Source of the DNA: Bacteroidales bacterium
GTDB taxonomy: Bacteria > Bacteroidota > Bacteroidia > Bacteroidales > WCHB1-69
NCBI GenBank assembly: GCA_024400875.1
Contig: JAKSMB010000002.1
Coordinates: 62,001-126,000 of the forward strand
Direction: 5' to 3'
Length of the DNA: 64,000 bases
Position numbers and translations under genes: made by a program. The notes below the pieces were generated by a model that ran no database searches, had not been told where the DNA came from, and saw only the letters and a program-made list of their open reading frames with translations. Positions 1 to 64,000 of the stretch are shown here, piece by piece. Position 1 is the first letter of the stretch. Each line of letters starts with the position of its first letter.

Positions 1-990
1 GTTTACACACGGATTCGGGTAAACGGAAAGTTTTGTCATGGCGTGTTCTTGAATGCCCACAGGGTCGGCTACAGCCACTACTGGTGTGGTCCAGGTGCTT
101 ACCCAGTTTTCGTCCATGTCGGCACAACCGTAACCACCCATTTTGATGTAGTCGCCGTTGTGGATGTACTCGTTGCTTACGATGTCGGCATACTGGCCAT
201 TGTGGTTGTACACAATGTAGTCGGGAGCGATTGCCAGACTGTCTTGCCCATGAAGGAAAACAAGGTCGGTGAGGAAGCCGCCGGATTCTGAGAAGCTGAG
301 GCGAAGGTCGGCATTGCAGATGTCGCTCAACATGGTGGCCACGGTCACAGAGTCAGCGTCGAAACGGTAACCCCATGCGTAAGCGTTCGGTTCGTTGCAC
401 CAGTTGCCGATGAAGATGGCCTCGTTGTTGCCGCTGCCAATCCAATATTGGATGTCGCTGGCTGCAATGGTGGCATCTACGTTTTGAGGTTGTGGGTTAG
501 GATCAGAAACTGGAGTGACAGGGGTAGTCCAAGCCATCCAACTCCAGTCGTCAGCAAAGGTGGCAGTCATGTAGCTGCCCCATTTGATGATGTCGCCATC
601 CACAACTTCTTGGGAAGCGTAACCCAATTGTGCGGTCAAACCATTGATGATGTACATTGGAAAATCTCCGTTCATGGAGAGGTCGTACTGAGCATCTTGA
701 TAGTAGAGGTCGCTAACCGTACCGCCGTCACCATCGTAAGAAAAACGGCTGTCGGCTGCTGCGATGGAATCCATCAGATCCATTACGAGCATGGCATCGT
801 CGTTGAAACGGTAACCCCAAGCGAATGCTACGTTGCTTTCGTCCCAGCTAACGATGAAAACGACTTCGTTGCTGCCGTTGCCGATCCAATATTGAATGTC
901 ACTGGCTGCAATGGTGGAGTCAGGAGATTGCGCTTTTGATGAAAATAAGCAAGCGCAGAAAATAGATAAAAACAGTAATGCTTTTTTCAT
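1..990 (-). CDS. T9SS-sorted surface protein with two tandem domains, under a B12 riboswitch (partial, 3' end beyond window)
   Basis: An open frame runs from ATG at 990 to the left edge without a stop (330 codons). Residues 1-21 are a signal peptide (MKKALLFLSI...SKAQ). Two homologous domains follow, at about 25-156 and 171-302. Both contain TIAASDIQYWIG.G.NE, then an AWGYRF block, a D-rich stretch and a W..W.TPV ending. From about residue 318, LSVYPNPC is the start of a type A T9SS sorting domain, so the mature protein is probably surface-attached or released. I do not recognise the domain by name. A cobalamin riboswitch lies in its leader, so a role in corrinoid capture is inferred by analogy with riboswitch-controlled surface B12-binding proteins (BtuG, BtuH) of Bacteroides. 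Those are lipoproteins; this one is not. Genes further downstream (btuB or TonB receptor?) lie outside the window. Confidence 0.85.
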   Translation of the reverse strand, partial: MKKALLFLSIFCACLFSSKAQSPDSTIAASDIQYWIGNGSNEVVFIVSWDESNVAFAWGYRFNDDAMLVMDLMDSIAAADSRFSYDGDGGTVSDLYYQDAQYDLSMNGDFPMYIINGLTAQLGYASQEVVDGDIIKWGSYMTATFADDWSWMAWTTPVTPVSDPNPQPQNVDATIAASDIQYWIGSGNNEAIFIGNWCNEPNAYAWGYRFDADSVTVATMLSDICNADLRLSFSESGGFLTDLVFLHGQDSLAIAPDYIVYNHNGQYADIVSNEYIHNGDYIKMGGYGCADMDENWVSTWTTPVVAVADPVGIQEHAMTKLSVYPNPCVN

Positions 991-1119
991 AATTCTTTGA
1001 GTTTTAGTTTGTTATTATTAATTTGATAGTTGTTCCGCAGTTGAGCAACGGAAAAAATAGACAAACGAAACCCAAGGAATCTTCGCTTGCATAGCCTACC
1101 TCCCGAAGCTGTTTTGCAA

Positions 1120-1290
1120 TGATGATATGGCAGGTCTTCTGACTCGTTTCGCCCATAGACGCCTTCCCATCGAATGAACGACAGTGACATCAAGTCTATG
1201 GCCTCGTGAAACTTACAGCAGCGGGTACTGTTCAGGATTCACACCTGATTCCCTCTCAAGATTCCGAAAAATCTTTCACCATAAAATCGG
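1120..1290 (-). ncRNA. Cobalamin (B12) riboswitch
   Basis: Read on the minus strand, the leader contains GGGAATCAGGTGTGAATCC, then AACAGTACCCGCTGCTGTAAG (the B12-box core GCCACTG-type region is degenerate), then CACTG, GGGAAGGC and GAGTCAGAAGACCTGCC. These are the conserved blocks of the cobalamin riboswitch in the expected order. The element starts only a few bases after a TAnnTTTG promoter at 1294-1301 and ends about 130 bases before the ATG at 990. It should repress the surface-protein gene when adenosyl- or other cobalamins are plentiful. An open frame crossing this stretch is not a gene. Confidence 0.93.
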
Positions 1291-1293
1291 CGG

Positions 1294-1301
1294 CAAAAAT
1301 A
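1294..1301 (-). promoter_or_regulatory. -7 promoter element of the riboswitch transcript
   Basis: TATTTTTG followed by C on the minus strand matches the Bacteroidota TAnnTTTG element. A start about 6 bases downstream would place the riboswitch at the very 5' end of the RNA. Confidence 0.7.
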
Positions 1302-1327
1302 ATAAAAACAAAGACACATAGTATATA

Positions 1328-1453
1328 GGCTTTTGGCTTTTGGCTTTTGGCTTTTAGCTTTTAGCTTTTAGCTTTTGGCTTTTAGCTTTTAGCTTTTGGC
1401 TTTTAGCCTTTAGCCTTTAGCCTACTGCTTACCGCTTACCGCCTACCGCCTTT
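1328..1453. repeat. Heptanucleotide tandem array, 18 copies
   Basis: Eighteen consecutive 7-base units fill this intergenic stretch. The first eleven alternate GGCTTTT and AGCTTTT. The last seven drift to AGCCTTT, AGCCTAC, TGCTTAC, CGCTTAC, CGCCTAC and CGCCTTT. The period is exact throughout. The array sits between the B12 riboswitch promoter and the promoter of the C69 dipeptidase gene (TATATTTG at 1466-1473). A second array with the same period and the GCTTAC.GCTTAC core occurs at 45037-45078. Confidence 0.95.
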
Positions 1454-1465
1454 CATCCTTTTTTG

Positions 1466-1473
1466 TATATTTG
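1466..1473 (+). promoter_or_regulatory. -7 promoter element of the C69 dipeptidase gene
   Basis: TATATTTG followed by C, 42 bases before the ATG at 1516. The heptamer array ends 12 bases upstream, where a -33 element would be expected; no clear TTTG is seen there. Confidence 0.6.
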
Positions 1474-1515
1474 CGCCCGCAAAAAAAGAAGAATCGAATT
1501 ATTAATAACATATCT

Positions 1516-3267
1516 ATGAAAAAGACATTCTTTTTAACCCTGTTGATGGGTTTGCTGACAATCAGCACAACGATGGCTTGCACCAATTTCATTGTTACGA
1601 AGGGTGCCAGCAAAGACGGCTCTTGTTTCCTGACCTATGCCGCCGACTCACATTCCCTTTATGGTGAACTTTATTATCATCCAGCCAAAGACTATCCCGC
1701 TGGCACGATGATGGACATCGTGGAATGGGATACGGGTAAGTTGCTCGGCCAAATTCCTCAGGTAGCGCACACCTATTCTGTAATTGGCAACATGAACGAA
1801 TGGCAGCTCGCCATTGGTGAAACAACCTACGGTGGCATTGAAATGCTCGAACAAGGTCAAGGTATGATCGACTACGGTTCCCTGATCTACATCGCACTTC
1901 AACGTTCCAAGAACGCTCGCGAGGCTATCAAAGTTATTGCTGACCTGATGGCTACCTACGGCTATGCTTCCGAAGGCGAATCCTTCTCTATCGTTGATCC
2001 GAACGAAGCTTGGATTATGGAAATCATTGGCAAGGGCGAGAAAATGCTCGACGCTAAAGGTAAGGTCGTTAAAGGTTGGAGCAACGGCGCCGTTTGGGTG
2101 GCTCGTCGCATCCCGGATGGCTACGTAAGCGGTCACGCTAACCAAGCTCGTATCACAACCTTCCCGTTGCGCGATGGTAAGACTTCCATCACCAGCAAGG
2201 AACTCGACAAGATCTTCTTGCCTTCTGTGGAAACGGTTTACTCTGAGGATGTTATCTCTTTCGCTCGTCTGAAAGGTCTTTATCCAAAGGATACCAAGGC
2301 TGCGCCAGATGCTCAGTTCAGCTTCTGCGACGCTTATGCTCCTATCAACTTCGGTGCTGCTCGTGGCTGCGAAGCTCGCGTTTGGGCTTTCTACAACCGC
2401 GTAAACCCTGCTGAGGCTGCTCAATACGAAGATTATGCTCGTGGCGACAACCTCGCTCACCGCTTCCCATTGTGGTTCAAACCGGCCGACAAAAACAAAA
2501 TCGATGCTCAATTTATGATGGCCGCTATGCGCGATCATTATGAAGGTACTACCATGGACATGACAAAAGATCTCGGCGCTGGCCCTTACCAATGCCCTTA
2601 TCGTTGGCGTCCTATGACATGGTCTATCGATGGTAAAAATTATATCCATGAACGTGCTACTGCTACCCAACAAACGGGTTTCTCTTTCGTAGCTCAATGC
2701 CGCAGCTGGCTCCCTAACTGGTTTGGTGGCGTTTTCTGGTTCAGCGTTGACGATGCTGCCAGCACCTGCTACGTACCTATGTTCTGTGGTATCAACCAAA
2801 TCCCTATGGAATATGCTGAAGGCAATGGCTCTATGGTTGAATACTCCAACACCGCTGCTTTCTGGACCTTCACCAAAGTTAGCAACTTCGTGTACTCTCG
2901 CTATAGCGATATGATTAAACATGTTAATGATAAACAAGCTTACTGGGAAGGTAAGTTCGTGAAGGAAATCAACGATATGGGTAGCAAGATGAAAGATCTT
3001 TGCGAAAAGAACCCTGAACAAGCTCGTAAAGCCTTGAATGATTATTCTGTTAACGCTGCTAAGAACGTTTGCGCCGACTGGAACGACCTCTTCATCTACC
3101 TCTTGGTAAAATACAACGATGGTAATGTTAAGAAAGAAGAAAATGGCAAGTTCAAAGTTACCAACACCAAGGTTCCTCAATGTGAATTCCCAGACCAACC
3201 ACGCTACCGTGACGAGTGGTATAGAATGATTGTTAAAGATTGTGGCAAAAATATCCAAGCTAAATAG
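1516..3267 (+). CDS. Secreted C69 family dipeptidase
   Basis: This is a 583-residue N-terminal-nucleophile hydrolase of peptidase family C69 (U34, PepD-like), which cleaves dipeptides. The ATG at 1516 is chosen over an upstream in-frame TTG because it opens a clean signal peptide (MKKTFFLTLL...TTMA). Cys22, directly after the signal (ACTNFIVTKGAS), is the expected catalytic nucleophile, freed by processing. The GETTYGG block around residue 100 and SIVDPNEAWIMEI are typical of the family. It is transcribed alone, with its own promoter and a strong terminator at 3286-3318. The product is probably periplasmic or outer-membrane associated and fits peptide feeding. A long open frame on the opposite strand (1648-3297) looks like a coding shadow. 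Confidence 0.92.
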   Translation: MKKTFFLTLLMGLLTISTTMACTNFIVTKGASKDGSCFLTYAADSHSLYGELYYHPAKDYPAGTMMDIVEWDTGKLLGQIPQVAHTYSVIGNMNEWQLAIGETTYGGIEMLEQGQGMIDYGSLIYIALQRSKNAREAIKVIADLMATYGYASEGESFSIVDPNEAWIMEIIGKGEKMLDAKGKVVKGWSNGAVWVARRIPDGYVSGHANQARITTFPLRDGKTSITSKELDKIFLPSVETVYSEDVISFARLKGLYPKDTKAAPDAQFSFCDAYAPINFGAARGCEARVWAFYNRVNPAEAAQYEDYARGDNLAHRFPLWFKPADKNKIDAQFMMAAMRDHYEGTTMDMTKDLGAGPYQCPYRWRPMTWSIDGKNYIHERATATQQTGFSFVAQCRSWLPNWFGGVFWFSVDDAASTCYVPMFCGINQIPMEYAEGNGSMVEYSNTAAFWTFTKVSNFVYSRYSDMIKHVNDKQAYWEGKFVKEINDMGSKMKDLCEKNPEQARKALNDYSVNAAKNVCADWNDLFIYLLVKYNDGNVKKEENGKFKVTNTKVPQCEFPDQPRYRDEWYRMIVKDCGKNIQAK

Positions 3268-3285
3268 TTGACACATCCTCATACG

Positions 3286-3323
3286 AAGAGCGAGCATCGG
3301 AACCCGGTGCTCGCTCTTATTTT
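3286..3323 (+). terminator. Intrinsic terminator after the C69 gene
   Basis: An 11-base stem, AAGAGCGAGCA (3286-3296) with TGCTCGCTCTT (3308-3318), is followed by ATTTTA. The loop is TCGGAACCCGG and can pair further. Confidence 0.8.
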
Positions 3324-3344
3324 AATGTTAGTTTTGTCCCTCTG

Positions 3345-4028
3345 TTAACGAAAACGATAGGCTACTCCTATAGAACAACGGTAAGGACGTATAAACTGTT
3401 TTTCGTTATGATTAAATCCGATGATATCGGAAATGCTCATTGATCCATATAGGAATAATTGGAGATGAAAGGGAAACTCGTAGGTGGTCTTCAAACATAA
3501 TCCGGAATTGTTATTCGACAAGGCAAATATGTTTTCTCCGTTTTGTCCAGTTCCCACCAATTGATTGTAGGGATCAAATGTATCATTGCCAAATTTTGTT
3601 TTACAATGAAGTACGAATTCCGTATAAGGTCCTGCCCCCAGATACCATAGACCGTTGTTTTTCATTGTCCAAACTTTGGAAAATACAAAATTCAATATCA
3701 TTCCGTCGGTCGTCATTCTGCCGATTTCACCGCCATCTGAGAATCTGGTGGTCTCGTGGTTCAGAATCAAGTTGCTCTCTATCACAAATCCTCGGGTGAC
3801 CTTGAAATCAATGAAACCACCTAAGGAAACGCCAAGGCTTGGCGTGCTGTTGAAACCATAGAATTTATGAATCCATAAACTGTTAACATCGGCGGAAACC
3901 AAAAGCCCTCCACTGGTGATTTTATCGTCTTTATCTCGGCCAAATCGATCGATATTACGGTCGTGTTGAGCAAATGAGGAAACTAAAATCGAGAATAATA
4001 AGGATGTAATAAAAAGTCTCTTTCTCAT
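3345..4028 (-). CDS. Predicted outer-membrane beta-barrel protein
   Basis: 227 residues with a signal peptide (MRKRLFITSLL...SSFAQ). The rest has alternating polar and hydrophobic strands, aromatic girdle residues and a C-terminal end (SIGVAYRFR) like small porin-type barrels of Bacteroidota. No enzymatic motif is visible and I do not recognise a named family. It starts 11 bases after the stop of the DUF5686 gene and is probably co-transcribed with it from the promoter at 6635-6642. The two products may work in the same outer-membrane process, but that is inference. Confidence 0.7.
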   Translation of the reverse strand: MRKRLFITSLLFSILVSSFAQHDRNIDRFGRDKDDKITSGGLLVSADVNSLWIHKFYGFNSTPSLGVSLGGFIDFKVTRGFVIESNLILNHETTRFSDGGEIGRMTTDGMILNFVFSKVWTMKNNGLWYLGAGPYTEFVLHCKTKFGNDTFDPYNQLVGTGQNGENIFALSNNNSGLCLKTTYEFPFHLQLFLYGSMSISDIIGFNHNEKQFIRPYRCSIGVAYRFR

Positions 4029-4039
4029 GGAAGGTGCAT

Positions 4040-6622
4040 TTATAAGGTGAATCTTAAGGAGATACGTACGCCATTGCGACGTGCTTTAGGATTATTCATA
4101 TAGTTAAGTCGCCGTACATAATCGATACGGATGAATTTCAAAATGTTTTCGATACCAACACTCATTTCCATGTAAGGGAATTTCCCTAAGGTGCCGGCTG
4201 CCTCCGGAAATACGAAGAGTCCTGTTGGCGATATGGCAGGATTGTTTTTTGCTGACAAGGTGCCGTATAGAGCACTGAAGGAAATCACTTCTCTGAATTT
4301 CAGTTTCTTGATAAGTGGAATGCGATTAAGAATCCACCCTTTGAGATAATAGGAGGCATATAAGGAGATGTATTGATCGGTGATGAATTCCATCGGCAAC
4401 ATCATGTTGAAGGAGGTTGGTTGTAGGAAAATGGATTGATTGGCCAACGGAATAAACAGTTTGGTGAATGGTACCTTGTTCCACTCTATTCCAGCGTTGA
4501 CGGTGAGGTCAATATGCCCGAAGGAGGAGAGCCAGAAACGTTTTTGTGCTAGAAGTTCGCTTCGGTTGAACCAATAGCCACCTTGCATATATCCGAGCTC
4601 GTGTGCAACTTGCAATACGGGTGCCTCATTCGAGAGGTTGAAAAGTGAGGATTTCCCCATTCGATTGTTGAATAGGGCTTCGCCTGGCGCAAAACGGAAT
4701 GACATCCCAACACTCATTTCGTTGTACTTCCGGATGTTGTTCAAAGATCCGTCAGCATTGATGCGTTGATAAACCAAGGTGCCTGCCGCTTCGTTGTTTT
4801 CGTGTGTTATCCATGTCTGAATTTTGATGCGGTTGGGCCATTCCTTTTCGTATTTGATTTGATTACGGGCAATATATTGCAGGTTGGTGGTAGGTCCTCC
4901 AAAGTTGAGCGACATAAGGATGTTGTCTCGGTCAAATACCCCATACATTTGTCCCGGTACGTTGACATCGTATGATGTGGTGATGTACAAAGCATTACGG
5001 AATGACTCGTAGGCGTGATATTCCTTGGGTGTAAAACTATAAATGATGCTACCCATATACTTTACTCGTAGGTCCTTGCATCCAAAAGCCACGTATCCAT
5101 TCAGAAACCAATGCGGGTGAAGATTGGCTGTTGTCATGCCCCCAATACGCAAACGAACGCCTTCTAACCAATTGTAACTGATGGTGGAATAGATCGGTCC
5201 AAAGTCGAACTTGCTGCGCAGCCTGTTTTTGGACGTCGGGATGTATCCGGATACGAATACTTCTCCCGTTTTTAATAGGTGTCGGAACTTGGGAATTCTT
5301 TCCAATTCCGTGACCAGTGAGTCGATAAGGGATTCTCGTTTTGAAAGCGGTGTTGGCCTCAAATTGGCCCACTCCGTCTTGGTGTGCTTTGTGGCGTGAT
5401 CCTCTATTAAGGTCTTCCCCTGTATGGCAAATATGGAGTCATACTCCGCTTGAGGTATGTCAAAAGTGTATGCCGTAACCATTTTGCTTTGGTGGGCATA
5501 TACTTGTCTCATCTTTTTAAAAATATAGAAATTGACGTATGTGTCGGATTGGGTTGGCACCAGTAGTCCATCGGCGGTATAGTCGTACTCTTGGGTGATA
5601 CTCAAGTTGCTGACAAAATTCAGATTGATGTTGGCGGGAATGTTCAGTACGTATTTTTTAAGAGCAAAACTGCCGTCGCTGAGGATGTACAGATGCCCGG
5701 TGAATCCGTATCCTTCACTGTTCATGGGTACGAATGCCAGGTCGTAACAGGGGTCTCCAGAAACTTCTATGGTGTCCATGATGAAATATTTGTAGTAGGA
5801 TGTCGCCAAACTGCTGGATAATGGACTGACAAAACTGTTGAGCAGGATTTCCATGTTGTCACTGAAGATATCCACACTCTGTAACATTGCATCCAGATTG
5901 GCACTCAGCCCCTCTCGGTCTAAGATTTTATCCACACCTTGCATGTTACGGTAATGCACCACCTGCTTTTCATCGTGAGGCTTCTTTCTATAATAAAAGT
6001 CATAGATGTTTTCTCGGATAGATCCTGTTAGTACAGGCGTGCTGTTAAAGGTAGAGGTGTCGAGGTATTCTTTCAAAAAATCAAATTGTTTCCAGAGTTT
6101 GCTGCTGTCAAAGTCCACGTCAAATTTATCCAACGACAACGTCAACTTTTCATACACGGTAGAACGGTAAGAATCCTTGGATTCCAATCGGTTATCTTTT
6201 TTGTGCTCGATAACTTTTTGAACTAACTCAATGGCAGGGTTGTTCTTTCGGGAGTACTTCTTAGATTGACGTGTGGGTTTTATTGTTACCGCATCAATAC
6301 GAAACCCATCTGTTTCCAATTTTATTTTTAGATCATCATTATGTTTGTTGGGTTTCAATGAGATAATCGTTGTTTTATACGAAATCAATTGAACGGCTAA
6401 CGTAACATATCCTTGCGTGTTTGAGATGTTGAAGTGACCGTTTTCATCGCTGATAGTAACAATCTCGGATCCTACAAAGATAACTGTAGCAAAGGGTACG
6501 GGAGCTCCGGTGGAAGCATCGGTGATGATTCCTGAAGCGGAGGTCTCCTGCCCAAATAGTGATGAAATGCTGAAGAGTATGCAAATCAATATAATGGACA
6601 ATTTCGTGATTCGGGATTTCAT
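4040..6622 (-). CDS. DUF5686 outer-membrane protein with carboxypeptidase-like regulatory domain
   Basis: 860 residues from ATG at 6622; an upstream in-frame TTG at 6637 lies against the promoter and is rejected. A signal peptide (ending LFGQ) is followed by a carboxypeptidase-regulatory-like beta-sandwich at about 28-110, with the usual GIITDASTGAPVPFATV opening. The long remainder matches the layout of DUF5686 proteins: a middle region with acidic and aromatic blocks, then a C-terminal barrel-like half ending in RISLRFTL. The function is unknown; the regulatory-like domain is shared with SusC-type TonB receptors, but no TonB plug or barrel signature is seen. First gene of a two-gene minus-strand operon, divergent from the AraC regulator. 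Confidence 0.82.
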   Translation of the reverse strand: MKSRITKLSIILICILFSISSLFGQETSASGIITDASTGAPVPFATVIFVGSEIVTISDENGHFNISNTQGYVTLAVQLISYKTTIISLKPNKHNDDLKIKLETDGFRIDAVTIKPTRQSKKYSRKNNPAIELVQKVIEHKKDNRLESKDSYRSTVYEKLTLSLDKFDVDFDSSKLWKQFDFLKEYLDTSTFNSTPVLTGSIRENIYDFYYRKKPHDEKQVVHYRNMQGVDKILDREGLSANLDAMLQSVDIFSDNMEILLNSFVSPLSSSLATSYYKYFIMDTIEVSGDPCYDLAFVPMNSEGYGFTGHLYILSDGSFALKKYVLNIPANINLNFVSNLSITQEYDYTADGLLVPTQSDTYVNFYIFKKMRQVYAHQSKMVTAYTFDIPQAEYDSIFAIQGKTLIEDHATKHTKTEWANLRPTPLSKRESLIDSLVTELERIPKFRHLLKTGEVFVSGYIPTSKNRLRSKFDFGPIYSTISYNWLEGVRLRIGGMTTANLHPHWFLNGYVAFGCKDLRVKYMGSIIYSFTPKEYHAYESFRNALYITTSYDVNVPGQMYGVFDRDNILMSLNFGGPTTNLQYIARNQIKYEKEWPNRIKIQTWITHENNEAAGTLVYQRINADGSLNNIRKYNEMSVGMSFRFAPGEALFNNRMGKSSLFNLSNEAPVLQVAHELGYMQGGYWFNRSELLAQKRFWLSSFGHIDLTVNAGIEWNKVPFTKLFIPLANQSIFLQPTSFNMMLPMEFITDQYISLYASYYLKGWILNRIPLIKKLKFREVISFSALYGTLSAKNNPAISPTGLFVFPEAAGTLGKFPYMEMSVGIENILKFIRIDYVRRLNYMNNPKARRNGVRISLRFTL

Positions 6623-6634
6623 ATATTTTTTATG

Positions 6635-6642
6635 CAAAAGTA
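6635..6642 (-). promoter_or_regulatory. -7 promoter element of the DUF5686 operon
   Basis: TACTTTTG followed by C on the minus strand, only 12 bases from the ATG at 6622, so the 5' leader is very short. It is divergent from the AraC promoter about 100 bases away. Confidence 0.6.
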
Positions 6643-6740
6643 TTGAGATTGCTCGCTTTAAATTTCCCTTTTTTTCTTTAAAATTGGGATGTTTTTCCTA
6701 TTTTTTTTGATTAAAGGAAAAATATGTTGAGAATATTGGT

Positions 6741-6748
6741 TATTTTTG
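6741..6748 (+). promoter_or_regulatory. -7 promoter element of the AraC-family gene
   Basis: TATTTTTG followed by C ends 6 bases before the ATG at 6755. Transcription would begin at or within a base or two of the start codon, giving a leaderless mRNA. Confidence 0.6.
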
Positions 6749-6754
6749 CCTGTT

Positions 6755-7636
6755 ATGAGTAAAAAAATCCCTTTTCTGGATTGGAAATCCTATGTGGATC
6801 AAATCACGCAGGAGAATCAACGCATTGGTTCGGATCTTTTTGTGGTAGAACAGGATGCGAGTTGTCCTATTGTTGATTTAGATGTTTTCAAGTCGGATGT
6901 TTGTTTTTGCGTTTTCCATGAGCAAGGCAGCTCCGTCATAAAAGTTAATATGAAGGAATATGATGTATCGGCGCCAAGTATTTTGATTGTCCTTCCAGGA
7001 CAGGTGGTGGAAGCCATTTCGCACTCAGAAGATTTGAAATACAAGGTCATCGTGATGTCGCGTCATTTTTGTGAAGGACTTTTGTTTTCTGTGGGGGAAA
7101 CGTTCCAACTATTACGCGACTTTTCTGATGTGCCTGTCATTGGTGGCCCTGACGACTCTTTTATCTTCAATATCTATTTCGATATGTTGGCCAATCTTTT
7201 GAAGGCTCCTGAAAATGAACATAAGTTTAAGGCAGCTCAACATCTAACGTTGGCGATGTTCTACGGTTACGGTTATGTTTACACGCAAGTAAAGAAGGAT
7301 GAGGTGTCTTTAAATAGAAAGACCTTTGTTTTCAAAGAGTTCTCTTCCTTGGTGGAAAAACATTTCCAGTCGGAACGAAAACTATCCTTTTATGCAGATA
7401 AGTTATGTGTAACACCCAAATACTTGTCGGTGGTCACGAAGGATCTTATGGGCGTGAGTGCGTTGCGTTTTATCGAAGGGTATGTAATAACAGAAGCGAA
7501 AGTTCTGCTTCGTAGTACAGATCTTTCGCTTCAGCAAATCAGTTTAAGATTGAACTTCTCTACCCAGTCGGACTTCGGAAAATACTTTAAAAAATCGACA
7601 GGATTGTCGCCAAGTGCTTATCGGAAGGGTGATTAG
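6755..7636 (+). CDS. AraC/XylS family transcriptional regulator
   Basis: 293 residues from ATG at 6755; an in-frame TTG at 6746 overlaps the promoter and is rejected. The first 170 residues form a likely cupin-type sensor domain without a recognisable ligand signature. The last 100 carry two helix-turn-helix units typical of AraC: LSFYADKLCVTPKYLSVVTK, then LSLQQISLRLNFSTQSDFGK with the closing YFKKSTGLSPSAYR signature. It is divergent from the DUF5686 operon, a common arrangement for a regulator and its target, so control of that operon is plausible but not shown. Its 3' end overlaps folB tail to tail by 4 bases. Confidence 0.9.
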   Translation: MSKKIPFLDWKSYVDQITQENQRIGSDLFVVEQDASCPIVDLDVFKSDVCFCVFHEQGSSVIKVNMKEYDVSAPSILIVLPGQVVEAISHSEDLKYKVIVMSRHFCEGLLFSVGETFQLLRDFSDVPVIGGPDDSFIFNIYFDMLANLLKAPENEHKFKAAQHLTLAMFYGYGYVYTQVKKDEVSLNRKTFVFKEFSSLVEKHFQSERKLSFYADKLCVTPKYLSVVTKDLMGVSALRFIEGYVITEAKVLLRSTDLSLQQISLRLNFSTQSDFGKYFKKSTGLSPSAYRKGD

Positions 7637-7980
7637 CCTTCCAACTCAATAGCAATGTAGTCGGTTTGGTTGTCTAATGGTGGATTGAGTTTGCAAACCT
7701 TTACACGTACATTTTCCACTTCAGCAAATGTGGATTTAACAGATTGAATGATTCTGCCTGCCAAAGTTTCTAACAGATGTGTGGGTTTGTCCATCACTTG
7801 GCGCACTAGCTCATAGACGGAGACGTAGTTGATGGCGTCTTCAATGTTGTCGGTTTCAACGGCTTTGGTGTTGCTGGTGGTAAGGGCAATGTCCACTACA
7901 AAGCGGGTGCCGATGGTTTGTTCTTCTTCAAAACAGCCGTGGTAGCCGTAAAATCTCATACCGGAGATCAGTATTGTCAT
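7633..7980 (-). CDS. folB: Dihydroneopterin aldolase
   Basis: 115 residues, the usual FolB size. FolB converts 7,8-dihydroneopterin to 6-hydroxymethyl-7,8-dihydropterin and glycolaldehyde in folate synthesis, in the cytoplasm. Visible family marks are the FYGYHGCFEEE block with the substrate-binding Glu, the INYVSVYELV segment, THLLETLA, and KLNPP near the C-terminus with the catalytic Lys. It lies 46 bases downstream of the methyltransferase gene on the same strand and is probably the third gene of the typA unit. folD, another folate gene, is about 8 kb away in a separate unit. Confidence 0.92.
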   Translation of the reverse strand: MTILISGMRFYGYHGCFEEEQTIGTRFVVDIALTTSNTKAVETDNIEDAINYVSVYELVRQVMDKPTHLLETLAGRIIQSVKSTFAEVENVRVKVCKLNPPLDNQTDYIAIELEG

Positions 7981-8026
7981 CTTAAAAAGGAATTGGTGTT
8001 GCTATTAGGTTAGAGATAGGTGCTTC

Positions 8027-8839
8027 TTATTTTGTAAACACCATGTTGAGACCGAAATATTCGTAGTGACAACGGGTCTTGTTTTTTGCTTTTTTCTGTT
8101 CTAAGTCAATCACATCCTGCATGTTGTGGTCGTTGTATTTGAATGGAAAATAGCGACGGATGTATTGAACGGAGTCGGAGTCTAATACGAAGGGGGTTTG
8201 GGCAAACGCCTCACGCCACTGTTTTTCACTGCGGATGTTTTCGTTGCCCATCAAGACTTCTTTTTTCAAAACATCATCATACACGGAAATGATACGTTTG
8301 CTGCCACGTTGCTTGTAAAGCATGGCACGTTTGATGAGGCAGCCGCCATTTTCTTCAATGAGAATGAGTTTGCCACCTTTTTTCAAAGCTTTGTAGAAGA
8401 TCTCAAGACCTTCGTGCAAAGGCTCGATGTGGTGCAAGGTGTCTTGCAAAATGATATAATCAAACTTCTCAACTGGAATGTTTTGATCGAAGACGTTGGC
8501 ATATTCGTAGTTGAATAAGCGAGTGTCTCCATATTGGTTCCAGTACTGCTTGCGTTGCTCGATCTGGTCGGCATAGAACTCCAATGTGGTCCCATAGGTG
8601 GGTTGGCCGTTCATTGCCAAATAGAGGCAGGTGGAACCATAACCACATCCGCAATCCCAGATGACGGGATTGCGGGATAGGTCTATGTGTTTATCTATAA
8701 AGTCTAAACGTTGTAGGAAGTAGGCTTTACGGAACTGTTGCTGTTGAATTGTTCCGTCCACCAACTTATAGTAAGGGTACAGCGACCTGTTTTGGTGTAG
8801 CTCCTCACATAGATGTTGATAGAATTCCTCTTTCTTCAT
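8027..8839 (-). CDS. Class I SAM-dependent methyltransferase
   Basis: 270 residues. Motif I is IWDCGCGYGST at about residues 60-70, followed by an acidic motif II region (GTTLEFYADQI) and FDYIILQDTLHHIEP, the motif IV/post-II block of small-molecule methyltransferases. KKGGKLILIEE is motif VI-like. The substrate cannot be told from sequence; the HHIEP pattern is common among UbiE/biosynthetic types and sugar or polyketide methyltransferases. The gene begins 9 bases after the typA stop and is followed by folB, so it is likely part of the same transcript. Confidence 0.8.
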   Translation of the reverse strand: MKKEEFYQHLCEELHQNRSLYPYYKLVDGTIQQQQFRKAYFLQRLDFIDKHIDLSRNPVIWDCGCGYGSTCLYLAMNGQPTYGTTLEFYADQIEQRKQYWNQYGDTRLFNYEYANVFDQNIPVEKFDYIILQDTLHHIEPLHEGLEIFYKALKKGGKLILIEENGGCLIKRAMLYKQRGSKRIISVYDDVLKKEVLMGNENIRSEKQWREAFAQTPFVLDSDSVQYIRRYFPFKYNDHNMQDVIDLEQKKAKNKTRCHYEYFGLNMVFTK

Positions 8840-8848
8840 AATGGAATC

Positions 8849-10666
8849 TTATTCAGCTGCGTCGGCACGCTTCTCAGCACGTTTACGTTCGGTTTCATCG
8901 AGGATGATCTTACGCAGACGTAAGGATACTGGTGTGATTTCCAGATATTCGTCCTTAGCGATGAATTCCATATATTGTTCCAAAGAATAACGAATTGGCG
9001 GAGCAAGTACCAACTTTTCGTCAGAACCAGCAGCACGCATGTTGGACAATTTCTTGGACTTGCATACATTGATGACCAAGTCTCCCTGACGGATATGTTC
9101 ACCAATAACTTGACCAGCATATACTTGTTCACCTGGTTCGATGAAGAAACGTCCGCGGTCTTGCAATTTGTTCACGGAGTATGCGTAAGCTTGACCTGTT
9201 TCCATTGCAATCAATGAACCTGCGTGACGGCCAGGGATTTCACCCTTCCAAGGTTCGAAGGCGATGAAACGGTGGGAAACGATGGCTTCACCTTCAGTGG
9301 CGGTGAGCAATTGGTTGCTCAAACCGATCAAACCACGTGATGGGATCTTGAAGGTCAAATGAACACGGTCGTTCAAGGTGTCCATCGACATCATCTCACC
9401 TTTGCGGCGGGCAACGTGGTCGATAACTCTACTGGACATCTCTTCTGGAACCAATACGGTAAGCTCTTCAATAGGCTCACATTTTTGACCATCAATTTCT
9501 TTGATAATAACTTGTGGTTGACCAACTTGCAATTCGTAACCTTCACGACGCATAGTCTCAATGAGGATGGAGAGGTGCAGAATACCACGACCAAACACAT
9601 TCATACGGTCTGGAGAGTCGGTCTCCTCAATACGCATAGCGAGGTTCTTTTCAAGTTCAGCGAAAAGACGATCGCGCAGGTGACGAGAGGTTACGTATTT
9701 ACCTTCTTTACCGAAGAATGGAGAGTTGTTGATCGTGAACAACATACTCATGGTTGGCTCGTCCACCTTGATAGGGGTGAGCTGTTCTGGATTTTCATAG
9801 TCTGCTACAGTGTCGCCAATTTCGAAGTTGTCGAGACCCAATACGGCGCAAAGTTCACCTGCCTCAACTGGCGTTTTGATTTTTTCTTTGCCAAGACCTT
9901 CAAATACGTAAAGTTCTTTAACTTTAGCTTGTTGAACGGTACCATCGCGTTTTACGAGAGATACGTTCTGGCCCCAGGCGATGCTACCACGTTTTACACG
10001 TCCTACGGCAATACGACCTACATAGGAGGAGTAGTCTAATGAGGAAATCATCATCTGAAGTGTACCCGGCTCAACCTTTGGAGCTGGAATGTGTTTAACG
10101 ATAGTGTCCAGCAGGTAGGAAATATCGTTGGTTGGATTTTGCCAATCTGGACCCATCCAGCCGTTTTTGGCAGAACCATACACGGTTGGGAAGTCGAGCT
10201 GTTCGTCGCTTGCACCTAAGTTGAACATCAATTCAAATACAGCCTCTTGTGCCAATTCAGGTTGACAGTTTGACTTGTCCACCTTGTTGATGACAACGAT
10301 AGGCTTGAGACCGAGCTCGATAGCCTTTTGGGTTACGAAACGGGTTTGAGGCATCGGACCTTCGAAAGCGTCCACCACCAGCAATACACCGTCAGCCATA
10401 TTCAGTACACGTTCAACCTCACCACCGAAGTCGCTGTGTCCCGGAGTATCAATAACGTTGATCTTTACATCTTTATAACGAACAGAGACGTTTTTGGAAA
10501 GGATTGTAATACCTCTTTCACGTTCCAAATCATTGTTGTCCAAAATCAAATCTTGAACTTGTTGGTTGTCTCTGAACAGATGAGATTGGTGTAAAATTCT
10601 ATCTACTAACGTTGTTTTACCGTGGTCAACGTGGGCGATGATTGCTATATTTCTGATTTCCTGCAT
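8849..10666 (-). CDS. typA: Ribosome-associated GTPase TypA/BipA
   Basis: 605 residues from ATG at 10666; an earlier in-frame TTG (10702) lies within the promoter's TTTG and is rejected. The GTP-binding domain shows AHVDHGKTT (G1), [13 protein letters not shown] (G3) and NKVD (G4). Two EF-G-like beta-barrel/alpha-beta domains and the TypA-specific C-terminal domain with [14 protein letters not shown] follow, the last being the decoding-centre-reaching loop. TypA is a translational GTPase that binds 70S ribosomes and helps subunit assembly, especially under stress and low temperature. First gene of a typA-methyltransferase-folB unit with a full consensus promoter. Confidence 0.97.
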
Positions 10667-10691
10667 TTTATGAAATTTTCTTAAAAACTTG

Positions 10692-10723
10692 CAAAAATAC
10701 AAAAAAAAAGTAATAGTTCCAAA
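10692..10723 (-). promoter_or_regulatory. Promoter of typA with both -33 and -7 elements
   Basis: On the minus strand TTTG (10723-10720), a 20-base spacer and TATTTTTG (10699-10692) give a perfect match to the Bacteroidota sigma-ABfr consensus. It is 25 bases from the typA ATG. Confidence 0.85.
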
Positions 10724-10767
10724 ATGGAAAGTGGGGCTGGACTAATGCCGATAGGAAATTGTATAAG

Positions 10768-11016
10768 TTAACGACGAAGCCAAATGATGCTTTCGCCATC
10801 GTTGCCGAAACGTGCACTAACCTCTTGAATTCTAGGTGCGTGCAAACGATGACGTACGGCCTCTTGCAACGCAGTCCCATTGTTGTAACCATGTATTACG
10901 ATGATTTTCTCCGTGGTTTTGGGAGCACTGGCTATAAAGGCGCGCAGCCGTTGCAGCGCTTCTTCAACATAAAGCCCGTGAAGGTTGATGGTTAAGGTGT
11001 TGCTTTGTTTTGCCAT
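10768..11016 (-). CDS. Small stand-alone Smr-domain protein
   Basis: 82 residues from ATG at 11016 (an upstream TTG lies in the promoter). The whole protein is one Smr domain: INLHGLYVEEAL, the IIVIHGYNNGT block, a short alpha segment and ESIIWL at the end, matching the C-terminal domain of MutS2. Smr domains bind and cut branched DNA or, in other contexts, act as endoribonucleases. The LDxH motif of active nucleases is replaced by INLHGL, which keeps the His. Stand-alone Smr proteins occur in many bacteria with unknown roles. It is transcribed on its own, divergent from the M16 protease gene. Confidence 0.8.
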   Translation of the reverse strand: MAKQSNTLTINLHGLYVEEALQRLRAFIASAPKTTEKIIVIHGYNNGTALQEAVRHRLHAPRIQEVSARFGNDGESIIWLRR

Positions 11017-11025
11017 AATTAGCTG

Positions 11026-11033
11026 CAAAAATA
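11026..11033 (-). promoter_or_regulatory. -7 promoter element of the Smr gene
   Basis: TATTTTTG followed by C on the minus strand, 9 bases before the ATG at 11016; leader of only a few bases. Confidence 0.6.
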
Positions 11034-11066
11034 CAAAAAAATAGCGCGTTTGACCGTCCTATTTTG

Positions 11067-11074
11067 TATATTTG
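11067..11074 (+). promoter_or_regulatory. -7 promoter element of the large M16 protease gene
   Basis: TATATTTG followed by C, 35 bases before the ATG at 11110, divergent from the Smr promoter about 40 bases away. Confidence 0.65.
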
Positions 11075-11109
11075 CATTTCTCACAATATTCAAATAATTT
11101 ATTCTTATA

Positions 11110-14013
11110 ATGAAAAAAATTACACTATTATCAATTTGCTTGTTGCTGGTTGCCTTCTTGTCGGCCCAGAAAAGCCAAATTAAGACAGTAACCCTCGCCA
11201 ATGGTATGAATGTGGTTCTTTGTGAAGACCATTCCGAACCACGTGTCTGGGGCGCTGTGTGTGTACACGCTGGCGCTAAAAACGACCCTCTGGATAATAC
11301 CGGTATGGCCCACTATCTCGAACACATCATGTTTAAAGGTACCGATAAGATAGGTACCATCGATTGGCCCTCCGAAAAAGTTTATCTCGACAGCATCACC
11401 CTCATGTACGACATCCTTCATGATGTTACAGATGTTGACAAAAGAAATGAGATTCTTTTGAAGATCAACGATCTCAACAACAAAGCTACCAATTACGCTA
11501 TCCCTAATGAGGTAGATGTTATTTTAGGTAAAATGGGTGGCGAAGGCGTCAATGCTTTTACTTCTAATGACGTAACCGTTTATTTGAATTCTTTTCCGAC
11601 AAATCAAATGGAAAAATGGTTGAACGTATATACCGAACGTTTCCGTAACCCGATTTTCCGTTTGTTCCAAAGCGAGTTGGAGGCCGTTTACGAAGAATAT
11701 AATATGTATCAAGATCAGCCGATTTCCTCTTTTATGGAAGATGCATTGGCAACCGCTTACGGTGAACACCCTTACGGCCGCCCTGTCATTGGTTATCAGA
11801 AACATCTGAAAAACCCGCAAACGTCGGCTATGCAGAAGTTCTTCAATACCTATTACCACCCATGCAATATGACGCTGGTGCTGGTGGGCGACTTCTCTGC
11901 TTCCAGCATCCGACCTTTGTTGGATAATACAATCGGAAAATTGCATAACGAGGGTGATGGTGTGGACAAGACACTTGCTTATCGCACCGAACGTATGAAT
12001 ACGGATTTGAATATGGATGTGAAACCTTTCGAAGGAAAACAGGTGGTGAACGTTAAGGAAACTCCTATCAAGATGGGCGTTATGGGCTTCCAAACCTGCG
12101 GATCCAAAGATCCCGAAGCTTTCTATCTCGATATCATGAGCGCGCTCCTGAATAATGACTCCGGAACCGGTTTGCTTGATCGTTTGAATAACGAAAATAA
12201 AGTGATGGAAGCGTCGGCTTTCAACTACGGCATGCTCGAAAAAGGGCTGTTCGCTTTCTTCTATGTACCCAAACTGATCGGACAGTCGCACGAACAGGCT
12301 GAGGATCTTATTCTGGCAGCTGTTGATTCACTGCGCAAGGGCCACTTCAGCGACGATCTCTTTGAAGCTGTGAAGATGGAATGCCTGAAGGACTTTCTGT
12401 CAAGCACGGAGTCGCTGCACGATAAGTTCAACACCATACTGGATATGGTTATGAGCAAGCAGATGCCTGAGGAACTGGCTGCTCGTGAACAGAAAATCCG
12501 TAATCTTACAAAACAAGATATTGTCAACTTGGCCAAGAAGTATTTTGGCGACAATATGTTGATGTTCCGCTCCAGCATGGGTGTCAAACAACATGAAAAA
12601 CTTGAGAAACCGAACTGGAAGCCGGTGGTGGCTCAAAATACCGAAGCAAAATCGGATTATGCAAAGTCTATCGAAGATATGCCGGTGGCTTCAATTACCC
12701 CTCAAGTGATTAACTTTGAAGAAAAAGTGAGCATCGTCCCAGTAAACGAAAGCTTTAACTTGTATGGCACAAAAAATCCATGCAACGACATGTTCTCTAT
12801 GGATGTTGTGTTCAACTACGGTTCTCTTCGCGATCGTAATTTCGATAATGCAATTGAATATGTGTCTATGCAGGGAACCAAAGATAATTCTTTTGAGGCT
12901 TTCCAACTGGCATTGCAACGCTTAGGTGCTTCTATGTCAATGTATGCCACTGGTGATGAACTGCATGTTTCCATTTCAGGATTTGATAAGGATATGGAAC
13001 AGATTCTCAACCTCTGTCGCGAGAAAATTTACAGCCCTGCCAATGACGAATCCAAATTGCTGAAAATCATTGACAATAAGGCCAGCGAGGCTTCTATGAC
13101 AAAGAATGATGCCTCTGAATGGGGTAGAGCATTGTACTATTACGCGATTTATGGGGCCAATTCTCCTAAACTGATGGATCCTTCATTAAAAGAGGTGAAA
13201 AAATATACGGGAGATGTGTTGTTGCAATCGTTTGCTCGCGCCCTCGAGTACGACGGCTCGGTGACCTATGTGGGCAACTTGAACTATAAGGATGTGGCCA
13301 AACTGTTGAGCAAAACGATTTTAACTACTTCTCAGGCAAAACAGGGTGAAAAGAACATCCGTCCAGTGGAAAACTACGATACGCCAACCTTGTTCTTGGT
13401 TTCCAACAAACATTTCTTGCAAAGCAACATTTATTATTATGTGCCGGGCAACCCTTTGGAGGATGAGAAGTCACGTGTGCGCTGCGATGCGTATAACGAG
13501 TATATGGGTGGTGGTATGGCTGGCGTCATCTTCCAAGAGATTCGCGAACTCCGCTCCTTGGGCTATACCGCTTACGCCGCTTATTCCTACGATGAACTGA
13601 ACCGCCGTCCCGGTTTCTTGATGGGTTTCCTGGGTACTCAATCGGATAAAACCAATGAGGGTTGCGATGCCATGAGCGAGCTGATGATAAAGTTTCCTGC
13701 TAAGCCTGAAAAATTCGATATGGCAAAAACTTCTCTGTTGAAGAAAATGGAATTGGATTACATAAACTTCCGTGATCTTCCTGCTACAGTGAAGAATTGG
13801 ATGGAACAAGGTTATACTTCGGACCCGAGAGTGGAACGTATGGCTATTCTGAACAACATCACGATGCAAGATGTGGAGAAATTCCATAAAGCCAACATTG
13901 CCGAGCGTCCTATGATTATCACGGTGGCTGGCGATAAGAGCAGAATCAATATGGATGAGCTCGGAAAGACTTATAAGATTGTCAATCTGAAGTATAAGGA
14001 TATCTTTAGATAG
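11110..14013 (+). CDS. Secreted M16 family zinc metalloprotease (large, two-half form)
   Basis: 967 residues with a signal peptide (MKKITLLSIC...FLSAQ). The inverted zinc motif HYLEH is at residues 68-72 (DNTGMAHYLEHIMFKG), and the third zinc ligand lies in the ELEAVYEEY segment about 75 residues on. The C-terminal half has the inactive M16 fold with the GGGMAGVIFQEIRELRSLGY substrate-clamping block. The size fits the insulinase/pitrilysin-like clam-shell, which degrades peptides of limited size. The signal peptide places it in the periplasm or beyond. It is a single-gene unit closed by a strong hairpin at 14118-14150. Confidence 0.93.
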   Translation: MKKITLLSICLLLVAFLSAQKSQIKTVTLANGMNVVLCEDHSEPRVWGAVCVHAGAKNDPLDNTGMAHYLEHIMFKGTDKIGTIDWPSEKVYLDSITLMYDILHDVTDVDKRNEILLKINDLNNKATNYAIPNEVDVILGKMGGEGVNAFTSNDVTVYLNSFPTNQMEKWLNVYTERFRNPIFRLFQSELEAVYEEYNMYQDQPISSFMEDALATAYGEHPYGRPVIGYQKHLKNPQTSAMQKFFNTYYHPCNMTLVLVGDFSASSIRPLLDNTIGKLHNEGDGVDKTLAYRTERMNTDLNMDVKPFEGKQVVNVKETPIKMGVMGFQTCGSKDPEAFYLDIMSALLNNDSGTGLLDRLNNENKVMEASAFNYGMLEKGLFAFFYVPKLIGQSHEQAEDLILAAVDSLRKGHFSDDLFEAVKMECLKDFLSSTESLHDKFNTILDMVMSKQMPEELAAREQKIRNLTKQDIVNLAKKYFGDNMLMFRSSMGVKQHEKLEKPNWKPVVAQNTEAKSDYAKSIEDMPVASITPQVINFEEKVSIVPVNESFNLYGTKNPCNDMFSMDVVFNYGSLRDRNFDNAIEYVSMQGTKDNSFEAFQLALQRLGASMSMYATGDELHVSISGFDKDMEQILNLCREKIYSPANDESKLLKIIDNKASEASMTKNDASEWGRALYYYAIYGANSPKLMDPSLKEVKKYTGDVLLQSFARALEYDGSVTYVGNLNYKDVAKLLSKTILTTSQAKQGEKNIRPVENYDTPTLFLVSNKHFLQSNIYYYVPGNPLEDEKSRVRCDAYNEYMGGGMAGVIFQEIRELRSLGYTAYAAYSYDELNRRPGFLMGFLGTQSDKTNEGCDAMSELMIKFPAKPEKFDMAKTSLLKKMELDYINFRDLPATVKNWMEQGYTSDPRVERMAILNNITMQDVEKFHKANIAERPMIITVAGDKSRINMDELGKTYKIVNLKYKDIFR

Positions 14014-14117
14014 TCTATTTGGGCGGCCCGGCACCGCCGTTGTGCCGGTAATGCGCAACGACACGTTCCGATAAAACCGGCGGATGCCGTCACGCTTTCC
14101 ACCCTAACTTCGCGCCA

Positions 14118-14157
14118 CGGGTGCGTGCTTATACGTATGGCACGCACCCGTTTTTTT
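14118..14157 (+). terminator. Intrinsic terminator after the M16 protease gene
   Basis: Perfect 11-base stem CGGGTGCGTGC (14118-14128) with GCACGCACCCG (14140-14150), then seven T. The loop TTATACGTATG is itself nearly palindromic. Confidence 0.92.
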
Positions 14158-14269
14158 ATGTTGCCGTCCTATTATTACCTGACAGGCCGGCGCTCGTAAA
14201 TGGGTTTCAATCGTTGCCGCAATATGCCTTGCTTCCCATCGCCGCTCGTTTGTGCGCCACCACGGCATG

Positions 14270-14303
14270 AAAAAACCGACCACCCGGAATCGGATAGTCG
14301 GCC
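14270..14303 (-). terminator. Intrinsic terminator of mreB
   Basis: Read on the minus strand, GCCGAC-type stem (CCGAC, 14301-14297) pairs with GTCGG (14280-14276), followed by TTTTTT. It lies 30 bases past the mreB stop and ends the transcript, so mreC and mreD are not co-transcribed. Confidence 0.75.
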
Positions 14304-14332
14304 TCAATTATAAAAAAGACTTGATTCAGTTG

Positions 14333-15355
14333 TTATTTCATCAGGAATGGGAACTTGTCGAAGTTCTTAAGTGCGATAGCTGTACCACGAGCAACTGCTT
14401 TCAAAGGATCTTCAGCTACGTGAACCTTAAGTGTGGTTTTCTTGCTGATACGTTTGTCGAGACCACGAAGCAGTGAACCACCACCGGCAAGATAGATACC
14501 TGTTTTGTAAATATCTGCAGAAAGCTCAGGCTGTGTTTTTTCCAAAGCGTTGATGACAGCTGTTTCAATCAAAGAGATGGAAGCGTCTAATGCGTGAGCG
14601 ATTTCGCGGTAGCTAACCTTGACAGCCTTTGGAATACCTTCCACGAGGTCGCGGCCGTATACTTCGTAATCTACTGGAGGGTTTTCCAGGTCTTCTACTG
14701 CAGCACCAACGTTGATCTTGATTTGTTCTGCGGTAGCCACACCGATAGCGATGTTGTGGGTACGACGCATATAGTCGATGATGTCGGCGTTGAAACGGTC
14801 GCCGGCGATCTTAACGGAAGTGCTGGTTGTAATACCACCGAGGGCGATGACAGCGATTTCGCTGGTACCACCACCGATGTCGATTACCATATTACCATTG
14901 GCATCGAGTACGTCAATGCCGATACCGATAGCAGCAGCCATAGGCTCGTGAATCATTCTTACTTCTTTAGCACCAGCTTGTTCTGCGGAGTCGCGTACTG
15001 CACGCTCCTCAACTTCAGTAATGCCAGAAGGAATACAGATAACCATCTTGAGTGCTGGAGGGAAAATGTAACCCTTGGAGCCAGTCATCTTGATGAATTC
15101 GCGCAACATCAACTCTGTTGCTTGGAAGTTTGCGATAACGCCGTCACGAAGAGGACGTTCTGTGCATATGTTGTTTGGACAACGGCCTTCCATCATCAAC
15201 GCCTTCTTACCAACCGCTTTCACTGATTTGGTCTTTTGGTCAAAGGCAATAATGGATGGCTCATCAACCACCACCTGATTGTTGTGCAAAATCACGGTGT
15301 TGGCAGTGCCCAAGTCAATAGCAAGTTCTTTTGTAAATGCCGAAAATAGACCCAT
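14333..15355 (-). CDS. mreB: Rod shape-determining actin homologue MreB
   Basis: 340 residues, normal length. The actin-type ATPase blocks are visible: AIDLGTANT (phosphate 1), MVIDIGGGTSEIAVI (phosphate 2) and YLAGGGSLLRGLDKRI (adenosine), and HEPMAAAIG marks the family. MreB polymerises under the inner membrane and guides lateral cell-wall synthesis, so the organism is probably rod-shaped. It is transcribed alone; in many Bacteroidota mreB is followed by mreC, mreD, pbp2 and rodA, but here a terminator and the convergent M16 gene follow. Confidence 0.97.
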   Translation of the reverse strand: MGLFSAFTKELAIDLGTANTVILHNNQVVVDEPSIIAFDQKTKSVKAVGKKALMMEGRCPNNICTERPLRDGVIANFQATELMLREFIKMTGSKGYIFPPALKMVICIPSGITEVEERAVRDSAEQAGAKEVRMIHEPMAAAIGIGIDVLDANGNMVIDIGGGTSEIAVIALGGITTSTSVKIAGDRFNADIIDYMRRTHNIAIGVATAEQIKINVGAAVEDLENPPVDYEVYGRDLVEGIPKAVKVSYREIAHALDASISLIETAVINALEKTQPELSADIYKTGIYLAGGGSLLRGLDKRISKKTTLKVHVAEDPLKAVARGTAIALKNFDKFPFLMK

Positions 15356-15376
15356 TTAATGTAAAATTTAAGTTTG

Positions 15377-15384
15377 CAAAGATA
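15377..15384 (-). promoter_or_regulatory. -7 promoter element of mreB
   Basis: TATCTTTG followed by C on the minus strand, 21 bases before the mreB ATG. Confidence 0.7.
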
Positions 15385-15439
15385 CAAAAAATCAAACTCT
15401 TTTTACGGAGGTTTCTTAATAAAGTTACATCATTTTTTG

Positions 15440-15447
15440 TACTTTTG
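15440..15447 (+). promoter_or_regulatory. -7 promoter element of the SPOR gene
   Basis: TACTTTTG followed by C, 14 bases before the ATG at 15462; divergent from mreB. Confidence 0.65.
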
Positions 15448-15461
15448 CAGAAAATATTTTT

Positions 15462-15854
15462 ATGAGGAATTTTTACTTGACCATATTATTGATATTCCTT
15501 GGATTGGCAGCTTTTGCTCAGCAAAATGTCCGCTATGATGTGGAGCCGATTGTGCAAACAATTCAGGAAGATTATATCAAAACTTGGAATAAAATAGGCG
15601 AAGTGAATGGCTATAGGATACAAATCCTCGCTATCACGGGAGCAAACTCCCGCACAACGGCTGAAAATGAGAGATCCGTTTTTGCTGCAAGATATCCGGA
15701 GACTCCATCTTTCCTCTCTTATGCCGAACCCTACTTCAGAGTCCGTGTAGGCAACTTCGCTACACGCTTGGAAGCTTACAAGACTTTGCTCGACATTCAG
15801 GAAAACTATCCTAATGCCTATATCGTTCCCGATAAAATCACTTATATAGAATAA
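15462..15854 (+). CDS. Exported SPOR-domain protein
   Basis: 130 residues with a signal peptide (MRNFYLTILL...AAFAQ) and a single C-terminal SPOR domain at about 48-128: YRIQILAITGANSR at the start, YFRVRVGNFATRLEA in the middle and a final YIVPDKI strand. SPOR domains bind denuded peptidoglycan at division sites. It lies next to divergent mreB and 11 bases upstream of folD, with which it is probably co-transcribed. Its exact role is unknown; cell-envelope maintenance is likely. Confidence 0.82.
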   Translation: MRNFYLTILLIFLGLAAFAQQNVRYDVEPIVQTIQEDYIKTWNKIGEVNGYRIQILAITGANSRTTAENERSVFAARYPETPSFLSYAEPYFRVRVGNFATRLEAYKTLLDIQENYPNAYIVPDKITYIE

Positions 15855-15865
15855 TAGTATCATTT

Positions 15866-16738
15866 ATGAAGATAATCGATGGTAAGGCTTGTGCCCAACA
15901 GATAAAAAATCAAATTGCAAAAGAGGTTGAAAAGATAAATGCCATCGGTTTTCGTGTACCGAAAATGGCGATTATGCTCGTGGGCGATCGCGCCGACAGC
16001 GTATCGTATGTGCGTAGCAAGGAGAAAACCTGCAAGTCTTTGGGCATGGATTGCGATACCTATATTTTTCCTGAAAATACGCCGGAACAGGAGGTTATGG
16101 ATTTGATATCTCGCTTGAATCAGGACTGTAATGTCGATGCAATGCTGATCCAGCTCCCATTACCTGCCCATTACGATAGTGCTAAGATTCTGGATTCCAT
16201 CGATTATCGAAAAGATGCAGATGGGTTACATCTGATGAATGTTGGCCTGCTGCATTTGGGCGAACCGTATGTGATGCCTTGCACTCCTAAGGGAATTATG
16301 AGCCTTTTGGAAACCAATGGGATCGAAGTCGCTGGCAAGCATGCGGTGGTCATTGGCAGAAGTCAGCTCGTAGGTGAGCCAACTGCCCAGCTGCTCATCC
16401 GTCAGAATGCAACGGTTACACTTTGCCATTCGCACACCAACAACCTATCGCAAATCACCCGTATCGCTGATATCGTGATTACTGCTGCGGGTTCGCCAAA
16501 TCTTCTGAAGGCTGAAGATTTCAAGGAGGGTGCCATATTGATAGATGTGGCCATCAATCGCACAGATGATGGTTTGGAGGGCGATGTGTATAGCCCTCGC
16601 ACACGTGAGGCTTTGGAGCAGCGACTGTCTGCCGCCACGCCTGTGCCCGGTGGCGTAGGCCCGATGACCATCGCTATGTTGATGCAGAATGTATTAGATA
16701 TGTATAAGATAAAAAACAAAAAAAGCCTTGACTTCTAA
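15866..16738 (+). CDS. folD: Methylenetetrahydrofolate dehydrogenase / methenyltetrahydrofolate cyclohydrolase
   Basis: 290 residues, full length. FolD interconverts 5,10-methylene-, methenyl- and 10-formyl-tetrahydrofolate with NADP in the cytoplasm. The catalytic SYVRSKEKTC block carries the Tyr and Lys pair; QLPLPAH is the second signature and VVIGRSQLVGEP the NADP-binding loop; PVPGGVGPMTIAMLM ends the domain. It follows the SPOR gene by 11 bases. The stop codon (16736-16738) lies inside the loop of the terminator hairpin, so termination and translation end at the same place. Confidence 0.97.
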   Translation: MKIIDGKACAQQIKNQIAKEVEKINAIGFRVPKMAIMLVGDRADSVSYVRSKEKTCKSLGMDCDTYIFPENTPEQEVMDLISRLNQDCNVDAMLIQLPLPAHYDSAKILDSIDYRKDADGLHLMNVGLLHLGEPYVMPCTPKGIMSLLETNGIEVAGKHAVVIGRSQLVGEPTAQLLIRQNATVTLCHSHTNNLSQITRIADIVITAAGSPNLLKAEDFKEGAILIDVAINRTDDGLEGDVYSPRTREALEQRLSAATPVPGGVGPMTIAMLMQNVLDMYKIKNKKSLDF

Positions 16739-16756
16739 GCCAAGGCTTTTGTTTTT
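16717..16756. terminator. Bidirectional terminator between folD and the M64 gene
   Basis: Stem AAAAGCCTTG (16721-16730) with CAAGGCTTTT (16741-16750), A-rich before and GTTTTT after. The loop contains the folD stop codon. It serves folD on the plus strand and, by its A tract, the M64 gene on the minus strand. Confidence 0.88.
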
Positions 16757-16767
16757 CTCGTAGACTT

Positions 16768-18054
16768 TTATTTGGAGTAATAATCCAACACTTCTTCCAG
16801 TGCTTTCTTGCATACAGGACAGAAGTCGTCGTAAACAATGGTGTGCATGGTGCAGTGCATGCTCGGACGATATACGCCTTTTGCAACGTAACCACCTCCT
16901 TCGTAAACACCTACCTTGTCGTACTCCGGTGTGCCTCTCTTGGCTGGTGGAGTTGGAATGGAAGTGCCCGACTCAAGTTGGTCAACCCATTTGCTCTCAA
17001 AATTAACCAATGTGGTTAAGTTTGGTTCAACAGGTTCTACACCAGCAGGATAGAAGTCTTGAACGGTGACTTCGGAGGTGTAGTATTCGTCGGCTAAACC
17101 ACCAATAAGATGTCCCATCTCGTGTACGATTACGTAGTCGGGATGATCACCGTGGTTGTATACGGTACAGTAGAAGTTGTAGAAACCTGCACCACCGTAT
17201 TTTTCTGTGTTACAAATAACAACGATAACGTCATACGGAGCATCGTCGGCTACTTCGTGCATATTCCAGATACCATTGCATATGAGGTAACGGTCGAGTT
17301 CCAGACCGTTGAATGTGCTGTTTAAGAGGGTTTTGCGATAGATGTTGTTTTGAGGTTGAGTAATGCCAGATTCTTCGGAATAACCCTCAATGTAGCGGAT
17401 GTTTACTTTCTTGCTCATCTCTTTGTATGGTGAACAATTCATCACGTAAGAGGCAAAGCGTTTCATATCAGCTTTCATCAGCTTAGCATCGCTTTCGGCA
17501 TATCCGTCTGGAATGAAAAGTATGTCAATAGCTTTTTCAGGCTTGTTACCAATGTGAAGATTCTTGGTTTTATAGTCTTTAAGCATGGGAGAAGTCTCGG
17601 TCTCTTTTGGGTTGAAATAGGAGATATTCAACGTGCTTGGGTTTCTTTTGCGGTCGAATGTGGTGAATTTCAAACGTACCGTATTCTTGGGGAATGGCAT
17701 ATTGATACATTCTTCCATCGAAGCGACTTGCGTTTGCCCTGGCTCTGTGGTTCGATATTCGTTGAACAGACAATTGTAACTCCTACTGAATATAAGTTTA
17801 TTGGAAAGAGAGTCGTAAACTTCAAGCAATAGGTCGCCGTAGTTGTGCGGTTCGATGAGGTACTGGCGAGTGCCGTTCCATTGTCCACCTTCATTGAAAT
17901 GGTCAATCTGTATAGTTTCTTCGGTAGCATTTCCAATGTGTAGATAGCTGATACGAAGTGTTTTGTCTTTGAAAAATTGATCAAAATGCTGCGCAAAGGA
18001 TGTCATGATTGTACAGCAAATAAGCAATGCAGAAAGAAAAAATGTTTTTTTCAT
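16768..18054 (-). CDS. Secreted M64 family metalloprotease
   Basis: 428 residues with a signal peptide (MKKTFFLSAL...MTSFAQ). The zinc site is HEMGHLIGGLADEY at residues 311-324: His311, Glu312 and His315, followed by the LADEY signature of the M64 (IgA-peptidase-type) family. The N-terminal ~150 residues form a beta-rich domain usual in these proteins. Family members include a secreted IgA1-cleaving enzyme from Clostridium ramosum; the substrate here is not known. There is no T9SS sorting domain at the C-terminus, so export to the periplasm by Sec is the simplest reading. Confidence 0.88.
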   Translation of the reverse strand: MKKTFFLSALLICCTIMTSFAQHFDQFFKDKTLRISYLHIGNATEETIQIDHFNEGGQWNGTRQYLIEPHNYGDLLLEVYDSLSNKLIFSRSYNCLFNEYRTTEPGQTQVASMEECINMPFPKNTVRLKFTTFDRKRNPSTLNISYFNPKETETSPMLKDYKTKNLHIGNKPEKAIDILFIPDGYAESDAKLMKADMKRFASYVMNCSPYKEMSKKVNIRYIEGYSEESGITQPQNNIYRKTLLNSTFNGLELDRYLICNGIWNMHEVADDAPYDVIVVICNTEKYGGAGFYNFYCTVYNHGDHPDYVIVHEMGHLIGGLADEYYTSEVTVQDFYPAGVEPVEPNLTTLVNFESKWVDQLESGTSIPTPPAKRGTPEYDKVGVYEGGGYVAKGVYRPSMHCTMHTIVYDDFCPVCKKALEEVLDYYSK

Positions 18055-18077
18055 TGTAGATGTTTTAATAATGAGTG

Positions 18078-18085
18078 CAAAAATA
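18078..18085 (-). promoter_or_regulatory. -7 promoter element of the M64 gene
   Basis: TATTTTTG followed by C on the minus strand, 23 bases before the ATG at 18054. Confidence 0.65.
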
Positions 18086-18107
18086 GAAAAGTTTTCGATT
18101 TTTTTAT

Positions 18108-18115
18108 TATTTTTG
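18108..18115 (+). promoter_or_regulatory. -7 promoter element of tRNA-Thr
   Basis: TATTTTTG followed by C, 13 bases before the mature tRNA 5' end; divergent from the M64 promoter. Confidence 0.7.
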
Positions 18116-18128
18116 CAGCCTCAAAAAA

Positions 18129-18201
<73 letters not shown>

Positions 18202-18202
18202 C

Positions 18203-18234
18203 AAAAAAAAGCGCTCAAGTGAGCGCTTTTTTTA
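18203..18234. terminator. Bidirectional terminator between tRNA-Thr and pfkB
   Basis: Stem GCGCTC (18211-18216) with GAGCGC (18221-18226), flanked by eight A upstream and seven T downstream. On the minus strand it overlaps the stop of the kinase gene. Confidence 0.88.
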
Positions 18235-19203
18235 TTCGAAGAATGTCTTTTGAACTTCATCCCAGATTTCATCGGGCAGTTTGGCGCCGATATATTCAAT
18301 CATTTTAGCGGATAAGAATGAGGCAAGATCACCAGCCTTTTGTGCGGAATAGCCATTTAGCAAGCCATAAAGGAAACCAGAGGCGTAGATGTCGCCAGCA
18401 CCTGTGGTGTCACGACGAACAGCATCCACCGGTTCGATGGTGGTGATTTCTCCATTCATCTTGATTAATGAACCGTCCTTACCAATTTTCACGATGGCGA
18501 TAGGACAGTATTCGGAAAGAACATTCAATGCGTCAACACCCTCTTTGCCGGTGAAGGCTTTAGCTTCTTCTTCATTAGCGAAGATGATGTCAACGTAGTT
18601 GGTGAGCAATATCTTTACAAAGTCGTAATTGGCTTCGATGATGTTGTAGCTGGCCATATCCATAGAGATTTGAAGACCTTTTTCTTTGGCAATCTGGCAA
18701 ACACGGAGGATGAGGTCGTGATTAAAGATCAGGTATCCTTCAACGTGAATGCAGTCGTATTGTGCGATGATCTCTGGGTCCAGTTCATCTGGAGTCATCG
18801 TTGCCGCTGCGCCAAGATAAGTGGCGAAAGTGCGTTCGGCATCTGCAGAGATGAATGTTGTAGCAATGCCTGTATCTTCTGTGCTTTGGATGAGGTGTGG
18901 CGTTACGTTGAAGCGCTTCATCTCGTCGCGGAAGAATTGTCCCATGGTGTCAGGACCTACCTTTCCGATATATCCGGCAGGAGCGCCTAAACGAGATAAT
19001 CCGTGAATGGTGTTAGAGGTGGAACCTCCTGTTGCACAGGATTGTTGCATGTTCTTGATACGCTCGTGGATTTCGCGCTTGCGGTCGGCATCAATCATCA
19101 CCATACCGCCTTTGTCAAGATCGTTCTGGGATAGAATCTCATCGTTGTCGATGTTTAAAAGAATGTCCACGAGGGCATTACCAATACCTAATATCTTTTT
19201 CAT
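18232..19203 (-). CDS. PfkB family carbohydrate/adenosine kinase
   Basis: 323 residues. GGSTSNTIHGLSRLG near residue 58 is the substrate-side PfkB signature, and DTTGAGDIYASGFLYG near residue 262 is the second, with the catalytic Asp in GAGD. The overall look is that of the adenosine kinase-like subgroup common in Bacteroidota, which phosphorylates nucleosides or sugars with ATP. The substrate cannot be fixed from sequence. It is the last gene of the holA-valS unit; its start overlaps the preceding small membrane gene by 4 bases (ATGA). Confidence 0.88.
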   Translation of the reverse strand: MKKILGIGNALVDILLNIDNDEILSQNDLDKGGMVMIDADRKREIHERIKNMQQSCATGGSTSNTIHGLSRLGAPAGYIGKVGPDTMGQFFRDEMKRFNVTPHLIQSTEDTGIATTFISADAERTFATYLGAAATMTPDELDPEIIAQYDCIHVEGYLIFNHDLILRVCQIAKEKGLQISMDMASYNIIEANYDFVKILLTNYVDIIFANEEEAKAFTGKEGVDALNVLSEYCPIAIVKIGKDGSLIKMNGEITTIEPVDAVRRDTTGAGDIYASGFLYGLLNGYSAQKAGDLASFLSAKMIEYIGAKLPDEIWDEVQKTFFE

Positions 19204-19391
19204 TTTTTTTCTCCTTCTTGTTGTTTCTTCTTTCTTTCAATGATGGCGTAGCTTACCCAATAGCCGATAGTTACGGCCAAGGTTACGCCCACCACGATAG
19301 GGAAGCGTTCGTTGAGCGCTCCCCTGTCGATGAACGTAAAGGGTATGAGGCATATAGCCAACAACATAAAATAGCGTAGCCAGGCCTTCAT
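19200..19391 (-). CDS. Small two-helix membrane protein
   Basis: 63 residues with two predicted membrane segments (about 5-21 and 31-50), an acidic/basic loop (DRGALNERFP) and a charged Lys/Glu-rich C-terminal tail. I recognise no family. It is wedged between valS (TAATG, 1-base overlap) and the kinase (ATGA, 4-base overlap). This double overlap argues for a real, translationally coupled gene. Confidence 0.72.
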   Translation of the reverse strand: MKAWLRYFMLLAICLIPFTFIDRGALNERFPIVVGVTLAVTIGYWVSYAIIERKKKQQEGEKK

Positions 19392-22024
19392 TATTTCAGT
19401 TTTGAAAGTTGTTCTTTAATGATTCGGATCTTTTCTTCAGCGTCAGCTTGTTTTTTGCGTTCCATATCTACCACTTTTTGCGGTGCATTGTTTACAAAGC
19501 TTTCGTTGGAGAGTTTTTTCATGACACCCATCAAGAATCCTTCAGCATATTTAAGGTCAGCTTCCAGTTTCTTGATTTCTTCTTCTGCATTGATGAGTCC
19601 TTCCAATGGAACTGAATATTTCACATTTTGTTCAATGAAGGAAGCACCATTCACTTCGCCGTTTTCGCCAACATAGTCGATAGCTTCAACGTTGGCCAGT
19701 TTCATTACAACAGCATCCATACCGGCATTGGCGGTTGAGGCTTCGGCGTGAACATTCAATTTCAGAGCGTTCTTGTTTGCAATGTTCTTTTCGGAACGGA
19801 TCTTACGGATCTGTTCGATGACGCTACGCGTGTTAGTGAATGCGTTCAACAGATTTTGGTCGATGGTTGCGCTCTTTGGCATTTCAACTTTCATGATGGA
19901 TTCACCGTCCTTGCGTTCGCGGAGCGCATGCCATAATTCTTCAGTGATGAATGGCATGAATGGATGCAAGATTTCCATCAGTTTTTCAAAGATGTTGATG
20001 ATGTCGGCAAGTGTCTTTGCATCAACAGGCTTCTGATAAGGTGGTTTAACTACTTCCAAGAAACAGGAGCAGAAGTCGTCCCAGATGAGTTTATAAACAG
20101 ACATCAGTGCTTCTGACAGACGATAGCGTTTGAAGTCTTCTTCCATGGATGCCAATACTTCGTTGATGCGTTGTTCCATCCAGTCGATAGCAACTCTTGT
20201 GTGCAGAGGTTGCTCGCCGTTGTTGTCCACATCCCAGCCTTTAACCAAACGGAAGGCATTCCACAGCTTGTTGCTGAAGTTACGGCCTTGCTCGCATAAT
20301 GACTCGTCGAAGAGCAGGTCGTTGCCGGCAGGGGAGGTGATGAGCATGCCGAAACGTACGCCGTCAGCACCATATTGTTCCATCAGGAGGATAGGGTCTG
20401 GTGAGTTACCGAGTGATTTGGACATTTTGCGATGCAGTTTGTCGCGAACGGTACCGGTGAAATATACATCCTTGAATGGGATGGCACCATTCCATTCCAA
20501 CCCTGCCATAATCATACGTGCCACCCAGAAGAAGATGATGTCGGGAGCGGTGATCAATGCGGAGGTTGGGTAGTAATAGTTGATTTCTGGATTGTTCGGA
20601 TTACGAACGCCGTCAAAAACGGAGAGTGGCCACAACCAGGAAGAGAACCAGGTGTCCATAACGTCCTCGTCTTGCTTGAGGTCGGCAATGGTGAGGTTCA
20701 ATTCAGGGAATCTCTCTTGTGCGATGGATAAAGCTTCTTCTGCATTGTGAGCAACGATGAATTCGTGGTTTGGCAAGTAGAAAGCCGGGATGCGGTGGCC
20801 CCACCACAACTGACGGCTGATACACCAGTCTTTCACGTTTTCCATCCAGTGTGCGTATGTGTTTTTGAATTTCTCAGGGTAGAACTTGATTTCACCGTTC
20901 ATAACGGCATCAAGAGCAGGTTTTGCCATTTCGTCCATCTTGCAGAACCATTGCATAGAAAGCTTAGGTTCAATTACTTCGTTGGTTCTTTCAGAGAAGC
21001 CTACTTTGTTCACGTAGTCTTCGATCTTAACCATATTGCCAGCTTCTTCCAACAATGGGATGATGGCCTTACGTGCTTCGAAACGATCCATGCCAACGAG
21101 GAATTGAGCGCTTTCGCTCAAAGTACCGTTGTCGTTGAAGATGTTGATGGTTTCCAAGTGATGCTTGATACCAAGGTTGTAGTCGTTGATGTCATGTGCA
21201 GGTGTGATCTTCAATGCACCTGTACCGAATTCACGCTCTACGTATTCGTCGTAAATCAATGGGATGGAACGGTTTACCAATGGAACGATGGCGCGTTTGC
21301 CTTTGTACTTGGCGTAGCGCTCATCTTCTGGATGCATGCAGATGGCAGAGTCGCCGAGGATGGTTTCCGGACGGGTGGTGGCAATCGTGATATATTCACC
21401 AGGCTCACCCTCGATTTGATAGCGAACGTAATAGAGCTTGGATTGAAGTTCTTTGTAGATAACTTCTTCATCAGAAACGGCGGTCAGGGCTTTTGGATCC
21501 CAGTTGACCATACGCACGCCGCGATAGATTTTGCCTTTGTTGTAAAGGTCAACGAAGATGTCGATAACAGCCTCGGAAAGGTCGGCATCCATGGTGAACT
21601 TGGTACGATCCCAGTCGCAGGAAGCACCCAATTTGCGGAGTTGTTGCAAGATGATGCCGCCATGCTTTTCTTTCCATTGCCAAGCATGTTCGAGGAATTG
21701 CTCGCGAGTGAGATCTTTCTTCTCGATGCCTTGCTCCTTGAGGAGGTTGACAACCTTGGCTTCGGTTGCAATGGAAGCGTGGTCGGTGCCAGGTACCCAA
21801 ACGGCGTTGAAACCGTTCATGCGTGCGCGGCGGATGAGCACGTCCTGGATGGTGTTGTTGAGCATGTGGCCCATGTGCAATACGCCAGTCACATTTGGCG
21901 GAGGGATAACGATCGTGTAAGCCGGACGACTGTCGGGCTCGGAGTGAAACATACGATTGTCAGTCCAATATTTATACCATTTATCTTCGACCGCTGTTGG
22001 ATCGTATTTAGTAGCTAATTCCAT
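19391..22024 (-). CDS. valS: Valyl-tRNA synthetase
   Basis: 877 residues, the usual size of the class I enzyme that charges tRNA-Val and edits threonyl products. [13 protein letters not shown] carries the HIGH-type motif at 50-53, and [12 protein letters not shown] is the KMSKS loop. The C-terminal coiled-coil arm typical of ValS is present in the last 70 residues ([17 protein letters not shown]...). It follows holA by 17 bases and precedes the small membrane gene with a 1-base overlap. Confidence 0.98.
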
Positions 22025-22041
22025 TGTGTAAACTTGTTTAT

Positions 22042-23043
22042 TTATGCATTTAATATTTTAAAAATCATTTCTTTAAGCAACTCTCCGCCTTCTAAATTGT
22101 CTACGTCCACGCCTTTTGACTTGGCATCATACTCTTCCAGGATGGCAATGATGTTGATCAGTTGCGGAAGCGTATAACGATTGGCATAGCCAGTCAGCTT
22201 GTTCAGGACGAATGAGTTGGAATTCTTGAAGATGTTTTTAAGATTGTCGCTGCTTTTGTCGGCGGCAAGATGGTAATGAAGCATCTTCTGAAAGAATGGA
22301 TAGAGTTGTCCAATGGTTTTGACATTGGGATTTTCGCGCTGATGTTGTGCAAAGTTCAGCATGATTTTGTAGGTCTTCTGCTGGTCTCGGTTTCCTAAGG
22401 CATCCTGCAATTCGAAAATGTTGTATTCTTTGCTGATGCCGATGTATTTCTCCACAACATCGAGGGTGATGTTGCTGTTAGGAGGTAAGATGAGGCGCAG
22501 CTTCTCCAGCTCCTTGTGGATTCGGGAGAGGTCGTTGCCGATATGCTCTGCCAAAAGATTAGCAGTATTGGCATCAATGTGGAATTTGAAATGCGCAACC
22601 TGCTTTTCGATCCATCCGGCCAGTTGGTAATCTTTTTCTCCGACGGACTCAAACACTACGCCGTGTTTTTCAAAGGGCTTGTACTGTTTAGGGGTCAGCT
22701 TGCCATATTTGTAACAGATTACCAGTATGGTGGAGGCGAGAGGGTTCTCTGCGTATGCGCTTAATTGATCGAAGTTGCGCATCTCCTTGGCTTCTTTGAG
22801 GATGACCAATCGAATGGGACTGCCGAATGGATACTCCTTTGCACTGGCGATTACGTCAGCCGGTTGCGTATCCTTACCGTACAATACTACCTGGTTGAAG
22901 TCACGATCCGCTTCATCAATGACCGTGTTTTCCATATATTTGCACAGCTGGTCGATGTAGAATGGCTCTTCTCCCATAAAGAGATAGACGGGAGCATATT
23001 GCTTTTTCTGTAGCTGGCTTTTCAGATCTTCTAACTTAATCAT
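22042..23043 (-). CDS. holA: DNA polymerase III delta subunit
   Basis: 333 residues. HolA opens the beta sliding clamp as part of the clamp-loader complex. The N-terminal region [18 protein letters not shown] is the family's degenerate P-loop-like start, and the middle ([20 protein letters not shown]) and C-terminal helical collar follow in order. It is the first gene of the holA-valS-membrane protein-pfkB operon, with a TAnnTTTG promoter about 20 bases upstream. Confidence 0.93.
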
Positions 23044-23064
23044 AGTTCATTGCGATGGAGCGTG

Positions 23065-23072
23065 CAAAGATA
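23065..23072 (-). promoter_or_regulatory. -7 promoter element of the holA operon
   Basis: TATCTTTG followed by C on the minus strand, 21 bases before the holA ATG. Upstream (23080-23110) is a G/A-rich low-complexity stretch. Confidence 0.7.
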
Positions 23073-23107
23073 CAAAAAAGGATAAAGGGATGAAAGGGTA
23101 GAGGGGT

Positions 23108-23145
23108 GAAAAAAAGAAAGCCACTCCGGGAGGAGCAGCTTTTCT
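23108..23145 (-). terminator. Intrinsic terminator of rplU-rpmA
   Basis: On the minus strand AAAGCTGCTCC pairs with GGAGTGGCTTT (two G-T wobbles) around loop TCCC, followed by CTTTTTTT. About 40 bases after the rpmA stop. Confidence 0.8.
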
Positions 23146-23183
23146 TAAATCAAACATTATGAACAAAATATCACTTACATCAT

Positions 23184-23441
23184 CTACTCTTGAGGAGTAA
23201 CGGATACAAATGATTTATCTTTGTAGGTTTTTCTGAAACTTACGATACCATCACAAAGTGCATACAAAGTGTGATCCTTGCCCATACCTACGTTTTGACC
23301 TGGGTTATGAACAGTACCTCTTTGACGAACGATAATGTTACCTGCCTTTGCAAATTGACCACCGAAGATTTTCAAACCTAATCTTTTACTAGCTGATTCG
23401 CGGCCGTTCTGTGAACTACCGACACCTTTTTTGTGTGCCAT
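23184..23441 (-). CDS. rpmA: Ribosomal protein L27
   Basis: 85 residues, typical for bL27, which lies near the peptidyl-transferase centre. The conserved start [16 protein letters not shown] is directly at the initiator Met, with no Firmicute-type N-terminal extension needing cleavage. [16 protein letters not shown] and HPG-type [14 protein letters not shown] are clear. It is 30 bases downstream of rplU in the same operon. Confidence 0.98.
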
Positions 23442-23471
23442 ATCTTTTTATTTTATTTCGTTAATACTAAA

Positions 23472-23783
23472 TTATAAGGTGATGCTATCAATCTTAATAG
23501 CGGTCAAACATTGACGATGACCATTCAATTTTTGATAACCTTTTCTTCTTTTTTTCTTGAAAACAAGAACTTTGTCACCTTTGAGATGTTTTTGAACGGT
23601 AGCAGTTACTACAGCACCTTCTACGGTTGGAGTACCTACTTTTACAGAACCGTCGTTACCTACTAACATCACGCGGTCGAATTTAACTTGTGAACCTTCT
23701 TCAGCCTGGAGGCGTTGAACATAGACTCTGCGGTCTTTTTCAATCTTGAATTGTTGCCCGGCGATTTCTACAATTGCGTACAT
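23472..23783 (-). CDS. rplU: Ribosomal protein L21
   Basis: 103 residues, the standard bL21 length. [17 protein letters not shown] opens the protein, and [18 protein letters not shown] with the TAIKIDSI end is the family signature. bL21 binds 23S rRNA in the large subunit. First gene of rplU-rpmA, with its own promoter at 23818-23825. Confidence 0.98.
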
Positions 23784-23817
23784 TTTTTTATAATTTTAGT
23801 TGATAATTTAGGGGCGG

Positions 23818-23825
23818 CAAAAATA
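23818..23825 (-). promoter_or_regulatory. -7 promoter element of rplU-rpmA
   Basis: TATTTTTG followed by C on the minus strand, 34 bases before the rplU ATG. It is almost back to back with the htrA promoter. Confidence 0.7.
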
Positions 23826-23838
23826 GAAAAAAATCATT

Positions 23839-23846
23839 TATCTTTG
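23839..23846 (+). promoter_or_regulatory. -7 promoter element of htrA
   Basis: TATCTTTG, 67 bases before the ATG at 23914; the two -7 boxes of this divergent pair are only 13 bases apart, so polymerase could hardly use both at once. Confidence 0.6.
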
Positions 23847-23913
23847 TCTGCCTTGCAATTTTTTTTTCATTATTCCGTTAACCTCTCGCTTTAAGTTTAT
23901 AAAATCTATTGAA

Positions 23914-25023
23914 ATGGAAAAGATTATTTTTAAAAATGTGCTGTTAATCACTGTTTTAACATTTTTCTGCTTTTCATTTTCTGCCAACGCCCAAAGCACT
24001 GCCAAGTCTTCAAAATATGTAGATTTGTCGGATGCTGCTGAGAATTCAGTCAATGCCGTTGTATATATTAAGACAGAATTTACCCAAAAAACTTCCATGT
24101 GGGACGATTTTTTCGGGGGTACGATATGGGAACATTTTTTTGGAAGTATGTCACCGAGCCTCTATCCGGTTCAAGCGGCTGGTTCAGGTGTTATCGTGTC
24201 TGAAGATGGTTACATCATCACCAATAACCACGTTGTTGCAGATGCTGTAAAGACAACGATCACGTTGAACGATAAACGTGAGTTTGCCGGTATTATAGTG
24301 GGCACCGATCCGAGCGCCGATCTTGCTCTGATTAAGATTGAAGCGGAAGGTCTTCCGTATCTCAAATTCGCAAATTCCGACTCATTGCGCCTGGGACAAT
24401 GGGTGTTGGCGGTAGGAAATCCTATGAACCTCACCTCTACCGTTACGGCGGGTATCATCAGCGCCAAGGCACGCCAGCTTGAAATGGCCGGTAAGGGCGC
24501 TACGGAGGAGAGCTACCTGCAGACGGACGCTGCTGTCAACTCTGGAAACTCAGGCGGAGCTCTGGTTAATGCAGAGGGTAGACTCGTGGGTATCAATACC
24601 GCAATCGCTTCCGGAAATGGATTCTATACCGGATACTCTTTTGCTATCCCTTCCAATATTGTTAAAAAGATATATTTGGATTTAAAAGATTATGGTCAAG
24701 TACAGAAGGCTTATTTGGGCATTTCTATTGTTGAATTGAATGCCAGCTTGGCAAATGAATACGGACTGGACGATGTGAAGGGAATCTATGTGGCTGACGT
24801 GGAGGAAGATGGCGCGGCTGCAAAAAATGGTTTTCAAGAAGGTGATGTGATCAAAACAATAGATGGTCATCCGGTAAATAGCCTTGCTGAGGTGCGTGGC
24901 GTATTGAAAACAAAGTCACCTGGCGATGAAGTCTCTGTCGCATTTGTCAGAAATGGAGCGAAAAATACCAAGACGGTTACCTTGCTGAATAGCGAAGGTA
25001 CAACGGATATTATTAAGAATTAA
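23914..25023 (+). CDS. HtrA/Deg family serine protease with a single PDZ domain
   Basis: 369 residues with an N-terminal signal segment (cleavage after SANAQ). Trypsin-like triad: His106 (TNNHVV), Asp136 (DPSADLALIKI) and Ser213 (GNSGG). Residues 270-360 form one PDZ domain (YLGISIVELN...GDVIKTIDGHPV). Classical DegP-type proteins of Bacteroides are near 500 residues with two PDZ domains; this one resembles DegS/short HtrA in layout, but with a cleavable-looking signal rather than an evident anchor. It should act in the periplasm on misfolded envelope proteins. It lies just upstream of rpoD, 74 bases apart. Confidence 0.92.
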   Translation: MEKIIFKNVLLITVLTFFCFSFSANAQSTAKSSKYVDLSDAAENSVNAVVYIKTEFTQKTSMWDDFFGGTIWEHFFGSMSPSLYPVQAAGSGVIVSEDGYIITNNHVVADAVKTTITLNDKREFAGIIVGTDPSADLALIKIEAEGLPYLKFANSDSLRLGQWVLAVGNPMNLTSTVTAGIISAKARQLEMAGKGATEESYLQTDAAVNSGNSGGALVNAEGRLVGINTAIASGNGFYTGYSFAIPSNIVKKIYLDLKDYGQVQKAYLGISIVELNASLANEYGLDDVKGIYVADVEEDGAAAKNGFQEGDVIKTIDGHPVNSLAEVRGVLKTKSPGDEVSVAFVRNGAKNTKTVTLLNSEGTTDIIKN

Positions 25024-25097
25024 TTTCTGTTGTGAGATTAGAACCGAAAGTTCTTACGTTTTTGACCTTATAATATACAATCATAAAACATAAAATT

Positions 25098-25958
25098 ATG
25101 CGTCAACTAAAAATTACAAAATCTATTACCAACCGAGACTCTGCCTCGTTGGAACGTTATCTATCGGAAATTGGAAAAGAACAGATGGTTAGTGCAGAGG
25201 AAGAAGTGGAACTTGCTCGCAGAATAAAAGCAGGGGATGAACAGGCGCTCACCAAACTCACTGTTACGAATCTCCGATTTGTGGTTTCTGTGGCTAAACA
25301 GTACCAAAATCAGGGTATTGGACTCCAAGATCTGATTAATGAAGGGAATGTGGGTTTGATAAAGGCTGCCAGAAGATTTGATGAAACCCGTGGTTTCAAA
25401 TTCATCTCTTATGCCGTATGGTGGATTCGCCAGGCCATCTTGCAAGCTATTGCAGAACAGTCTCGTGTTGTTCGTTTGCCTCTGAACCAAGTGGGCGTGA
25501 TCAATAAGATGAAGAAGGAGACTGCACGATTGGAACAGGAACTCAATCGTATGCCAACTAACGAGGAACTTGCAGAGGTGATGGGCTTGCCGGTATATAA
25601 GGTTGCTGAAATCTTGAAGATGAATAACCGCCCGCAGTCTATCGATTCGCCTATCGCTTCGGATGAGGAGACCCCCTTTGTGGATGTCTTTGTGCACGAC
25701 AATGCGGATGATACGGACAAGGTGCTGATGCAGGAGTCGCTGGCATCCGAGATCCGCGAAGTGCTGAAAACACTTCCGGAGAAGGAACGCGAGGTGCTGA
25801 CTCGTTTTTACGGCATTGATACCAGTCATGAATATACATTGGATGAAATTGGCGATGAACTGGACCTCTCACGAGAACGTGTCCGTCAACTCAAAGAACG
25901 CGCACTTAAGCGGTTGCGACAATGTACTATGAATAAAAGTTTGAAAAGTTATTTGTAA
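25098..25958 (+). CDS. rpoD: Primary RNA polymerase sigma factor
   Basis: 286 residues. The short group-1 sigma of Bacteroidota (sigma-ABfr type) lacks the long region 1.1. Region 1.2 is SLERYLSEIGKEQMVSAEEE, region 2 has NLRFVVSVAKQYQNQG and DETRGFKFISYAVWWIRQAI, and region 4 ends with LDEIGDELDLSRERVRQLKERAL. It recognises the TTTG/TAnnTTTG promoters found ahead of most genes here. gldD follows after 2 bases. Confidence 0.97.
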   Translation: MRQLKITKSITNRDSASLERYLSEIGKEQMVSAEEEVELARRIKAGDEQALTKLTVTNLRFVVSVAKQYQNQGIGLQDLINEGNVGLIKAARRFDETRGFKFISYAVWWIRQAILQAIAEQSRVVRLPLNQVGVINKMKKETARLEQELNRMPTNEELAEVMGLPVYKVAEILKMNNRPQSIDSPIASDEETPFVDVFVHDNADDTDKVLMQESLASEIREVLKTLPEKEREVLTRFYGIDTSHEYTLDEIGDELDLSRERVRQLKERALKRLRQCTMNKSLKSYL

Positions 25959-25960
25959 AT

Positions 25961-26557
25961 ATGAAGAAAACTACCCCATTATTGTTTTGTATGCTGATTT
26001 TGGGACTCGGACTTACCATCTCCTGTTCCCATAAAAAAGAGGCTTATACCCCAAAACCGCAGGCTTATTTCCGTATCGATTTGCCTGACCACCAGTATCA
26101 GAGATTTGATACAGTTCTGCCTTTTACTTTTGAGAATTCAGCTTACTCAAAGGTGACCATTAACAAGCAAGATAATGGAAACTGTTGGCTTGATGTTGAT
26201 TATCCGGAGTTGAATGCTACATTTAAGTTTACGTATGTTCCAATGCCTTGCGTTGATAGTTTGCGCTCTCTCATTGTGAAGGAGGAAAAGATGGTGAAAT
26301 TCCATTATCAGAAGGCTGACGATGTGGAATATTCTGTGATAAAAGATGCGGACGCGCGATTGTGGGGACAAATCTATGATATTGAAGGCAAGGAAGTTGC
26401 AACACCATTTCAGTTCTGGATGACCGATAGTGCTCGTCATTTTTTGAGGGGCACTTTGTACTTTAATTTTACGCCTAATAACGATTCTTTGCAACCTGTT
26501 ATCGACTATCTTCGCGCGGATGCTATGCACATTGTTGAAACTTTTCAATGGAAATAG
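25961..26557 (+). CDS. gldD: Gliding motility lipoprotein GldD
   Basis: 198 residues with a lipoprotein signal (LGLTISCSHKK, Cys at 22). The remainder follows the GldD pattern: YFRIDLPDHQYQRFD, a central LNATFKFTYVP block, DARLWGQIYDIEG and the closing TDSARHFLRGTLYF...PVIDYLRADAMHIVETFQWK order. GldD is required for gliding in Flavobacterium johnsoniae and occurs in many T9SS-bearing Bacteroidota. It begins 2 bases after rpoD, so the two are co-transcribed. sprA at 61 kb is the other T9SS/gliding gene in the window. Confidence 0.9.
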   Translation: MKKTTPLLFCMLILGLGLTISCSHKKEAYTPKPQAYFRIDLPDHQYQRFDTVLPFTFENSAYSKVTINKQDNGNCWLDVDYPELNATFKFTYVPMPCVDSLRSLIVKEEKMVKFHYQKADDVEYSVIKDADARLWGQIYDIEGKEVATPFQFWMTDSARHFLRGTLYFNFTPNNDSLQPVIDYLRADAMHIVETFQWK

Positions 26558-26565
26558 TATCTTTG
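26558..26565 (+). promoter_or_regulatory. -7 promoter element of the EEP-domain gene
   Basis: TATCTTTG followed by C begins at the base after the gldD stop and ends 22 bases before the ATG at 26588. Confidence 0.65.
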
Positions 26566-26587
26566 CCCCCTCTAAAATTGCCGATAT

Positions 26588-27868
26588 ATGCGCTTGAAAT
26601 GTTTTCTCCTACTGACGATTATATCGTTATCAACGAGTCTGTTTGCTCAGGATACTATTCGAATGATGCAATACAATCTGATGTATTATACGGATAACTC
26701 GGGTATCTCCGATTGTAATTCATCAACCAATAACCTCGCTAATAAGGATGAGAATGTCAAGACGATTTTTCAGTATGTGAAGCCGGACGTGTTCTGCGTG
26801 TGTGAGATGGGTAGCAATATGACGTATGTCAACCGCTTGTTAAACAATGCCATCAATGTGGATGGTGTAGATTACTATCGCAATGGACCGCTGACAAACT
26901 ATTCGGGCGGCTCGATTGCCAATATGATTTATTATGACTCCAGAAAGTTGACTTTGTATGACAATTATTATGTAACCACGTCATATAGAGATATAAATGG
27001 TTATAAGATGTATTATAATTCCACTGATCTGGAGCACGGTGACACGGTGTTTGTTACTTTTTGGATTATGCACTTGAAAGCAGGATCTTCTGACGCAAAT
27101 GCTGCTGCGCGCTATGTGCAAACCCAGCGTCTGATGAGCCGTCTGGAGGCAATGGGCGCTCCAGACAACTATGTGGTTTCCGGCGACTTTAACGTGTATG
27201 GTGCGTCTGAAAATTGCTACCAAGAGTTGGTTAACTATTCCAATAGCTTCTACAGATTCTATGATCCGATTGACCGTCCAGGCGAGTGGAACAACAATGG
27301 CCAGTTTGCCGACATCCACACTCAGTCAACACACACCGAGTCAACGGGTTGTTTCTCCACGGGAGGTATGGACGACCGTTTCGACATCATCTTGGTTTCT
27401 CCGTACATCAATTATGGTAGCCAGCGTGTGAAAGTCCTTCCTGAAACCTATCACGCACTGGGTCAGGATGGCAATCGCTTTAATAAGTCGATCATATACC
27501 CTGCCAACAATTCTATTCCGAGTGCAGTTGCTCAGGCCTTGTATAATCAGTCCGATCACCTTCCAGTCATCACAGACTTTGCTATCGAGGCCAGTCCGGT
27601 TGGCGTGCAGGAGCGTGCTGCCGACTTTAGCATCAGTGCGGTGAATCCGGTTCGCGACAACCTGACGGTTAATGTGCTGACACCTAATGCGGATGTTTAC
27701 CAATTCCAAGTGTATGCTATGGATGGTCGTCTATTGGCTCAGTATGAGGAGGCTTTGGATGGCGGCTGCCATACGGTTCGATTCCCATTCGAATATGCCA
27801 AAGGCCTATATGTCCTGAAGGTGACGGATAGCCGTCAGCAACAGCAAGTTTGGAAGTTGGTAAAATAG
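26588..27868 (+). CDS. T9SS-exported endonuclease/exonuclease/phosphatase-fold protein
   Basis: 426 residues with a signal peptide (MRLKCFLLLT...SLFAQ). Residues 25-335 have the EEP fold: MQYNLMYY at the first strand, VCEMGS with the metal-binding Glu, VSGDFNVYG (Asp/Asn) and the final SDHLPVITDF with the catalytic Asp-His. Residues 345-426 are a type A T9SS sorting domain ending in KGLYVLKV...QVWKLVK. The enzyme is therefore surface-bound or released and could cleave DNA, RNA or phosphoesters; which one is not visible. Monocistronic with its own promoter. Confidence 0.88.
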   Translation: MRLKCFLLLTIISLSTSLFAQDTIRMMQYNLMYYTDNSGISDCNSSTNNLANKDENVKTIFQYVKPDVFCVCEMGSNMTYVNRLLNNAINVDGVDYYRNGPLTNYSGGSIANMIYYDSRKLTLYDNYYVTTSYRDINGYKMYYNSTDLEHGDTVFVTFWIMHLKAGSSDANAAARYVQTQRLMSRLEAMGAPDNYVVSGDFNVYGASENCYQELVNYSNSFYRFYDPIDRPGEWNNNGQFADIHTQSTHTESTGCFSTGGMDDRFDIILVSPYINYGSQRVKVLPETYHALGQDGNRFNKSIIYPANNSIPSAVAQALYNQSDHLPVITDFAIEASPVGVQERAADFSISAVNPVRDNLTVNVLTPNADVYQFQVYAMDGRLLAQYEEALDGGCHTVRFPFEYAKGLYVLKVTDSRQQQQVWKLVK

Positions 27869-27871
27869 GTG

Positions 27872-27896
27872 TTGGATATCGTAACTATGTATCCAA
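27872..27896 (+). promoter_or_regulatory. Inverted repeat upstream of the dksA-like promoter
   Basis: TTGGATA (27872-27878) and TATCCAA (27890-27896) flank 11 bases and lie 8 bases before the -7 element. There is no T run, so it is not a terminator; it could be an operator or simply a structured end of the previous transcript. Confidence 0.35.
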
Positions 27897-27904
27897 AAAA
27901 AGTT

Positions 27905-27912
27905 TATCTTTG
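27905..27912 (+). promoter_or_regulatory. -7 promoter element of the dksA-like/lspA unit
   Basis: TATCTTTG followed by C, 32 bases before the ATG at 27945. Confidence 0.7.
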
Positions 27913-27944
27913 CGCCCTATTTCAAACCTAAACTTATAAAAAAG

Positions 27945-28331
27945 ATGGCAACAAAGATTGTAAACCGTTATTCCGATGAAGAATTAGAGGAATTCCGTGT
28001 GTTGATTGAAAACAAAATTGCGGAAGCAAAGAAAGCTATGGAAGTCTATCAGGAGGCCTACTCCGGAGCAGGAAACGATACTGCTGATACGGCTCCAACA
28101 TTTAAGAATATGGAAGAGGGAAACCAGGTGCTTTCCAAAGAAGAGAACAGCCGCTTGGCTGGCCGATTGGATAAGTACATCTCCAACTTGGAAGCTGCTC
28201 TTGTTCGTATTGAAAATAAGACATACGGCGTGGATCGTATGACAGGCAAGCTTATTCCAAAGGAGAGACTGAGAATCGTTCCTCACGCAACATTGGATGT
28301 TGAATCAAAGTTGAACGAAAAGAGAAAATAG
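27945..28331 (+). CDS. TraR/DksA family protein without zinc-finger cysteines
   Basis: 128 residues: an N-terminal coiled-coil helix pair (about 8-95) and a C-terminal YGVDRMTGKLIPKERLRIVPHAT block that is the DksA-type zinc-finger region. All four zinc cysteines are absent; the protein has no Cys at all. Bacteroidota relatives I recall read YGICRVTGKLIP at this point, so even the one remaining Cys is replaced by Asp here. DksA-type proteins enter the RNA polymerase secondary channel and tune transcription with ppGpp. Whether a finger-less form does so is not known. lspA follows 2 bases later. Confidence 0.85.
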   Translation: MATKIVNRYSDEELEEFRVLIENKIAEAKKAMEVYQEAYSGAGNDTADTAPTFKNMEEGNQVLSKEENSRLAGRLDKYISNLEAALVRIENKTYGVDRMTGKLIPKERLRIVPHATLDVESKLNEKRK

Positions 28332-28333
28332 CT

Positions 28334-28975
28334 TTGAAAAAGCAAACAAAGTATACGATAATTGCCTGCTGCATTATTGTAGTTGTTCTATTATTGGACC
28401 AACTTCTCAAAATCTGGGTTAAGACGAATATGTCCATAGGACAGTCGATACCTGTATTGGGAAATTGGTTCAATCTTCTTTTTGTTGAGAATGAAGGTAT
28501 GGCATTTGGCATCAGCTTTGGACAAAATTTGGGTAAGCTGCTGCTTTCATTGTTTCGTATCATTTTGGTGGGTGGAATTGGCTGGTACCTGTTCCGTCAG
28601 ATCAAACGCGACAAAATGGATGGCCTCTCCCTTACTGTGTTCAGCTTGGTGATTGCTGGCGCAATGGGTAATATTATTGATAGTCTTTTCTATGGTATCA
28701 TCTTTAGTGAAAGCACTCCTTTCACGGTGGCAACGCTGTTTCCCGATGGTGGAGGCTATGCCCCAATGCTCTATGGCAAGGTGGTGGATATGTTCTACGT
28801 GAAACTGTTTCCTATACCAGAATGGTTCCCGTTGTGGGGAGGACAGCATTTCTTCCCGGCGATTTTTAACTTCGCCGACGCCTGCGTCACGGTTAGCATT
28901 GCGCTGATGATCATCTTCTCAAAGAGAATATTTGGCAATTTGGAATTGCAACAAGATGAGGCTACAGAGCAATAG
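28334..28975 (+). CDS. lspA: Lipoprotein signal peptidase II
   Basis: 213 residues, longer than the usual 160-170 because of an insertion around 130-165, as often in Bacteroidota. LspA cuts prolipoproteins before the lipid-modified Cys in the inner membrane. Four membrane segments and the catalytic Asp pair in GNIIDSLFY and FNFADACV are visible. The start is TTG at 28334, 2 bases after the dksA-like stop; no closer ATG keeps the conserved LLLDQLLKIWVK segment intact. Translational coupling to the gene before is likely. Confidence 0.93.
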   Translation: MKKQTKYTIIACCIIVVVLLLDQLLKIWVKTNMSIGQSIPVLGNWFNLLFVENEGMAFGISFGQNLGKLLLSLFRIILVGGIGWYLFRQIKRDKMDGLSLTVFSLVIAGAMGNIIDSLFYGIIFSESTPFTVATLFPDGGGYAPMLYGKVVDMFYVKLFPIPEWFPLWGGQHFFPAIFNFADACVTVSIALMIIFSKRIFGNLELQQDEATEQ

Positions 28976-29008
28976 AATAGATAGAAAATCATTTAAAAAT
29001 AAAAACTA

Positions 29009-31168
29009 ATGAATCTAGTATCAAAACTTAAAAAGGGCTTGTTGCTGTCAGCGTTGACAGTATTCTGTGCCACAACATTTGCTATCAACCCTCCTGATGA
29101 AGGTATGTGGTTGCCAATGTTCGTTAAGAACTACAATTATGCTACAATGCAAAAGTTGGGTCTTCAACTTACACCTGAACAGTTGTATGACATCAACAAT
29201 TCTTCACTCAAAGACGCTATCGTACAATTAGGCGATGGCTTCTGCACCGGCGAAATGGTTTCTCGCGATGGTTTGATGTTTACCAATCACCACTGCGGTT
29301 ATTCTTCTGTAGTAGAACTCTCTACAGTTGAACACGACTATCTTACCAATGGTTTCTTTGCTATGAGCAAAGAGGAAGAACTTCCTGCTAACTTCCACGT
29401 TAACTTCTTGGAAAGAATGGAAGACGTTACTTCTATCGTTTTGGCAGAAGTAAAAGATGATATGAGCGAAGATGCTCGTGAAAAAGCTGTAAACGCTGCT
29501 ATCAAGAAATTGCAAAAGGAAAATGCTGCCGAAGGCCGTTACAAAGTAGTGATTAAACCTTTCTATGAAGGTAATGAATATTATATGTTCATCTATACTA
29601 CTTATGAAGATGTACGCTTGGTATGCGCTCCTCCTGCTGCTATCGGTAAGTTTGGTGGCGACACCGACAACTGGATGTGGCCTCGTCATACTGGTGACTT
29701 CACCGTATTCCGTATCTACACCGCTCCTGATGGTTCTCCAGCTAAATATGCTAAGGAAAATGTTCCTTTCCATCCAAAACATTTCTTGCCTATCAGCTTG
29801 AAAGGCTATCAACCAGGTGATTATACTATGATTTGGGGTTACCCAGGAACAACCGAACGTTTCAAAACTTCTTTCGAGGTTGAAAACGCTATCAATATCG
29901 ATGGCCCAGCTATCTATGAACCACTCGATGTTATCCTTCCAGTTATTAATGATGAGATGAATGCTGATGATGCTATTCGTTTGAAATATGCTGACAACTA
30001 TGCAAGTATGGCTAACAGCTGGAAAAATCAAAAGGGTATGGTAGCCAGCTTGAAGGCTCTCAAGGTTGTGGAAACAAAGGCTCAACTCGAAAAAGAACTT
30101 ACCCAATGGATCAACCAAAATGCAGATCGTAAGAACAAATATGGCAAATGCTTGAACGAAATTCAAGAAATCTGCAAGAGCATAGATGGTAACGCTTACA
30201 AAGCAATGATGGATGTAAATATGTCATTGATGACCTCTTCTACTTTGTTGGCTGCTTGGCGCGTTCGCAATAGCTTGACATTGAAGAAAGGTGAAAAATC
30301 TTTCGAAGAAAATAAGATCAATGCTTTGATGGGTGTTTATAAAAAGCAAGTTGATGATAAAGATATCGCTACTGAAATCAAGATCATCATGGCTACAATG
30401 AAGGCTTGGAACAATGTTCCTGAAAGCTACAGACCAGACTTCGCAGCTATGCTCGCTAAGTTCAAAGGTAGTGAAGCCAACTATATGAAAGCTTTGGAAA
30501 ATTCAATCTTCATCTCTGAAGAAAAGTTCGAATCATTCCTTAAGAAACCTTCCAACAAGGTTTTGGAAAGTGATCCTATTTATCTTTACATTCAAGCCCT
30601 GACACCTGCACTTCTTCTTAGCCAACACGTTTATGCTGATATGGAAAAACTGGATGTTCCACGTCGTACATTCTTGGCTGCTTTGAAAGGCATGAAGGCT
30701 GACACTCCAATGTATCCAGATGCAAACAGCACTATGCGTACTACTTTTGGTACCGTATGTGATTACTATCCTGCTGATGGTGTTCATTACAACTACTTCA
30801 CTACTACAAAGGGTATTCTTCAAAAGGAAATCCCTGGCGACCCAGAGTTTGATGTTCCTGCTAAGTTGAAGAACCTCATCGAAAGTAAGGACTTCGGTCA
30901 ATATTTGGATGCTGACGGTACAATGCACGTTTGCTTCTTGTCAAACAACGACATTACCGGTGGTAACTCAGGTAGCCCAATTATGAATGCAAACGGCGAA
31001 CTTATCGGTTTGGCATTCGATGGCAACTGGGAAGCTTTGAGTAGCGATATCGTATTCAACACTCAATTGCAACGTTGTATCAATGTAGATGCTCGTTATG
31101 TATTGTTCATCATCGACAAGTTCGGTGGTCAAGGCTACTTGTTGAACGAAATGGATATCAGAAGATAA
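29009..31168 (+). CDS. S46 family dipeptidyl peptidase (DPP7-like)
   Basis: 719 residues with a signal peptide (cleavage near TTFA). The chymotrypsin-like catalytic His is in FTNHHCGYSS (residues 94-95) and the Ser is Ser654 in GGNSGSP. A large helical domain lies between the two barrel halves, as in DPP7/DPP11. The residue 18 positions after the Ser is Gly672 (AFDGNWEA), as in DPP7, where it allows hydrophobic P1 residues; DPP11 has Arg there and prefers Asp/Glu. The enzyme releases N-terminal dipeptides in the periplasm and feeds peptide catabolism. Codons are strongly biased, suggesting high expression. Confidence 0.92.
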   Translation: MNLVSKLKKGLLLSALTVFCATTFAINPPDEGMWLPMFVKNYNYATMQKLGLQLTPEQLYDINNSSLKDAIVQLGDGFCTGEMVSRDGLMFTNHHCGYSSVVELSTVEHDYLTNGFFAMSKEEELPANFHVNFLERMEDVTSIVLAEVKDDMSEDAREKAVNAAIKKLQKENAAEGRYKVVIKPFYEGNEYYMFIYTTYEDVRLVCAPPAAIGKFGGDTDNWMWPRHTGDFTVFRIYTAPDGSPAKYAKENVPFHPKHFLPISLKGYQPGDYTMIWGYPGTTERFKTSFEVENAINIDGPAIYEPLDVILPVINDEMNADDAIRLKYADNYASMANSWKNQKGMVASLKALKVVETKAQLEKELTQWINQNADRKNKYGKCLNEIQEICKSIDGNAYKAMMDVNMSLMTSSTLLAAWRVRNSLTLKKGEKSFEENKINALMGVYKKQVDDKDIATEIKIIMATMKAWNNVPESYRPDFAAMLAKFKGSEANYMKALENSIFISEEKFESFLKKPSNKVLESDPIYLYIQALTPALLLSQHVYADMEKLDVPRRTFLAALKGMKADTPMYPDANSTMRTTFGTVCDYYPADGVHYNYFTTTKGILQKEIPGDPEFDVPAKLKNLIESKDFGQYLDADGTMHVCFLSNNDITGGNSGSPIMNANGELIGLAFDGNWEALSSDIVFNTQLQRCINVDARYVLFIIDKFGGQGYLLNEMDIRR

Positions 31169-31190
31169 TTTCTAAGATATTTACATAAGG

Positions 31191-31221
31191 AAAAAGGACT
31201 GCCGAAGGGCGGTCCTTTTTT
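31191..31221. terminator. Bidirectional terminator between the S46 gene and xerD
   Basis: AAAGGACTGCC (31193-31203) pairs with GGCGGTCCTTT (31208-31218) with one wobble and loop GAAG, followed by TTT and preceded by AA. Confidence 0.88.
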
Positions 31222-32101
31222 AGTATCTGGGGTGAAATTGTGCGATGTTGCTGCGGATATAATCGCTGTCAAGATGTGTGTAGATCTCGGTGGTGGTGAT
31301 GCTTTCGTGACCGAGCATCTGCTGCACAGCGCGCAGGTCGGCACCACCTTCCACCAGATGGGTGGCAAAGGAGTGCCGGAAAGTATGCGGACTGATGGAC
31401 TTTTCAACGCCTGCCTCTTTGGCCCATTTTTTTACGAGCATGAACACCATTTCTCGTGTAAGGTGTGACCCTCGACGGTTGAGGAATACGTAGTCCTCTT
31501 CCCCTTTTTTGATTTTCAAGGTGGCACGTGCTCCTTCTACATATAGTTTAACCATCTTCTGAGCTGTGCTGCCAATGGGAACATACCGCTCTTTGTTGCC
31601 CTTGCCGACGATCTTTACAAATCCCTCTGTGAAAAACAGGTTGGAGAGACGAAGGGTTATGAGCTCGCTTACGCGCAATCCACAGCCATAGAGCACCTCT
31701 ACCATTGCGCGGTTTCGATGCCCCTCAGGTGTGCTGAGGTCGATGACGCTGATGATGGCTTCTATCTCTTCGATGGATAGGACGTCAGGAAGGTGCAGAC
31801 CGATTTTAGGGGCATCCAGTAGCTCTGTTGGATTTTCCGTCAAAACGCCGTCGTACAGCAAAAATCGGTAGAAGGCCTTGATGCCGGAGAGTATGCGTGC
31901 CTGCGAGCGCGGCGCCACCCCACGTTCATAAATCGCCTTTAAAAACGCCTGGCAATCTTCACGGGTGGCTTCCTCCATCTTCTTTTCTTCCAAGAAGGTC
32001 TCTAATAAAGCTACATCATGCAAATAGGCCTCTACACTTTTTGGAGAGAGGCCTTTTTCAAAGATGAGATATTGCTTGAAATGTACGATGAGCGGGTTCA
32101 T
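31220..32101 (-). CDS. xerD: Tyrosine recombinase XerD
   Basis: 293 residues. The N-terminal SAM-like core-binding domain ([20 protein letters not shown]) is followed by the catalytic domain with Arg in [12 protein letters not shown], Lys in the beta hairpin (IVGKGNKER), [11 protein letters not shown], the [13 protein letters not shown] block and the nucleophile Tyr there. XerD with XerC resolves chromosome dimers at dif. The gene is at the end of the lipoprotein-cinA unit (4-base overlap with cinA), and no integrase-type insertion or att repeat is seen nearby, so a housekeeping role is preferred. Confidence 0.93.
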
Positions 32102-33348
32102 CGTATATCCTTTTCGATTTCGATGCGCAACATGTTGAGTGCGGCTTGCGCTGCACGCTCAACGATTTGCTTCCGTCCGGTGCGGTTGCCAAAGTGAAAT
32201 TCTTTGGTGACAAGACGGATAGGAGTTGCTACGGCAATCCATACGGTGCCGACTGGCTTTTCGGCCGTACCACCATCGGGGCCTGCGATGCCCGAAACAG
32301 CAATGGTGTAGTCCACATCAAACAATCCCATACAGTTAAGGGCCATGTCGCTAACCACTTGTTCGCTAACGGCGCCACGACGCTTGAGATTGTCTTCGCG
32401 AACATTCAACAAGTCGCGTTTCACGTCATTGCTATAGGAAACCAAAGAGCCTTCGAAATAGTTGGAACTGCCAGGAACGGAAGTGATGAGGTGCGCAATG
32501 TAGCCTCCAGTGCAACTTTCTGCTGTGGCAATCTTCTTGTTGCCGTTGGCAAGCAGTCTGCCAATGACTTCTTGTATTTCAATGTCATCGGCTGCAAAGG
32601 CGTATTCGCCAGCTACGAACTGCAGTTTCTCGAACTGCTCGTCCAAAACCTTGTTTAAAGCAACTTCATCTGATCCTTCGCCAGTGAGGCGCAGACGGAT
32701 GACACCCGGACGTGGCAAATAGGCCAACTTCAAATTAGCAGGTAGCTGATCTTCATACTCGGTAAGTTTGTCGGACAGGTTGCTTTCGGAGATGCCGGTG
32801 CATTGCAATACTCTGTAACGGATGAGGTTACGCTCGTTTTGAGTGGCCAAAAGACGAGGAAGCACTTCGTCGCGGATGAGCTTCTCCATCTCGAATGGAA
32901 CGCCTGGTAAGGCGATGAGGATCTTGCCCTCTTCTTCAATCCACATACCAGGAGCTGTGCCCAATGGGTTGGTGAGTACCGTGCAACCTTCGGGAACGGC
33001 AGCCTGCTGACGGTTGGTCTCAGTGAGCTCCATACCGCGTGCGGCAAACATGTCTGTGACCTGTTTCAAGGTTTTCTCGTCAATGACTAAATCGCGATGG
33101 AAGATGTCGCACAGCACCTTCTTGGTGATGTCGTCGCGGGTAGGACCAAGTCCTCCAGTAAGAATCACAACGTTGGTTTTCTGGAAGGCATTTTCAATGG
33201 ATTGACGGATGATGTCACCATCGTCGCCGATGGTGAGCGTTTCGGTCATAGGATAGCCGGCAGCAGCCATCTGCTGTCCGATGAATGCGGCGTTGGTGTT
33301 GACAACCTGTCCGATTAGGAGCTCGTCTCCAATATTGATGAGTATCAT
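32098..33348 (-). CDS. cinA: CinA family nicotinamide-nucleotide amidohydrolase
   Basis: 416 residues, full two-domain CinA. The N-terminal MoCF-like domain carries VVILTGGLGPTRDDIT and NPLGTAPGM; the C-terminal amidohydrolase (PncC) domain carries IATAESCTGGYIAHLIT, GSLVSYSNDVKRDLL and VSGIAGPDGGT. The enzyme deamidates NMN to nicotinate mononucleotide and, through the N-terminal domain, hydrolyses ADP-ribose. Overlaps both neighbours by 4 bases, so it is tightly coupled. Confidence 0.95.
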   Translation of the reverse strand: MILINIGDELLIGQVVNTNAAFIGQQMAAAGYPMTETLTIGDDGDIIRQSIENAFQKTNVVILTGGLGPTRDDITKKVLCDIFHRDLVIDEKTLKQVTDMFAARGMELTETNRQQAAVPEGCTVLTNPLGTAPGMWIEEEGKILIALPGVPFEMEKLIRDEVLPRLLATQNERNLIRYRVLQCTGISESNLSDKLTEYEDQLPANLKLAYLPRPGVIRLRLTGEGSDEVALNKVLDEQFEKLQFVAGEYAFAADDIEIQEVIGRLLANGNKKIATAESCTGGYIAHLITSVPGSSNYFEGSLVSYSNDVKRDLLNVREDNLKRRGAVSEQVVSDMALNCMGLFDVDYTIAVSGIAGPDGGTAEKPVGTVWIAVATPIRLVTKEFHFGNRTGRKQIVERAAQAALNMLRIEIEKDIR

Positions 33349-34091
33349 TGTTGTTCCTTTCTTTGTTTTATTAATTCCAAAACCTCAACACGTTGTTTCA
33401 TCTTCTTGAGGTATGGATGGTTAGGGTATTTATTTAATAGCGATTTTGTGATAGACTGTAGCAGTTCAAAATCCTGTTCTTCGCTGAAGAAACTGCGACG
33501 GTTATAGCTTTGGTAGAAGGCTACATAGGAGGCTAAATTGTCGGGATGTTTGCGGATGAAATCAGTGAGAAAGTCTTTGTGATTGTTCAATAATTTAATG
33601 TAATCGTTCTCAATGCTTTCCCGAATGGAATCATTTTCGATGTTGTCTTCATATACGGAGTACAACGCATTGGTGGGTTGTACGAAAGCTGCTAACGCAC
33701 TGTCGAGCTGTCCCATAAGTTCGGCCTCTTTGCTTCCGCTAACACGGTATGTTCCGGAAGTGCTCTTGGCATCAGCCTTGATGACAATGTGGTCGCCACC
33801 CTGCGCCAAGGTGGTTAAAGTGTTGTCGTAGGAAAAAAGGATCTGATAGAGCATGGGGGTGCTTAAACGGGCTTTCTCCATATCGTTGTTGCCCTGGACT
33901 GTAAATCGGAAGTGACCATCTTTCAGTGTGGTTGAATCTATGATGATGTGGTCGTCTTCGGTGATGACTGCTAATCTGATCTTGGCTTGAGGGGCTTGTG
34001 TGAAGTCACCCTCGAGGATCAACTGGTTTTGCTTTTTGGTGCAGGAAACCAGGAGTGCGCAGAGTAATAGCAAGTATGTAATATGTTTCAT
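33345..34091 (-). CDS. DUF4369-type lipoprotein
   Basis: 248 residues with a lipobox (ALLVSCTKK). The N-terminal ~100 residues (LILEGDFTQAPQAKIRLAVI...) match the beta-rich DUF4369 domain that in Bacteroidota usually precedes a thioredoxin-like TlpA domain. Here the C-terminal half is helical and charged, with no CxxC and no thioredoxin fold, so it is the DUF4369-only form. Function unknown. It lies 1 base after the small lipoprotein gene and overlaps cinA by 4 bases. Confidence 0.78.
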   Translation of the reverse strand: MKHITYLLLLCALLVSCTKKQNQLILEGDFTQAPQAKIRLAVITEDDHIIIDSTTLKDGHFRFTVQGNNDMEKARLSTPMLYQILFSYDNTLTTLAQGGDHIVIKADAKSTSGTYRVSGSKEAELMGQLDSALAAFVQPTNALYSVYEDNIENDSIRESIENDYIKLLNNHKDFLTDFIRKHPDNLASYVAFYQSYNRRSFFSEEQDFELLQSITKSLLNKYPNHPYLKKMKQRVEVLELIKQRKEQQ

Positions 34092-34092
34092 A

Positions 34093-34278
34093 TTAGTCGG
34101 TTAGATGGTATGCATAGTTGGCCTCGTCGGTAGTTTGGCAAGGTGTGGTGTTGGGTTGCGAAAGATTTTCGCAACCGCAATGTCGGTCACGACGATGCGG
34201 GGTGGCTCCGTTTATTTTCGGAGAGCAGGATGCTAACAAGATGGCACAGATGCCTAATAACCAGATGTATTTTTTCAT
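34093..34278 (-). CDS. Small Cys-containing lipoprotein
   Basis: 61 residues from ATG at 34278 (an ATG two codons earlier is also possible). A short signal ends in the lipobox LLASC, Cys20. The mature peptide is about 42 residues, with basic HRRDRH, a CGCENL pair and a final acidic/aromatic tail. I do not recognise it. It heads a four-gene unit (small lipoprotein, DUF4369 lipoprotein, cinA, xerD) with a promoter 17 bases upstream. Confidence 0.7.
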   Translation of the reverse strand: MKKYIWLLGICAILLASCSPKINGATPHRRDRHCGCENLSQPNTTPCQTTDEANYAYHLTD

Positions 34279-34295
34279 ATGCATATAATAGGCTG

Positions 34296-34303
34296 CAAAA
34301 GTA
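34296..34303 (-). promoter_or_regulatory. -7 promoter element of the lipoprotein-cinA-xerD operon
   Basis: TACTTTTG followed by C on the minus strand, 17 bases before ATG 34278; divergent from the NlpC/P60 promoter. Confidence 0.65.
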
Positions 34304-34344
34304 CAAAATGTATGGGACATACCCGCCTCTTGGATTTCTTTTTG

Positions 34345-34352
34345 TACTTTTG
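34345..34352 (+). promoter_or_regulatory. -7 promoter element of the NlpC/P60-LysM gene
   Basis: TACTTTTG followed by C, 20 bases before the ATG at 34373. Confidence 0.65.
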
Positions 34353-34372
34353 CCGCCCTTGTTTTATTTGTG

Positions 34373-35725
34373 ATGAAAGTTAAGATAATCTATATATTTA
34401 CACTCTTATTGATGTTTTTGATGGTTACGCCTGCTTCGGCGCAGCATCATAAAAATAAACGCAAACAGGATCAGGAGTCTTATAACGGATGCCCGTTGAT
34501 TGACTCCATCATTGATTTTTCTAAAACTAAGCTTGGATGTGCCTATCGCTCTGGCGGAACAGGTCCTAACTCTTTTGACTGTTCAGGTTTTATGTACTAT
34601 ATTTTTGGACATTTTAACATCCAGCTGGGTCGTAGTTCTCGCGATCAGATTTTAATGGGGCAGAAGGTGGAACGCAACGATATTCGTCCCGGCGATCTGG
34701 TGTTTTGGTATCGTGGCAAGGGCTATGTGGGGCACGCAGGAATGGTTGTGGAAGTGGATAGTAATCACAATTTCAAGTTCATACATTCGGCTACGCACGG
34801 TAAGGGCGTGCGTTATGATTACTCTACCAGTAATTGGTACACGTCAACCTATGCGGGGGCACGTCGTATCATCGATTGCGACTGCAACGGCCAGGCTTAC
34901 CTGGTGAAGGCCGATGGCCGTTCGTCTACGGAGGTGGCTATCCAAACTCGCCCGGAACCTGTTGATACAACGGCAAAAGCACAAACCGCTCGTCCGGAAG
35001 TGTCGAAACAGGAGGTGGTAACGGAAGTCCAGCAGAAGACAATCTATCATAAAGTTAAAAAAGGTGAAACGCTCTCTACTATCGCTCGCAAGTACCACGT
35101 CTCTGTTAGTCAGCTTAAACAATGGAATCATCTGCGCTCCGATATGATTCGCGATGGCGTGAAGTTGAAGATCATCAAGAAGGAAAAGCAGCAGGTGAAC
35201 GTGCAGACTGAGCCAGTTGCTACACCTGCGAAACCTACTGCAGCAACCGTTGATACATTGAAGAAACAGGAATCAAAGGTGGAGACGTCCAAAGCAGAGA
35301 TTCCTGCTGCTCCAACAACGCAGACGATTTATCATAAAATCAAGCAAGGGGAAACGCTGTCGTCCATAGCTCGTAAGTATCACGTTACAGTGGATCAGAT
35401 AAAACGTTGGAATAATTTAAAATCGGATATGATTCGAGAGGATCAGAAATTGAAGATCGTGAAAACCGAGTCCAGACCAGTGGACACTAATGTGCCTGCA
35501 ACACAGTCTGCTACTTCTGTTCAAAAAGCAACGACTGAATCCAAGTCGGAAACTGCTAAACCAGCGCCTGCAGCGCAAAAGGTGACCTACCACAAGATTA
35601 AAAAGGGAGAAACGTTGTCTACCATTGCAAGTAAGTACCACGTTACGGTTAACCAGATTAAACAATGGAATCATTTGAAATCGGATATGATTCGCGAAGA
35701 TGCTACTTTGAAAATTATTAAATAA
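34373..35725 (+). CDS. Exported NlpC/P60 peptidoglycan endopeptidase with three LysM repeats
   Basis: 450 residues from ATG at 34373 (a GTG one codon upstream is also open). Signal peptide ends TPASAQ. The NlpC/P60 domain (about 40-170) has Cys70 in FDCSGF, His121 in GHAGM and His138 as catalytic residues. Three LysM domains follow at about 221-268, 319-364 and 405-450, each starting YHK.K.GETLS.IA.KYHV and ending LK(I/V), joined by Pro/Thr/Ala/Lys-rich linkers. The catalytic domain first and LysM last is a common Bacteroidota order. It should cut stem-peptide bonds in peptidoglycan in the periplasm. The subtilase gene starts 5 bases later. Confidence 0.92.
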   Translation: MKVKIIYIFTLLLMFLMVTPASAQHHKNKRKQDQESYNGCPLIDSIIDFSKTKLGCAYRSGGTGPNSFDCSGFMYYIFGHFNIQLGRSSRDQILMGQKVERNDIRPGDLVFWYRGKGYVGHAGMVVEVDSNHNFKFIHSATHGKGVRYDYSTSNWYTSTYAGARRIIDCDCNGQAYLVKADGRSSTEVAIQTRPEPVDTTAKAQTARPEVSKQEVVTEVQQKTIYHKVKKGETLSTIARKYHVSVSQLKQWNHLRSDMIRDGVKLKIIKKEKQQVNVQTEPVATPAKPTAATVDTLKKQESKVETSKAEIPAAPTTQTIYHKIKQGETLSSIARKYHVTVDQIKRWNNLKSDMIREDQKLKIVKTESRPVDTNVPATQSATSVQKATTESKSETAKPAPAAQKVTYHKIKKGETLSTIASKYHVTVNQIKQWNHLKSDMIREDATLKIIK

Positions 35726-35730
35726 CTACT

Positions 35731-37398
35731 ATGAAGAAATATACATTTACATTAATATCCTTATTGGTCTTTGTTCTTGCTGCTTTGACGACGTCGGCTC
35801 AGGAGTGTCCGGCAACTTGTTATCGATTGTATCTGCACGATAAGGCCTTAAGTCCTTATAGTATCTTTCGTCCGCAGGAGTTTCTTTCGGAAAGAGCTAT
35901 CGCAAAACGCCAACGTTTTAACATACCTATAACAACACAGGATTTTCCTGTTAACCCAAATTATGTTCAGCAGGTAAAGACTATTGATCAGGATGTTCGT
36001 GTCCTTGCATCTTGCAAATGGTTGAATACAATCACCATATATTGTCCAAATCGAAATTCGTTGGAACAGATCCAGCAATTGTCGTGTGTTGATAGTGTTG
36101 TGCCTGTGGCAAACTACGATTTGTCACAGCCGATAGCAAAGCAGGCTCAAACAGTAGAGCCCCCAATGGCATCCATTGTAAAGGCGCCACAGGAAGAGAA
36201 CTATTACGATTATGGTAACGGTTATGCTCAGATTGCCATCCATAATGGCCATCTCTTGCATAATCAAGGATTTCGGGGTGAGGATATGTTGATTGCTGTT
36301 TTTGATGCGGGATGGAATAGCGTGGATACGATTGCTTCTTTCGCTAACCTTTATCAGGAAGGACGTATGTGGGGTGCAATCGATCTTGTACCTTGGCGCG
36401 ATAATGTATATGATGGTCATTACCACGGTACGCTCGTAACGTCCACGATGGCAGCGGCAAACCAGTCTTCCTTGGTTGGAACAGCCCCAAAAGCAAACTA
36501 TTTCTTCATCCGTTCGGAAGAGCCTGATATGGAGCAGCTGATTGAGGAAGATTTCTGGGCTTATGCGGCCTGTATCGCCGACAGCATAGGTGCGGATGTC
36601 ATCAACTCTTCGCTGGGTTATACCAACTTTGCCGATTTTCCTCAGGTGAACAACAACTATTGGGTAGATATGGATGGTCAACACAGTATCGCGTCTTTGG
36701 CGGCTACGATTTTGGGGCAGAAGGGTGTGATTGTGTGCATCAGTGCGGGCAACGATGGTGCCAACGAGTGGCACTATATCAGCCACCCTTGTGATGCTTT
36801 TGATGTGCTGGCTATCGGTGCTGCTGATATTGAGGGTAATGCTGCTTCGTTCTCCTCTCGCGGTCCTTCTACGGATGGACGTGTTAAGCCCGATATCGCC
36901 TCTGTGGGCGTGAGCACTTCTTGTATATGGCCTGGCGATATTTTAGGGGTGGCCGACGGCACCAGTCTGGCAGGCCCCGTGGCAGCGGGACTCTGCGCGT
37001 GCCTTTGGCAGGCACTGCCCGAAAAGACTTCCCACGAGATGATGCAACTCATTCGCGAAGCAGGCTCCTGCTTCAATAACCCCAATGATTCCCTGGGCTA
37101 TGGCATCCCCGATTTTTACGCAGCCTACCTTAATAATCAGGTTGGTGTGAATGAAATCGCACCTGCTACGGTTGAGGTTTTCCCAAATCCTTGTACCAAT
37201 ATTCTTCACATTTCTAACGGTGGCGCACAGGTCCAACGGATAGAAATCTTCTCTATGGCCGGAACTATGGTGAAGACCTTTTCTTCTTCTTCTGATCTTC
37301 TTATTAGTCTGGATGTGGCTGACCTTACACCAGGTTTTTATGTTGGAAAAATATGGATGAAAGATGGGTCGGTTAGCGTTTTTAAATTGATTAAATAG
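35731..37398 (+). CDS. T9SS-exported subtilisin-like (S8) serine protease
   Basis: 555 residues, signal peptide to TTSAQ. An N-terminal propeptide-like region (25-160) precedes the S8 domain: Asp192 in IAVFDAGW, His232 in GHYHGT, Asn341 in SAGNDG (oxyanion) and Ser412 in DGTSLAGP. The last 80 residues, from VFPNPCTNILHIS to SVFKLIK, are a type A T9SS sorting domain. The enzyme is therefore delivered to the surface. Gene is 5 bases after the NlpC/P60 gene and shares its transcript; a strong terminator follows. Confidence 0.93.
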   Translation: MKKYTFTLISLLVFVLAALTTSAQECPATCYRLYLHDKALSPYSIFRPQEFLSERAIAKRQRFNIPITTQDFPVNPNYVQQVKTIDQDVRVLASCKWLNTITIYCPNRNSLEQIQQLSCVDSVVPVANYDLSQPIAKQAQTVEPPMASIVKAPQEENYYDYGNGYAQIAIHNGHLLHNQGFRGEDMLIAVFDAGWNSVDTIASFANLYQEGRMWGAIDLVPWRDNVYDGHYHGTLVTSTMAAANQSSLVGTAPKANYFFIRSEEPDMEQLIEEDFWAYAACIADSIGADVINSSLGYTNFADFPQVNNNYWVDMDGQHSIASLAATILGQKGVIVCISAGNDGANEWHYISHPCDAFDVLAIGAADIEGNAASFSSRGPSTDGRVKPDIASVGVSTSCIWPGDILGVADGTSLAGPVAAGLCACLWQALPEKTSHEMMQLIREAGSCFNNPNDSLGYGIPDFYAAYLNNQVGVNEIAPATVEVFPNPCTNILHISNGGAQVQRIEIFSMAGTMVKTFSSSSDLLISLDVADLTPGFYVGKIWMKDGSVSVFKLIK

Positions 37399-37411
37399 TT
37401 GAAATATTGAT

Positions 37412-37440
37412 AAAAGCGGATGATTATCCGCTTTTATTTT
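37412..37440 (+). terminator. Intrinsic terminator after the subtilase gene
   Basis: Perfect 10-base stem AAAAGCGGAT (37412-37421) with ATCCGCTTTT (37426-37435) around GATT, then ATTTTTT. Confidence 0.9.
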
Positions 37441-37490
37441 TTATCAACAATAAAATAATTAGTTTTCTCGTTGTTAATAAAAAATTAACA

Positions 37491-38183
37491 ATGAAAAAAC
37501 TTTTTGATAATATTCTTTCGTTTTTTTATCCAAGAATATGCGTGGCGTGTGGACAGGCGTTGCAACAGCACGAGGAATTGCTGTGCTTACGTTGTATGCT
37601 GCACCTTCCGGAAACCCATTTCCACAAGGAACACGATAATTCGCTCAAGTATATCTTTGCAGGACGTGTGAAGGTGGAGGAGGTGGCATCGCTGATGTAT
37701 TATAAGAAAGGAAATGCGGTGCAAAAGATTCTCCATGGTCTTAAGTATAAAGGACAAAAGGAGTTGGGTAGAAAATTAGGTCTTTATTATGGCCAACAAT
37801 TGTTACAAGAACCTCGTTTTCAGAGTGTAGATTATATTGTTCCAATTCCTTTGCATCCCAAGAAATTGCGCAAACGTGGTTACAATCAAAGCGAGTGGAT
37901 TGCGAAGGGCTTGAGCAAAGGGATGCAGAAACCCTATTTGACGGATGTGCTTGTGCGGTCGCAACATACGGAGACACAAACCCGGAAAAGTCGTTTCAAT
38001 CGCTGGGAGAATGTGAAGGAGGTGTTTGCCGTTCAACACTCTGAGCGAGTGGAAGGGAAACACCTCCTGGTATGTGATGATGTGCTGACTACGGGCGCGA
38101 CAATGGAGGCGGCCATACAGCAATTGCTTACTATTGAGGGCGTGTCGGTCAGTGTGGTGACGCTGGCAACGGCACAAGGGTAG
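37491..38183 (+). CDS. ComF family phosphoribosyltransferase-like protein
   Basis: 230 residues from ATG at 37491; an earlier in-frame start would run through the terminator and is rejected. The N-terminus has a four-Cys zinc-ribbon-like CVACGQ...CLRC. The PRTase part carries VDYIVPIPLHPKKLRKRGYNQ and the PRPP-loop LLVCDDVLTTGATMEA. ComF (GntX) proteins act with DNA uptake in naturally competent bacteria, but also occur in non-competent ones. comEC is at 58 kb, so both halves of an uptake system are in the window. Convergent with the transglutaminase gene. Confidence 0.9.
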   Translation: MKKLFDNILSFFYPRICVACGQALQQHEELLCLRCMLHLPETHFHKEHDNSLKYIFAGRVKVEEVASLMYYKKGNAVQKILHGLKYKGQKELGRKLGLYYGQQLLQEPRFQSVDYIVPIPLHPKKLRKRGYNQSEWIAKGLSKGMQKPYLTDVLVRSQHTETQTRKSRFNRWENVKEVFAVQHSERVEGKHLLVCDDVLTTGATMEAAIQQLLTIEGVSVSVVTLATAQG

Positions 38184-38189
38184 TTCTCG

Positions 38190-40571
38190 TTATTCTTTCA
38201 CGAACTTACGACTGTTGTATCCTGTGCGAACAATGTAGATGCCAGATGGAAGATCCTGGATGTCGATGTGTCCAGTAGTGCTTGTCATCTGTTCTTGTTT
38301 CAACAAGCGGCCAGCAAGATCATATACGTGAATGGAACTGCCGATTTCGTTGTCGGAGATGGTGTAGTACAGGTTGTTGCTGGCTGGGTTCGGGAAAATG
38401 TCAAGTTGATGTACGTCGTAAGCGTGTTCGGTAATGCTAACTGGGAAATCACCGCCGGCAACTAAGGTGGCATCAAATGACACTTCTACATAGTTCTTGA
38501 AATTGTTGTTGTTGGTAAGAACGATGTAGGTTTTGCCACTCTGATGTACCGGGAGGTTAATGCTGCCAGAGGTCAACGCACCAAAGTCGTATTCTACATT
38601 GGCGGTGCGGTTTCCTTCTTGGAATGCTGCCAACTGGGATTCGTTGACGGTATAGATGTTCAACCCAGCGGGAGTGTTGGTTCTTTCATAGAAGGTGGAG
38701 GATTGCACGTCGGCAGGGTTGGTGCTGGAGGTGATGTTTCGTGCATCTAAGGTGAGTTGCAGACTCTGACTGGCAGCATATTGCTGTTGTGCAGAGGTGA
38801 TGTGATGACGATAGCTTAAGCAAGAATCTGGAAACTCGTAGCTCAACGTGTAGGTGTGGTTGGCAGTAGCGTTGCTGGTTATGAGGTTGTAGGCTTGACC
38901 ACTGGTGGTTGGATAGCTACCGTATTTAGGGTGAGATATCTTCATATAATATTTCTTCCCGTTGCCCAATTTGACTGAGATCTTTCCCTCAGAGTCGGTC
39001 CAAAGGTAACCTGCCGACATCACGTAGGTGGTGCCATATTGGGTGTTTGTTGAGTATAGATGCACTAATGCGCCATCCACAGGAACGCCCGTGTTGTCGG
39101 TGACGGTGAGGTTGAGGGTGCACGGCGTGCTGCTGGAGTATTTTTCAGATAGGTTGATCATATGTCCATCGGGGGCGTAGCCTTGAACGAGGGAACTCTT
39201 CCAGCCGTAGTTGCCGTTGTCTTGCATATTGGTCATACCCCAGTAGTAAGGGCGTCCGGCGGAACAGCCGCCACGGAAGAATTCAAAGTGATGCCAGATG
39301 GTGTCTTCGCCATCGTGGAAGGCGGTCCATACGTGATCGTCGCATAAGTCGGCTACGTGTATGCAGGGGATGAGTGCTGTGCGTGCGGCAGCCACCAACA
39401 TCATAGCATCTTCGTGACAGTTGCCCACGTGTTTCCAAGCAATGTGGTTCGGTTCGGATGGACGATAGTCGCTTTCGCTGGTCACATCCTGCGGAAGGCA
39501 TCGAGAAGCCCAGTTGCCTAAGACGTTCATCGCACTTTGAGAGCTGGTGAAAGAACGGTTGAACAACCAGATGCTGTAGTTCTCGTCCCAAAGGTAGGCG
39601 GGCATCTGCATGATATTGCCCAGACGAGGAATGGTGTCGATGCGAACGGTGTCGCGGTCGCCACTGGAGTTGATGGCTACGTAACCCCAGGTGTTCACGT
39701 TATGGTATCCGCGGTATGCCGTGTCGGCGGGGTTGACGGCCTGTGCGTAGTCGTTCCACAAGTAGTCGCGCCAGAAGTAACCCCAGGTGCGGTAGGCGGA
39801 AATGGAGGTCAGGTTGTCAACGGTTGCAACATATTCTTGCTCTACCTTTGGCATAACGATGAACTGGTAGTAGTAATACTTGTCAATTTCTCGCCAGATA
39901 TAGTTGGAACCCTGTTTGATCTTATATTTCGTAGTGGTAAACCAATCCCCGCTGATGGTGTCGCCGTGCTCCACAAGTTCTACATACTGCAACGAGTCGG
40001 CGTGCAAGTAAATGAGGCTTGCATTGTCCACAAGATGACTCCAATCTTCAGGAAGTCGAGAGTAGGTGAGTGCCTCAACCGGGAGATAGGTGATGACGTA
40101 GGCAACCTCATCCAGATATTTCTTTGGAGTTCTATTGATGAGGTTGACCATCTTGGTGCGTGTGGCTGAAGAGGTTACAACCTTAAATTTAAAACGGAGA
40201 TCGTATTGTAACCATTGCGGTACGCGTTGGATGGCATTTTCAATGTCGTTGCTGAATGTGATGCCGAGGTGGGTGGTGTCTTCGGTGATGCTGTTGCCGT
40301 TAACAGATAAAATGACGGACTCGCCCGGCGCAAGTATGCGTTTGGTAGGATTGGTGAGATCTTTTACAGCACCCACATAGCCCGTTTTGCTTCTATTTGT
40401 GTGACCAAAGGGGAGGTCGATGGTGGAGGTTATCTCGTGGGTTCTATTTTGAGGAATGTTGATGACTTCATTGCTGAAGTTTTTGTTAACCACAATAGAT
40501 TCAATAACTTCCTGCGAGAAAATAGGGTAAATGCAGAGAATGATGAGCAAAGATAGAAGCGTTTTTTTCAT
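38190..40571 (-). CDS. T9SS-exported transglutaminase-like protein
   Basis: 793 residues from ATG at 40571; in-frame upstream codons overlap the promoter. Signal peptide to PIFSQ. The N-terminal ~340 residues are unassigned. A transglutaminase-like Cys/His core follows: Cys385 in GNCHEDAM, His413 in DDHVWTAFHDG, with Asp420 a possible third residue. A carboxypeptidase-regulatory-like beta domain comes next (about 500-590), and the last 75 residues (LDIFPNPASNNLYY...SGIYIVRT) are a type A T9SS sorting domain. Bacterial members are mostly proteases or amidases of cell-wall or host proteins; which is not visible. Confidence 0.86.
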   Translation of the reverse strand: MKKTLLSLLIILCIYPIFSQEVIESIVVNKNFSNEVINIPQNRTHEITSTIDLPFGHTNRSKTGYVGAVKDLTNPTKRILAPGESVILSVNGNSITEDTTHLGITFSNDIENAIQRVPQWLQYDLRFKFKVVTSSATRTKMVNLINRTPKKYLDEVAYVITYLPVEALTYSRLPEDWSHLVDNASLIYLHADSLQYVELVEHGDTISGDWFTTTKYKIKQGSNYIWREIDKYYYYQFIVMPKVEQEYVATVDNLTSISAYRTWGYFWRDYLWNDYAQAVNPADTAYRGYHNVNTWGYVAINSSGDRDTVRIDTIPRLGNIMQMPAYLWDENYSIWLFNRSFTSSQSAMNVLGNWASRCLPQDVTSESDYRPSEPNHIAWKHVGNCHEDAMMLVAAARTALIPCIHVADLCDDHVWTAFHDGEDTIWHHFEFFRGGCSAGRPYYWGMTNMQDNGNYGWKSSLVQGYAPDGHMINLSEKYSSSTPCTLNLTVTDNTGVPVDGALVHLYSTNTQYGTTYVMSAGYLWTDSEGKISVKLGNGKKYYMKISHPKYGSYPTTSGQAYNLITSNATANHTYTLSYEFPDSCLSYRHHITSAQQQYAASQSLQLTLDARNITSSTNPADVQSSTFYERTNTPAGLNIYTVNESQLAAFQEGNRTANVEYDFGALTSGSINLPVHQSGKTYIVLTNNNNFKNYVEVSFDATLVAGGDFPVSITEHAYDVHQLDIFPNPASNNLYYTISDNEIGSSIHVYDLAGRLLKQEQMTSTTGHIDIQDLPSGIYIVRTGYNSRKFVKE

Positions 40572-40598
40572 AATTCTTTTTTTTTCAGAAACCAGCAG

Positions 40599-40606
40599 CA
40601 AAAATA
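40599..40606 (-). promoter_or_regulatory. -7 promoter element of the transglutaminase-like gene
   Basis: TATTTTTG followed by C on the minus strand, 27 bases before the ATG at 40571. Confidence 0.65.
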
Positions 40607-40647
40607 GAAAAAAACAAGGTTGATATGCTGTGTTTGGGCTAAAATGC

Positions 40648-40655
40648 TATATTTG
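40648..40655 (+). promoter_or_regulatory. -7 promoter element of the CLC-rmlC-HAD operon
   Basis: TATATTTG followed by C, 17 bases before the ATG at 40673. Confidence 0.65.
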
Positions 40656-40672
40656 CAGCCCATCAGATAGAT

Positions 40673-42466
40673 ATGTTTAAACGTAGAGTCCAATATGTAC
40701 TGGCCGTCTTTCGGCATTTCCTAAGAACGCACTTCAGTCAGCGTGCCATTGTTCTTTTGTTGAGCGTGGTGATTGGTGTGTTGGGAGCCGCCGCCGCCAT
40801 TATCATTAAGAATTTATTGTTCCTTACTACCAGATTGTTATCGCAGGCTTTTCCGTTGGCCGACTTCAACTATCTCTATCTGATCTTTCCACCAATAGGC
40901 ATTATCCTTACTCTCTTGTTCGTGCGTCGCTTTGTTCACGACAATCTCAGTCACGGGGTGAGCATTGTTTTGAAGTCCATTTGCAAGAGTGATGGAAAGC
41001 TTCGTTTACACAATGTCTATTCATCAATGATTTCCAGTGCCATCACCGTCGGCTTTGGCGGATCCGTGGGATTGGAGGCGCCGATGGTGTTGACCGGTTC
41101 TGCTATCGGTTCCAACCTGGGCCGTTTCTTCCATCTCAATGCCAAGCAGACAACCTTGTTGCTGGCGTGCGGATCTGCGGCAGCTATGGCAGCCATCTTT
41201 AAGGCTCCTGTTGCGGCCATCGTCTTCACGTTCGAGGTACTGATGCTGGACTTGACCGGTACGGCAATCTTGCCCCTATTGCTTTCGGCGGCTACCGGCA
41301 CGGTGATGTCGTTGCTTTTCCTTGGCAATGAGGTGATGTTCAACATCAATGCCACCAAGGCGTTCTTTTTGTCCAACATCCCTCTGTATGCTATCTTGGG
41401 TTTGCTCTGTGGCTTGCTCTCCGTATATTTCCTCCGCGTTTCCCGATGGGTAGAGAAACTGATGAAGAAGATACGCCTGCCGTATGTTCGTGCTGTGATC
41501 GGTGGTCTAGGACTTTGTTTACTGATCTTCCTGTTCCCGGTGCTTTACGGTGAAGGATATGAGAGTATCAACCAACTTATCCATAACGGTTTGCAGAATC
41601 CTGGATTTTTCAAGGGTTCACCGTTGGACATCCTCTGTGGCAATGAATATCTTTTCCTGTTGGGCATTGCTGGCATTATCATGCTCAAGGTGTTTGCCAC
41701 AACGTTCACTACGGCGGCTGGCGGTATCGGTGGTGTGTTTGCCCCAACGCTTTTCATAGGTGCTTACGCCGGTTTCTTGGTGGCCGCTATTGCCAACCAT
41801 ATCACGGGTGTGAACGTGCCGTACGTGAACTTCATCCTCGCCGGTATGGCAGGTGTGATGACGGGGGTGATGCAAGCCCCGATGACGGCGATCTTCCTCA
41901 TCGCGGAACTCTCCACGGGCTATACGCTGCTCATCCCTCTGATGGTGACCGCCGCCTGCTCCTACCTCTGCGTTCACCCATTTGAAAAGTATTCGGTTTA
42001 CACTCGACCATTAGCTGAAAAAGGTAATCTTAAAACCCATAATAAAAACAAATTCGCCCTTCGTAAACTGGATTGGCACCGACTCATCGACCACGATATT
42101 AAGACGATTCCTTTACATAGTACGCTCCGAGAGTATGTTCAAACTATCGCCAGTTGTAAACGTAATATCTTTGTGGTTATTGATGATAAAGATACTTTCG
42201 CAGGCTTGCTGGTTATGGACGACCATAGGGAAACAATCTTTAAACAAGAACTTTACGATCTTGTTCGCGTTGATGATCTGATTATGATGCCTGATACGTT
42301 TCTCTATGATGAGGATACGGCAACCGTGGCATTGGAAAAATTCAATAAGACGGGTAATTTTAATATGCCTGTCATAACTAAGGATAGAAAATATGTCGGT
42401 TTTGTCAATAAGACGCGGTTCTTGGCAGAGTATCAGCGTTTTATTGCCTCAGAATCAGAAGATTAA
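40673..42466 (+). CDS. CLC family chloride channel/transporter with CBS domains
   Basis: 597 residues. About ten membrane helices and the CLC filter motifs: GSVGLEAP (with Glu135 at the gating position, GxEGP changed to GLEAP) and GGVFAPTLFIGA. The last ~150 residues form a pair of CBS domains (DHDIKTIPLHSTLREYV... and DEDTATVALEKFNKTG...), which sense adenine nucleotides in relatives. The retained Glu suggests proton-coupled exchange, but the channel/exchanger question cannot be settled from sequence. rmlC starts 10 bases later. Confidence 0.93.
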   Translation: MFKRRVQYVLAVFRHFLRTHFSQRAIVLLLSVVIGVLGAAAAIIIKNLLFLTTRLLSQAFPLADFNYLYLIFPPIGIILTLLFVRRFVHDNLSHGVSIVLKSICKSDGKLRLHNVYSSMISSAITVGFGGSVGLEAPMVLTGSAIGSNLGRFFHLNAKQTTLLLACGSAAAMAAIFKAPVAAIVFTFEVLMLDLTGTAILPLLLSAATGTVMSLLFLGNEVMFNINATKAFFLSNIPLYAILGLLCGLLSVYFLRVSRWVEKLMKKIRLPYVRAVIGGLGLCLLIFLFPVLYGEGYESINQLIHNGLQNPGFFKGSPLDILCGNEYLFLLGIAGIIMLKVFATTFTTAAGGIGGVFAPTLFIGAYAGFLVAAIANHITGVNVPYVNFILAGMAGVMTGVMQAPMTAIFLIAELSTGYTLLIPLMVTAACSYLCVHPFEKYSVYTRPLAEKGNLKTHNKNKFALRKLDWHRLIDHDIKTIPLHSTLREYVQTIASCKRNIFVVIDDKDTFAGLLVMDDHRETIFKQELYDLVRVDDLIMMPDTFLYDEDTATVALEKFNKTGNFNMPVITKDRKYVGFVNKTRFLAEYQRFIASESED

Positions 42467-42476
42467 TTTTTTGAGA

Positions 42477-43040
42477 ATGAAAATAGAGAAAACATCCATC
42501 AATGGATTGATAATTATAGAACCTCGTGTATTCAAAGATGAACGAGGTTATTTTTTTGAAAGTTTTAATGAACGTGCTTGGGAAGAGGCCGGCGTTTGCG
42601 AACGTTGGGTGCAAGATAATCAGTCCTGCTCCCAAAAAGGAGTTGTTCGCGGATTGCATTTCCAAAAACCACCCTTTGCTCAAGCTAAGCTCGTCCGTAT
42701 TCTTCGTGGCGCTGCTATCGACTTTGCTGTGGATATCCGAAAGGGTAGTCCTACCTACGGACAGTATCATTCCGTGCTGCTGACCGCCGATAACTTCCGT
42801 CAGTTCTATATCCCCGCAGGTTTCGCACACGGCTTTTCCGCTTTGGAAGATGATACCCTCTTTGCATATAAATGTTCCAATTTCTATAATAAGGAGTCAG
42901 AAGGAAGCATCCGATTCGACGACCCTGACCTCAACATCAACTGGCAGGTAGAAAATCCATTGACCTCCGAAAAGGATCTGATGGGCTCGTTCTTGAAAGA
43001 CTTCGATTCACCCTTTGACTATAACGACTTTAAGAAATGA
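42477..43040 (+). CDS. rmlC: dTDP-4-dehydrorhamnose 3,5-epimerase
   Basis: 187 residues from ATG at 42477. Catalytic His61 (RGLHFQKPP), Lys71 and Tyr131 match RmlC; the cupin core runs to about residue 150. It converts dTDP-4-dehydro-6-deoxyglucose to the L-lyxo sugar for rhamnose in surface polysaccharides. rmlA, rmlB and rmlD are not in the window, so it is apart from the rest of the pathway. Between the CLC gene (10 bases) and a HAD phosphatase (4-base overlap). Confidence 0.93.
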   Translation: MKIEKTSINGLIIIEPRVFKDERGYFFESFNERAWEEAGVCERWVQDNQSCSQKGVVRGLHFQKPPFAQAKLVRILRGAAIDFAVDIRKGSPTYGQYHSVLLTADNFRQFYIPAGFAHGFSALEDDTLFAYKCSNFYNKESEGSIRFDDPDLNINWQVENPLTSEKDLMGSFLKDFDSPFDYNDFKK

Positions 43041-43684
43041 TCAAGCTGGTAATTTTCGACCTTGATGGTACCTTGATGAACACGTTGGAAGACCTTGCCG
43101 ATGCGGCTAACCACGTGTTGTCATCCCACGGATTCCCTACTCATCCCGTGCCTGCCTATTGCTATTTTGTGGGCAACGGTATGTATGACCTCATCCGTCG
43201 CATTCTCCCGGAAGGAGAGAAAGAGGGGCCTATGTTCGACATCTGTTTCCAGGAGTTTTACGAGTATTATACAGCCCACATGCACGATAAGACCACGATT
43301 TACGACGGACTTTGGGAGGTGCTGGAAGAACTGCAGCGTCGTGGTGTTAAGATGGCGGTGGCCACCAACAAGGTACACGAAGCCTTGGCTCCGCTGATGG
43401 CCGAGTATTTCCCAACGATTCGCTTTAGTGCGGTCTTTGGACAACGCAAGGGTGTTCCTACGAAACCAGATCCACAGATTGTTTACGATATTTTGGAACA
43501 AACAGGTGTAAGCAAGGAGGATGCACTCTATTTAGGAGATACCAATGTGGATATGATTACGGCGCATCGTGCAGGCCTGAAGGCTGTTGGTGTGCTCTGG
43601 GGCTATCGTACCCGTGAGGAACTCGAAGGCGAAAACGCAGAATACATCATCAGCCATCCATCGGAATTGCTGCAGCTGATTTAG
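43037..43684 (+). CDS. HAD family phosphatase, phosphoglycolate phosphatase-like
   Basis: 215 residues. Motif I FDLDGTLMNT with nucleophile Asp8 and acid/base Asp10, a helical cap (residues 16-80), motif II/III region (VATNKVHEAL) and motif IV YLGDTNVDMITAHRAG. The sequence is nearest to Gph-type phosphoglycolate phosphatases and pyrophosphatase-like HADs, which dephosphorylate small metabolites. Starts within the rmlC stop (ATGA). Its end overlaps the convergent cysteine desulfidase-like gene by 4 bases. Confidence 0.9.
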   Translation: MIKLVIFDLDGTLMNTLEDLADAANHVLSSHGFPTHPVPAYCYFVGNGMYDLIRRILPEGEKEGPMFDICFQEFYEYYTAHMHDKTTIYDGLWEVLEELQRRGVKMAVATNKVHEALAPLMAEYFPTIRFSAVFGQRKGVPTKPDPQIVYDILEQTGVSKEDALYLGDTNVDMITAHRAGLKAVGVLWGYRTREELEGENAEYIISHPSELLQLI

Positions 43685-44970
43685 TGTTTCTTTGAAGTCA
43701 TTACGTCTAACACGTAGTCGTCGGTGGCGGCCATACCCTTGAGTCCCAGGTTGGCAAGGTTCTGAACACATTGATCCACATCGTCGTCGATGATACCTTC
43801 TACGGAGGTTACGGTTTCGTCTTCGATGGCTAACATGGAGGATAATACCGCCGTAGAGATGCCGGTGGCAATCTTCAAAGAACAGCTTGGTTTTGCGCCA
43901 TCGCATACCATACCCGAGATGTTGGCAATCATATTCTTTACGGCATAAGCAACCTCATCGTAGGTGCCGCCCATCAAGTAGGTGAGACCGCAAGAGGAGC
44001 CAGTGGCAGCTACTACGCAACCGCACAATGGAGATAGTCTTCCGAAACTTTGTTTGATATAGATGACGGTGAGATGACTGAGCATCAGGGCGCGGATAAG
44101 TTCCTCTTCGCTTTTGAGGCGCTCTTTGGCAAATACCCAAACCGGAAGGGTGGCCGCAATGCCCTGGTTGCCACTACCAGAGTTGCTCATCACTGGCACT
44201 TTGACGCCCGCCATACGGGCATCACAGGCGGCAGAGGTGTAGGCCAAAATCTTAGCATATACACCATTACCAAAGAAATGTGATTTGGGTTCCATGAAAA
44301 TGGAACGGCCCAAACTATGGCCATAGTTGTTTTTCAAAGAGAGTTCAGCAGCATTTTTGTTCAACTCGGCAGCCTCCATAATGAAGCGGATTTCGTCGAG
44401 GGGCGCGGTGGTAGCGAAGTCAAATACTTTGCGCAGGGAGAGTTTTGGAGCTGTATCGTCTTCCGTTCCCTGTTTTTTCTGGGTGTCATCTAATATAACT
44501 TCACCATCTTTTTCAATAAAGGAGTAGTGCGTGTGATTTCCGCTGATGACAACCGTAACGGTGTGGTTGGCGCCGCTGCTGATGATTTCGATGTAGAGTT
44601 TTTCTTCCGTATCTTTCTTTCGTTTGATGTCGATGCGCTGTTCATCGATGTATTTGCGACCGACTTCTACATCTTCAGGGTTGGTGTCTTTGAGCACTTC
44701 CAGCTGGTACTCCGACTTTCCGATCAATGCGCCTAATGCGATTGCGATAGGTAAACCAATCATATTGGTACCAGGAATGCCTACGCCCATAGCGTTCTTT
44801 AACACGTTGGCACTCAGTAATACAGATATTTTCTCGGGCACTTGACCCAAAATCTCTTTGGATTTTGCTACCGCTAAGGCAACGGCCATAGGTTCGGTGC
44901 AGCCAATGGCTGGAACAACTTCTTTCTTTACCAGGTCAATGATTTGAGCTCTTTCTTCTTGTGTCATCAT
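43681..44970 (-). CDS. L-cysteine desulfidase-like protein (CyuA/UPF0597 family)
   Basis: 429 residues from ATG 44970 (44967 also possible). Matches the UPF0597/YhaM-CyuA family: EVVPAIGCTEPMAVALA at the start, GIPGTNMIGLPIAIALGAL, SNSGSGNQGIAATLPV and CDGAKPSCSLKI. Cysteines in GCTEP, CGCVVAATGSSC and CDGAKPSC could hold the iron-sulfur cluster of cysteine desulfidases, which release sulfide, ammonia and pyruvate from L-cysteine; the family also includes serine dehydratase-like members. It is a single-gene unit on the minus strand, with its own promoter. Confidence 0.86.
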   Translation of the reverse strand: MMTQEERAQIIDLVKKEVVPAIGCTEPMAVALAVAKSKEILGQVPEKISVLLSANVLKNAMGVGIPGTNMIGLPIAIALGALIGKSEYQLEVLKDTNPEDVEVGRKYIDEQRIDIKRKKDTEEKLYIEIISSGANHTVTVVISGNHTHYSFIEKDGEVILDDTQKKQGTEDDTAPKLSLRKVFDFATTAPLDEIRFIMEAAELNKNAAELSLKNNYGHSLGRSIFMEPKSHFFGNGVYAKILAYTSAACDARMAGVKVPVMSNSGSGNQGIAATLPVWVFAKERLKSEEELIRALMLSHLTVIYIKQSFGRLSPLCGCVVAATGSSCGLTYLMGGTYDEVAYAVKNMIANISGMVCDGAKPSCSLKIATGISTAVLSSMLAIEDETVTSVEGIIDDDVDQCVQNLANLGLKGMAATDDYVLDVMTSKKH

Positions 44971-44993
44971 AATATCTGTATAATTTAGAAATG

Positions 44994-45001
44994 CAAAAAT
45001 A
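44994..45001 (-). promoter_or_regulatory. -7 promoter element of the cysteine desulfidase-like gene
   Basis: TATTTTTG followed by C on the minus strand, 23 bases before ATG 44970. Confidence 0.65.
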
Positions 45002-45036
45002 ATAAAAACACGAACATAAAACGTAATCAAAAGCAC

Positions 45037-45078
45037 GCCTCCTGCTTACCGCTTACTGCCTCCTGCCTTCTGCCTTAT
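45037..45078. repeat. Heptanucleotide array, six copies, running into a coding end
   Basis: Six units of 7 bases: GCCTCCT, GCTTACC, GCTTACT, GCCTCCT, GCCTTCT, GCCTTAT. Same period and same GCYT core as the 18-copy array at 1328-1453. It covers the last eight codons and the stop of the M16 gene (minus strand), which encode the odd tail KAEGRRQ. Confidence 0.9.
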
Positions 45079-46300
45079 ATCTTAACGTGTTGCTTTTTTC
45101 TTCTACGAATAGGTCTCGGATGATGCGTTTCATTTGTTCTTCTGTCACGTCGAAATAATGTTGTCGCTCATCGAGAAAATATTCGGCGTTGGAGATGGTT
45201 TCCCCCACGGCAAGGTTGGAGGCGCGGTCGTCGATCTTGATCTCATTGTTCAAAAGGATGGACTCGGCACGGTTCTTGACTTTCTGAAGGTCGTGGGCGA
45301 AGGTCTCGCTCTCCTGATAGTGGAAAAGATACTGACAAAGTGCATCATCGGCTTCTTCAATGGAAACGCCCTCTGTTGGTCGACCGCTGACATAGAATAA
45401 TCCATTGTCGCAACTGCCCATAATGGAGGCAGAGATGTCGGTAAACAATTTCCGGTCAGTGACAAATTCTTTGTATAGGTAGGAAGAATGACCCGTACCG
45501 AACATATCGCTTATCAGGTCATAGGCGTAATAGTCGGGGTGCATACGGTTGCACATTGGCCACGCTTTCAGCAGTACGTCGGAGGGTACCTCGCGCTCAA
45601 CGGTGAGCAGTCGGGATGCGGTTTGCTCCTTCTCTGCGGGGTAGTTGCGTGTGGGTAGTTCGCTAACGGGAATGTCGCCGAACCATTTTTCTACCATAGC
45701 AATGACTTCGTCGTAATGCACGTTGCCTGCAACAACCAGTACGGCGTTGTTAGGACGATAGTAGGTGTAGTAGAAATCTTTGATGATACCCATATCTACT
45801 TGGGCGATGTGCTCTGTCTTCTTGCCAATGGGAAGCCATTGATAAGGATGTCGCTCGTAGGTCATCTGATGCATCAGCATCATAAGGTCACCGTAGGGGC
45901 GGTTGAGATAATGCTCTTTGAATTCTTCGATGACTACCTGCTTTTGAATGTCAAGAGATTCTTGACGGAATGCTAACTCTAACATACGGTCCGACTCTAT
46001 CCAGAGTGCGGTTTCCAAGTTGTTGGCCGGCAAAACTACGTAGTAGTTGGTGTGGTCTTGGCAGGTGTAGGCATTGTTGATCGCCCCCACTTTCTGTAGG
46101 GCAGTGTCGTAGTTGAGCACGTTCTTGGACCCCGTAAACATAAAGTGTTCCATCAGATGCGCGAGCCCGGTGCAGTTGGAATCTTCATCCCGAGAGCCGA
46201 CATTATATACTATGTTGCAAACGGCCAGTGGCGTGGTGTGATCTTCGTGTACCAGCACGCGTAAGCCATTGGAAAGTGTTGTTTTTTTTATATTTAGCAT
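45053..46300 (-). CDS. M16 family zinc metalloprotease (single-half form)
   Basis: 415 residues without a signal peptide. The inverted zinc motif is HLMEH (48-52), with CTGLAHLMEHFMFTG, and the third ligand in the VVIEEFKEH region. This is the half-size M16B/C-type layout of processing-peptidase-like enzymes, which usually form dimers with an inactive partner; no partner gene is adjacent. The C-terminal residues come from the heptamer array, so the true end may have been altered by repeat expansion. Last gene of the serine hydrolase-PHP-M16 unit, 21 bases after the PHP gene. Confidence 0.9.
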   Translation of the reverse strand: MLNIKKTTLSNGLRVLVHEDHTTPLAVCNIVYNVGSRDEDSNCTGLAHLMEHFMFTGSKNVLNYDTALQKVGAINNAYTCQDHTNYYVVLPANNLETALWIESDRMLELAFRQESLDIQKQVVIEEFKEHYLNRPYGDLMMLMHQMTYERHPYQWLPIGKKTEHIAQVDMGIIKDFYYTYYRPNNAVLVVAGNVHYDEVIAMVEKWFGDIPVSELPTRNYPAEKEQTASRLLTVEREVPSDVLLKAWPMCNRMHPDYYAYDLISDMFGTGHSSYLYKEFVTDRKLFTDISASIMGSCDNGLFYVSGRPTEGVSIEEADDALCQYLFHYQESETFAHDLQKVKNRAESILLNNEIKIDDRASNLAVGETISNAEYFLDERQHYFDVTEEQMKRIIRDLFVEEKSNTLRYKAEGRRQ

Positions 46301-46321
46301 AATGATAGTATCAAAAGAGTT

Positions 46322-47158
46322 TTATACCCACATCTTTCGGGCCTTGTCGAAATGAACGGTATGATCGTAACCGCAACGTTGTAGCTCGTTCCAAGCTTCC
46401 GGACAAAATTGACCCAGATCCTCCGACTTATGCGCGTCGCTGCTGATGACTACGGGTATGTCCATCTTCCGCGCTTGCATAAGCAATGGCGTGGCCGGAT
46501 AGAAGGCGTTGCATCTTTTCTTGTAGAGACCGCGGGTGTTGATTTCAATGATGACATCGTGCGATTTGATCAATTGCAACGCTTTTTCAGCAAGAATCCT
46601 GTACCAACGTTCGTCTTCGGTAAAGAATCGGTCCTGGTTGTGCATCTTGATTTTGTCGAAGTGAGCGATGATGTCCATCTTCTGAGTTTCTAACATCTCA
46701 AAGGTTTGTTCCCAGAAGGTGGTGACAGCCCGTTTGATATTGTTGTCGAAGAGCTCGCGAAGTCCATCGTCGTATATTTGTCGGTCGCTGCCGTCGATGA
46801 ACCATATCCGGTCGTCGTTCTGTGGTCGCACGAGATGCACTCCCCCGATGATGTAGTCAAGGTTGTAGGTTTCCTTGTAGTACACGAAAGGTTTTGTCAT
46901 CTCAGGTATGAAGTCACACTCCAACGCTTTGAGCAACTGTATAGGTGTTTGCATCTGCAGTTGGTCGATCTCCTGACAATAGTTGTTGATCTCCTCTTCG
47001 TGTATGCCGAAGTCGTTTTCAAAGGGGACCGGGGCGTGGGAGGAGAAACCCAGTTGCTGGTAGTTGAGTTTGGTGGCTGCCGCAATAAATGCCGAAAGCG
47101 GCTCCTTGCCGTCACAGTATAAACTATGGGTGTGATAGTTAGTTTGCAGAGGTGACAT
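46322..47158 (-). CDS. PHP-domain histidinol-phosphatase
   Basis: 278 residues. The PHP metal sites are visible: YHTHSLYCDG at 8-17, GFSSHAPVP, and DAHKSEDLGQF near the C-terminus, plus HFDKIKMHN in the middle. The closest pattern is HisK-type histidinol-phosphatase, which makes histidinol in histidine synthesis; other PHP phosphoesterases cannot be excluded. The gene starts inside the end of the serine hydrolase gene (20-base overlap). No other his genes are near. Confidence 0.84.
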   Translation of the reverse strand: MSPLQTNYHTHSLYCDGKEPLSAFIAAATKLNYQQLGFSSHAPVPFENDFGIHEEEINNYCQEIDQLQMQTPIQLLKALECDFIPEMTKPFVYYKETYNLDYIIGGVHLVRPQNDDRIWFIDGSDRQIYDDGLRELFDNNIKRAVTTFWEQTFEMLETQKMDIIAHFDKIKMHNQDRFFTEDERWYRILAEKALQLIKSHDVIIEINTRGLYKKRCNAFYPATPLLMQARKMDIPVVISSDAHKSEDLGQFCPEAWNELQRCGYDHTVHFDKARKMWV

Positions 47159-48458
47159 TCTGATATTGGTCTATGATGTTCAAAAGTTCGTTGCTTTTGC
47201 CTACGTGTGAGGCGTTGTAGAAGTTGCTCAGGAATACGCAGATGGTTCCATCTGATGGGCGATATAACCACAGGTTGTGGAATCCATTCCAAAGTCCGCC
47301 GTGATAAACGAGCCATCCGTGTTCTTTGTTGTTTTCCAGATGTACGCCGTAGCCGTAAAGTTTTTTGGGGATGATGCCGCTGGGCAGGATGTTCTGGCTT
47401 TTGCAAGCCATTTCCACCCACTCTTTTGGAAGAATCTTACATTCAATGTAAAAAGTATGTGTCCAGCGCAGCATATCTTCTACGTTGGAATATACACCCT
47501 TGTCGCCAAGGATGGCATTCAAACGATCGTATTTTGCCAGGGATCCCCCCTTGAAGTGTCCGCGGGCGATGGGAACAGGGAAATTATCCCGCAGGGGTTG
47601 TATGTCCACCAACTCTTGGCCTTTGCGTACGGAGGCGTGCGGACGTGGAGCATCTTCAGGATAAAGTCCTACCAATTCGGTGAAGAAGTAGGTGTGCTTC
47701 ATTCCGGCAGGCTTCCAAAGGTTGTCGCGCACGTATTGCTCAAAGGGTTGCTCAGCAACGATCTCAACAATCTTTGCCAACAGAACATAATTCGTGTTGG
47801 TATACGCAAAGCCTCCGCTGGGTTTGAAGATACGGTCGAATTTGTTGTTTCTCATTACCCTGCATAGTTGACTCGTACTGATAAATGTGCTTGTATCGTA
47901 AAGTGCATAGTTGAAGTTGAAATACTCGGGTATGCCTGAGGTGTGGTTCAACATCTCTCGAACGGTAACAGTATGGTAGGGCATATTGGGGAAGTATTTT
48001 CCCAGGGAGTCTTGCAAGCTCATCTTTTCTTCATAACAAAGTTTCAGGATGGCAGCAGCTGTGAATTGTTTGGATACGGAGGCTAAGTCGAAAATGGTCT
48101 CCGTGGTCATTCTATTGTTTTTCAGATTGCGTACGGAATTCAGTTGCTCCATCGCTAACCCTTCATAGCCGCGGTTGTTTTTGTAAAGTTGCAGATAACC
48201 GTAGGCTTTTTCCACCAGGATGGTGTCGTTCTTTGCAATGATCAGCGTGCCATTCATTCTTTGCCCCAAGGTATCAGCAAAGCGCAACAGTGTGTCCATA
48301 AGTGGGTCGCTGGAGCTTCGCTTGGTGTGGTGCAATTCCTTGTTAGCGAAAGGAATTGATAACTCAGTGAAGAGCTCTTCCAAATGAAAAGAGTCAGCAC
48401 TTAATAGCCCGATGCAAAGGATGAATGCTATGAATATGGAGATGGATTTTTTACGCAT
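47139..48458 (-). CDS. Exported serine hydrolase of the beta-lactamase/class C family
   Basis: 439 residues with a signal peptide (MRKKSISIFI...LLSADS). The active-site SxxK is SVSK in DLASVSKQFTAA, the YxN is in AYTNTNYVLL, and HGG (VYHGGLWNG) takes the KTG position, as in class C-like serine hydrolases and DD-peptidase relatives. These act on cell-wall peptides, esters or beta-lactams; a resistance role should not be assumed. First gene of a minus-strand unit. Its promoter ends 4 bases before the ATG. Confidence 0.88.
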   Translation of the reverse strand: MRKKSISIFIAFILCIGLLSADSFHLEELFTELSIPFANKELHHTKRSSSDPLMDTLLRFADTLGQRMNGTLIIAKNDTILVEKAYGYLQLYKNNRGYEGLAMEQLNSVRNLKNNRMTTETIFDLASVSKQFTAAAILKLCYEEKMSLQDSLGKYFPNMPYHTVTVREMLNHTSGIPEYFNFNYALYDTSTFISTSQLCRVMRNNKFDRIFKPSGGFAYTNTNYVLLAKIVEIVAEQPFEQYVRDNLWKPAGMKHTYFFTELVGLYPEDAPRPHASVRKGQELVDIQPLRDNFPVPIARGHFKGGSLAKYDRLNAILGDKGVYSNVEDMLRWTHTFYIECKILPKEWVEMACKSQNILPSGIIPKKLYGYGVHLENNKEHGWLVYHGGLWNGFHNLWLYRPSDGTICVFLSNFYNASHVGKSNELLNIIDQYQNVTSAN

Positions 48459-48462
48459 GCTG

Positions 48463-48470
48463 CAAAGATA
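48463..48470 (-). promoter_or_regulatory. -7 promoter element of the serine hydrolase unit, next to the start codon
   Basis: TATCTTTG followed by C on the minus strand, with only CAGC between it and the ATG at 48458. The mRNA should start at or inside the first codon, so this is either leaderless or the true start is further downstream. Confidence 0.55.
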
Positions 48471-48484
48471 GTGATTTCAATAAA

Positions 48485-48520
48485 AACAACAAAGGGATAA
48501 CTGGTAAAAGTTATCCCTTT
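48485..48520 (-). terminator. Terminator-like hairpin after rho
   Basis: Stem AAAGGGATAACT (48491-48502) with AGTTATCCCTTT (48509-48520), loop GGTAAA. On the minus strand it is followed by GTTGTTTTTATT, so the T run is imperfect. Confidence 0.65.
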
Positions 48521-48559
48521 TATATGTTAATAATGTATCAGTGTGATTTCTATAATCGA

Positions 48560-50332
48560 TTAGCCGTTCATAGAACTTAGGAATTCCTCGTTGTTTTTGG
48601 TGTGACCCATATTTTCTTTGATGAAGGTCATGGCTTCAATGGTGTTCATATCGGCCAGGTGGTTTCTGAGGATCCACATACGGCGTTGTACTTCAGGAGA
48701 TTGCAACAGGTCGTCGCGACGAGTGCTGGAGGCCACGAGGTCAACGGCAGGGTAGATGCGCTTGTTGGACAGGCGACGGTCGAGCTGTAATTCCATATTG
48801 CCGGTGCCCTTGAATTCCTCGAAGATCACTTCATCCATACGGGAGCCGGTTTCGATGAGGGCGGTGGAGATGATGGTCAGTGAACCGCCGTTTTCAACGT
48901 TACGGGCAGCACCAAAGAAGCGTTTTGGCTTCTGCAACGCGTTGGCTTCCACACCACCGGAGAGTACCTTGCCGGAAGCAGGCGCCATGGTGTTGAAGGC
49001 ACGTGCCAGGCGGGTGATGGAGTCCAAAAGAATACATACGTCGTGACCACATTCTACCATACGTTTGGCTTTCTCCAATACCATATTGGCGATCTTCACG
49101 TGACGTTCTGCTGGCTCGTCAAAGGTGGAAGAGATGACTTCCGCATTTACGCTGCGTTGCATGTCGGTAACTTCTTCCGGACGTTCATCAATCAACAGGA
49201 TGATGAGGTATATTTCAGGGTGATTGTAGGCGATGGCGTTGGCAACGTCCTTGAGCAACACGGTCTTACCCGTCTTTGGTTGCGCAACGATCAAACCACG
49301 CTGACCTTTTCCAATAGGGGCGAACAGGTCGATGACGCGGGTGGATAGGTTGCAACCAGGATGGCCTGTGATGTTGATCTTCTCGTTAGGGAACATCGGG
49401 GTGAGATAGTCGAACGGAATACGGTCGCGAATCTCTTCCGGCTTGCGTCCGTTGATCATCTCAACGCGAGTGAGCGGGAAGTATTTCTCGCCACTCTTTG
49501 GAGGACGAATGGCACCATATACTGTGTCACCATTTTTCAAACCAAACAACTTGATTTGAGACATGGATACATAAATGTCATCGGGAGAGGTGAGGTAGTT
49601 GTAGTCAGATGAACGAAGGAAACCGCAGTTGTCGCTGGTGATTTCCAATACGCCTTCTGCCATTACAGATCCTTCATATATGGAGTTGGCCATTAATTCA
49701 GCCTCTGGATCTTTCTTCTCCTCAACAACTTCTTCTTTCTTTTCAGCTACAGGCTCAACGGGCTTGTTCTCTTTGTTGTTGTTTTGCTTTCTGACGAATC
49801 GTTTTGTTTCTTCTTCGTTGTTTTTCTTTCTGATAAAACGCTTAGGTTCCGTCTCTTCTGTCTCCTTCGTCACCGCTTTTTCCGCTACAGTTGTAGCAGC
49901 AGGTTGATTGTCAGCAGCAGCAGTTTCGGTAGCAACGGTCTCGCTCTTTCGTGGTCTGCCACGTTTTCTCTTAACAGGAACTTCAGGCGTTGGTTCAGTT
50001 GCAGGTGCTTCAGCAACAGGAATAGGAGAGGACTCGCTTTTTATGGAAACGGGCTCTTCAACAATATCTTCTTTGCGCTTGCGTGTGACTTTGAGTTTTG
50101 GCTCTTCCGTTTCAACAGGCGCTTGCTTCGTGTTGATATTGTCGAAGTTAATGGACGTTTGAGTGTTTTCTTCTGCGACGATTGGACGCTCTTTGAAAAG
50201 TGGTACCTCTTTCTTTTCAGGAAGTTCTACCTTTTTTCTAACTTTGTCTTGATTAGATGAGGCAGCAGGTATAGCATTGGTAGTTGTGGTGATCCTTTTT
50301 CTTTTAGGCTTTTTTTCAGTACTGTCAGACAT
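48560..50332 (-). CDS. rho: Transcription termination factor Rho with long disordered N-terminus
   Basis: 590 residues from ATG at 50332 (the frame is open further upstream, but the promoter at 50423-50430 and a non-Rho-like sequence argue against using it). Residues 1-210 are low-complexity Lys/Glu/Pro/Thr-rich sequence with an AT-hook-like [10 protein letters not shown] at 121-130 and two copies of KRF(I/V)RK. From about 215 the RNA-binding OB fold ([11 protein letters not shown]) and the RecA-like ATPase follow: [19 protein letters not shown] (Walker A), [13 protein letters not shown]. The helical Rho_N domain expected at the start is not evident. In Bacteroides thetaiotaomicron a comparable disordered insert drives Rho condensates. 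Confidence 0.95.
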
Positions 50333-50422
50333 ATTAAAGTGTTTGTGGATTCTATGTTGCTTGATTGATGCAGAGTTGAAATGTGAGATTGTAATGTGTC
50401 CTCTGCACATGATAAGACGCGG

Positions 50423-50430
50423 CAAAGATA
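50423..50430 (-). promoter_or_regulatory. -7 promoter element of rho
   Basis: TATCTTTG followed by C on the minus strand, 90 bases before the ATG at 50332. The long leader could take part in rho autoregulation. Confidence 0.65.
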
Positions 50431-50442
50431 CATTAAATTTTT

Positions 50443-50450
50443 TATTTTTG
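50443..50450 (+). promoter_or_regulatory. -7 promoter element of the LamG gene
   Basis: TATTTTTG followed by C, 62 bases before the ATG at 50513; only 12 bases from the divergent rho element. Confidence 0.5.
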
Positions 50451-50512
50451 CGGTGAGGACAATAAATTAATTTATATTTTTTGCGCTTCAAAATTCTTTA
50501 ATTTCTTAAATT

Positions 50513-51859
50513 ATGAAAAAAGTTTATACCTTATTATTCTTGGTTGCAATGACATTGATGTCATTTGCTCAGACGGTAACACTGACATTTACAGGACGTG
50601 ATGTTGCAAACCATACTATTGCTATGGATAGTGTGTCTGTTGTGAACATTACACGTGGATGGCAAGAAATCCTCTATAATCCTGATACTGTTTTGAATAT
50701 GACGAATAGCGTTGGTGTTGACGCATACGCTAATTCCTCTTTTATGTTGACACAAAAAGGTGCAAATCCTTTCAGTGGCAATACAGAGGTTATGCTTCAA
50801 ACAGTAGAAAATGAAAATGTATGTGTTGAAGTTTTTGACTTTAATGGTAAAAGAGTGGCATCCATAAACCAAATGGTGGACGCCGGTATACATTGTTTTA
50901 ATATTAGTTTGGCTGTTCCACAAACATATTTGTTAAGTGTTAAGAGCCGTAAGAATATGGCATCTTTGAAACTGGTGAATATAGCTTCCGGTGGTCAGAA
51001 TATAATTGAATATGTTGGTGGTAAAAATGTTGTAAACAATGGCACCAAGTCGCAAACCACCAATACTTTCGTTTTCGGCGATATGATGGAATATGTAGGA
51101 TATGTAACCGTAGATGGTGTTACCTATGAAAGTGACAGAATTATGCAAGCGCAAGGAACTAGTCAGACATTCGTCTTGAATTTCCCAGTATCGGGTGCAA
51201 CACCTTCGGGTTCAGGTCTGATTTTCTGGGCTCCGTTAACATCAAATACGGTGGACGTGGTGAGTGGCGACACGGGAACGATTCATGGAAACCCAGGTGC
51301 ATATACTGCGGAAGGATTGGATTTCAACAGAGCGTATGTGTCATTTACAAGCGGATGTTGGCAGAACTTCAATTACAGCACCCCTTTTACGGTTATTTGT
51401 GATTATAAGCGTACGGGTGAAGATGTGGGTTCACACATGCACATTGTTACCAACAATACAAGTTCTTACGACAGAGGCATGTTGCTTTATTGTCATGTAA
51501 GATCTTGTGATAGATTCAGAGTCGGCCTTGTACATACGTATGGTTCCGCATCCGCTACTGCACAAGAAACTGTAGGGGGGGCCGATAGTACAGCCTTGTT
51601 GGATACGATGTATGTGAATTGCGGTTTCATGTATGATGGTAATGGAACAATAACGATGATTCATAATGGTGTGGTTACGAATGTTACTAAAACCTATACG
51701 CAGGCGCAGTTTCCAAACTTTTCTAACGTGCCGTTAGGAATTGGTGGAGCGTTAGGTACATACTCCAATCACTGGATTGGCTATATCCGCAACGTACGTA
51801 TTTATGATCATGCACTTTCCCCAAAGGAATTGGAGGCATTGGGTCAAGAGAATGAATAA
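50513..51859 (+). CDS. Exported LamG-domain protein with an N-terminal sorting-like module
   Basis: 448 residues, signal peptide to LMSFAQ. Residues 21-225 contain TVTLTFTGRD..., then GANPFSGNTEVMLQTVE...VFDFNGKRV...TYLLSVKSRKNMASLKLV, which looks like a type A sorting-domain beta sandwich but sits near the N-terminus, and then FVFGDMMEYVGYVTVDG. As I recall, Bacteroidales FISUMP proteins use this same N-terminal block. Residues 235-440 form a LamG/concanavalin-type beta sandwich (GLIFWAPLTSNTVDVVSG ... NHWIGYIRNVRIYDHALS). The C-terminus has no sorting domain. A carbohydrate- or protein-binding surface role is inferred. Confidence 0.8.
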   Translation: MKKVYTLLFLVAMTLMSFAQTVTLTFTGRDVANHTIAMDSVSVVNITRGWQEILYNPDTVLNMTNSVGVDAYANSSFMLTQKGANPFSGNTEVMLQTVENENVCVEVFDFNGKRVASINQMVDAGIHCFNISLAVPQTYLLSVKSRKNMASLKLVNIASGGQNIIEYVGGKNVVNNGTKSQTTNTFVFGDMMEYVGYVTVDGVTYESDRIMQAQGTSQTFVLNFPVSGATPSGSGLIFWAPLTSNTVDVVSGDTGTIHGNPGAYTAEGLDFNRAYVSFTSGCWQNFNYSTPFTVICDYKRTGEDVGSHMHIVTNNTSSYDRGMLLYCHVRSCDRFRVGLVHTYGSASATAQETVGGADSTALLDTMYVNCGFMYDGNGTITMIHNGVVTNVTKTYTQAQFPNFSNVPLGIGGALGTYSNHWIGYIRNVRIYDHALSPKELEALGQENE

Positions 51860-51901
51860 AAGAACGAAGCTGCATATAAAGTAGGGTAGTTTACATATAG
51901 A

Positions 51902-51938
51902 AGTTAGTGTCAGCTAATGTCGGCACTAACTTTTTTTT
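51902..51938 (+). terminator. Intrinsic terminator after the LamG gene
   Basis: AGTTAGTG (51902-51909) pairs with CACTAACT (51924-51931), followed by seven more T. The T run directly precedes the next promoter (TATTTTTG at 51940). Confidence 0.85.
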
Positions 51939-51939
51939 G

Positions 51940-51947
51940 TATTTTTG
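51940..51947 (+). promoter_or_regulatory. -7 promoter element of the GtrA gene
   Basis: TATTTTTG followed by C, 11 bases before the ATG at 51959. Confidence 0.6.
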
Positions 51948-51958
51948 CCACCCTCGAA

Positions 51959-52456
51959 ATGAAAGATAGGATTATCAAAATATTTATCAAGGTCTTCTCG
52001 AAGCAGTTCATTCGCTTTGTGTTTGTTGCTGCTTTGAACACAGCGTTTGGTTGGTGCGTGTTTGCGCTGCTGCGCTTTTTGTTGGGATTAACCACGCTGA
52101 AGGATCCGTATGTGTTGGCTGCTTTCCTGGGAACGATTATCAGCGTACTCTTCAATTTCAAGACCTATGGAACCATAGTTTTCAAGAATGGGGACAATCG
52201 TTTGATATTCAAATTTCTGATTGTTTGTGCCATTACTTATTTTATTAATATTTTTGGCATTAAGGTTCTAGAAAACATAGGTATTGATAACTATGTGGCC
52301 AGTGCTATTATGTGTGTGCCGGTAGGTTTACTTAATTTTTTGTTTAATAAGGTTTTCACCTATTCAAAAGATACAAAAACTTGGATATGGGTGACTATGA
52401 TCTCACTTTTATTGATAGAAACAACCCTTTTCGTGTTGATGAAGTGGGTGGCATAA
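51959..52456 (+). CDS. GtrA family membrane protein
   Basis: 165 residues from ATG at 51959 (a start 14 codons earlier would fall inside the terminator T run). Four membrane helices with the GtrA features FIRFVFVAALNTAFGWCVFALL and a C-terminal NFLFNKVFTYSK. GtrA-like proteins are thought to flip undecaprenyl-phosphate-linked sugars across the inner membrane for O-antigen or teichoic acid decoration. A methyltransferase, a GT2 and a GT-C-type protein follow, which fits a lipid-linked sugar pathway; the genes after it have their own promoter. Confidence 0.88.
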   Translation: MKDRIIKIFIKVFSKQFIRFVFVAALNTAFGWCVFALLRFLLGLTTLKDPYVLAAFLGTIISVLFNFKTYGTIVFKNGDNRLIFKFLIVCAITYFINIFGIKVLENIGIDNYVASAIMCVPVGLLNFLFNKVFTYSKDTKTWIWVTMISLLLIETTLFVLMKWVA

Positions 52457-52508
52457 ATAGGTTTTCTTGGACAGAGTTTAACGGTCTTTTGTGTTCCCCA
52501 TTTTTTGA

Positions 52509-52516
52509 TATCTTTG
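52509..52516 (+). promoter_or_regulatory. -7 promoter element of the methyltransferase-GT2-GT-C unit
   Basis: TATCTTTG followed by C, 44 bases before the ATG at 52561. Confidence 0.65.
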
Positions 52517-52560
52517 CAAGTTAAAAATCATTACTGAAATAATATAGTCCCCAATGTTGT

Positions 52561-53346
52561 ATGGACATCAAAGAATTAAATGTTAATGTAGAAAAAGAGA
52601 GTACTCAAAACCATCCGTGGGAGTATGCTCGTGCACGCGTAATTGATTGTTTATTGCGAAGATATATTAAGAAAAAATCTGCCGATGGTTATGTTGCAGA
52701 TGTTGGCTGTGGAGATATTTTCTTTGTTCATCAGTTTGTGTGTAAACATTCTAAGCTCAAGGCTGCTGCTGTTGATATTGCTTTCAATGACGATATAATA
52801 GCCTCATTAAAGGCTAAATATAGTGATCAGGAGGTGCTTTTTTTTAATGATATTCAAAAGGTTGATTTAAATGGGAAGCCTGCGAAGATTGTTTTCCTGA
52901 TGGACGTGCTGGAACACATTGAAGATGATGTTACGTTCTTGAAAACGTTGGTAAACAGTGATTTTGTCAATGGTGAAACACTCTTTATGATTACAGTTCC
53001 CGCTTTCAATAGCCTATATTGCTCTCATGACAAATGGTTGGGACATTATCGTCGTTACGACCGTAAGATGTTGGGAGATTGTATAAAAAGTGCAGGATTG
53101 AAAAGTGAAACTGATGGATATTTCTTTACCTCTATACTGTTACCTCGATGGTTAAAGAAAATGGTGGAATCACATCAGAAAGAAGAAACAGAAGTTACAG
53201 GTATTGGAGGATGGAATGGTGGGAAACTGGTGTCTAAGGTGTATGAATGGATTCTGCTGGCAGACTTCTACTTTTTCAGAATTTTTAGAATTTTTGGTGT
53301 TAAAATGCCAGGTCTTTCAACTTATGCTATATGCAAACTACAATAG
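52561..53346 (+). CDS. Class I SAM-dependent methyltransferase of a sugar-transfer cluster
   Basis: 261 residues. Motif I VADVGCGDIFFVHQF, acidic motif II VDIAF, motif post-II IVFLMDVLEHIEDD, and the YCSHDKWLGHYRRYDR block seen in methyltransferases that accompany polyprenyl-sugar glycosyltransferases. The C-terminal ~60 residues contain a hydrophobic stretch that may associate with the membrane. The last 16 bases overlap the GT2 gene in another frame, so the two are translationally linked. The acceptor is not known. Confidence 0.85.
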   Translation: MDIKELNVNVEKESTQNHPWEYARARVIDCLLRRYIKKKSADGYVADVGCGDIFFVHQFVCKHSKLKAAAVDIAFNDDIIASLKAKYSDQEVLFFNDIQKVDLNGKPAKIVFLMDVLEHIEDDVTFLKTLVNSDFVNGETLFMITVPAFNSLYCSHDKWLGHYRRYDRKMLGDCIKSAGLKSETDGYFFTSILLPRWLKKMVESHQKEETEVTGIGGWNGGKLVSKVYEWILLADFYFFRIFRIFGVKMPGLSTYAICKLQ

Positions 53347-54059
53347 TTATTCCTTGTTATAATGAAGCTGGTCGCTTGCGTAAACAGGAATTTTCTGATT
53401 ATGTGAGTGCGCATCCTGAAACTTTATTCCTTTTTGTTAATGATGGAAGCAAGGATGCAACGTTGGAGATGTTAAAACAGCTTTGCGATGAAAATCCTCA
53501 ATTTGAGTTTTTGGATGTTCAACCTAATGGTGGAAAGGCAGAAGCCGTACGAAGAGGTATGCTTTATGCTGTTGAACATTTTGACTCTGAATATGTTGGT
53601 TTTTGGGATGCAGACCTCGCTACACCTCTCTTCGAGATTGATAATTTCTTGAAAGAAATGCAAAGGGGTGACTATAAAATGGTGACGGGACTTCGCCTTA
53701 TGCGTTTAGGCTCTGGGGTACAACGCAAAGCTTTAAGACATTTGTTGGGACGCTGTTTTGCTACAGTAGCCTCTTTTATGCTTCACCTTCCGGTGTATGA
53801 TACGCAATGCGGATCCAAACTCTATAAGAAAGAGGTTGTTCAACCTTTATTTAAAGATCCTTTTATTACTCGATGGCTCTTTGATGTTGAAATCCTCTCT
53901 CGCTATATCTACCTCTTTACACTATCTTCTGCCCAACAACATATTTATGAATATCCGCTGCTGCAGTGGAAAGATGTTGATGGCTCTCAGTTGAAGCTCA
54001 AGGACTTCTTCAAAGCTCCTTATGAATTGATTAAGATTAAAAGAAAATATAATAGATAA
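53331..54059 (+). CDS. Glycosyltransferase family 2, dolichyl-phosphate-sugar synthase-like
   Basis: 242 residues. TIVIPCYNEAGRL, FVNDGSKDAT (nucleotide-sugar binding) and FWDADLATPL (DxD) are the GT2 marks; GSKLYKKEVVQPLF with FITRWLFDVEIL follows the pattern of dolichyl- or undecaprenyl-phosphate mannose/glucose synthases. No membrane helices beyond the core are seen. It should charge a lipid carrier in the cytoplasm, and the next gene encodes a GT-C-like protein that could use it. Gap to the next gene 4 bases. Confidence 0.9.
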   Translation: MQTTIVIPCYNEAGRLRKQEFSDYVSAHPETLFLFVNDGSKDATLEMLKQLCDENPQFEFLDVQPNGGKAEAVRRGMLYAVEHFDSEYVGFWDADLATPLFEIDNFLKEMQRGDYKMVTGLRLMRLGSGVQRKALRHLLGRCFATVASFMLHLPVYDTQCGSKLYKKEVVQPLFKDPFITRWLFDVEILSRYIYLFTLSSAQQHIYEYPLLQWKDVDGSQLKLKDFFKAPYELIKIKRKYNR

Positions 54060-54063
54060 CACT

Positions 54064-56298
54064 ATGAAACAATTCTTTTTGGATAATAAAAATAATGTCT
54101 GGTTTTGGGCATTTACGGTGATTGTTTTTGCTCTGTTGTTCATTATGCCGATGATGAGTAAACAGGCGGGTAATACCGGAGATGAAGATGGCTTTCAAAT
54201 CCCACAAGGTAAGAATGTTGTAAACTATTACAAAACGAATGGCCAAGATACTACCTGTATGAACTTCAAAGATAACCTTCAGTTTTATGGTTCTTCTTTT
54301 GATGTCATAACAGAATATATCAATCAAACATTTAAGATTGAAGATATAAGTAAGTCAAGACACGTATGCAATTCTTTGATGGGATGGCTGGCGGTACTGA
54401 TGGTGGGGCTGATAGCCTACCAGTTTGGAGGTGCGCGTGCAGGAGTTTTTGCATTGATACTTATGTTCTTGTCTCCAAGATTCTTAGGACATTCATTCAA
54501 TAACCCCAAAGATGTTCCATTCTTGGCGGGTATCGCGTCTTCCATCTTTGGTATGGTTTTGTTTTTTAAACAATTCCCTAAAGTTAAATGGTACTCTTAT
54601 GTGATTTTGATATTGTCGATAGCATTGGCTATCAGTGTTCGTATAGGTGGCTTGGTTCTCTTTGGATATTTTGGATTGCTAGGGTTTGTATTTTTGATAC
54701 AATATGTTATTCGCTATTCAAAATTACCAAAAGAAAAAAATCAAACAAAGAATATGACACCGGCAAAGGCGATAATGTTGATGTTGGTAATGGGTGTTGC
54801 AATTTGCGTGGTAGGTTTCTTTGTTGGTATTTTGATTTGGCCGTATGCAATGCAATCTCCGATAAAGCATTCAATAGAGTCGTTTAATGCGATGTCTTCT
54901 TTTGCCACCTCCCTCCGTCAACTTTTTGAGGGTAGTCTCCAATGGTCCGACTATTTGCCATGGTATTATACACCTAAGTATATCCTCATCACGATCCCTA
55001 TCGCTGTTATCATCGGTATGGTTCTTTTCTTCATCTTCTGCTGGCGCAAGAAGGAAGACCGCTTCTGGGCGTTCTTCGTATTCTTCACCTTCTTCTTCCC
55101 AGTTTTCTGGATCGTTTACACACACGCAAACGTGTATGGCGGATGGCGCCACGCGATGTTCGCCTATCCAACAATGGTGGTGGCCGCCGGTTGGGGGTTC
55201 GATGGACTCCTCCGTTGGGTTGAGAATAAATTCGGCATCTTGAATTCAGAGAAGAAGTCAGCGAAAGGCATTGTCGTCAATGTTGCCGGTGCCGCAGTTG
55301 TCTTGCTGCTGCTCGCCGGCCCTATCCGACATATCATCGTAAACCATCCTTATGAGTATGTCTATTTCAACGAACTCGCCGGTGGCACCAAGAATGCACT
55401 CGGCAATTATGAGTTGGACTATTATTATCATAGCACTCGCGAAGCTAGCGAATGGATTATCGCCAATGCTGAGAAAAAAGCTGATGGCTCAAAGGTAAGA
55501 GTGGGTACTTGGCATACGGCATCAGTGAACTATTTCTTTAGAAAAGATACCGCCGATTTCCAGCCCGTTTTCATTCGCTGGTATGAAAAGGAAAATACCG
55601 ATTGGGATTATGCCATCTTTACGGTTACCGGCATATATCCGAAATACCTGAAAAGCAAGAATTTCCCACCTAAAAATACGATTAAGACTATTGATGTGGA
55701 TGGCGTTCCAATCTGTTTTATTTTGAAAAGGGAAGATAAGTCGGATTACAAAGGTTTTAAATATAAGGAACAGAATCAGTTGGATTCCGCTATCTTGATG
55801 TATCAGAAGGCTTTGCAGGTGGATCCTAACAATATGGGCGCTTTGTGCGGGTTGGGTGAAATCTATGTCAGAAAGAACAATCCGGACAGTGCTCAACTCT
55901 ATCTGAATCCGTATCTTAAAATCGATCCGGAGGCTGAAATTGCGAACTTGATGCTTGCTTATTCTTATGCTGGAAAGGGAGATCTGGAAGGTGCTATGAA
56001 TACGTTGCACAGCATTATGAAACGGAACCCGAAGTATATGGGTGCACATATACTGGCCATCCAAATCTGCTTGCAACAGAAGGATATCCCTGCTGCAAAA
56101 CGCGAGTTCGATAAGGTTATTGAAGTGGATCGGGTGGATGAACAGGTTACCAGTTTGTGGATACAATATGAGGCTATGCAGAATATTGACCAACAAACGG
56201 CCTATACAAATCTTTATAAGGCGATGATCCGAAGCTTGGAGAAACGTGGAAAGAAGAAAGAGGCGAACAAGCTACGTGAGCAGAGCGGTATTAAATAA
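54064..56298 (+). CDS. GT-C-like multi-membrane protein with C-terminal TPR repeats
   Basis: 744 residues. The first 430 hold about ten to eleven membrane helices with an early extracytoplasmic acidic loop (GNTGDEDGFQI, with an Asp-Glu-Asp), the layout of GT-C enzymes of the ArnT/PMT group that move a sugar from a polyprenyl carrier. An LSPRFLGHSFNNPKD loop follows helix 3. Residues 430-550 form a soluble domain, and 555-700 contain TPR repeats (DSAILMYQKALQVDPNN..., AQLYLNPYLKIDP). The TPR tail may recruit an acceptor protein. Last gene of the unit; a terminator follows directly. Confidence 0.82.
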   Translation: MKQFFLDNKNNVWFWAFTVIVFALLFIMPMMSKQAGNTGDEDGFQIPQGKNVVNYYKTNGQDTTCMNFKDNLQFYGSSFDVITEYINQTFKIEDISKSRHVCNSLMGWLAVLMVGLIAYQFGGARAGVFALILMFLSPRFLGHSFNNPKDVPFLAGIASSIFGMVLFFKQFPKVKWYSYVILILSIALAISVRIGGLVLFGYFGLLGFVFLIQYVIRYSKLPKEKNQTKNMTPAKAIMLMLVMGVAICVVGFFVGILIWPYAMQSPIKHSIESFNAMSSFATSLRQLFEGSLQWSDYLPWYYTPKYILITIPIAVIIGMVLFFIFCWRKKEDRFWAFFVFFTFFFPVFWIVYTHANVYGGWRHAMFAYPTMVVAAGWGFDGLLRWVENKFGILNSEKKSAKGIVVNVAGAAVVLLLLAGPIRHIIVNHPYEYVYFNELAGGTKNALGNYELDYYYHSTREASEWIIANAEKKADGSKVRVGTWHTASVNYFFRKDTADFQPVFIRWYEKENTDWDYAIFTVTGIYPKYLKSKNFPPKNTIKTIDVDGVPICFILKREDKSDYKGFKYKEQNQLDSAILMYQKALQVDPNNMGALCGLGEIYVRKNNPDSAQLYLNPYLKIDPEAEIANLMLAYSYAGKGDLEGAMNTLHSIMKRNPKYMGAHILAIQICLQQKDIPAAKREFDKVIEVDRVDEQVTSLWIQYEAMQNIDQQTAYTNLYKAMIRSLEKRGKKKEANKLREQSGIK

Positions 56299-56303
56299 AA
56301 ATA

Positions 56304-56337
56304 GAAAGGGTTGTTCGATGAAACAACCCTTTTTTTA
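56304..56337. terminator. Bidirectional terminator between the GT-C gene and ispE
   Basis: AAGGGTTGTT (56306-56315) pairs with AACAACCCTT (56322-56331), loop CGATGA, then seven T. On the minus strand it lies just past the ispE stop. Confidence 0.9.
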
Positions 56338-57102
56338 TCGCTGAAAGATTCCGAATACGGCAGTACCGCTGCCGCTCATGGCAGCATACAAGGCTCCGCT
56401 CTCGTAGAATTGCTGTTTGAGCGTTTTCAAGGATGGATGTTTGATGAAGATGCTGTCTTCGAAATCGTTGTGAATGATACTGCGCCAGTGCTCTATAGGC
56501 GTGAGAATGTCGGTCGACAGTTCAGTGCCTGGTACTTTGGGCGTAACTCCAGCATAAGCCTCTTTGGTGGATACGGAAATGTCGGGCTTGACGATGCGGA
56601 TTTCGTAGTTGGACAGATCTAAATCAATGGGGGTGAGTATCTCCCCACGTCCAGTAGCGTACATAGGTTGGTTTTCGATGAAAAAGGGGACGTCGCTGCC
56701 CAATTGAGCGGCATAGTCCATCAGTTGCGCGGTGCTGAGGTTGAGCTGGAAAAGTTGATCCAGCATCCGTAGTGTGAAAGCGGCGTCTGCCGAACCACCA
56801 CCTAATCCCGCCCCGCTGGGAATGCCCTTCTCCAAGGTGATACGCACGCCTTGGATGTTGAAGTCTTTTTGTAGCAAACGAAAAGCTTTTACGCAAAGAT
56901 TGCTCTCGCTGTCGCCTAGGTCTTGCTGGCTGTGACAGATGAAATCGATTTCTGCATCAGCACGCTCAAGGGTGATGGTGTCGGTGAAGAAATCAGTAGG
57001 GTAGAATACCGTCCGGAGTTCGTGGAAGCCATCTTCCCGTTTTCTCACGATCTGAAGCCCTAAGTTGATCTTGCAGTTGACCTTTTGAGTTAATATAGTC
57101 AT
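56335..57102 (-). CDS. ispE: 4-diphosphocytidyl-2-C-methyl-D-erythritol kinase
   Basis: 255 residues. GHMP kinase with KINLGLQIVRKREDGFHE at the N-terminus, the ATP loop PSGAGLGGGSADAA, and GSDVPFF. IspE phosphorylates the 2-hydroxyl of CDP-methylerythritol in the non-mevalonate isoprenoid pathway, so the cell makes its isoprenoids from pyruvate and glyceraldehyde phosphate. It follows the YitT gene by 5 bases. Confidence 0.96.
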   Translation of the reverse strand: MTILTQKVNCKINLGLQIVRKREDGFHELRTVFYPTDFFTDTITLERADAEIDFICHSQQDLGDSESNLCVKAFRLLQKDFNIQGVRITLEKGIPSGAGLGGGSADAAFTLRMLDQLFQLNLSTAQLMDYAAQLGSDVPFFIENQPMYATGRGEILTPIDLDLSNYEIRIVKPDISVSTKEAYAGVTPKVPGTELSTDILTPIEHWRSIIHNDFEDSIFIKHPSLKTLKQQFYESGALYAAMSGSGTAVFGIFQR

Positions 57103-57107
57103 AATGT

Positions 57108-57974
57108 TTATAGTTTCAAGGTGTCAAAATTCTTACCGAAGACGCTGGAAGTCTTGGTTATGGTGATAAATGCGGAGTTGTCGATTTCCTTAATGATGCG
57201 GGTGATGATGGCCTTGTCGGTGCGGTGAGCCACGATCAGCAACACGTCACTTTCCTGGCGGTTGTAGGAACCGTAACCTTTGAGGAAGGTGGCGCCACGT
57301 TTCAAGTCTTTGCTGATGCGCTCTGCAATCTTTTCATTGTCTTTTGAGAAGACCATGAATTGATAGGTCTGACGGTAACCGTCGATGACGTAGTCGGCCA
57401 CGAACATATATACAAAGAGTACCACGAAACTGTAAACGAGTTTTTCAAGGTCGTGAACGATGAAGTAGGAGCAACCAACGATGAATACGTTGGCGGCAAA
57501 GTTCACGTGCCCGAAGGAGATGTTGCGGTATTTACCGATCATCAGGGCGATGATGTCTAAACCGCCGGTGTTGCCACCCCAGTTGATGGCGATGCCCACG
57601 CCCGCTGCCGAGATACAGGAACCGATGAGGACACTCATAAACATATCATCTACTAACGGGTGGGTGAAAAGAACTTGTGCGATGGAAAAGAAGAGCGACA
57701 AAATAAAAGTGCATATAAGAGAATTGATGCAGAATTTTGTCCCCAAGATGCGCCAGGCAATGGCAATCAGGATGGCGTTAAAAAGAAAAGTGGTGATACC
57801 AATTGGAAACTTTGTAGCGAAATAAAGGATGGATGCGATACCCGCAACACCACCACCTGTTACTTCGAACGGAGTCATAAATGCGGACCATCCGAGCACA
57901 AAAAGTGCCAAACCGATGGTGATAAAAGCATAGTTCTTAGCTTCTTTGAGTACTTGTGAACGCGTTATGGTCAT
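57108..57974 (-). CDS. YitT family membrane protein
   Basis: 288 residues. Five or six membrane helices with the YitT signature PFEVTGGGVAGIASILYFATKFPIG and NWGGNTGGLDIIALMIGKY, then the DUF2179 cytoplasmic domain (GATFLKGYGSY...ESDVLLIVAHRTD) in the last 80 residues. The function is unproven; transport is suspected. First gene of the YitT-ispE unit, with a promoter at 58038-58045. Confidence 0.9.
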   Translation of the reverse strand: MTITRSQVLKEAKNYAFITIGLALFVLGWSAFMTPFEVTGGGVAGIASILYFATKFPIGITTFLFNAILIAIAWRILGTKFCINSLICTFILSLFFSIAQVLFTHPLVDDMFMSVLIGSCISAAGVGIAINWGGNTGGLDIIALMIGKYRNISFGHVNFAANVFIVGCSYFIVHDLEKLVYSFVVLFVYMFVADYVIDGYRQTYQFMVFSKDNEKIAERISKDLKRGATFLKGYGSYNRQESDVLLIVAHRTDKAIITRIIKEIDNSAFITITKTSSVFGKNFDTLKL

Positions 57975-58037
57975 TTTTATAAAATTTTATTACGTTGTTA
58001 TTCAGACGATTAGATTTCATTTTCAGAAAAATCACTG

Positions 58038-58045
58038 CAAAAATA
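58038..58045 (-). promoter_or_regulatory. -7 promoter element of the YitT-ispE operon
   Basis: TATTTTTG followed by C on the minus strand, 63 bases before the ATG at 57974; divergent from tRNA-Asn. Confidence 0.6.
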
Positions 58046-58086
58046 AAAAAAAATACAAAATGTGTTGCGCGATATGAAAAAAACTG

Positions 58087-58094
58087 TATTTTTG
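58087..58094 (+). promoter_or_regulatory. -7 promoter element of tRNA-Asn
   Basis: TATTTTTG followed by C, 29 bases before the tRNA 5' end. The leader between them contains the inverted repeat CGTTAA...TTAACG (58099-58119). Confidence 0.7.
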
Positions 58095-58123
58095 CAGCCG
58101 TTAAACCAAGCGGTTAACGAAAC

Positions 58124-58197
58124 GCTTCCTTAGCTCAGTTGGTTAGAGCATCTGACTGTTAATCAGAGGGTCCAAGGTTCAAGTCCTTGAGGGAGCG
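58124..58197 (+). tRNA. tRNA-Asn (anticodon GTT)
   Basis: A 74-base cloverleaf: acceptor GCTTCCT/AGGGAGC with one G-T pair and discriminator G, D arm TAGCTCAGTTGGTTAGAGC, anticodon stem TCTGA/TCAGA around loop CTGTTAA (anticodon GTT at 58158-58160), T arm CAAGG-TTCAAGT-CCTTG. CCA is not encoded. Own promoter and terminator. Confidence 0.97.
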
Positions 58198-58208
58198 CAA
58201 AAGCAAAG

Positions 58209-58236
58209 GCACCTGCAACGCTGCAGGTGCTTTTTT
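58209..58236 (+). terminator. Intrinsic terminator after tRNA-Asn
   Basis: Perfect 9-base stem GCACCTGCA (58209-58217) with TGCAGGTGC (58222-58230), loop ACGC, then six T. Confidence 0.92.
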
Positions 58237-58242
58237 GTTTTA

Positions 58243-58310
58243 TCCATCTTCCTTCCAACCCTTCCTCCCTTTATTCCTCCTTCCCTCCTTAATCCTTCCC
58301 TCCTTTAATC
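58243..58310. repeat. Pyrimidine-rich low-complexity tract with a tandem 15/16-base duplication
   Basis: C and T make up most of this stretch. CTTCCCTCCTTAATC (58280-58294) is followed directly by CTTCCCTCCTTTAATC (58295-58310), a near-perfect duplication ending 8 bases before the comEC -7 element. Confidence 0.8.
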
Positions 58311-58317
58311 TTTTTTG

Positions 58318-58325
58318 TATCTTTG
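58318..58325 (+). promoter_or_regulatory. -7 promoter element of comEC
   Basis: TATCTTTG, 16 bases before the ATG at 58342. Confidence 0.6.
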
Positions 58326-58341
58326 TGGCAAACCTGAAGAT

Positions 58342-60405
58342 ATGAAAATAGAAAACTACCCTGTACTAAAAGCACTTTTCCCCTTCATTTGTGGCATTTT
58401 ATGCTGCTATCTCGGTAACTTACCACCTCAATTTGGCCATTTTTTGTTCTTGATAACATCCATTTTTTGTCTTTTTTCTGTTCTTTTATGGCCAATACGG
58501 AAGCTTTCGATGCAATGGTTGCACGCTTTTATCTTATTTTTAGGCTTCTTTTTTGCGGGGGCTACGGCCACAAATTTCCGAATGCAGGCGGTTGCTACTG
58601 AACAATCGGAGGAACTGGTCTCGCAAAACAATACTTTTTTGGTCCGCGTGATGGATCACCCTGTCGTGCGAGCGCGTAGTGTGAAGGTGGTGGCGGAACC
58701 TTTCAATGACTCTCTCCGAAGTTGCCCGTCGTTACGCCGACTCTTGCTGTATGTTCAGCGCAGTGCTGCCAGCGACAGCTTGCAGTATGGTGATGTGTTA
58801 GCTTTGAGTACGAAGTTTGCTCCATTAGAACCGCCAACGAACCCGGATGCGTTCGATAATCAACGCTATATGCGCCGGAAGGGTATCTGCTATTCAGGTT
58901 ATGTTCCAGAAGGTGCGTGGCAACGTGTTGGAAATGATGTCCCTAACCCATTGAAGGATATTGCCTTTCAATGGCAGCGGAAATTGTCGGCCTTGTTCTT
59001 GCAGACCGGTATGAGCGGGGCTGAATATGAGATCATTAAGGCTATCTTGTTAGGTGATGACGACACGATGGAGCCCGACTTGAAAGCGGCGTACGCATCC
59101 GCAGGCGTGAGCCACGTGCTGTGCGTGTCGGGAATGCACGTGGGGGTGATTTTTATGATCCTGAATTTTCTCCTGAAACCTATGGATTTTTTTAAGAGTA
59201 CGCGTGTCGTTAAAGCGGTGCTGCTACTGTCGTCAATTTGGTTGTATGCTTGCATTACGGGCCTGTCTCCTTCTGTAACACGTTCTGCTACAATGTTTTC
59301 TTTTGTTACTGTTGGCGGTCTTCTACGACGAAATGTGAATGTGTTCCATAGTTTGCTTGCCTCCTTGTTCATTCTTCTTGCCCTTAATCCGTTGCTGCTT
59401 TTCGAGGTGGGCTTCCAGTTGAGCTATCTGGCAGTGTTCGGGATCGTTACTTTCCAACCGATGATCGCCGACATATATCATTGCAAAACCAAGGTGGGCA
59501 ACTATTTCTGGGAGTTGCTTTCGGTATCGATTGCGGCACAACTAAGCACGTTCCCCATTTCCATTTTCTATTTTGGACAATTCCCCAATTATTTCATACT
59601 CTCCAACCTGTCTGTTATCTCCCTCTCTTTCATTGTGATGATAACGGGTATTGGTTTGTTAGGTCTGTCTTTTATACCAATGGTTGCGCGTGGGGTGGCT
59701 ACGGTGTTGACCTTTGAAATTCGAATAATGAACCGGATCATTCTCTTTATTGAGCAACTTCCAGGATCGGTAACGCATAACATTGATTATCGAATGCACC
59801 AAATGTTGTTGCTGTATTTGGCTATCGTACTTACGCTTATAGCTTTTCAATATCAGCGAAAACGTATGTTGCTGTGTGCTTGGGCAGTGATGACGCTCTT
59901 TGCGGGTACGTTTGCTTTGAGAAAAGTGGGGTTACTGCATCAAAACGAGGTGGTGGCGTACGATGTGCCGCACGCTACAGCCCTTGCCTTCTGCTATCAT
60001 CAGCGGGGGTTGATGCTTTCCGATTCGGTGCTGGACTTCGACCACCAAAGCTACAAGATGGCTGTGCAGAATCACGCACGACGGCAGCACGCGTTGTGGC
60101 AGTTTGCAGCTATCGATACAAATCGGCTGGATTTGCCCTTTATCTGTAAGCGGGGAGCCGCGTTGCGGTACTGCGATAAGACCTATTATCTGCTCAAGAA
60201 ACACTGCCCGGTTTATGCTGTTGAATCTTCCCTGCCGGTCGACTATCTGGTGCTGTGCAATAGCCCGACGCAATCGCCTGAGGATGTGGCTGCTGCACTC
60301 CATTTCCGGGCGGTGATTGCAGATCAATCTAACGGCAAATTCTGCATCGAAAAGTGGCGTCAATGGTGTAACAAAAACGGGGTGATATTCCAGTGCAATC
60401 GATAA
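58342..60405 (+). CDS. comEC: ComEC/Rec2 family DNA uptake channel protein
   Basis: 687 residues from ATG at 58342; an upstream TTG lies in the promoter. Membrane helices near the N-terminus, an OB-like DUF4131 region (about 100-200), then the competence domain with EYEIIKAILLGDDDTMEPDLK and SHVLCVSGMHVGV and a further set of helices. The last ~150 residues are soluble but lack the metallo-beta-lactamase metal motif HxHxDH, the usual Bacteroidota form. ComEC carries single-stranded DNA across the inner membrane during natural transformation. With comF at 37 kb it hints at competence, not proven here. Confidence 0.9.
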   Translation: MKIENYPVLKALFPFICGILCCYLGNLPPQFGHFLFLITSIFCLFSVLLWPIRKLSMQWLHAFILFLGFFFAGATATNFRMQAVATEQSEELVSQNNTFLVRVMDHPVVRARSVKVVAEPFNDSLRSCPSLRRLLLYVQRSAASDSLQYGDVLALSTKFAPLEPPTNPDAFDNQRYMRRKGICYSGYVPEGAWQRVGNDVPNPLKDIAFQWQRKLSALFLQTGMSGAEYEIIKAILLGDDDTMEPDLKAAYASAGVSHVLCVSGMHVGVIFMILNFLLKPMDFFKSTRVVKAVLLLSSIWLYACITGLSPSVTRSATMFSFVTVGGLLRRNVNVFHSLLASLFILLALNPLLLFEVGFQLSYLAVFGIVTFQPMIADIYHCKTKVGNYFWELLSVSIAAQLSTFPISIFYFGQFPNYFILSNLSVISLSFIVMITGIGLLGLSFIPMVARGVATVLTFEIRIMNRIILFIEQLPGSVTHNIDYRMHQMLLLYLAIVLTLIAFQYQRKRMLLCAWAVMTLFAGTFALRKVGLLHQNEVVAYDVPHATALAFCYHQRGLMLSDSVLDFDHQSYKMAVQNHARRQHALWQFAAIDTNRLDLPFICKRGAALRYCDKTYYLLKKHCPVYAVESSLPVDYLVLCNSPTQSPEDVAAALHFRAVIADQSNGKFCIEKWRQWCNKNGVIFQCNR

Positions 60406-60427
60406 CCGATTGTCTCTTATCTTTTTG

Positions 60428-60435
60428 TATCTTTG
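60428..60435 (+). promoter_or_regulatory. -7 promoter element of ruvA-sprA
   Basis: TATCTTTG followed by C, 21 bases before the ruvA ATG at 60457 and 22 bases after the comEC stop. Confidence 0.65.
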
Positions 60436-60456
60436 CCGCTCATTAACCATAACCTT

Positions 60457-61047
60457 ATGATAAGTTACCTAAAAGGAAAAATTGTAGAAAAAAATCCGGC
60501 TTATGTCGTTTTGGAAACGGCTGCAGGAATTGGATTCTATGTAAATATATCCGTTGCAACATATTCTCAACTTAAAGATAATGAAGAAGTTAAAATGCTA
60601 ACTTATTTCATTGTCAAAGAAGATGCTCAAACCTTGTATGGCTTTCTCGAAGAGGAAGAGCGTGAGCTTTTCAAGTTGTTGATATCCGTCAACGGCATTG
60701 GTCCAAATACGGCAAGATTGATTCTTTCTTCTATGTCGGTGGGTGAGGTGCTGAACGCCATTGCCACGGAGAATGTGAAGGCTATCCAGTCGGTGAAGGG
60801 CATTGGCGCTAAAACGGCGCAACGCGTGGTCATCGAGTTGAAGGATAAAACCAAGAAGATGGAACTGACAAATTCCTCAAAAATTTCTGTTGCGTACAAT
60901 AATAACAAGTATGATGCGTTAACAGCGTTAATTGCCCTCGGTTTTCCTAAGGCTGGCGCAGAGTCTGTCTTGGATAAGGTTATTAAGGCCGATGGTATTG
61001 ATTTGACAGTGGAAGAATTGATTAAGAAGTCGTTGAAATTATTGTAA
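60457..61047 (+). CDS. ruvA: Holliday junction DNA-binding protein RuvA
   Basis: 196 residues from ATG at 60457 (upstream TTG within the promoter is rejected). The N-terminal OB fold is MISYLKGKIVEKNPAYVVLETAAGIGFYV; two helix-hairpin-helix motifs (LLISVNGIGPNTARLILS and IQSVKGIGAKTAQRVVIELK) follow, and the C-terminal domain III (LTALIALGFPKAGAESVLDKV) contacts RuvB. RuvA holds the Holliday junction for RuvB branch migration. ruvB is not adjacent. sprA starts 6 bases after the stop, in the same frame. Confidence 0.96.
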   Translation: MISYLKGKIVEKNPAYVVLETAAGIGFYVNISVATYSQLKDNEEVKMLTYFIVKEDAQTLYGFLEEEERELFKLLISVNGIGPNTARLILSSMSVGEVLNAIATENVKAIQSVKGIGAKTAQRVVIELKDKTKKMELTNSSKISVAYNNNKYDALTALIALGFPKAGAESVLDKVIKADGIDLTVEELIKKSLKLL

Positions 61048-61053
61048 CAGAGT

Positions 61054-64000
61054 TTGAAAGCAACAAATAAAACATATACAAATTGCAAGCTGATCGTACT
61101 GTTGTTTGCCTTCTTAGGTTTTCTAACAGGCGGTTACGCTGCCGAAACCATTACTCCGGTTTCCATGCTTAATCCGGTTGGCGTTTTCCCTCCGGATACC
61201 TCAAAAAAGTCTAATGTTCCCCAGCCCAGCAATAACCCGTTGGACAACTCCTTCAATAGCCCGTTCTGGTTGCAAAACCCGACAGGTTTGGGAACAAATA
61301 TCCAGTACGATCCTGAAACCAATACGTATAATTTTCAATATATGACGGGTTCAGTGCCTTATGGCCCAGGAACTTATATGGACATAAATGAGTATATAGA
61401 CTACGATTTGCGCAAGAGTATTGATGATTACTGGTACAATCATAGCACTTCGTACGCGGGTGGTAATCGTAGGGGTGGCGGTGGCCTCATCCCTGAGTTG
61501 CACATTGGCGGCGACCTCTTTGAAGGCATTTTCGGTAGCAATACCATTGACATCCGTCCGGCAGGTACGATGGAATTGAAATTTGGTGTTAAGTACAATA
61601 ATGTTAAGAACTTAACACTTCCTGTTAAGCAACGCCGTCAGATCCAGTTCGACTTTGACGAAGATATTCAGCTGAACTTGATTGCTAAGATTGGTGAGAA
61701 AATTGAGTTCAACCTCAATTATACCACCGACGAACTTTCCATTGATAACAATATGGACAAAGTGAAACTGAAGTATGCTGGTAAGGAGGATGATATTCTG
61801 CAATTAATTGAATTTGGTAATGTTACGTTGCCATTGAATAGTACACTCATCACGGGTAGCCAAAGTTTGTTTGGTGTTAAGTCGCAACTCAAGTTCGGTA
61901 ATTTGTTGGTGACAGCGGTTGCATCACAAAAGAATAGTACCTCACAAACGATGACCATCACCGGCGGTGCTGAAGAGCAGGATTTCTATTTCCGTGCCGA
62001 TGAGTACGAAGAGAACAAACACTTCTTCATTGGACAGTTCTTCCGTGATCATTACAACGAATATCTGAGCACCTTGCCATTAGTGGGATCTCCAATCGTT
62101 ATTACTAAGATTGAAGTATGGCGCACCACCGTTGGCGCTGCTACTAATGATAACCGAAATATCGTGGCATTTACCGACTTGGGTGAATCAGATCCGGAGT
62201 TTAATGCCCTTTCTTATAACCCTGCATATGATGGCGGTCAGTATCCCGACAATATGGTTAACAACCTGACGATGTTTGCTGATTCATCCATTATCCGCAA
62301 TATCTCCAGCGTGTCTAACAACTTGCAAGGTCTGGGCATGCGTTCGGGTGTGAACTACGAAAAGGTGGAAAGTGCTCGCTTGCTTTCACCTTCAGAATAC
62401 ACCTTCAACTCAAAGCTGGGTTTCATTACACTTAATTCAGCGCTAAGCTCTGATCAGGTGTTGGCTGTCGCCTTCCAATATACGGTGATTGGCTCTGATA
62501 AGGTTTACCAAGTAGGTGAGTTCTCCAATGAGGTTGCCGCACCAAACTGTATTCGTGTGAAGTTGTTGAAGAGTACCAGCTTGAATACCAAGTCTCCATT
62601 GTGGAAGTTGATGATGAAGAACGTTTACAACCTCTCCGCTTATCAGGTGTCACCGGAAAAATTCCGCTTGAACATTCTCTATACTGGCGACTCAGAGGGT
62701 GTGCCTAATGGTTTCTTCACCAAGGGCTCTCAGAAGGGTATCTCCCTCATCAAGTTGATGGGATTGGACCGCTTGAACCAACAACAAGATCCTAACCCAG
62801 ATGGTATCTTCGACTTTATTGATGGCGCTGCTACAGAGGGCGGTACGATCAACTCCAATAATGGTCGTATCTATTTCCCAACAATAGAACCTTTTGGTAA
62901 AGACTTACGCGCTATCTTCCCAGAGAATGAACAGGAATTAGCTAACTTCTATGCATTCGACTCTTTGTATACGATGACAAAGACGATGGCTCAGCAGATA
63001 ACCAACAAGAACAAGTATTACATCGAAGGTAGTTATCGCTCTTCCTATGGTTCAGAGTTCCACTTCTCTACTACCAACGTGGCTAAAGGTTCTGTGAAGG
63101 TTACCGCTGGTGGTATTACCTTGACCGAAAATGTGGACTATACGGTCAACTACGATATGGGTACCGTTTCCATCATCAATCAGGGTGTGTTGAGTTCTGG
63201 TACGCCAATCTCTATCTCCATTGAAAACGATAACGCCATTGCCGCCACCGACCAGGTGATGTTTGGCGCAAACTTCGACTATACTTTCTCTAAGGATTTC
63301 AATATCGGTGCAACCATCTTGAACTTGCGTGAGAGACCTTTTACCAACAAGGTGAATTATGGTGAAGAGCCGATCAACAATATGATCTGGGGTATGAACT
63401 TCGCTTATAAAACAGAGCTTCCGTTCATTACCAAGGTGATCGATAAAATTACATTCCATAGTACGACCACACAATCCTTCCTTAACTTAGAAGGAGAGTT
63501 CGCACACTTTGTACCTGGCCACAACAAGGCTATTGGCAAGACGGGTACAACTTATATCGATGACTTCGAGGCTTCCAAGTCTACAATTGATTTGATGACG
63601 ATGGCCAACTGGGTGTTGGCTTCTACACCGCAAGGACAGTTGGATCTCTTCCCAGAGGCTCAAACGGTTTCCATTGCTGACAATCCTCGTAAGCAACTTG
63701 CATACGGTTACAACCGTGCCCGCCTCGCGTGGTATATCATCGACCCGTTGTTCTACAATAACAATAGTGCAACGCCATCGAACTTGACCTCCGCAGATCA
63801 GTCGATGCCGTATGCTCGTGCCGTATATGAACCTGAACTTTTCCCATATAAGCAACAATCAGGTACACAGCTTACCACCTATATGACGGTGTTCAATATG
63901 GCATTCTATCCGTCCGAACGCGGTCAGTACAACTATGATGTTGCAGGTGCCGAGGGCTTCTCACACGGTGTGAACGAAGACGGCTCTTTGCGTGATCCTA
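61054..64000 (+). CDS. sprA: T9SS outer-membrane translocon SprA (partial, 3' end beyond window)
   Basis: The frame is open from TTG at 61054 to the right edge (982 codons). The start is TTG, chosen because it lies 6 bases after the ruvA stop and opens a clear signal peptide (KLIVLLFAFLGFLTGGYAAE); the first ATG downstream (about 61168) would remove it. SprA marks include FDEDIQLNLIAKIGEKIEFN, NMDKVKLKYAG, QSLFGVKSQLKFG, EVWRTT, LAWYIIDPLFY and NMAFYPSERGQYNYD. In Flavobacterium johnsoniae, SprA (about 2,400 residues) forms the giant 36-strand barrel through which T9SS cargo crosses the outer membrane. It explains the sorting-domain proteins elsewhere in the window. Confidence 0.93.
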   Translation, partial: MKATNKTYTNCKLIVLLFAFLGFLTGGYAAETITPVSMLNPVGVFPPDTSKKSNVPQPSNNPLDNSFNSPFWLQNPTGLGTNIQYDPETNTYNFQYMTGSVPYGPGTYMDINEYIDYDLRKSIDDYWYNHSTSYAGGNRRGGGGLIPELHIGGDLFEGIFGSNTIDIRPAGTMELKFGVKYNNVKNLTLPVKQRRQIQFDFDEDIQLNLIAKIGEKIEFNLNYTTDELSIDNNMDKVKLKYAGKEDDILQLIEFGNVTLPLNSTLITGSQSLFGVKSQLKFGNLLVTAVASQKNSTSQTMTITGGAEEQDFYFRADEYEENKHFFIGQFFRDHYNEYLSTLPLVGSPIVITKIEVWRTTVGAATNDNRNIVAFTDLGESDPEFNALSYNPAYDGGQYPDNMVNNLTMFADSSIIRNISSVSNNLQGLGMRSGVNYEKVESARLLSPSEYTFNSKLGFITLNSALSSDQVLAVAFQYTVIGSDKVYQVGEFSNEVAAPNCIRVKLLKSTSLNTKSPLWKLMMKNVYNLSAYQVSPEKFRLNILYTGDSEGVPNGFFTKGSQKGISLIKLMGLDRLNQQQDPNPDGIFDFIDGAATEGGTINSNNGRIYFPTIEPFGKDLRAIFPENEQELANFYAFDSLYTMTKTMAQQITNKNKYYIEGSYRSSYGSEFHFSTTNVAKGSVKVTAGGITLTENVDYTVNYDMGTVSIINQGVLSSGTPISISIENDNAIAATDQVMFGANFDYTFSKDFNIGATILNLRERPFTNKVNYGEEPINNMIWGMNFAYKTELPFITKVIDKITFHSTTTQSFLNLEGEFAHFVPGHNKAIGKTGTTYIDDFEASKSTIDLMTMANWVLASTPQGQLDLFPEAQTVSIADNPRKQLAYGYNRARLAWYIIDPLFYNNNSATPSNLTSADQSMPYARAVYEPELFPYKQQSGTQLTTYMTVFNMAFYPSERGQYNYDVAGAEGFSHGVNEDGSLRDP

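Follow-up and report, generated by a model that had tools for sequence, protein, structure and literature searches.

The gene at the left edge of the analysed stretch follows a cobalamin riboswitch and probably encodes a corrinoid-capture protein that is delivered by the type IX secretion system (T9SS) and built of transcobalamin-beta-like modules. This assignment comes from sequence analysis together with a structure model. Two independent lines of evidence agree on corrinoid capture, one from the predicted fold and the other from genomic context, namely the linkage to riboswitches and the Btu-type partners. The preliminary description had proposed such a role, and the predicted B12-carrier fold, the near-universal riboswitch linkage and the Btu partners in relatives all argue for it. 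The riboswitch, the sorting domain, the fold of the modelled domain, the family-wide linkage and the Btu-type operons and fusions are computed results. The proposal offers a function that can be tested for a domain without an assigned name in the window protein, and the predicted fold ties a bacterial B12 catcher to human transcobalamin and intrinsic factor. If it is true, strings of beta-grasp domains borne by T9SS cargo would join the lipoproteins (BtuG, BtuH and BtuK) and the DUF4465 proteins as surface B12 catchers.

The window is the whole stretch of DNA that was analysed (64,000 nucleotides, G000:C4:62001-126000) and it belongs to a 51%-complete genome of 1.13 Mb. The features discussed here are the following:

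1294..1301, minus strand: candidate TAnnTTTG promoter motif (TATTTTTG), exact motif match
1112..1298, minus strand: cobalamin riboswitch aptamer (RF00174), by cmscan
991..1111, minus strand: leader of 121 bases from aptamer to start codon, presumed expression platform, from the sequence
1..990, minus strand: secreted two-domain protein, open reading frame with 330 of 388 codons in the window
928..990, minus strand: putative signal peptide (MKKALLFLSIFCACLFSSKAQ), about residues 1-21, ending in AQ, by eye from the translation
493..921, minus strand: first transcobalamin-beta-like domain, residues 24-166
55..477, minus strand: second transcobalamin-beta-like domain, residues 172-312, 42% identity to the first, profile score 156 bits
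1..24, minus strand: first 8 residues of the T9SS type-A sorting domain (residues 323-388), by TIGR04183 on the full protein

A clear B12 riboswitch ahead of the secreted-protein reading frame had been described, and cmscan matches it to RF00174 over the full model (1-189 of 189) with 100.3 bits and E 6.9e-24, the gathering score being 31.5. The exact TAnnTTTG motif, which we take to be a promoter element of Bacteroidota type, has a single match within the first 1500 minus-strand bases, at 1301-1294. The earlier claim of a riboswitch about 7 bases after this motif holds for the motif and only roughly for the spacing, as the motif extends into the unpaired start of the model match and the first paired base, 1290, lies 4 bases beyond the motif. 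The leader has an RNA fold z-score of -1.42 and therefore no strong structure. From its start at 990 the reading frame runs past base 1 of the window, and its remainder lies below G000:C4:62001. Joined with the neighbouring stretch, the whole gene (L004:17824-18990, minus strand) encodes 388 residues, all taken up by the putative signal peptide, the two beta domains and the sorting domain; the alpha/alpha toroid is absent. No canonical lipobox is seen in the signal peptide on reading the translation by eye. The two repeats, previously put at about 130 residues, are about 137 residues long and 42% identical across 136 columns (E 7e-34), and the linker between them is Pro-rich (TPVTPVSDPNPQPQNV). 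The sorting domain, of which the start had been recognised in the window, is complete outside it (TIGR04183, E 2.3e-12, 46.7 bits, cut-off 23), and its residues are also matched by PF18962 (E 1e-10). Neither a DUF5074-type propeller nor the DUF4465 profile matches the window protein at E<=0.5, and a BtuH-like domain is absent from it. Matches to Rubisco small-subunit, lectin, EspG, ribosomal S16, DUF6383 and DUF3244 were weak or below cut-off and were dropped.

Structure models cover repeat 1 and the BtuH-like domain described below. Repeat 1 is modelled as a beta-grasp domain, and its best Foldseek matches, above all others, are to the beta domain of B12 carriers. The best E is 0.03 at probability 1.00, none reaches E<=0.001, and the closest match outside the B12 carriers is 3u7z, titled putative metal-binding protein. 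These values count against corrinoid capture, as does the Pfam DUF4430 score of the window protein (19.0 bits, under the cut-off of 23.8). We take DUF4430 to be the transcobalamin-like clade of the SLBB superfamily. Domain 1 alone gives no match at E<=0.01. Two relatives lie above the cut-off (L042, 27.1 bits; L037, 24.8 bits), and 11 of 62 domain copies match at E<=6e-5. A DUF4430 search of the own genome returns nothing, so a plain Pfam look-up would miss the relation, which becomes visible via the relatives and the model. Searching the PDB by sequence with phmmer gives sorting-domain and chance matches and no relative of the domain; a profile of the 62 copies gives a single match at E 0.5. 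The domain was at first called unrecognised. It is recognisable instead, its predicted fold and, in relatives, its Pfam family being those of the beta domain of animal B12 carriers, and both point to this domain rather than to a family with an unrelated proven ligand.

The 3u7z match bears on another explanation, in which the protein is regulated by B12 and does not bind it; the domain would hold another surface protein, a glycan or a metal, and would be made in B12 shortage for some other reason. One of the three B12 riboswitches in the genome precedes an anaerobic ribonucleotide reductase and no transport gene, which is consistent with such regulation. We consider this explanation very improbable: B12 carriers are matched above all other folds, and the partners of the domain (BtuG, BtuB, BtuH-like proteins and a periplasmic binding protein) resemble B12-handling proteins.

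The linkage of the domain to B12 riboswitches, on which corrinoid capture also rests, is far from rare; it is near-universal in three counts. The first sample holds 60 genomes (the own genome, 35 of the same genus and 24 order-mates), and the domain is present in 35 of them: the own genome, 32 of 35 in the genus and two order-mates (G047 and G057). The 119 matches were grouped into 55 clusters, several of which share one long reading frame (for example two in G002:C27), and a same-strand riboswitch upstream within 6 kb was scored as linkage. By this measure 51 of 55 clusters are linked, with a largest distance of 4.7 kb and usual distances of 170-360 bases for a first gene or about 1.2-1.6 kb for a second gene, behind btuG where checked. 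Within the own genus the count is 49 of 53, with 0.17 expected from riboswitch density. The four unlinked clusters comprise a match in G000:C7 (E 6.6e-4) that is probably not the domain, two contig ends (G009:C65 and G031:C12) and one real exception (G023:C35).

A second sample, from a pattern scan of named genomes, has 79 loci and covers the best 80 of 123 relatives; these loci are mostly from uncultured Bacteroidales/Bacteroidetes, many labelled as rumen, other ruminant gut or horse faeces. Among these best 80 of 123 relatives, 80 of 85 domain reading frames are linked. Eight were unlinked at first, and three of them (L124, L126 and L152) were regained by Infernal, the riboswitch overlapping the start of an over-long reading frame. 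Three of the other five lie at sequence ends, and no riboswitch was found for L097, the same gene as G023:C35, or for L163. The domain genes that have ample upstream DNA and yet no riboswitch found in it number two, L163:4197-8927 and L060:8298-9815. One gene of G029 is split by a stop and was counted as two reading frames (L080; also L109). The two samples are not independent, because many loci of the second are the same contigs as genomes of the first. Outside the genus, 16 genes from 15 genomes and 11 genera were examined. Fifteen of them have a riboswitch at 111-5793 bases, one of these (G487) having come from a btuG search and so lying near a btu operon by choice, and the contig of the sixteenth (G304) ends about 1.5 kb upstream. 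Six of the ten misses over the three counts are contig or sequence ends. The domain itself is rare outside the genus (2 of 24 order-mates, 8 of 395 phylum genomes with the own genome included, and 6 of 121 in one Bacteroidales family). It is accessory, as 3 of the 35 other genomes of the genus do without it and so do 22 of the 24 order-mates, and this counts against corrinoid capture.

The window gene has its own riboswitch and is alone under it. No btu gene is among its neighbours, again a point against corrinoid capture, and the downstream neighbour is probably convergent, the plus-strand one being taken of two overlapping reading frames. The genome has three RF00174 riboswitches, located before the window gene, the anaerobic ribonucleotide reductase (riboswitch L005:9435-9608, directly before the gene at 9693-11801) and a BtuG-like gene on contig C10. 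The C10 riboswitch heads the BtuG-like lipoprotein P0004 (DUF5074, E 1.7e-10; BtuG1 chain 8blw_B, E 3.4e-81). Directly after it comes P0003, a protein of 486 residues with the window domain once, a second, BtuH-like domain and a T9SS tail. The BtuH-like domain (L006:10649-11326) has no Pfam match, and its model matches BtuH2 and the H domain of BtuG1. Among 37 T9SS sorting-domain matches in the genome, only the two in domain-bearing proteins follow a B12 riboswitch. A BtuB-like receptor is encoded on contig C1 (G000:C1:191542-193512; L230:7456-9516) and matches BtuB1 chain 8blw_A with E 4.4e-145. No B12 riboswitch was found on that contig, and the genes upstream of the receptor are unrelated housekeeping genes. 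The expectation of nearby B12 transport genes, btuB included, thus fails beside the window gene and holds elsewhere: the second copy sits behind btuG with a B12 riboswitch in front, the receptor is encoded at a distance, and btuB-btuG operons occur in relatives.

In bacterium P3 (L153) and in L123 the order is riboswitch, btuB, btuG and domain gene. The best NCBIfam match of both receptors is TIGR01779 (TonB-B12), under its cut-off, and the L153 receptor matches BtuB1 of B. thetaiotaomicron (1.6e-113). In L101 the riboswitch is followed by the domain gene, a BtuH-like protein with a T9SS tail, btuG and a periplasmic binding protein (Peripla_BP_2). L078 encodes a fusion of the domain with a DUF5074 propeller (E 1.5e-113). 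L178, L180, L182 and L183, four loci in further families of the class, have the order riboswitch, btuB-sized gene, btuG, a gene of about 400 residues and then the domain protein, in which a propeller-like part and a T9SS-like tail are both seen by eye. Nineteen separate genes for BtuH-like domains adjoin or sit near domain genes. These operons and propeller fusions point to hand-off at the cell. They disfavour a role apart from the cell's own transporter, in which the protein, free or on vesicles, would capture corrinoid remotely or in competition with others. T9SS cargo can be released as well as attached, and a gene alone under its riboswitch would suit such a role. Vesicles bearing BtuJ deliver B12, as reported in PMC12751083. 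On balance we find action away from the cell unlikely.

Copy number was counted in 115 distinct proteins, some of whose reading frames are cut by contig ends. Two copies are commonest (44 proteins), 28 proteins have three, 11 have five and 14 have one. A BtuH-like domain is in the same protein in 63 of the 115, and a T9SS tail is recognised in 85 by a PNP motif, a crude measure: the remaining 30 include several that a contig end truncates or whose motif is altered; the sorting-domain profile was run on a few proteins. We infer both corrinoid binding and the number of corrinoids per protein; each repeat may hold one, as first proposed, or two domains may share one. The predominance of pairs would fit a clamp, in which tandem beta domains grip two faces of one B12 as the alpha and beta domains of transcobalamin do, the pair being the binding unit. 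Transcobalamin sandwiches B12 between two domains according to PMC1796856 and PMC4947154, and the BtuH-like domain carried by 8 of the 14 single-copy proteins may be the partner there. The clamp is nevertheless somewhat doubtful, with odd copy numbers so common among these partly truncated reading frames and with a Pro-rich linker that suits separate beads. A lone beta domain can bind, since PDB entry 5np4 is titled beta domain of human transcobalamin bound to cyanocobalamin, and this speaks against the pair as the unit.

For corrinoid capture at the cell, the steps may be as follows. When cobalamin is scarce the riboswitch would let the gene be expressed. The signal peptide would take the protein across the inner membrane and the type IX system across the outer membrane, followed by surface attachment or release, of which we expect attachment. 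Outside the cell the two beta-grasp domains, with the predicted lid fold of transcobalamin and intrinsic factor, would bind corrinoid and hand it on to a lipoprotein (BtuG) and a transporter (BtuB) whose genes lie elsewhere in the genome.

The family shares with the transcobalamin-like SLBB clade (DUF4430; the C-terminal beta domain of transcobalamin, intrinsic factor and haptocorrin) the predicted fold, secretion and, in some relatives, the DUF4430 match, whereas it occurs in Bacteroidota in 1-5 copies with a T9SS tail, a B12 riboswitch and no alpha toroid. In animal transcobalamin and intrinsic factor an N-terminal alpha/alpha toroid is joined to the beta domain and works with it; the window protein has none, which is an argument against corrinoid capture. 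For bacterial members of the clade B12 scavenging was predicted, and the portion of that 2007 paper at hand lists low-GC Gram-positives, planctomycetes and euryarchaea and does not list Bacteroidetes (PMC1796856). With BtuG and BtuH, surface lipoproteins of Bacteroides, the family has in common B12 riboswitch control, predicted surface location and, in relatives, shared operons, while the window protein is without a propeller, a BtuH-like domain or an evident lipid anchor. A further comparison is BtuK of B. thetaiotaomicron (BT_1486/1487), a lipoprotein from an operon with a B12 riboswitch. The jelly-roll B12 binders BtuJ/DUF4465 share extracellular B12 capture, as predicted for the window protein, and differ in fold. 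We take IPR026444 to be the T9SS sorting domain. This C-terminal targeting domain is carried by 229 of 824 DUF4465 proteins, and BtuK1 binds cobalamin (PMC12751083). T9SS in place of a lipid anchor, as first proposed, agrees with the sorting domain; that B12 binders can be T9SS cargo has a precedent in the DUF4465 proteins (PMC12751083). No paper that we found describes transcobalamin-like domains for Bacteroidota or for T9SS cargo, bioRxiv preprints and most subscription journals being outside the scope of the search. Within that scope we met no description of a tandem transcobalamin-beta-like module on T9SS cargo of Bacteroidota and under B12 riboswitches.

More speculatively, and we would sooner doubt than assert it, Bacteroidota may possess a modular counterpart of transcobalamin, with T9SS-delivered interchangeable B12-gripping modules (transcobalamin-beta-like, BtuH-like and BtuG-like propeller). 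As in intrinsic factor, the corrinoid would be held from two sides, by the beta-grasp domain on one face and by an adjacent module on the opposite one. The beta module would share descent with that of the animal carriers, so that host and microbe would use the same lid in competing for one vitamin.

Giant riboswitch-led reading frames of 2151-2383 residues carry the domain in L130, L150 and L115, and one 3.0-Mb genome (G629) has twelve cobalamin riboswitches. In the window itself, the gap that separates the candidate promoter from the divergent gene holds tandem repeats at 1329-1421: a 7-base unit (consensus GCTTTTA) occurs 13 times, and 4.6 copies of GCCTACC come after it. The divergent gene (1516-3267, plus strand) encodes a peptidase of family C69 (PF03577, E 5.5e-64) whose N-terminus is signal-like.
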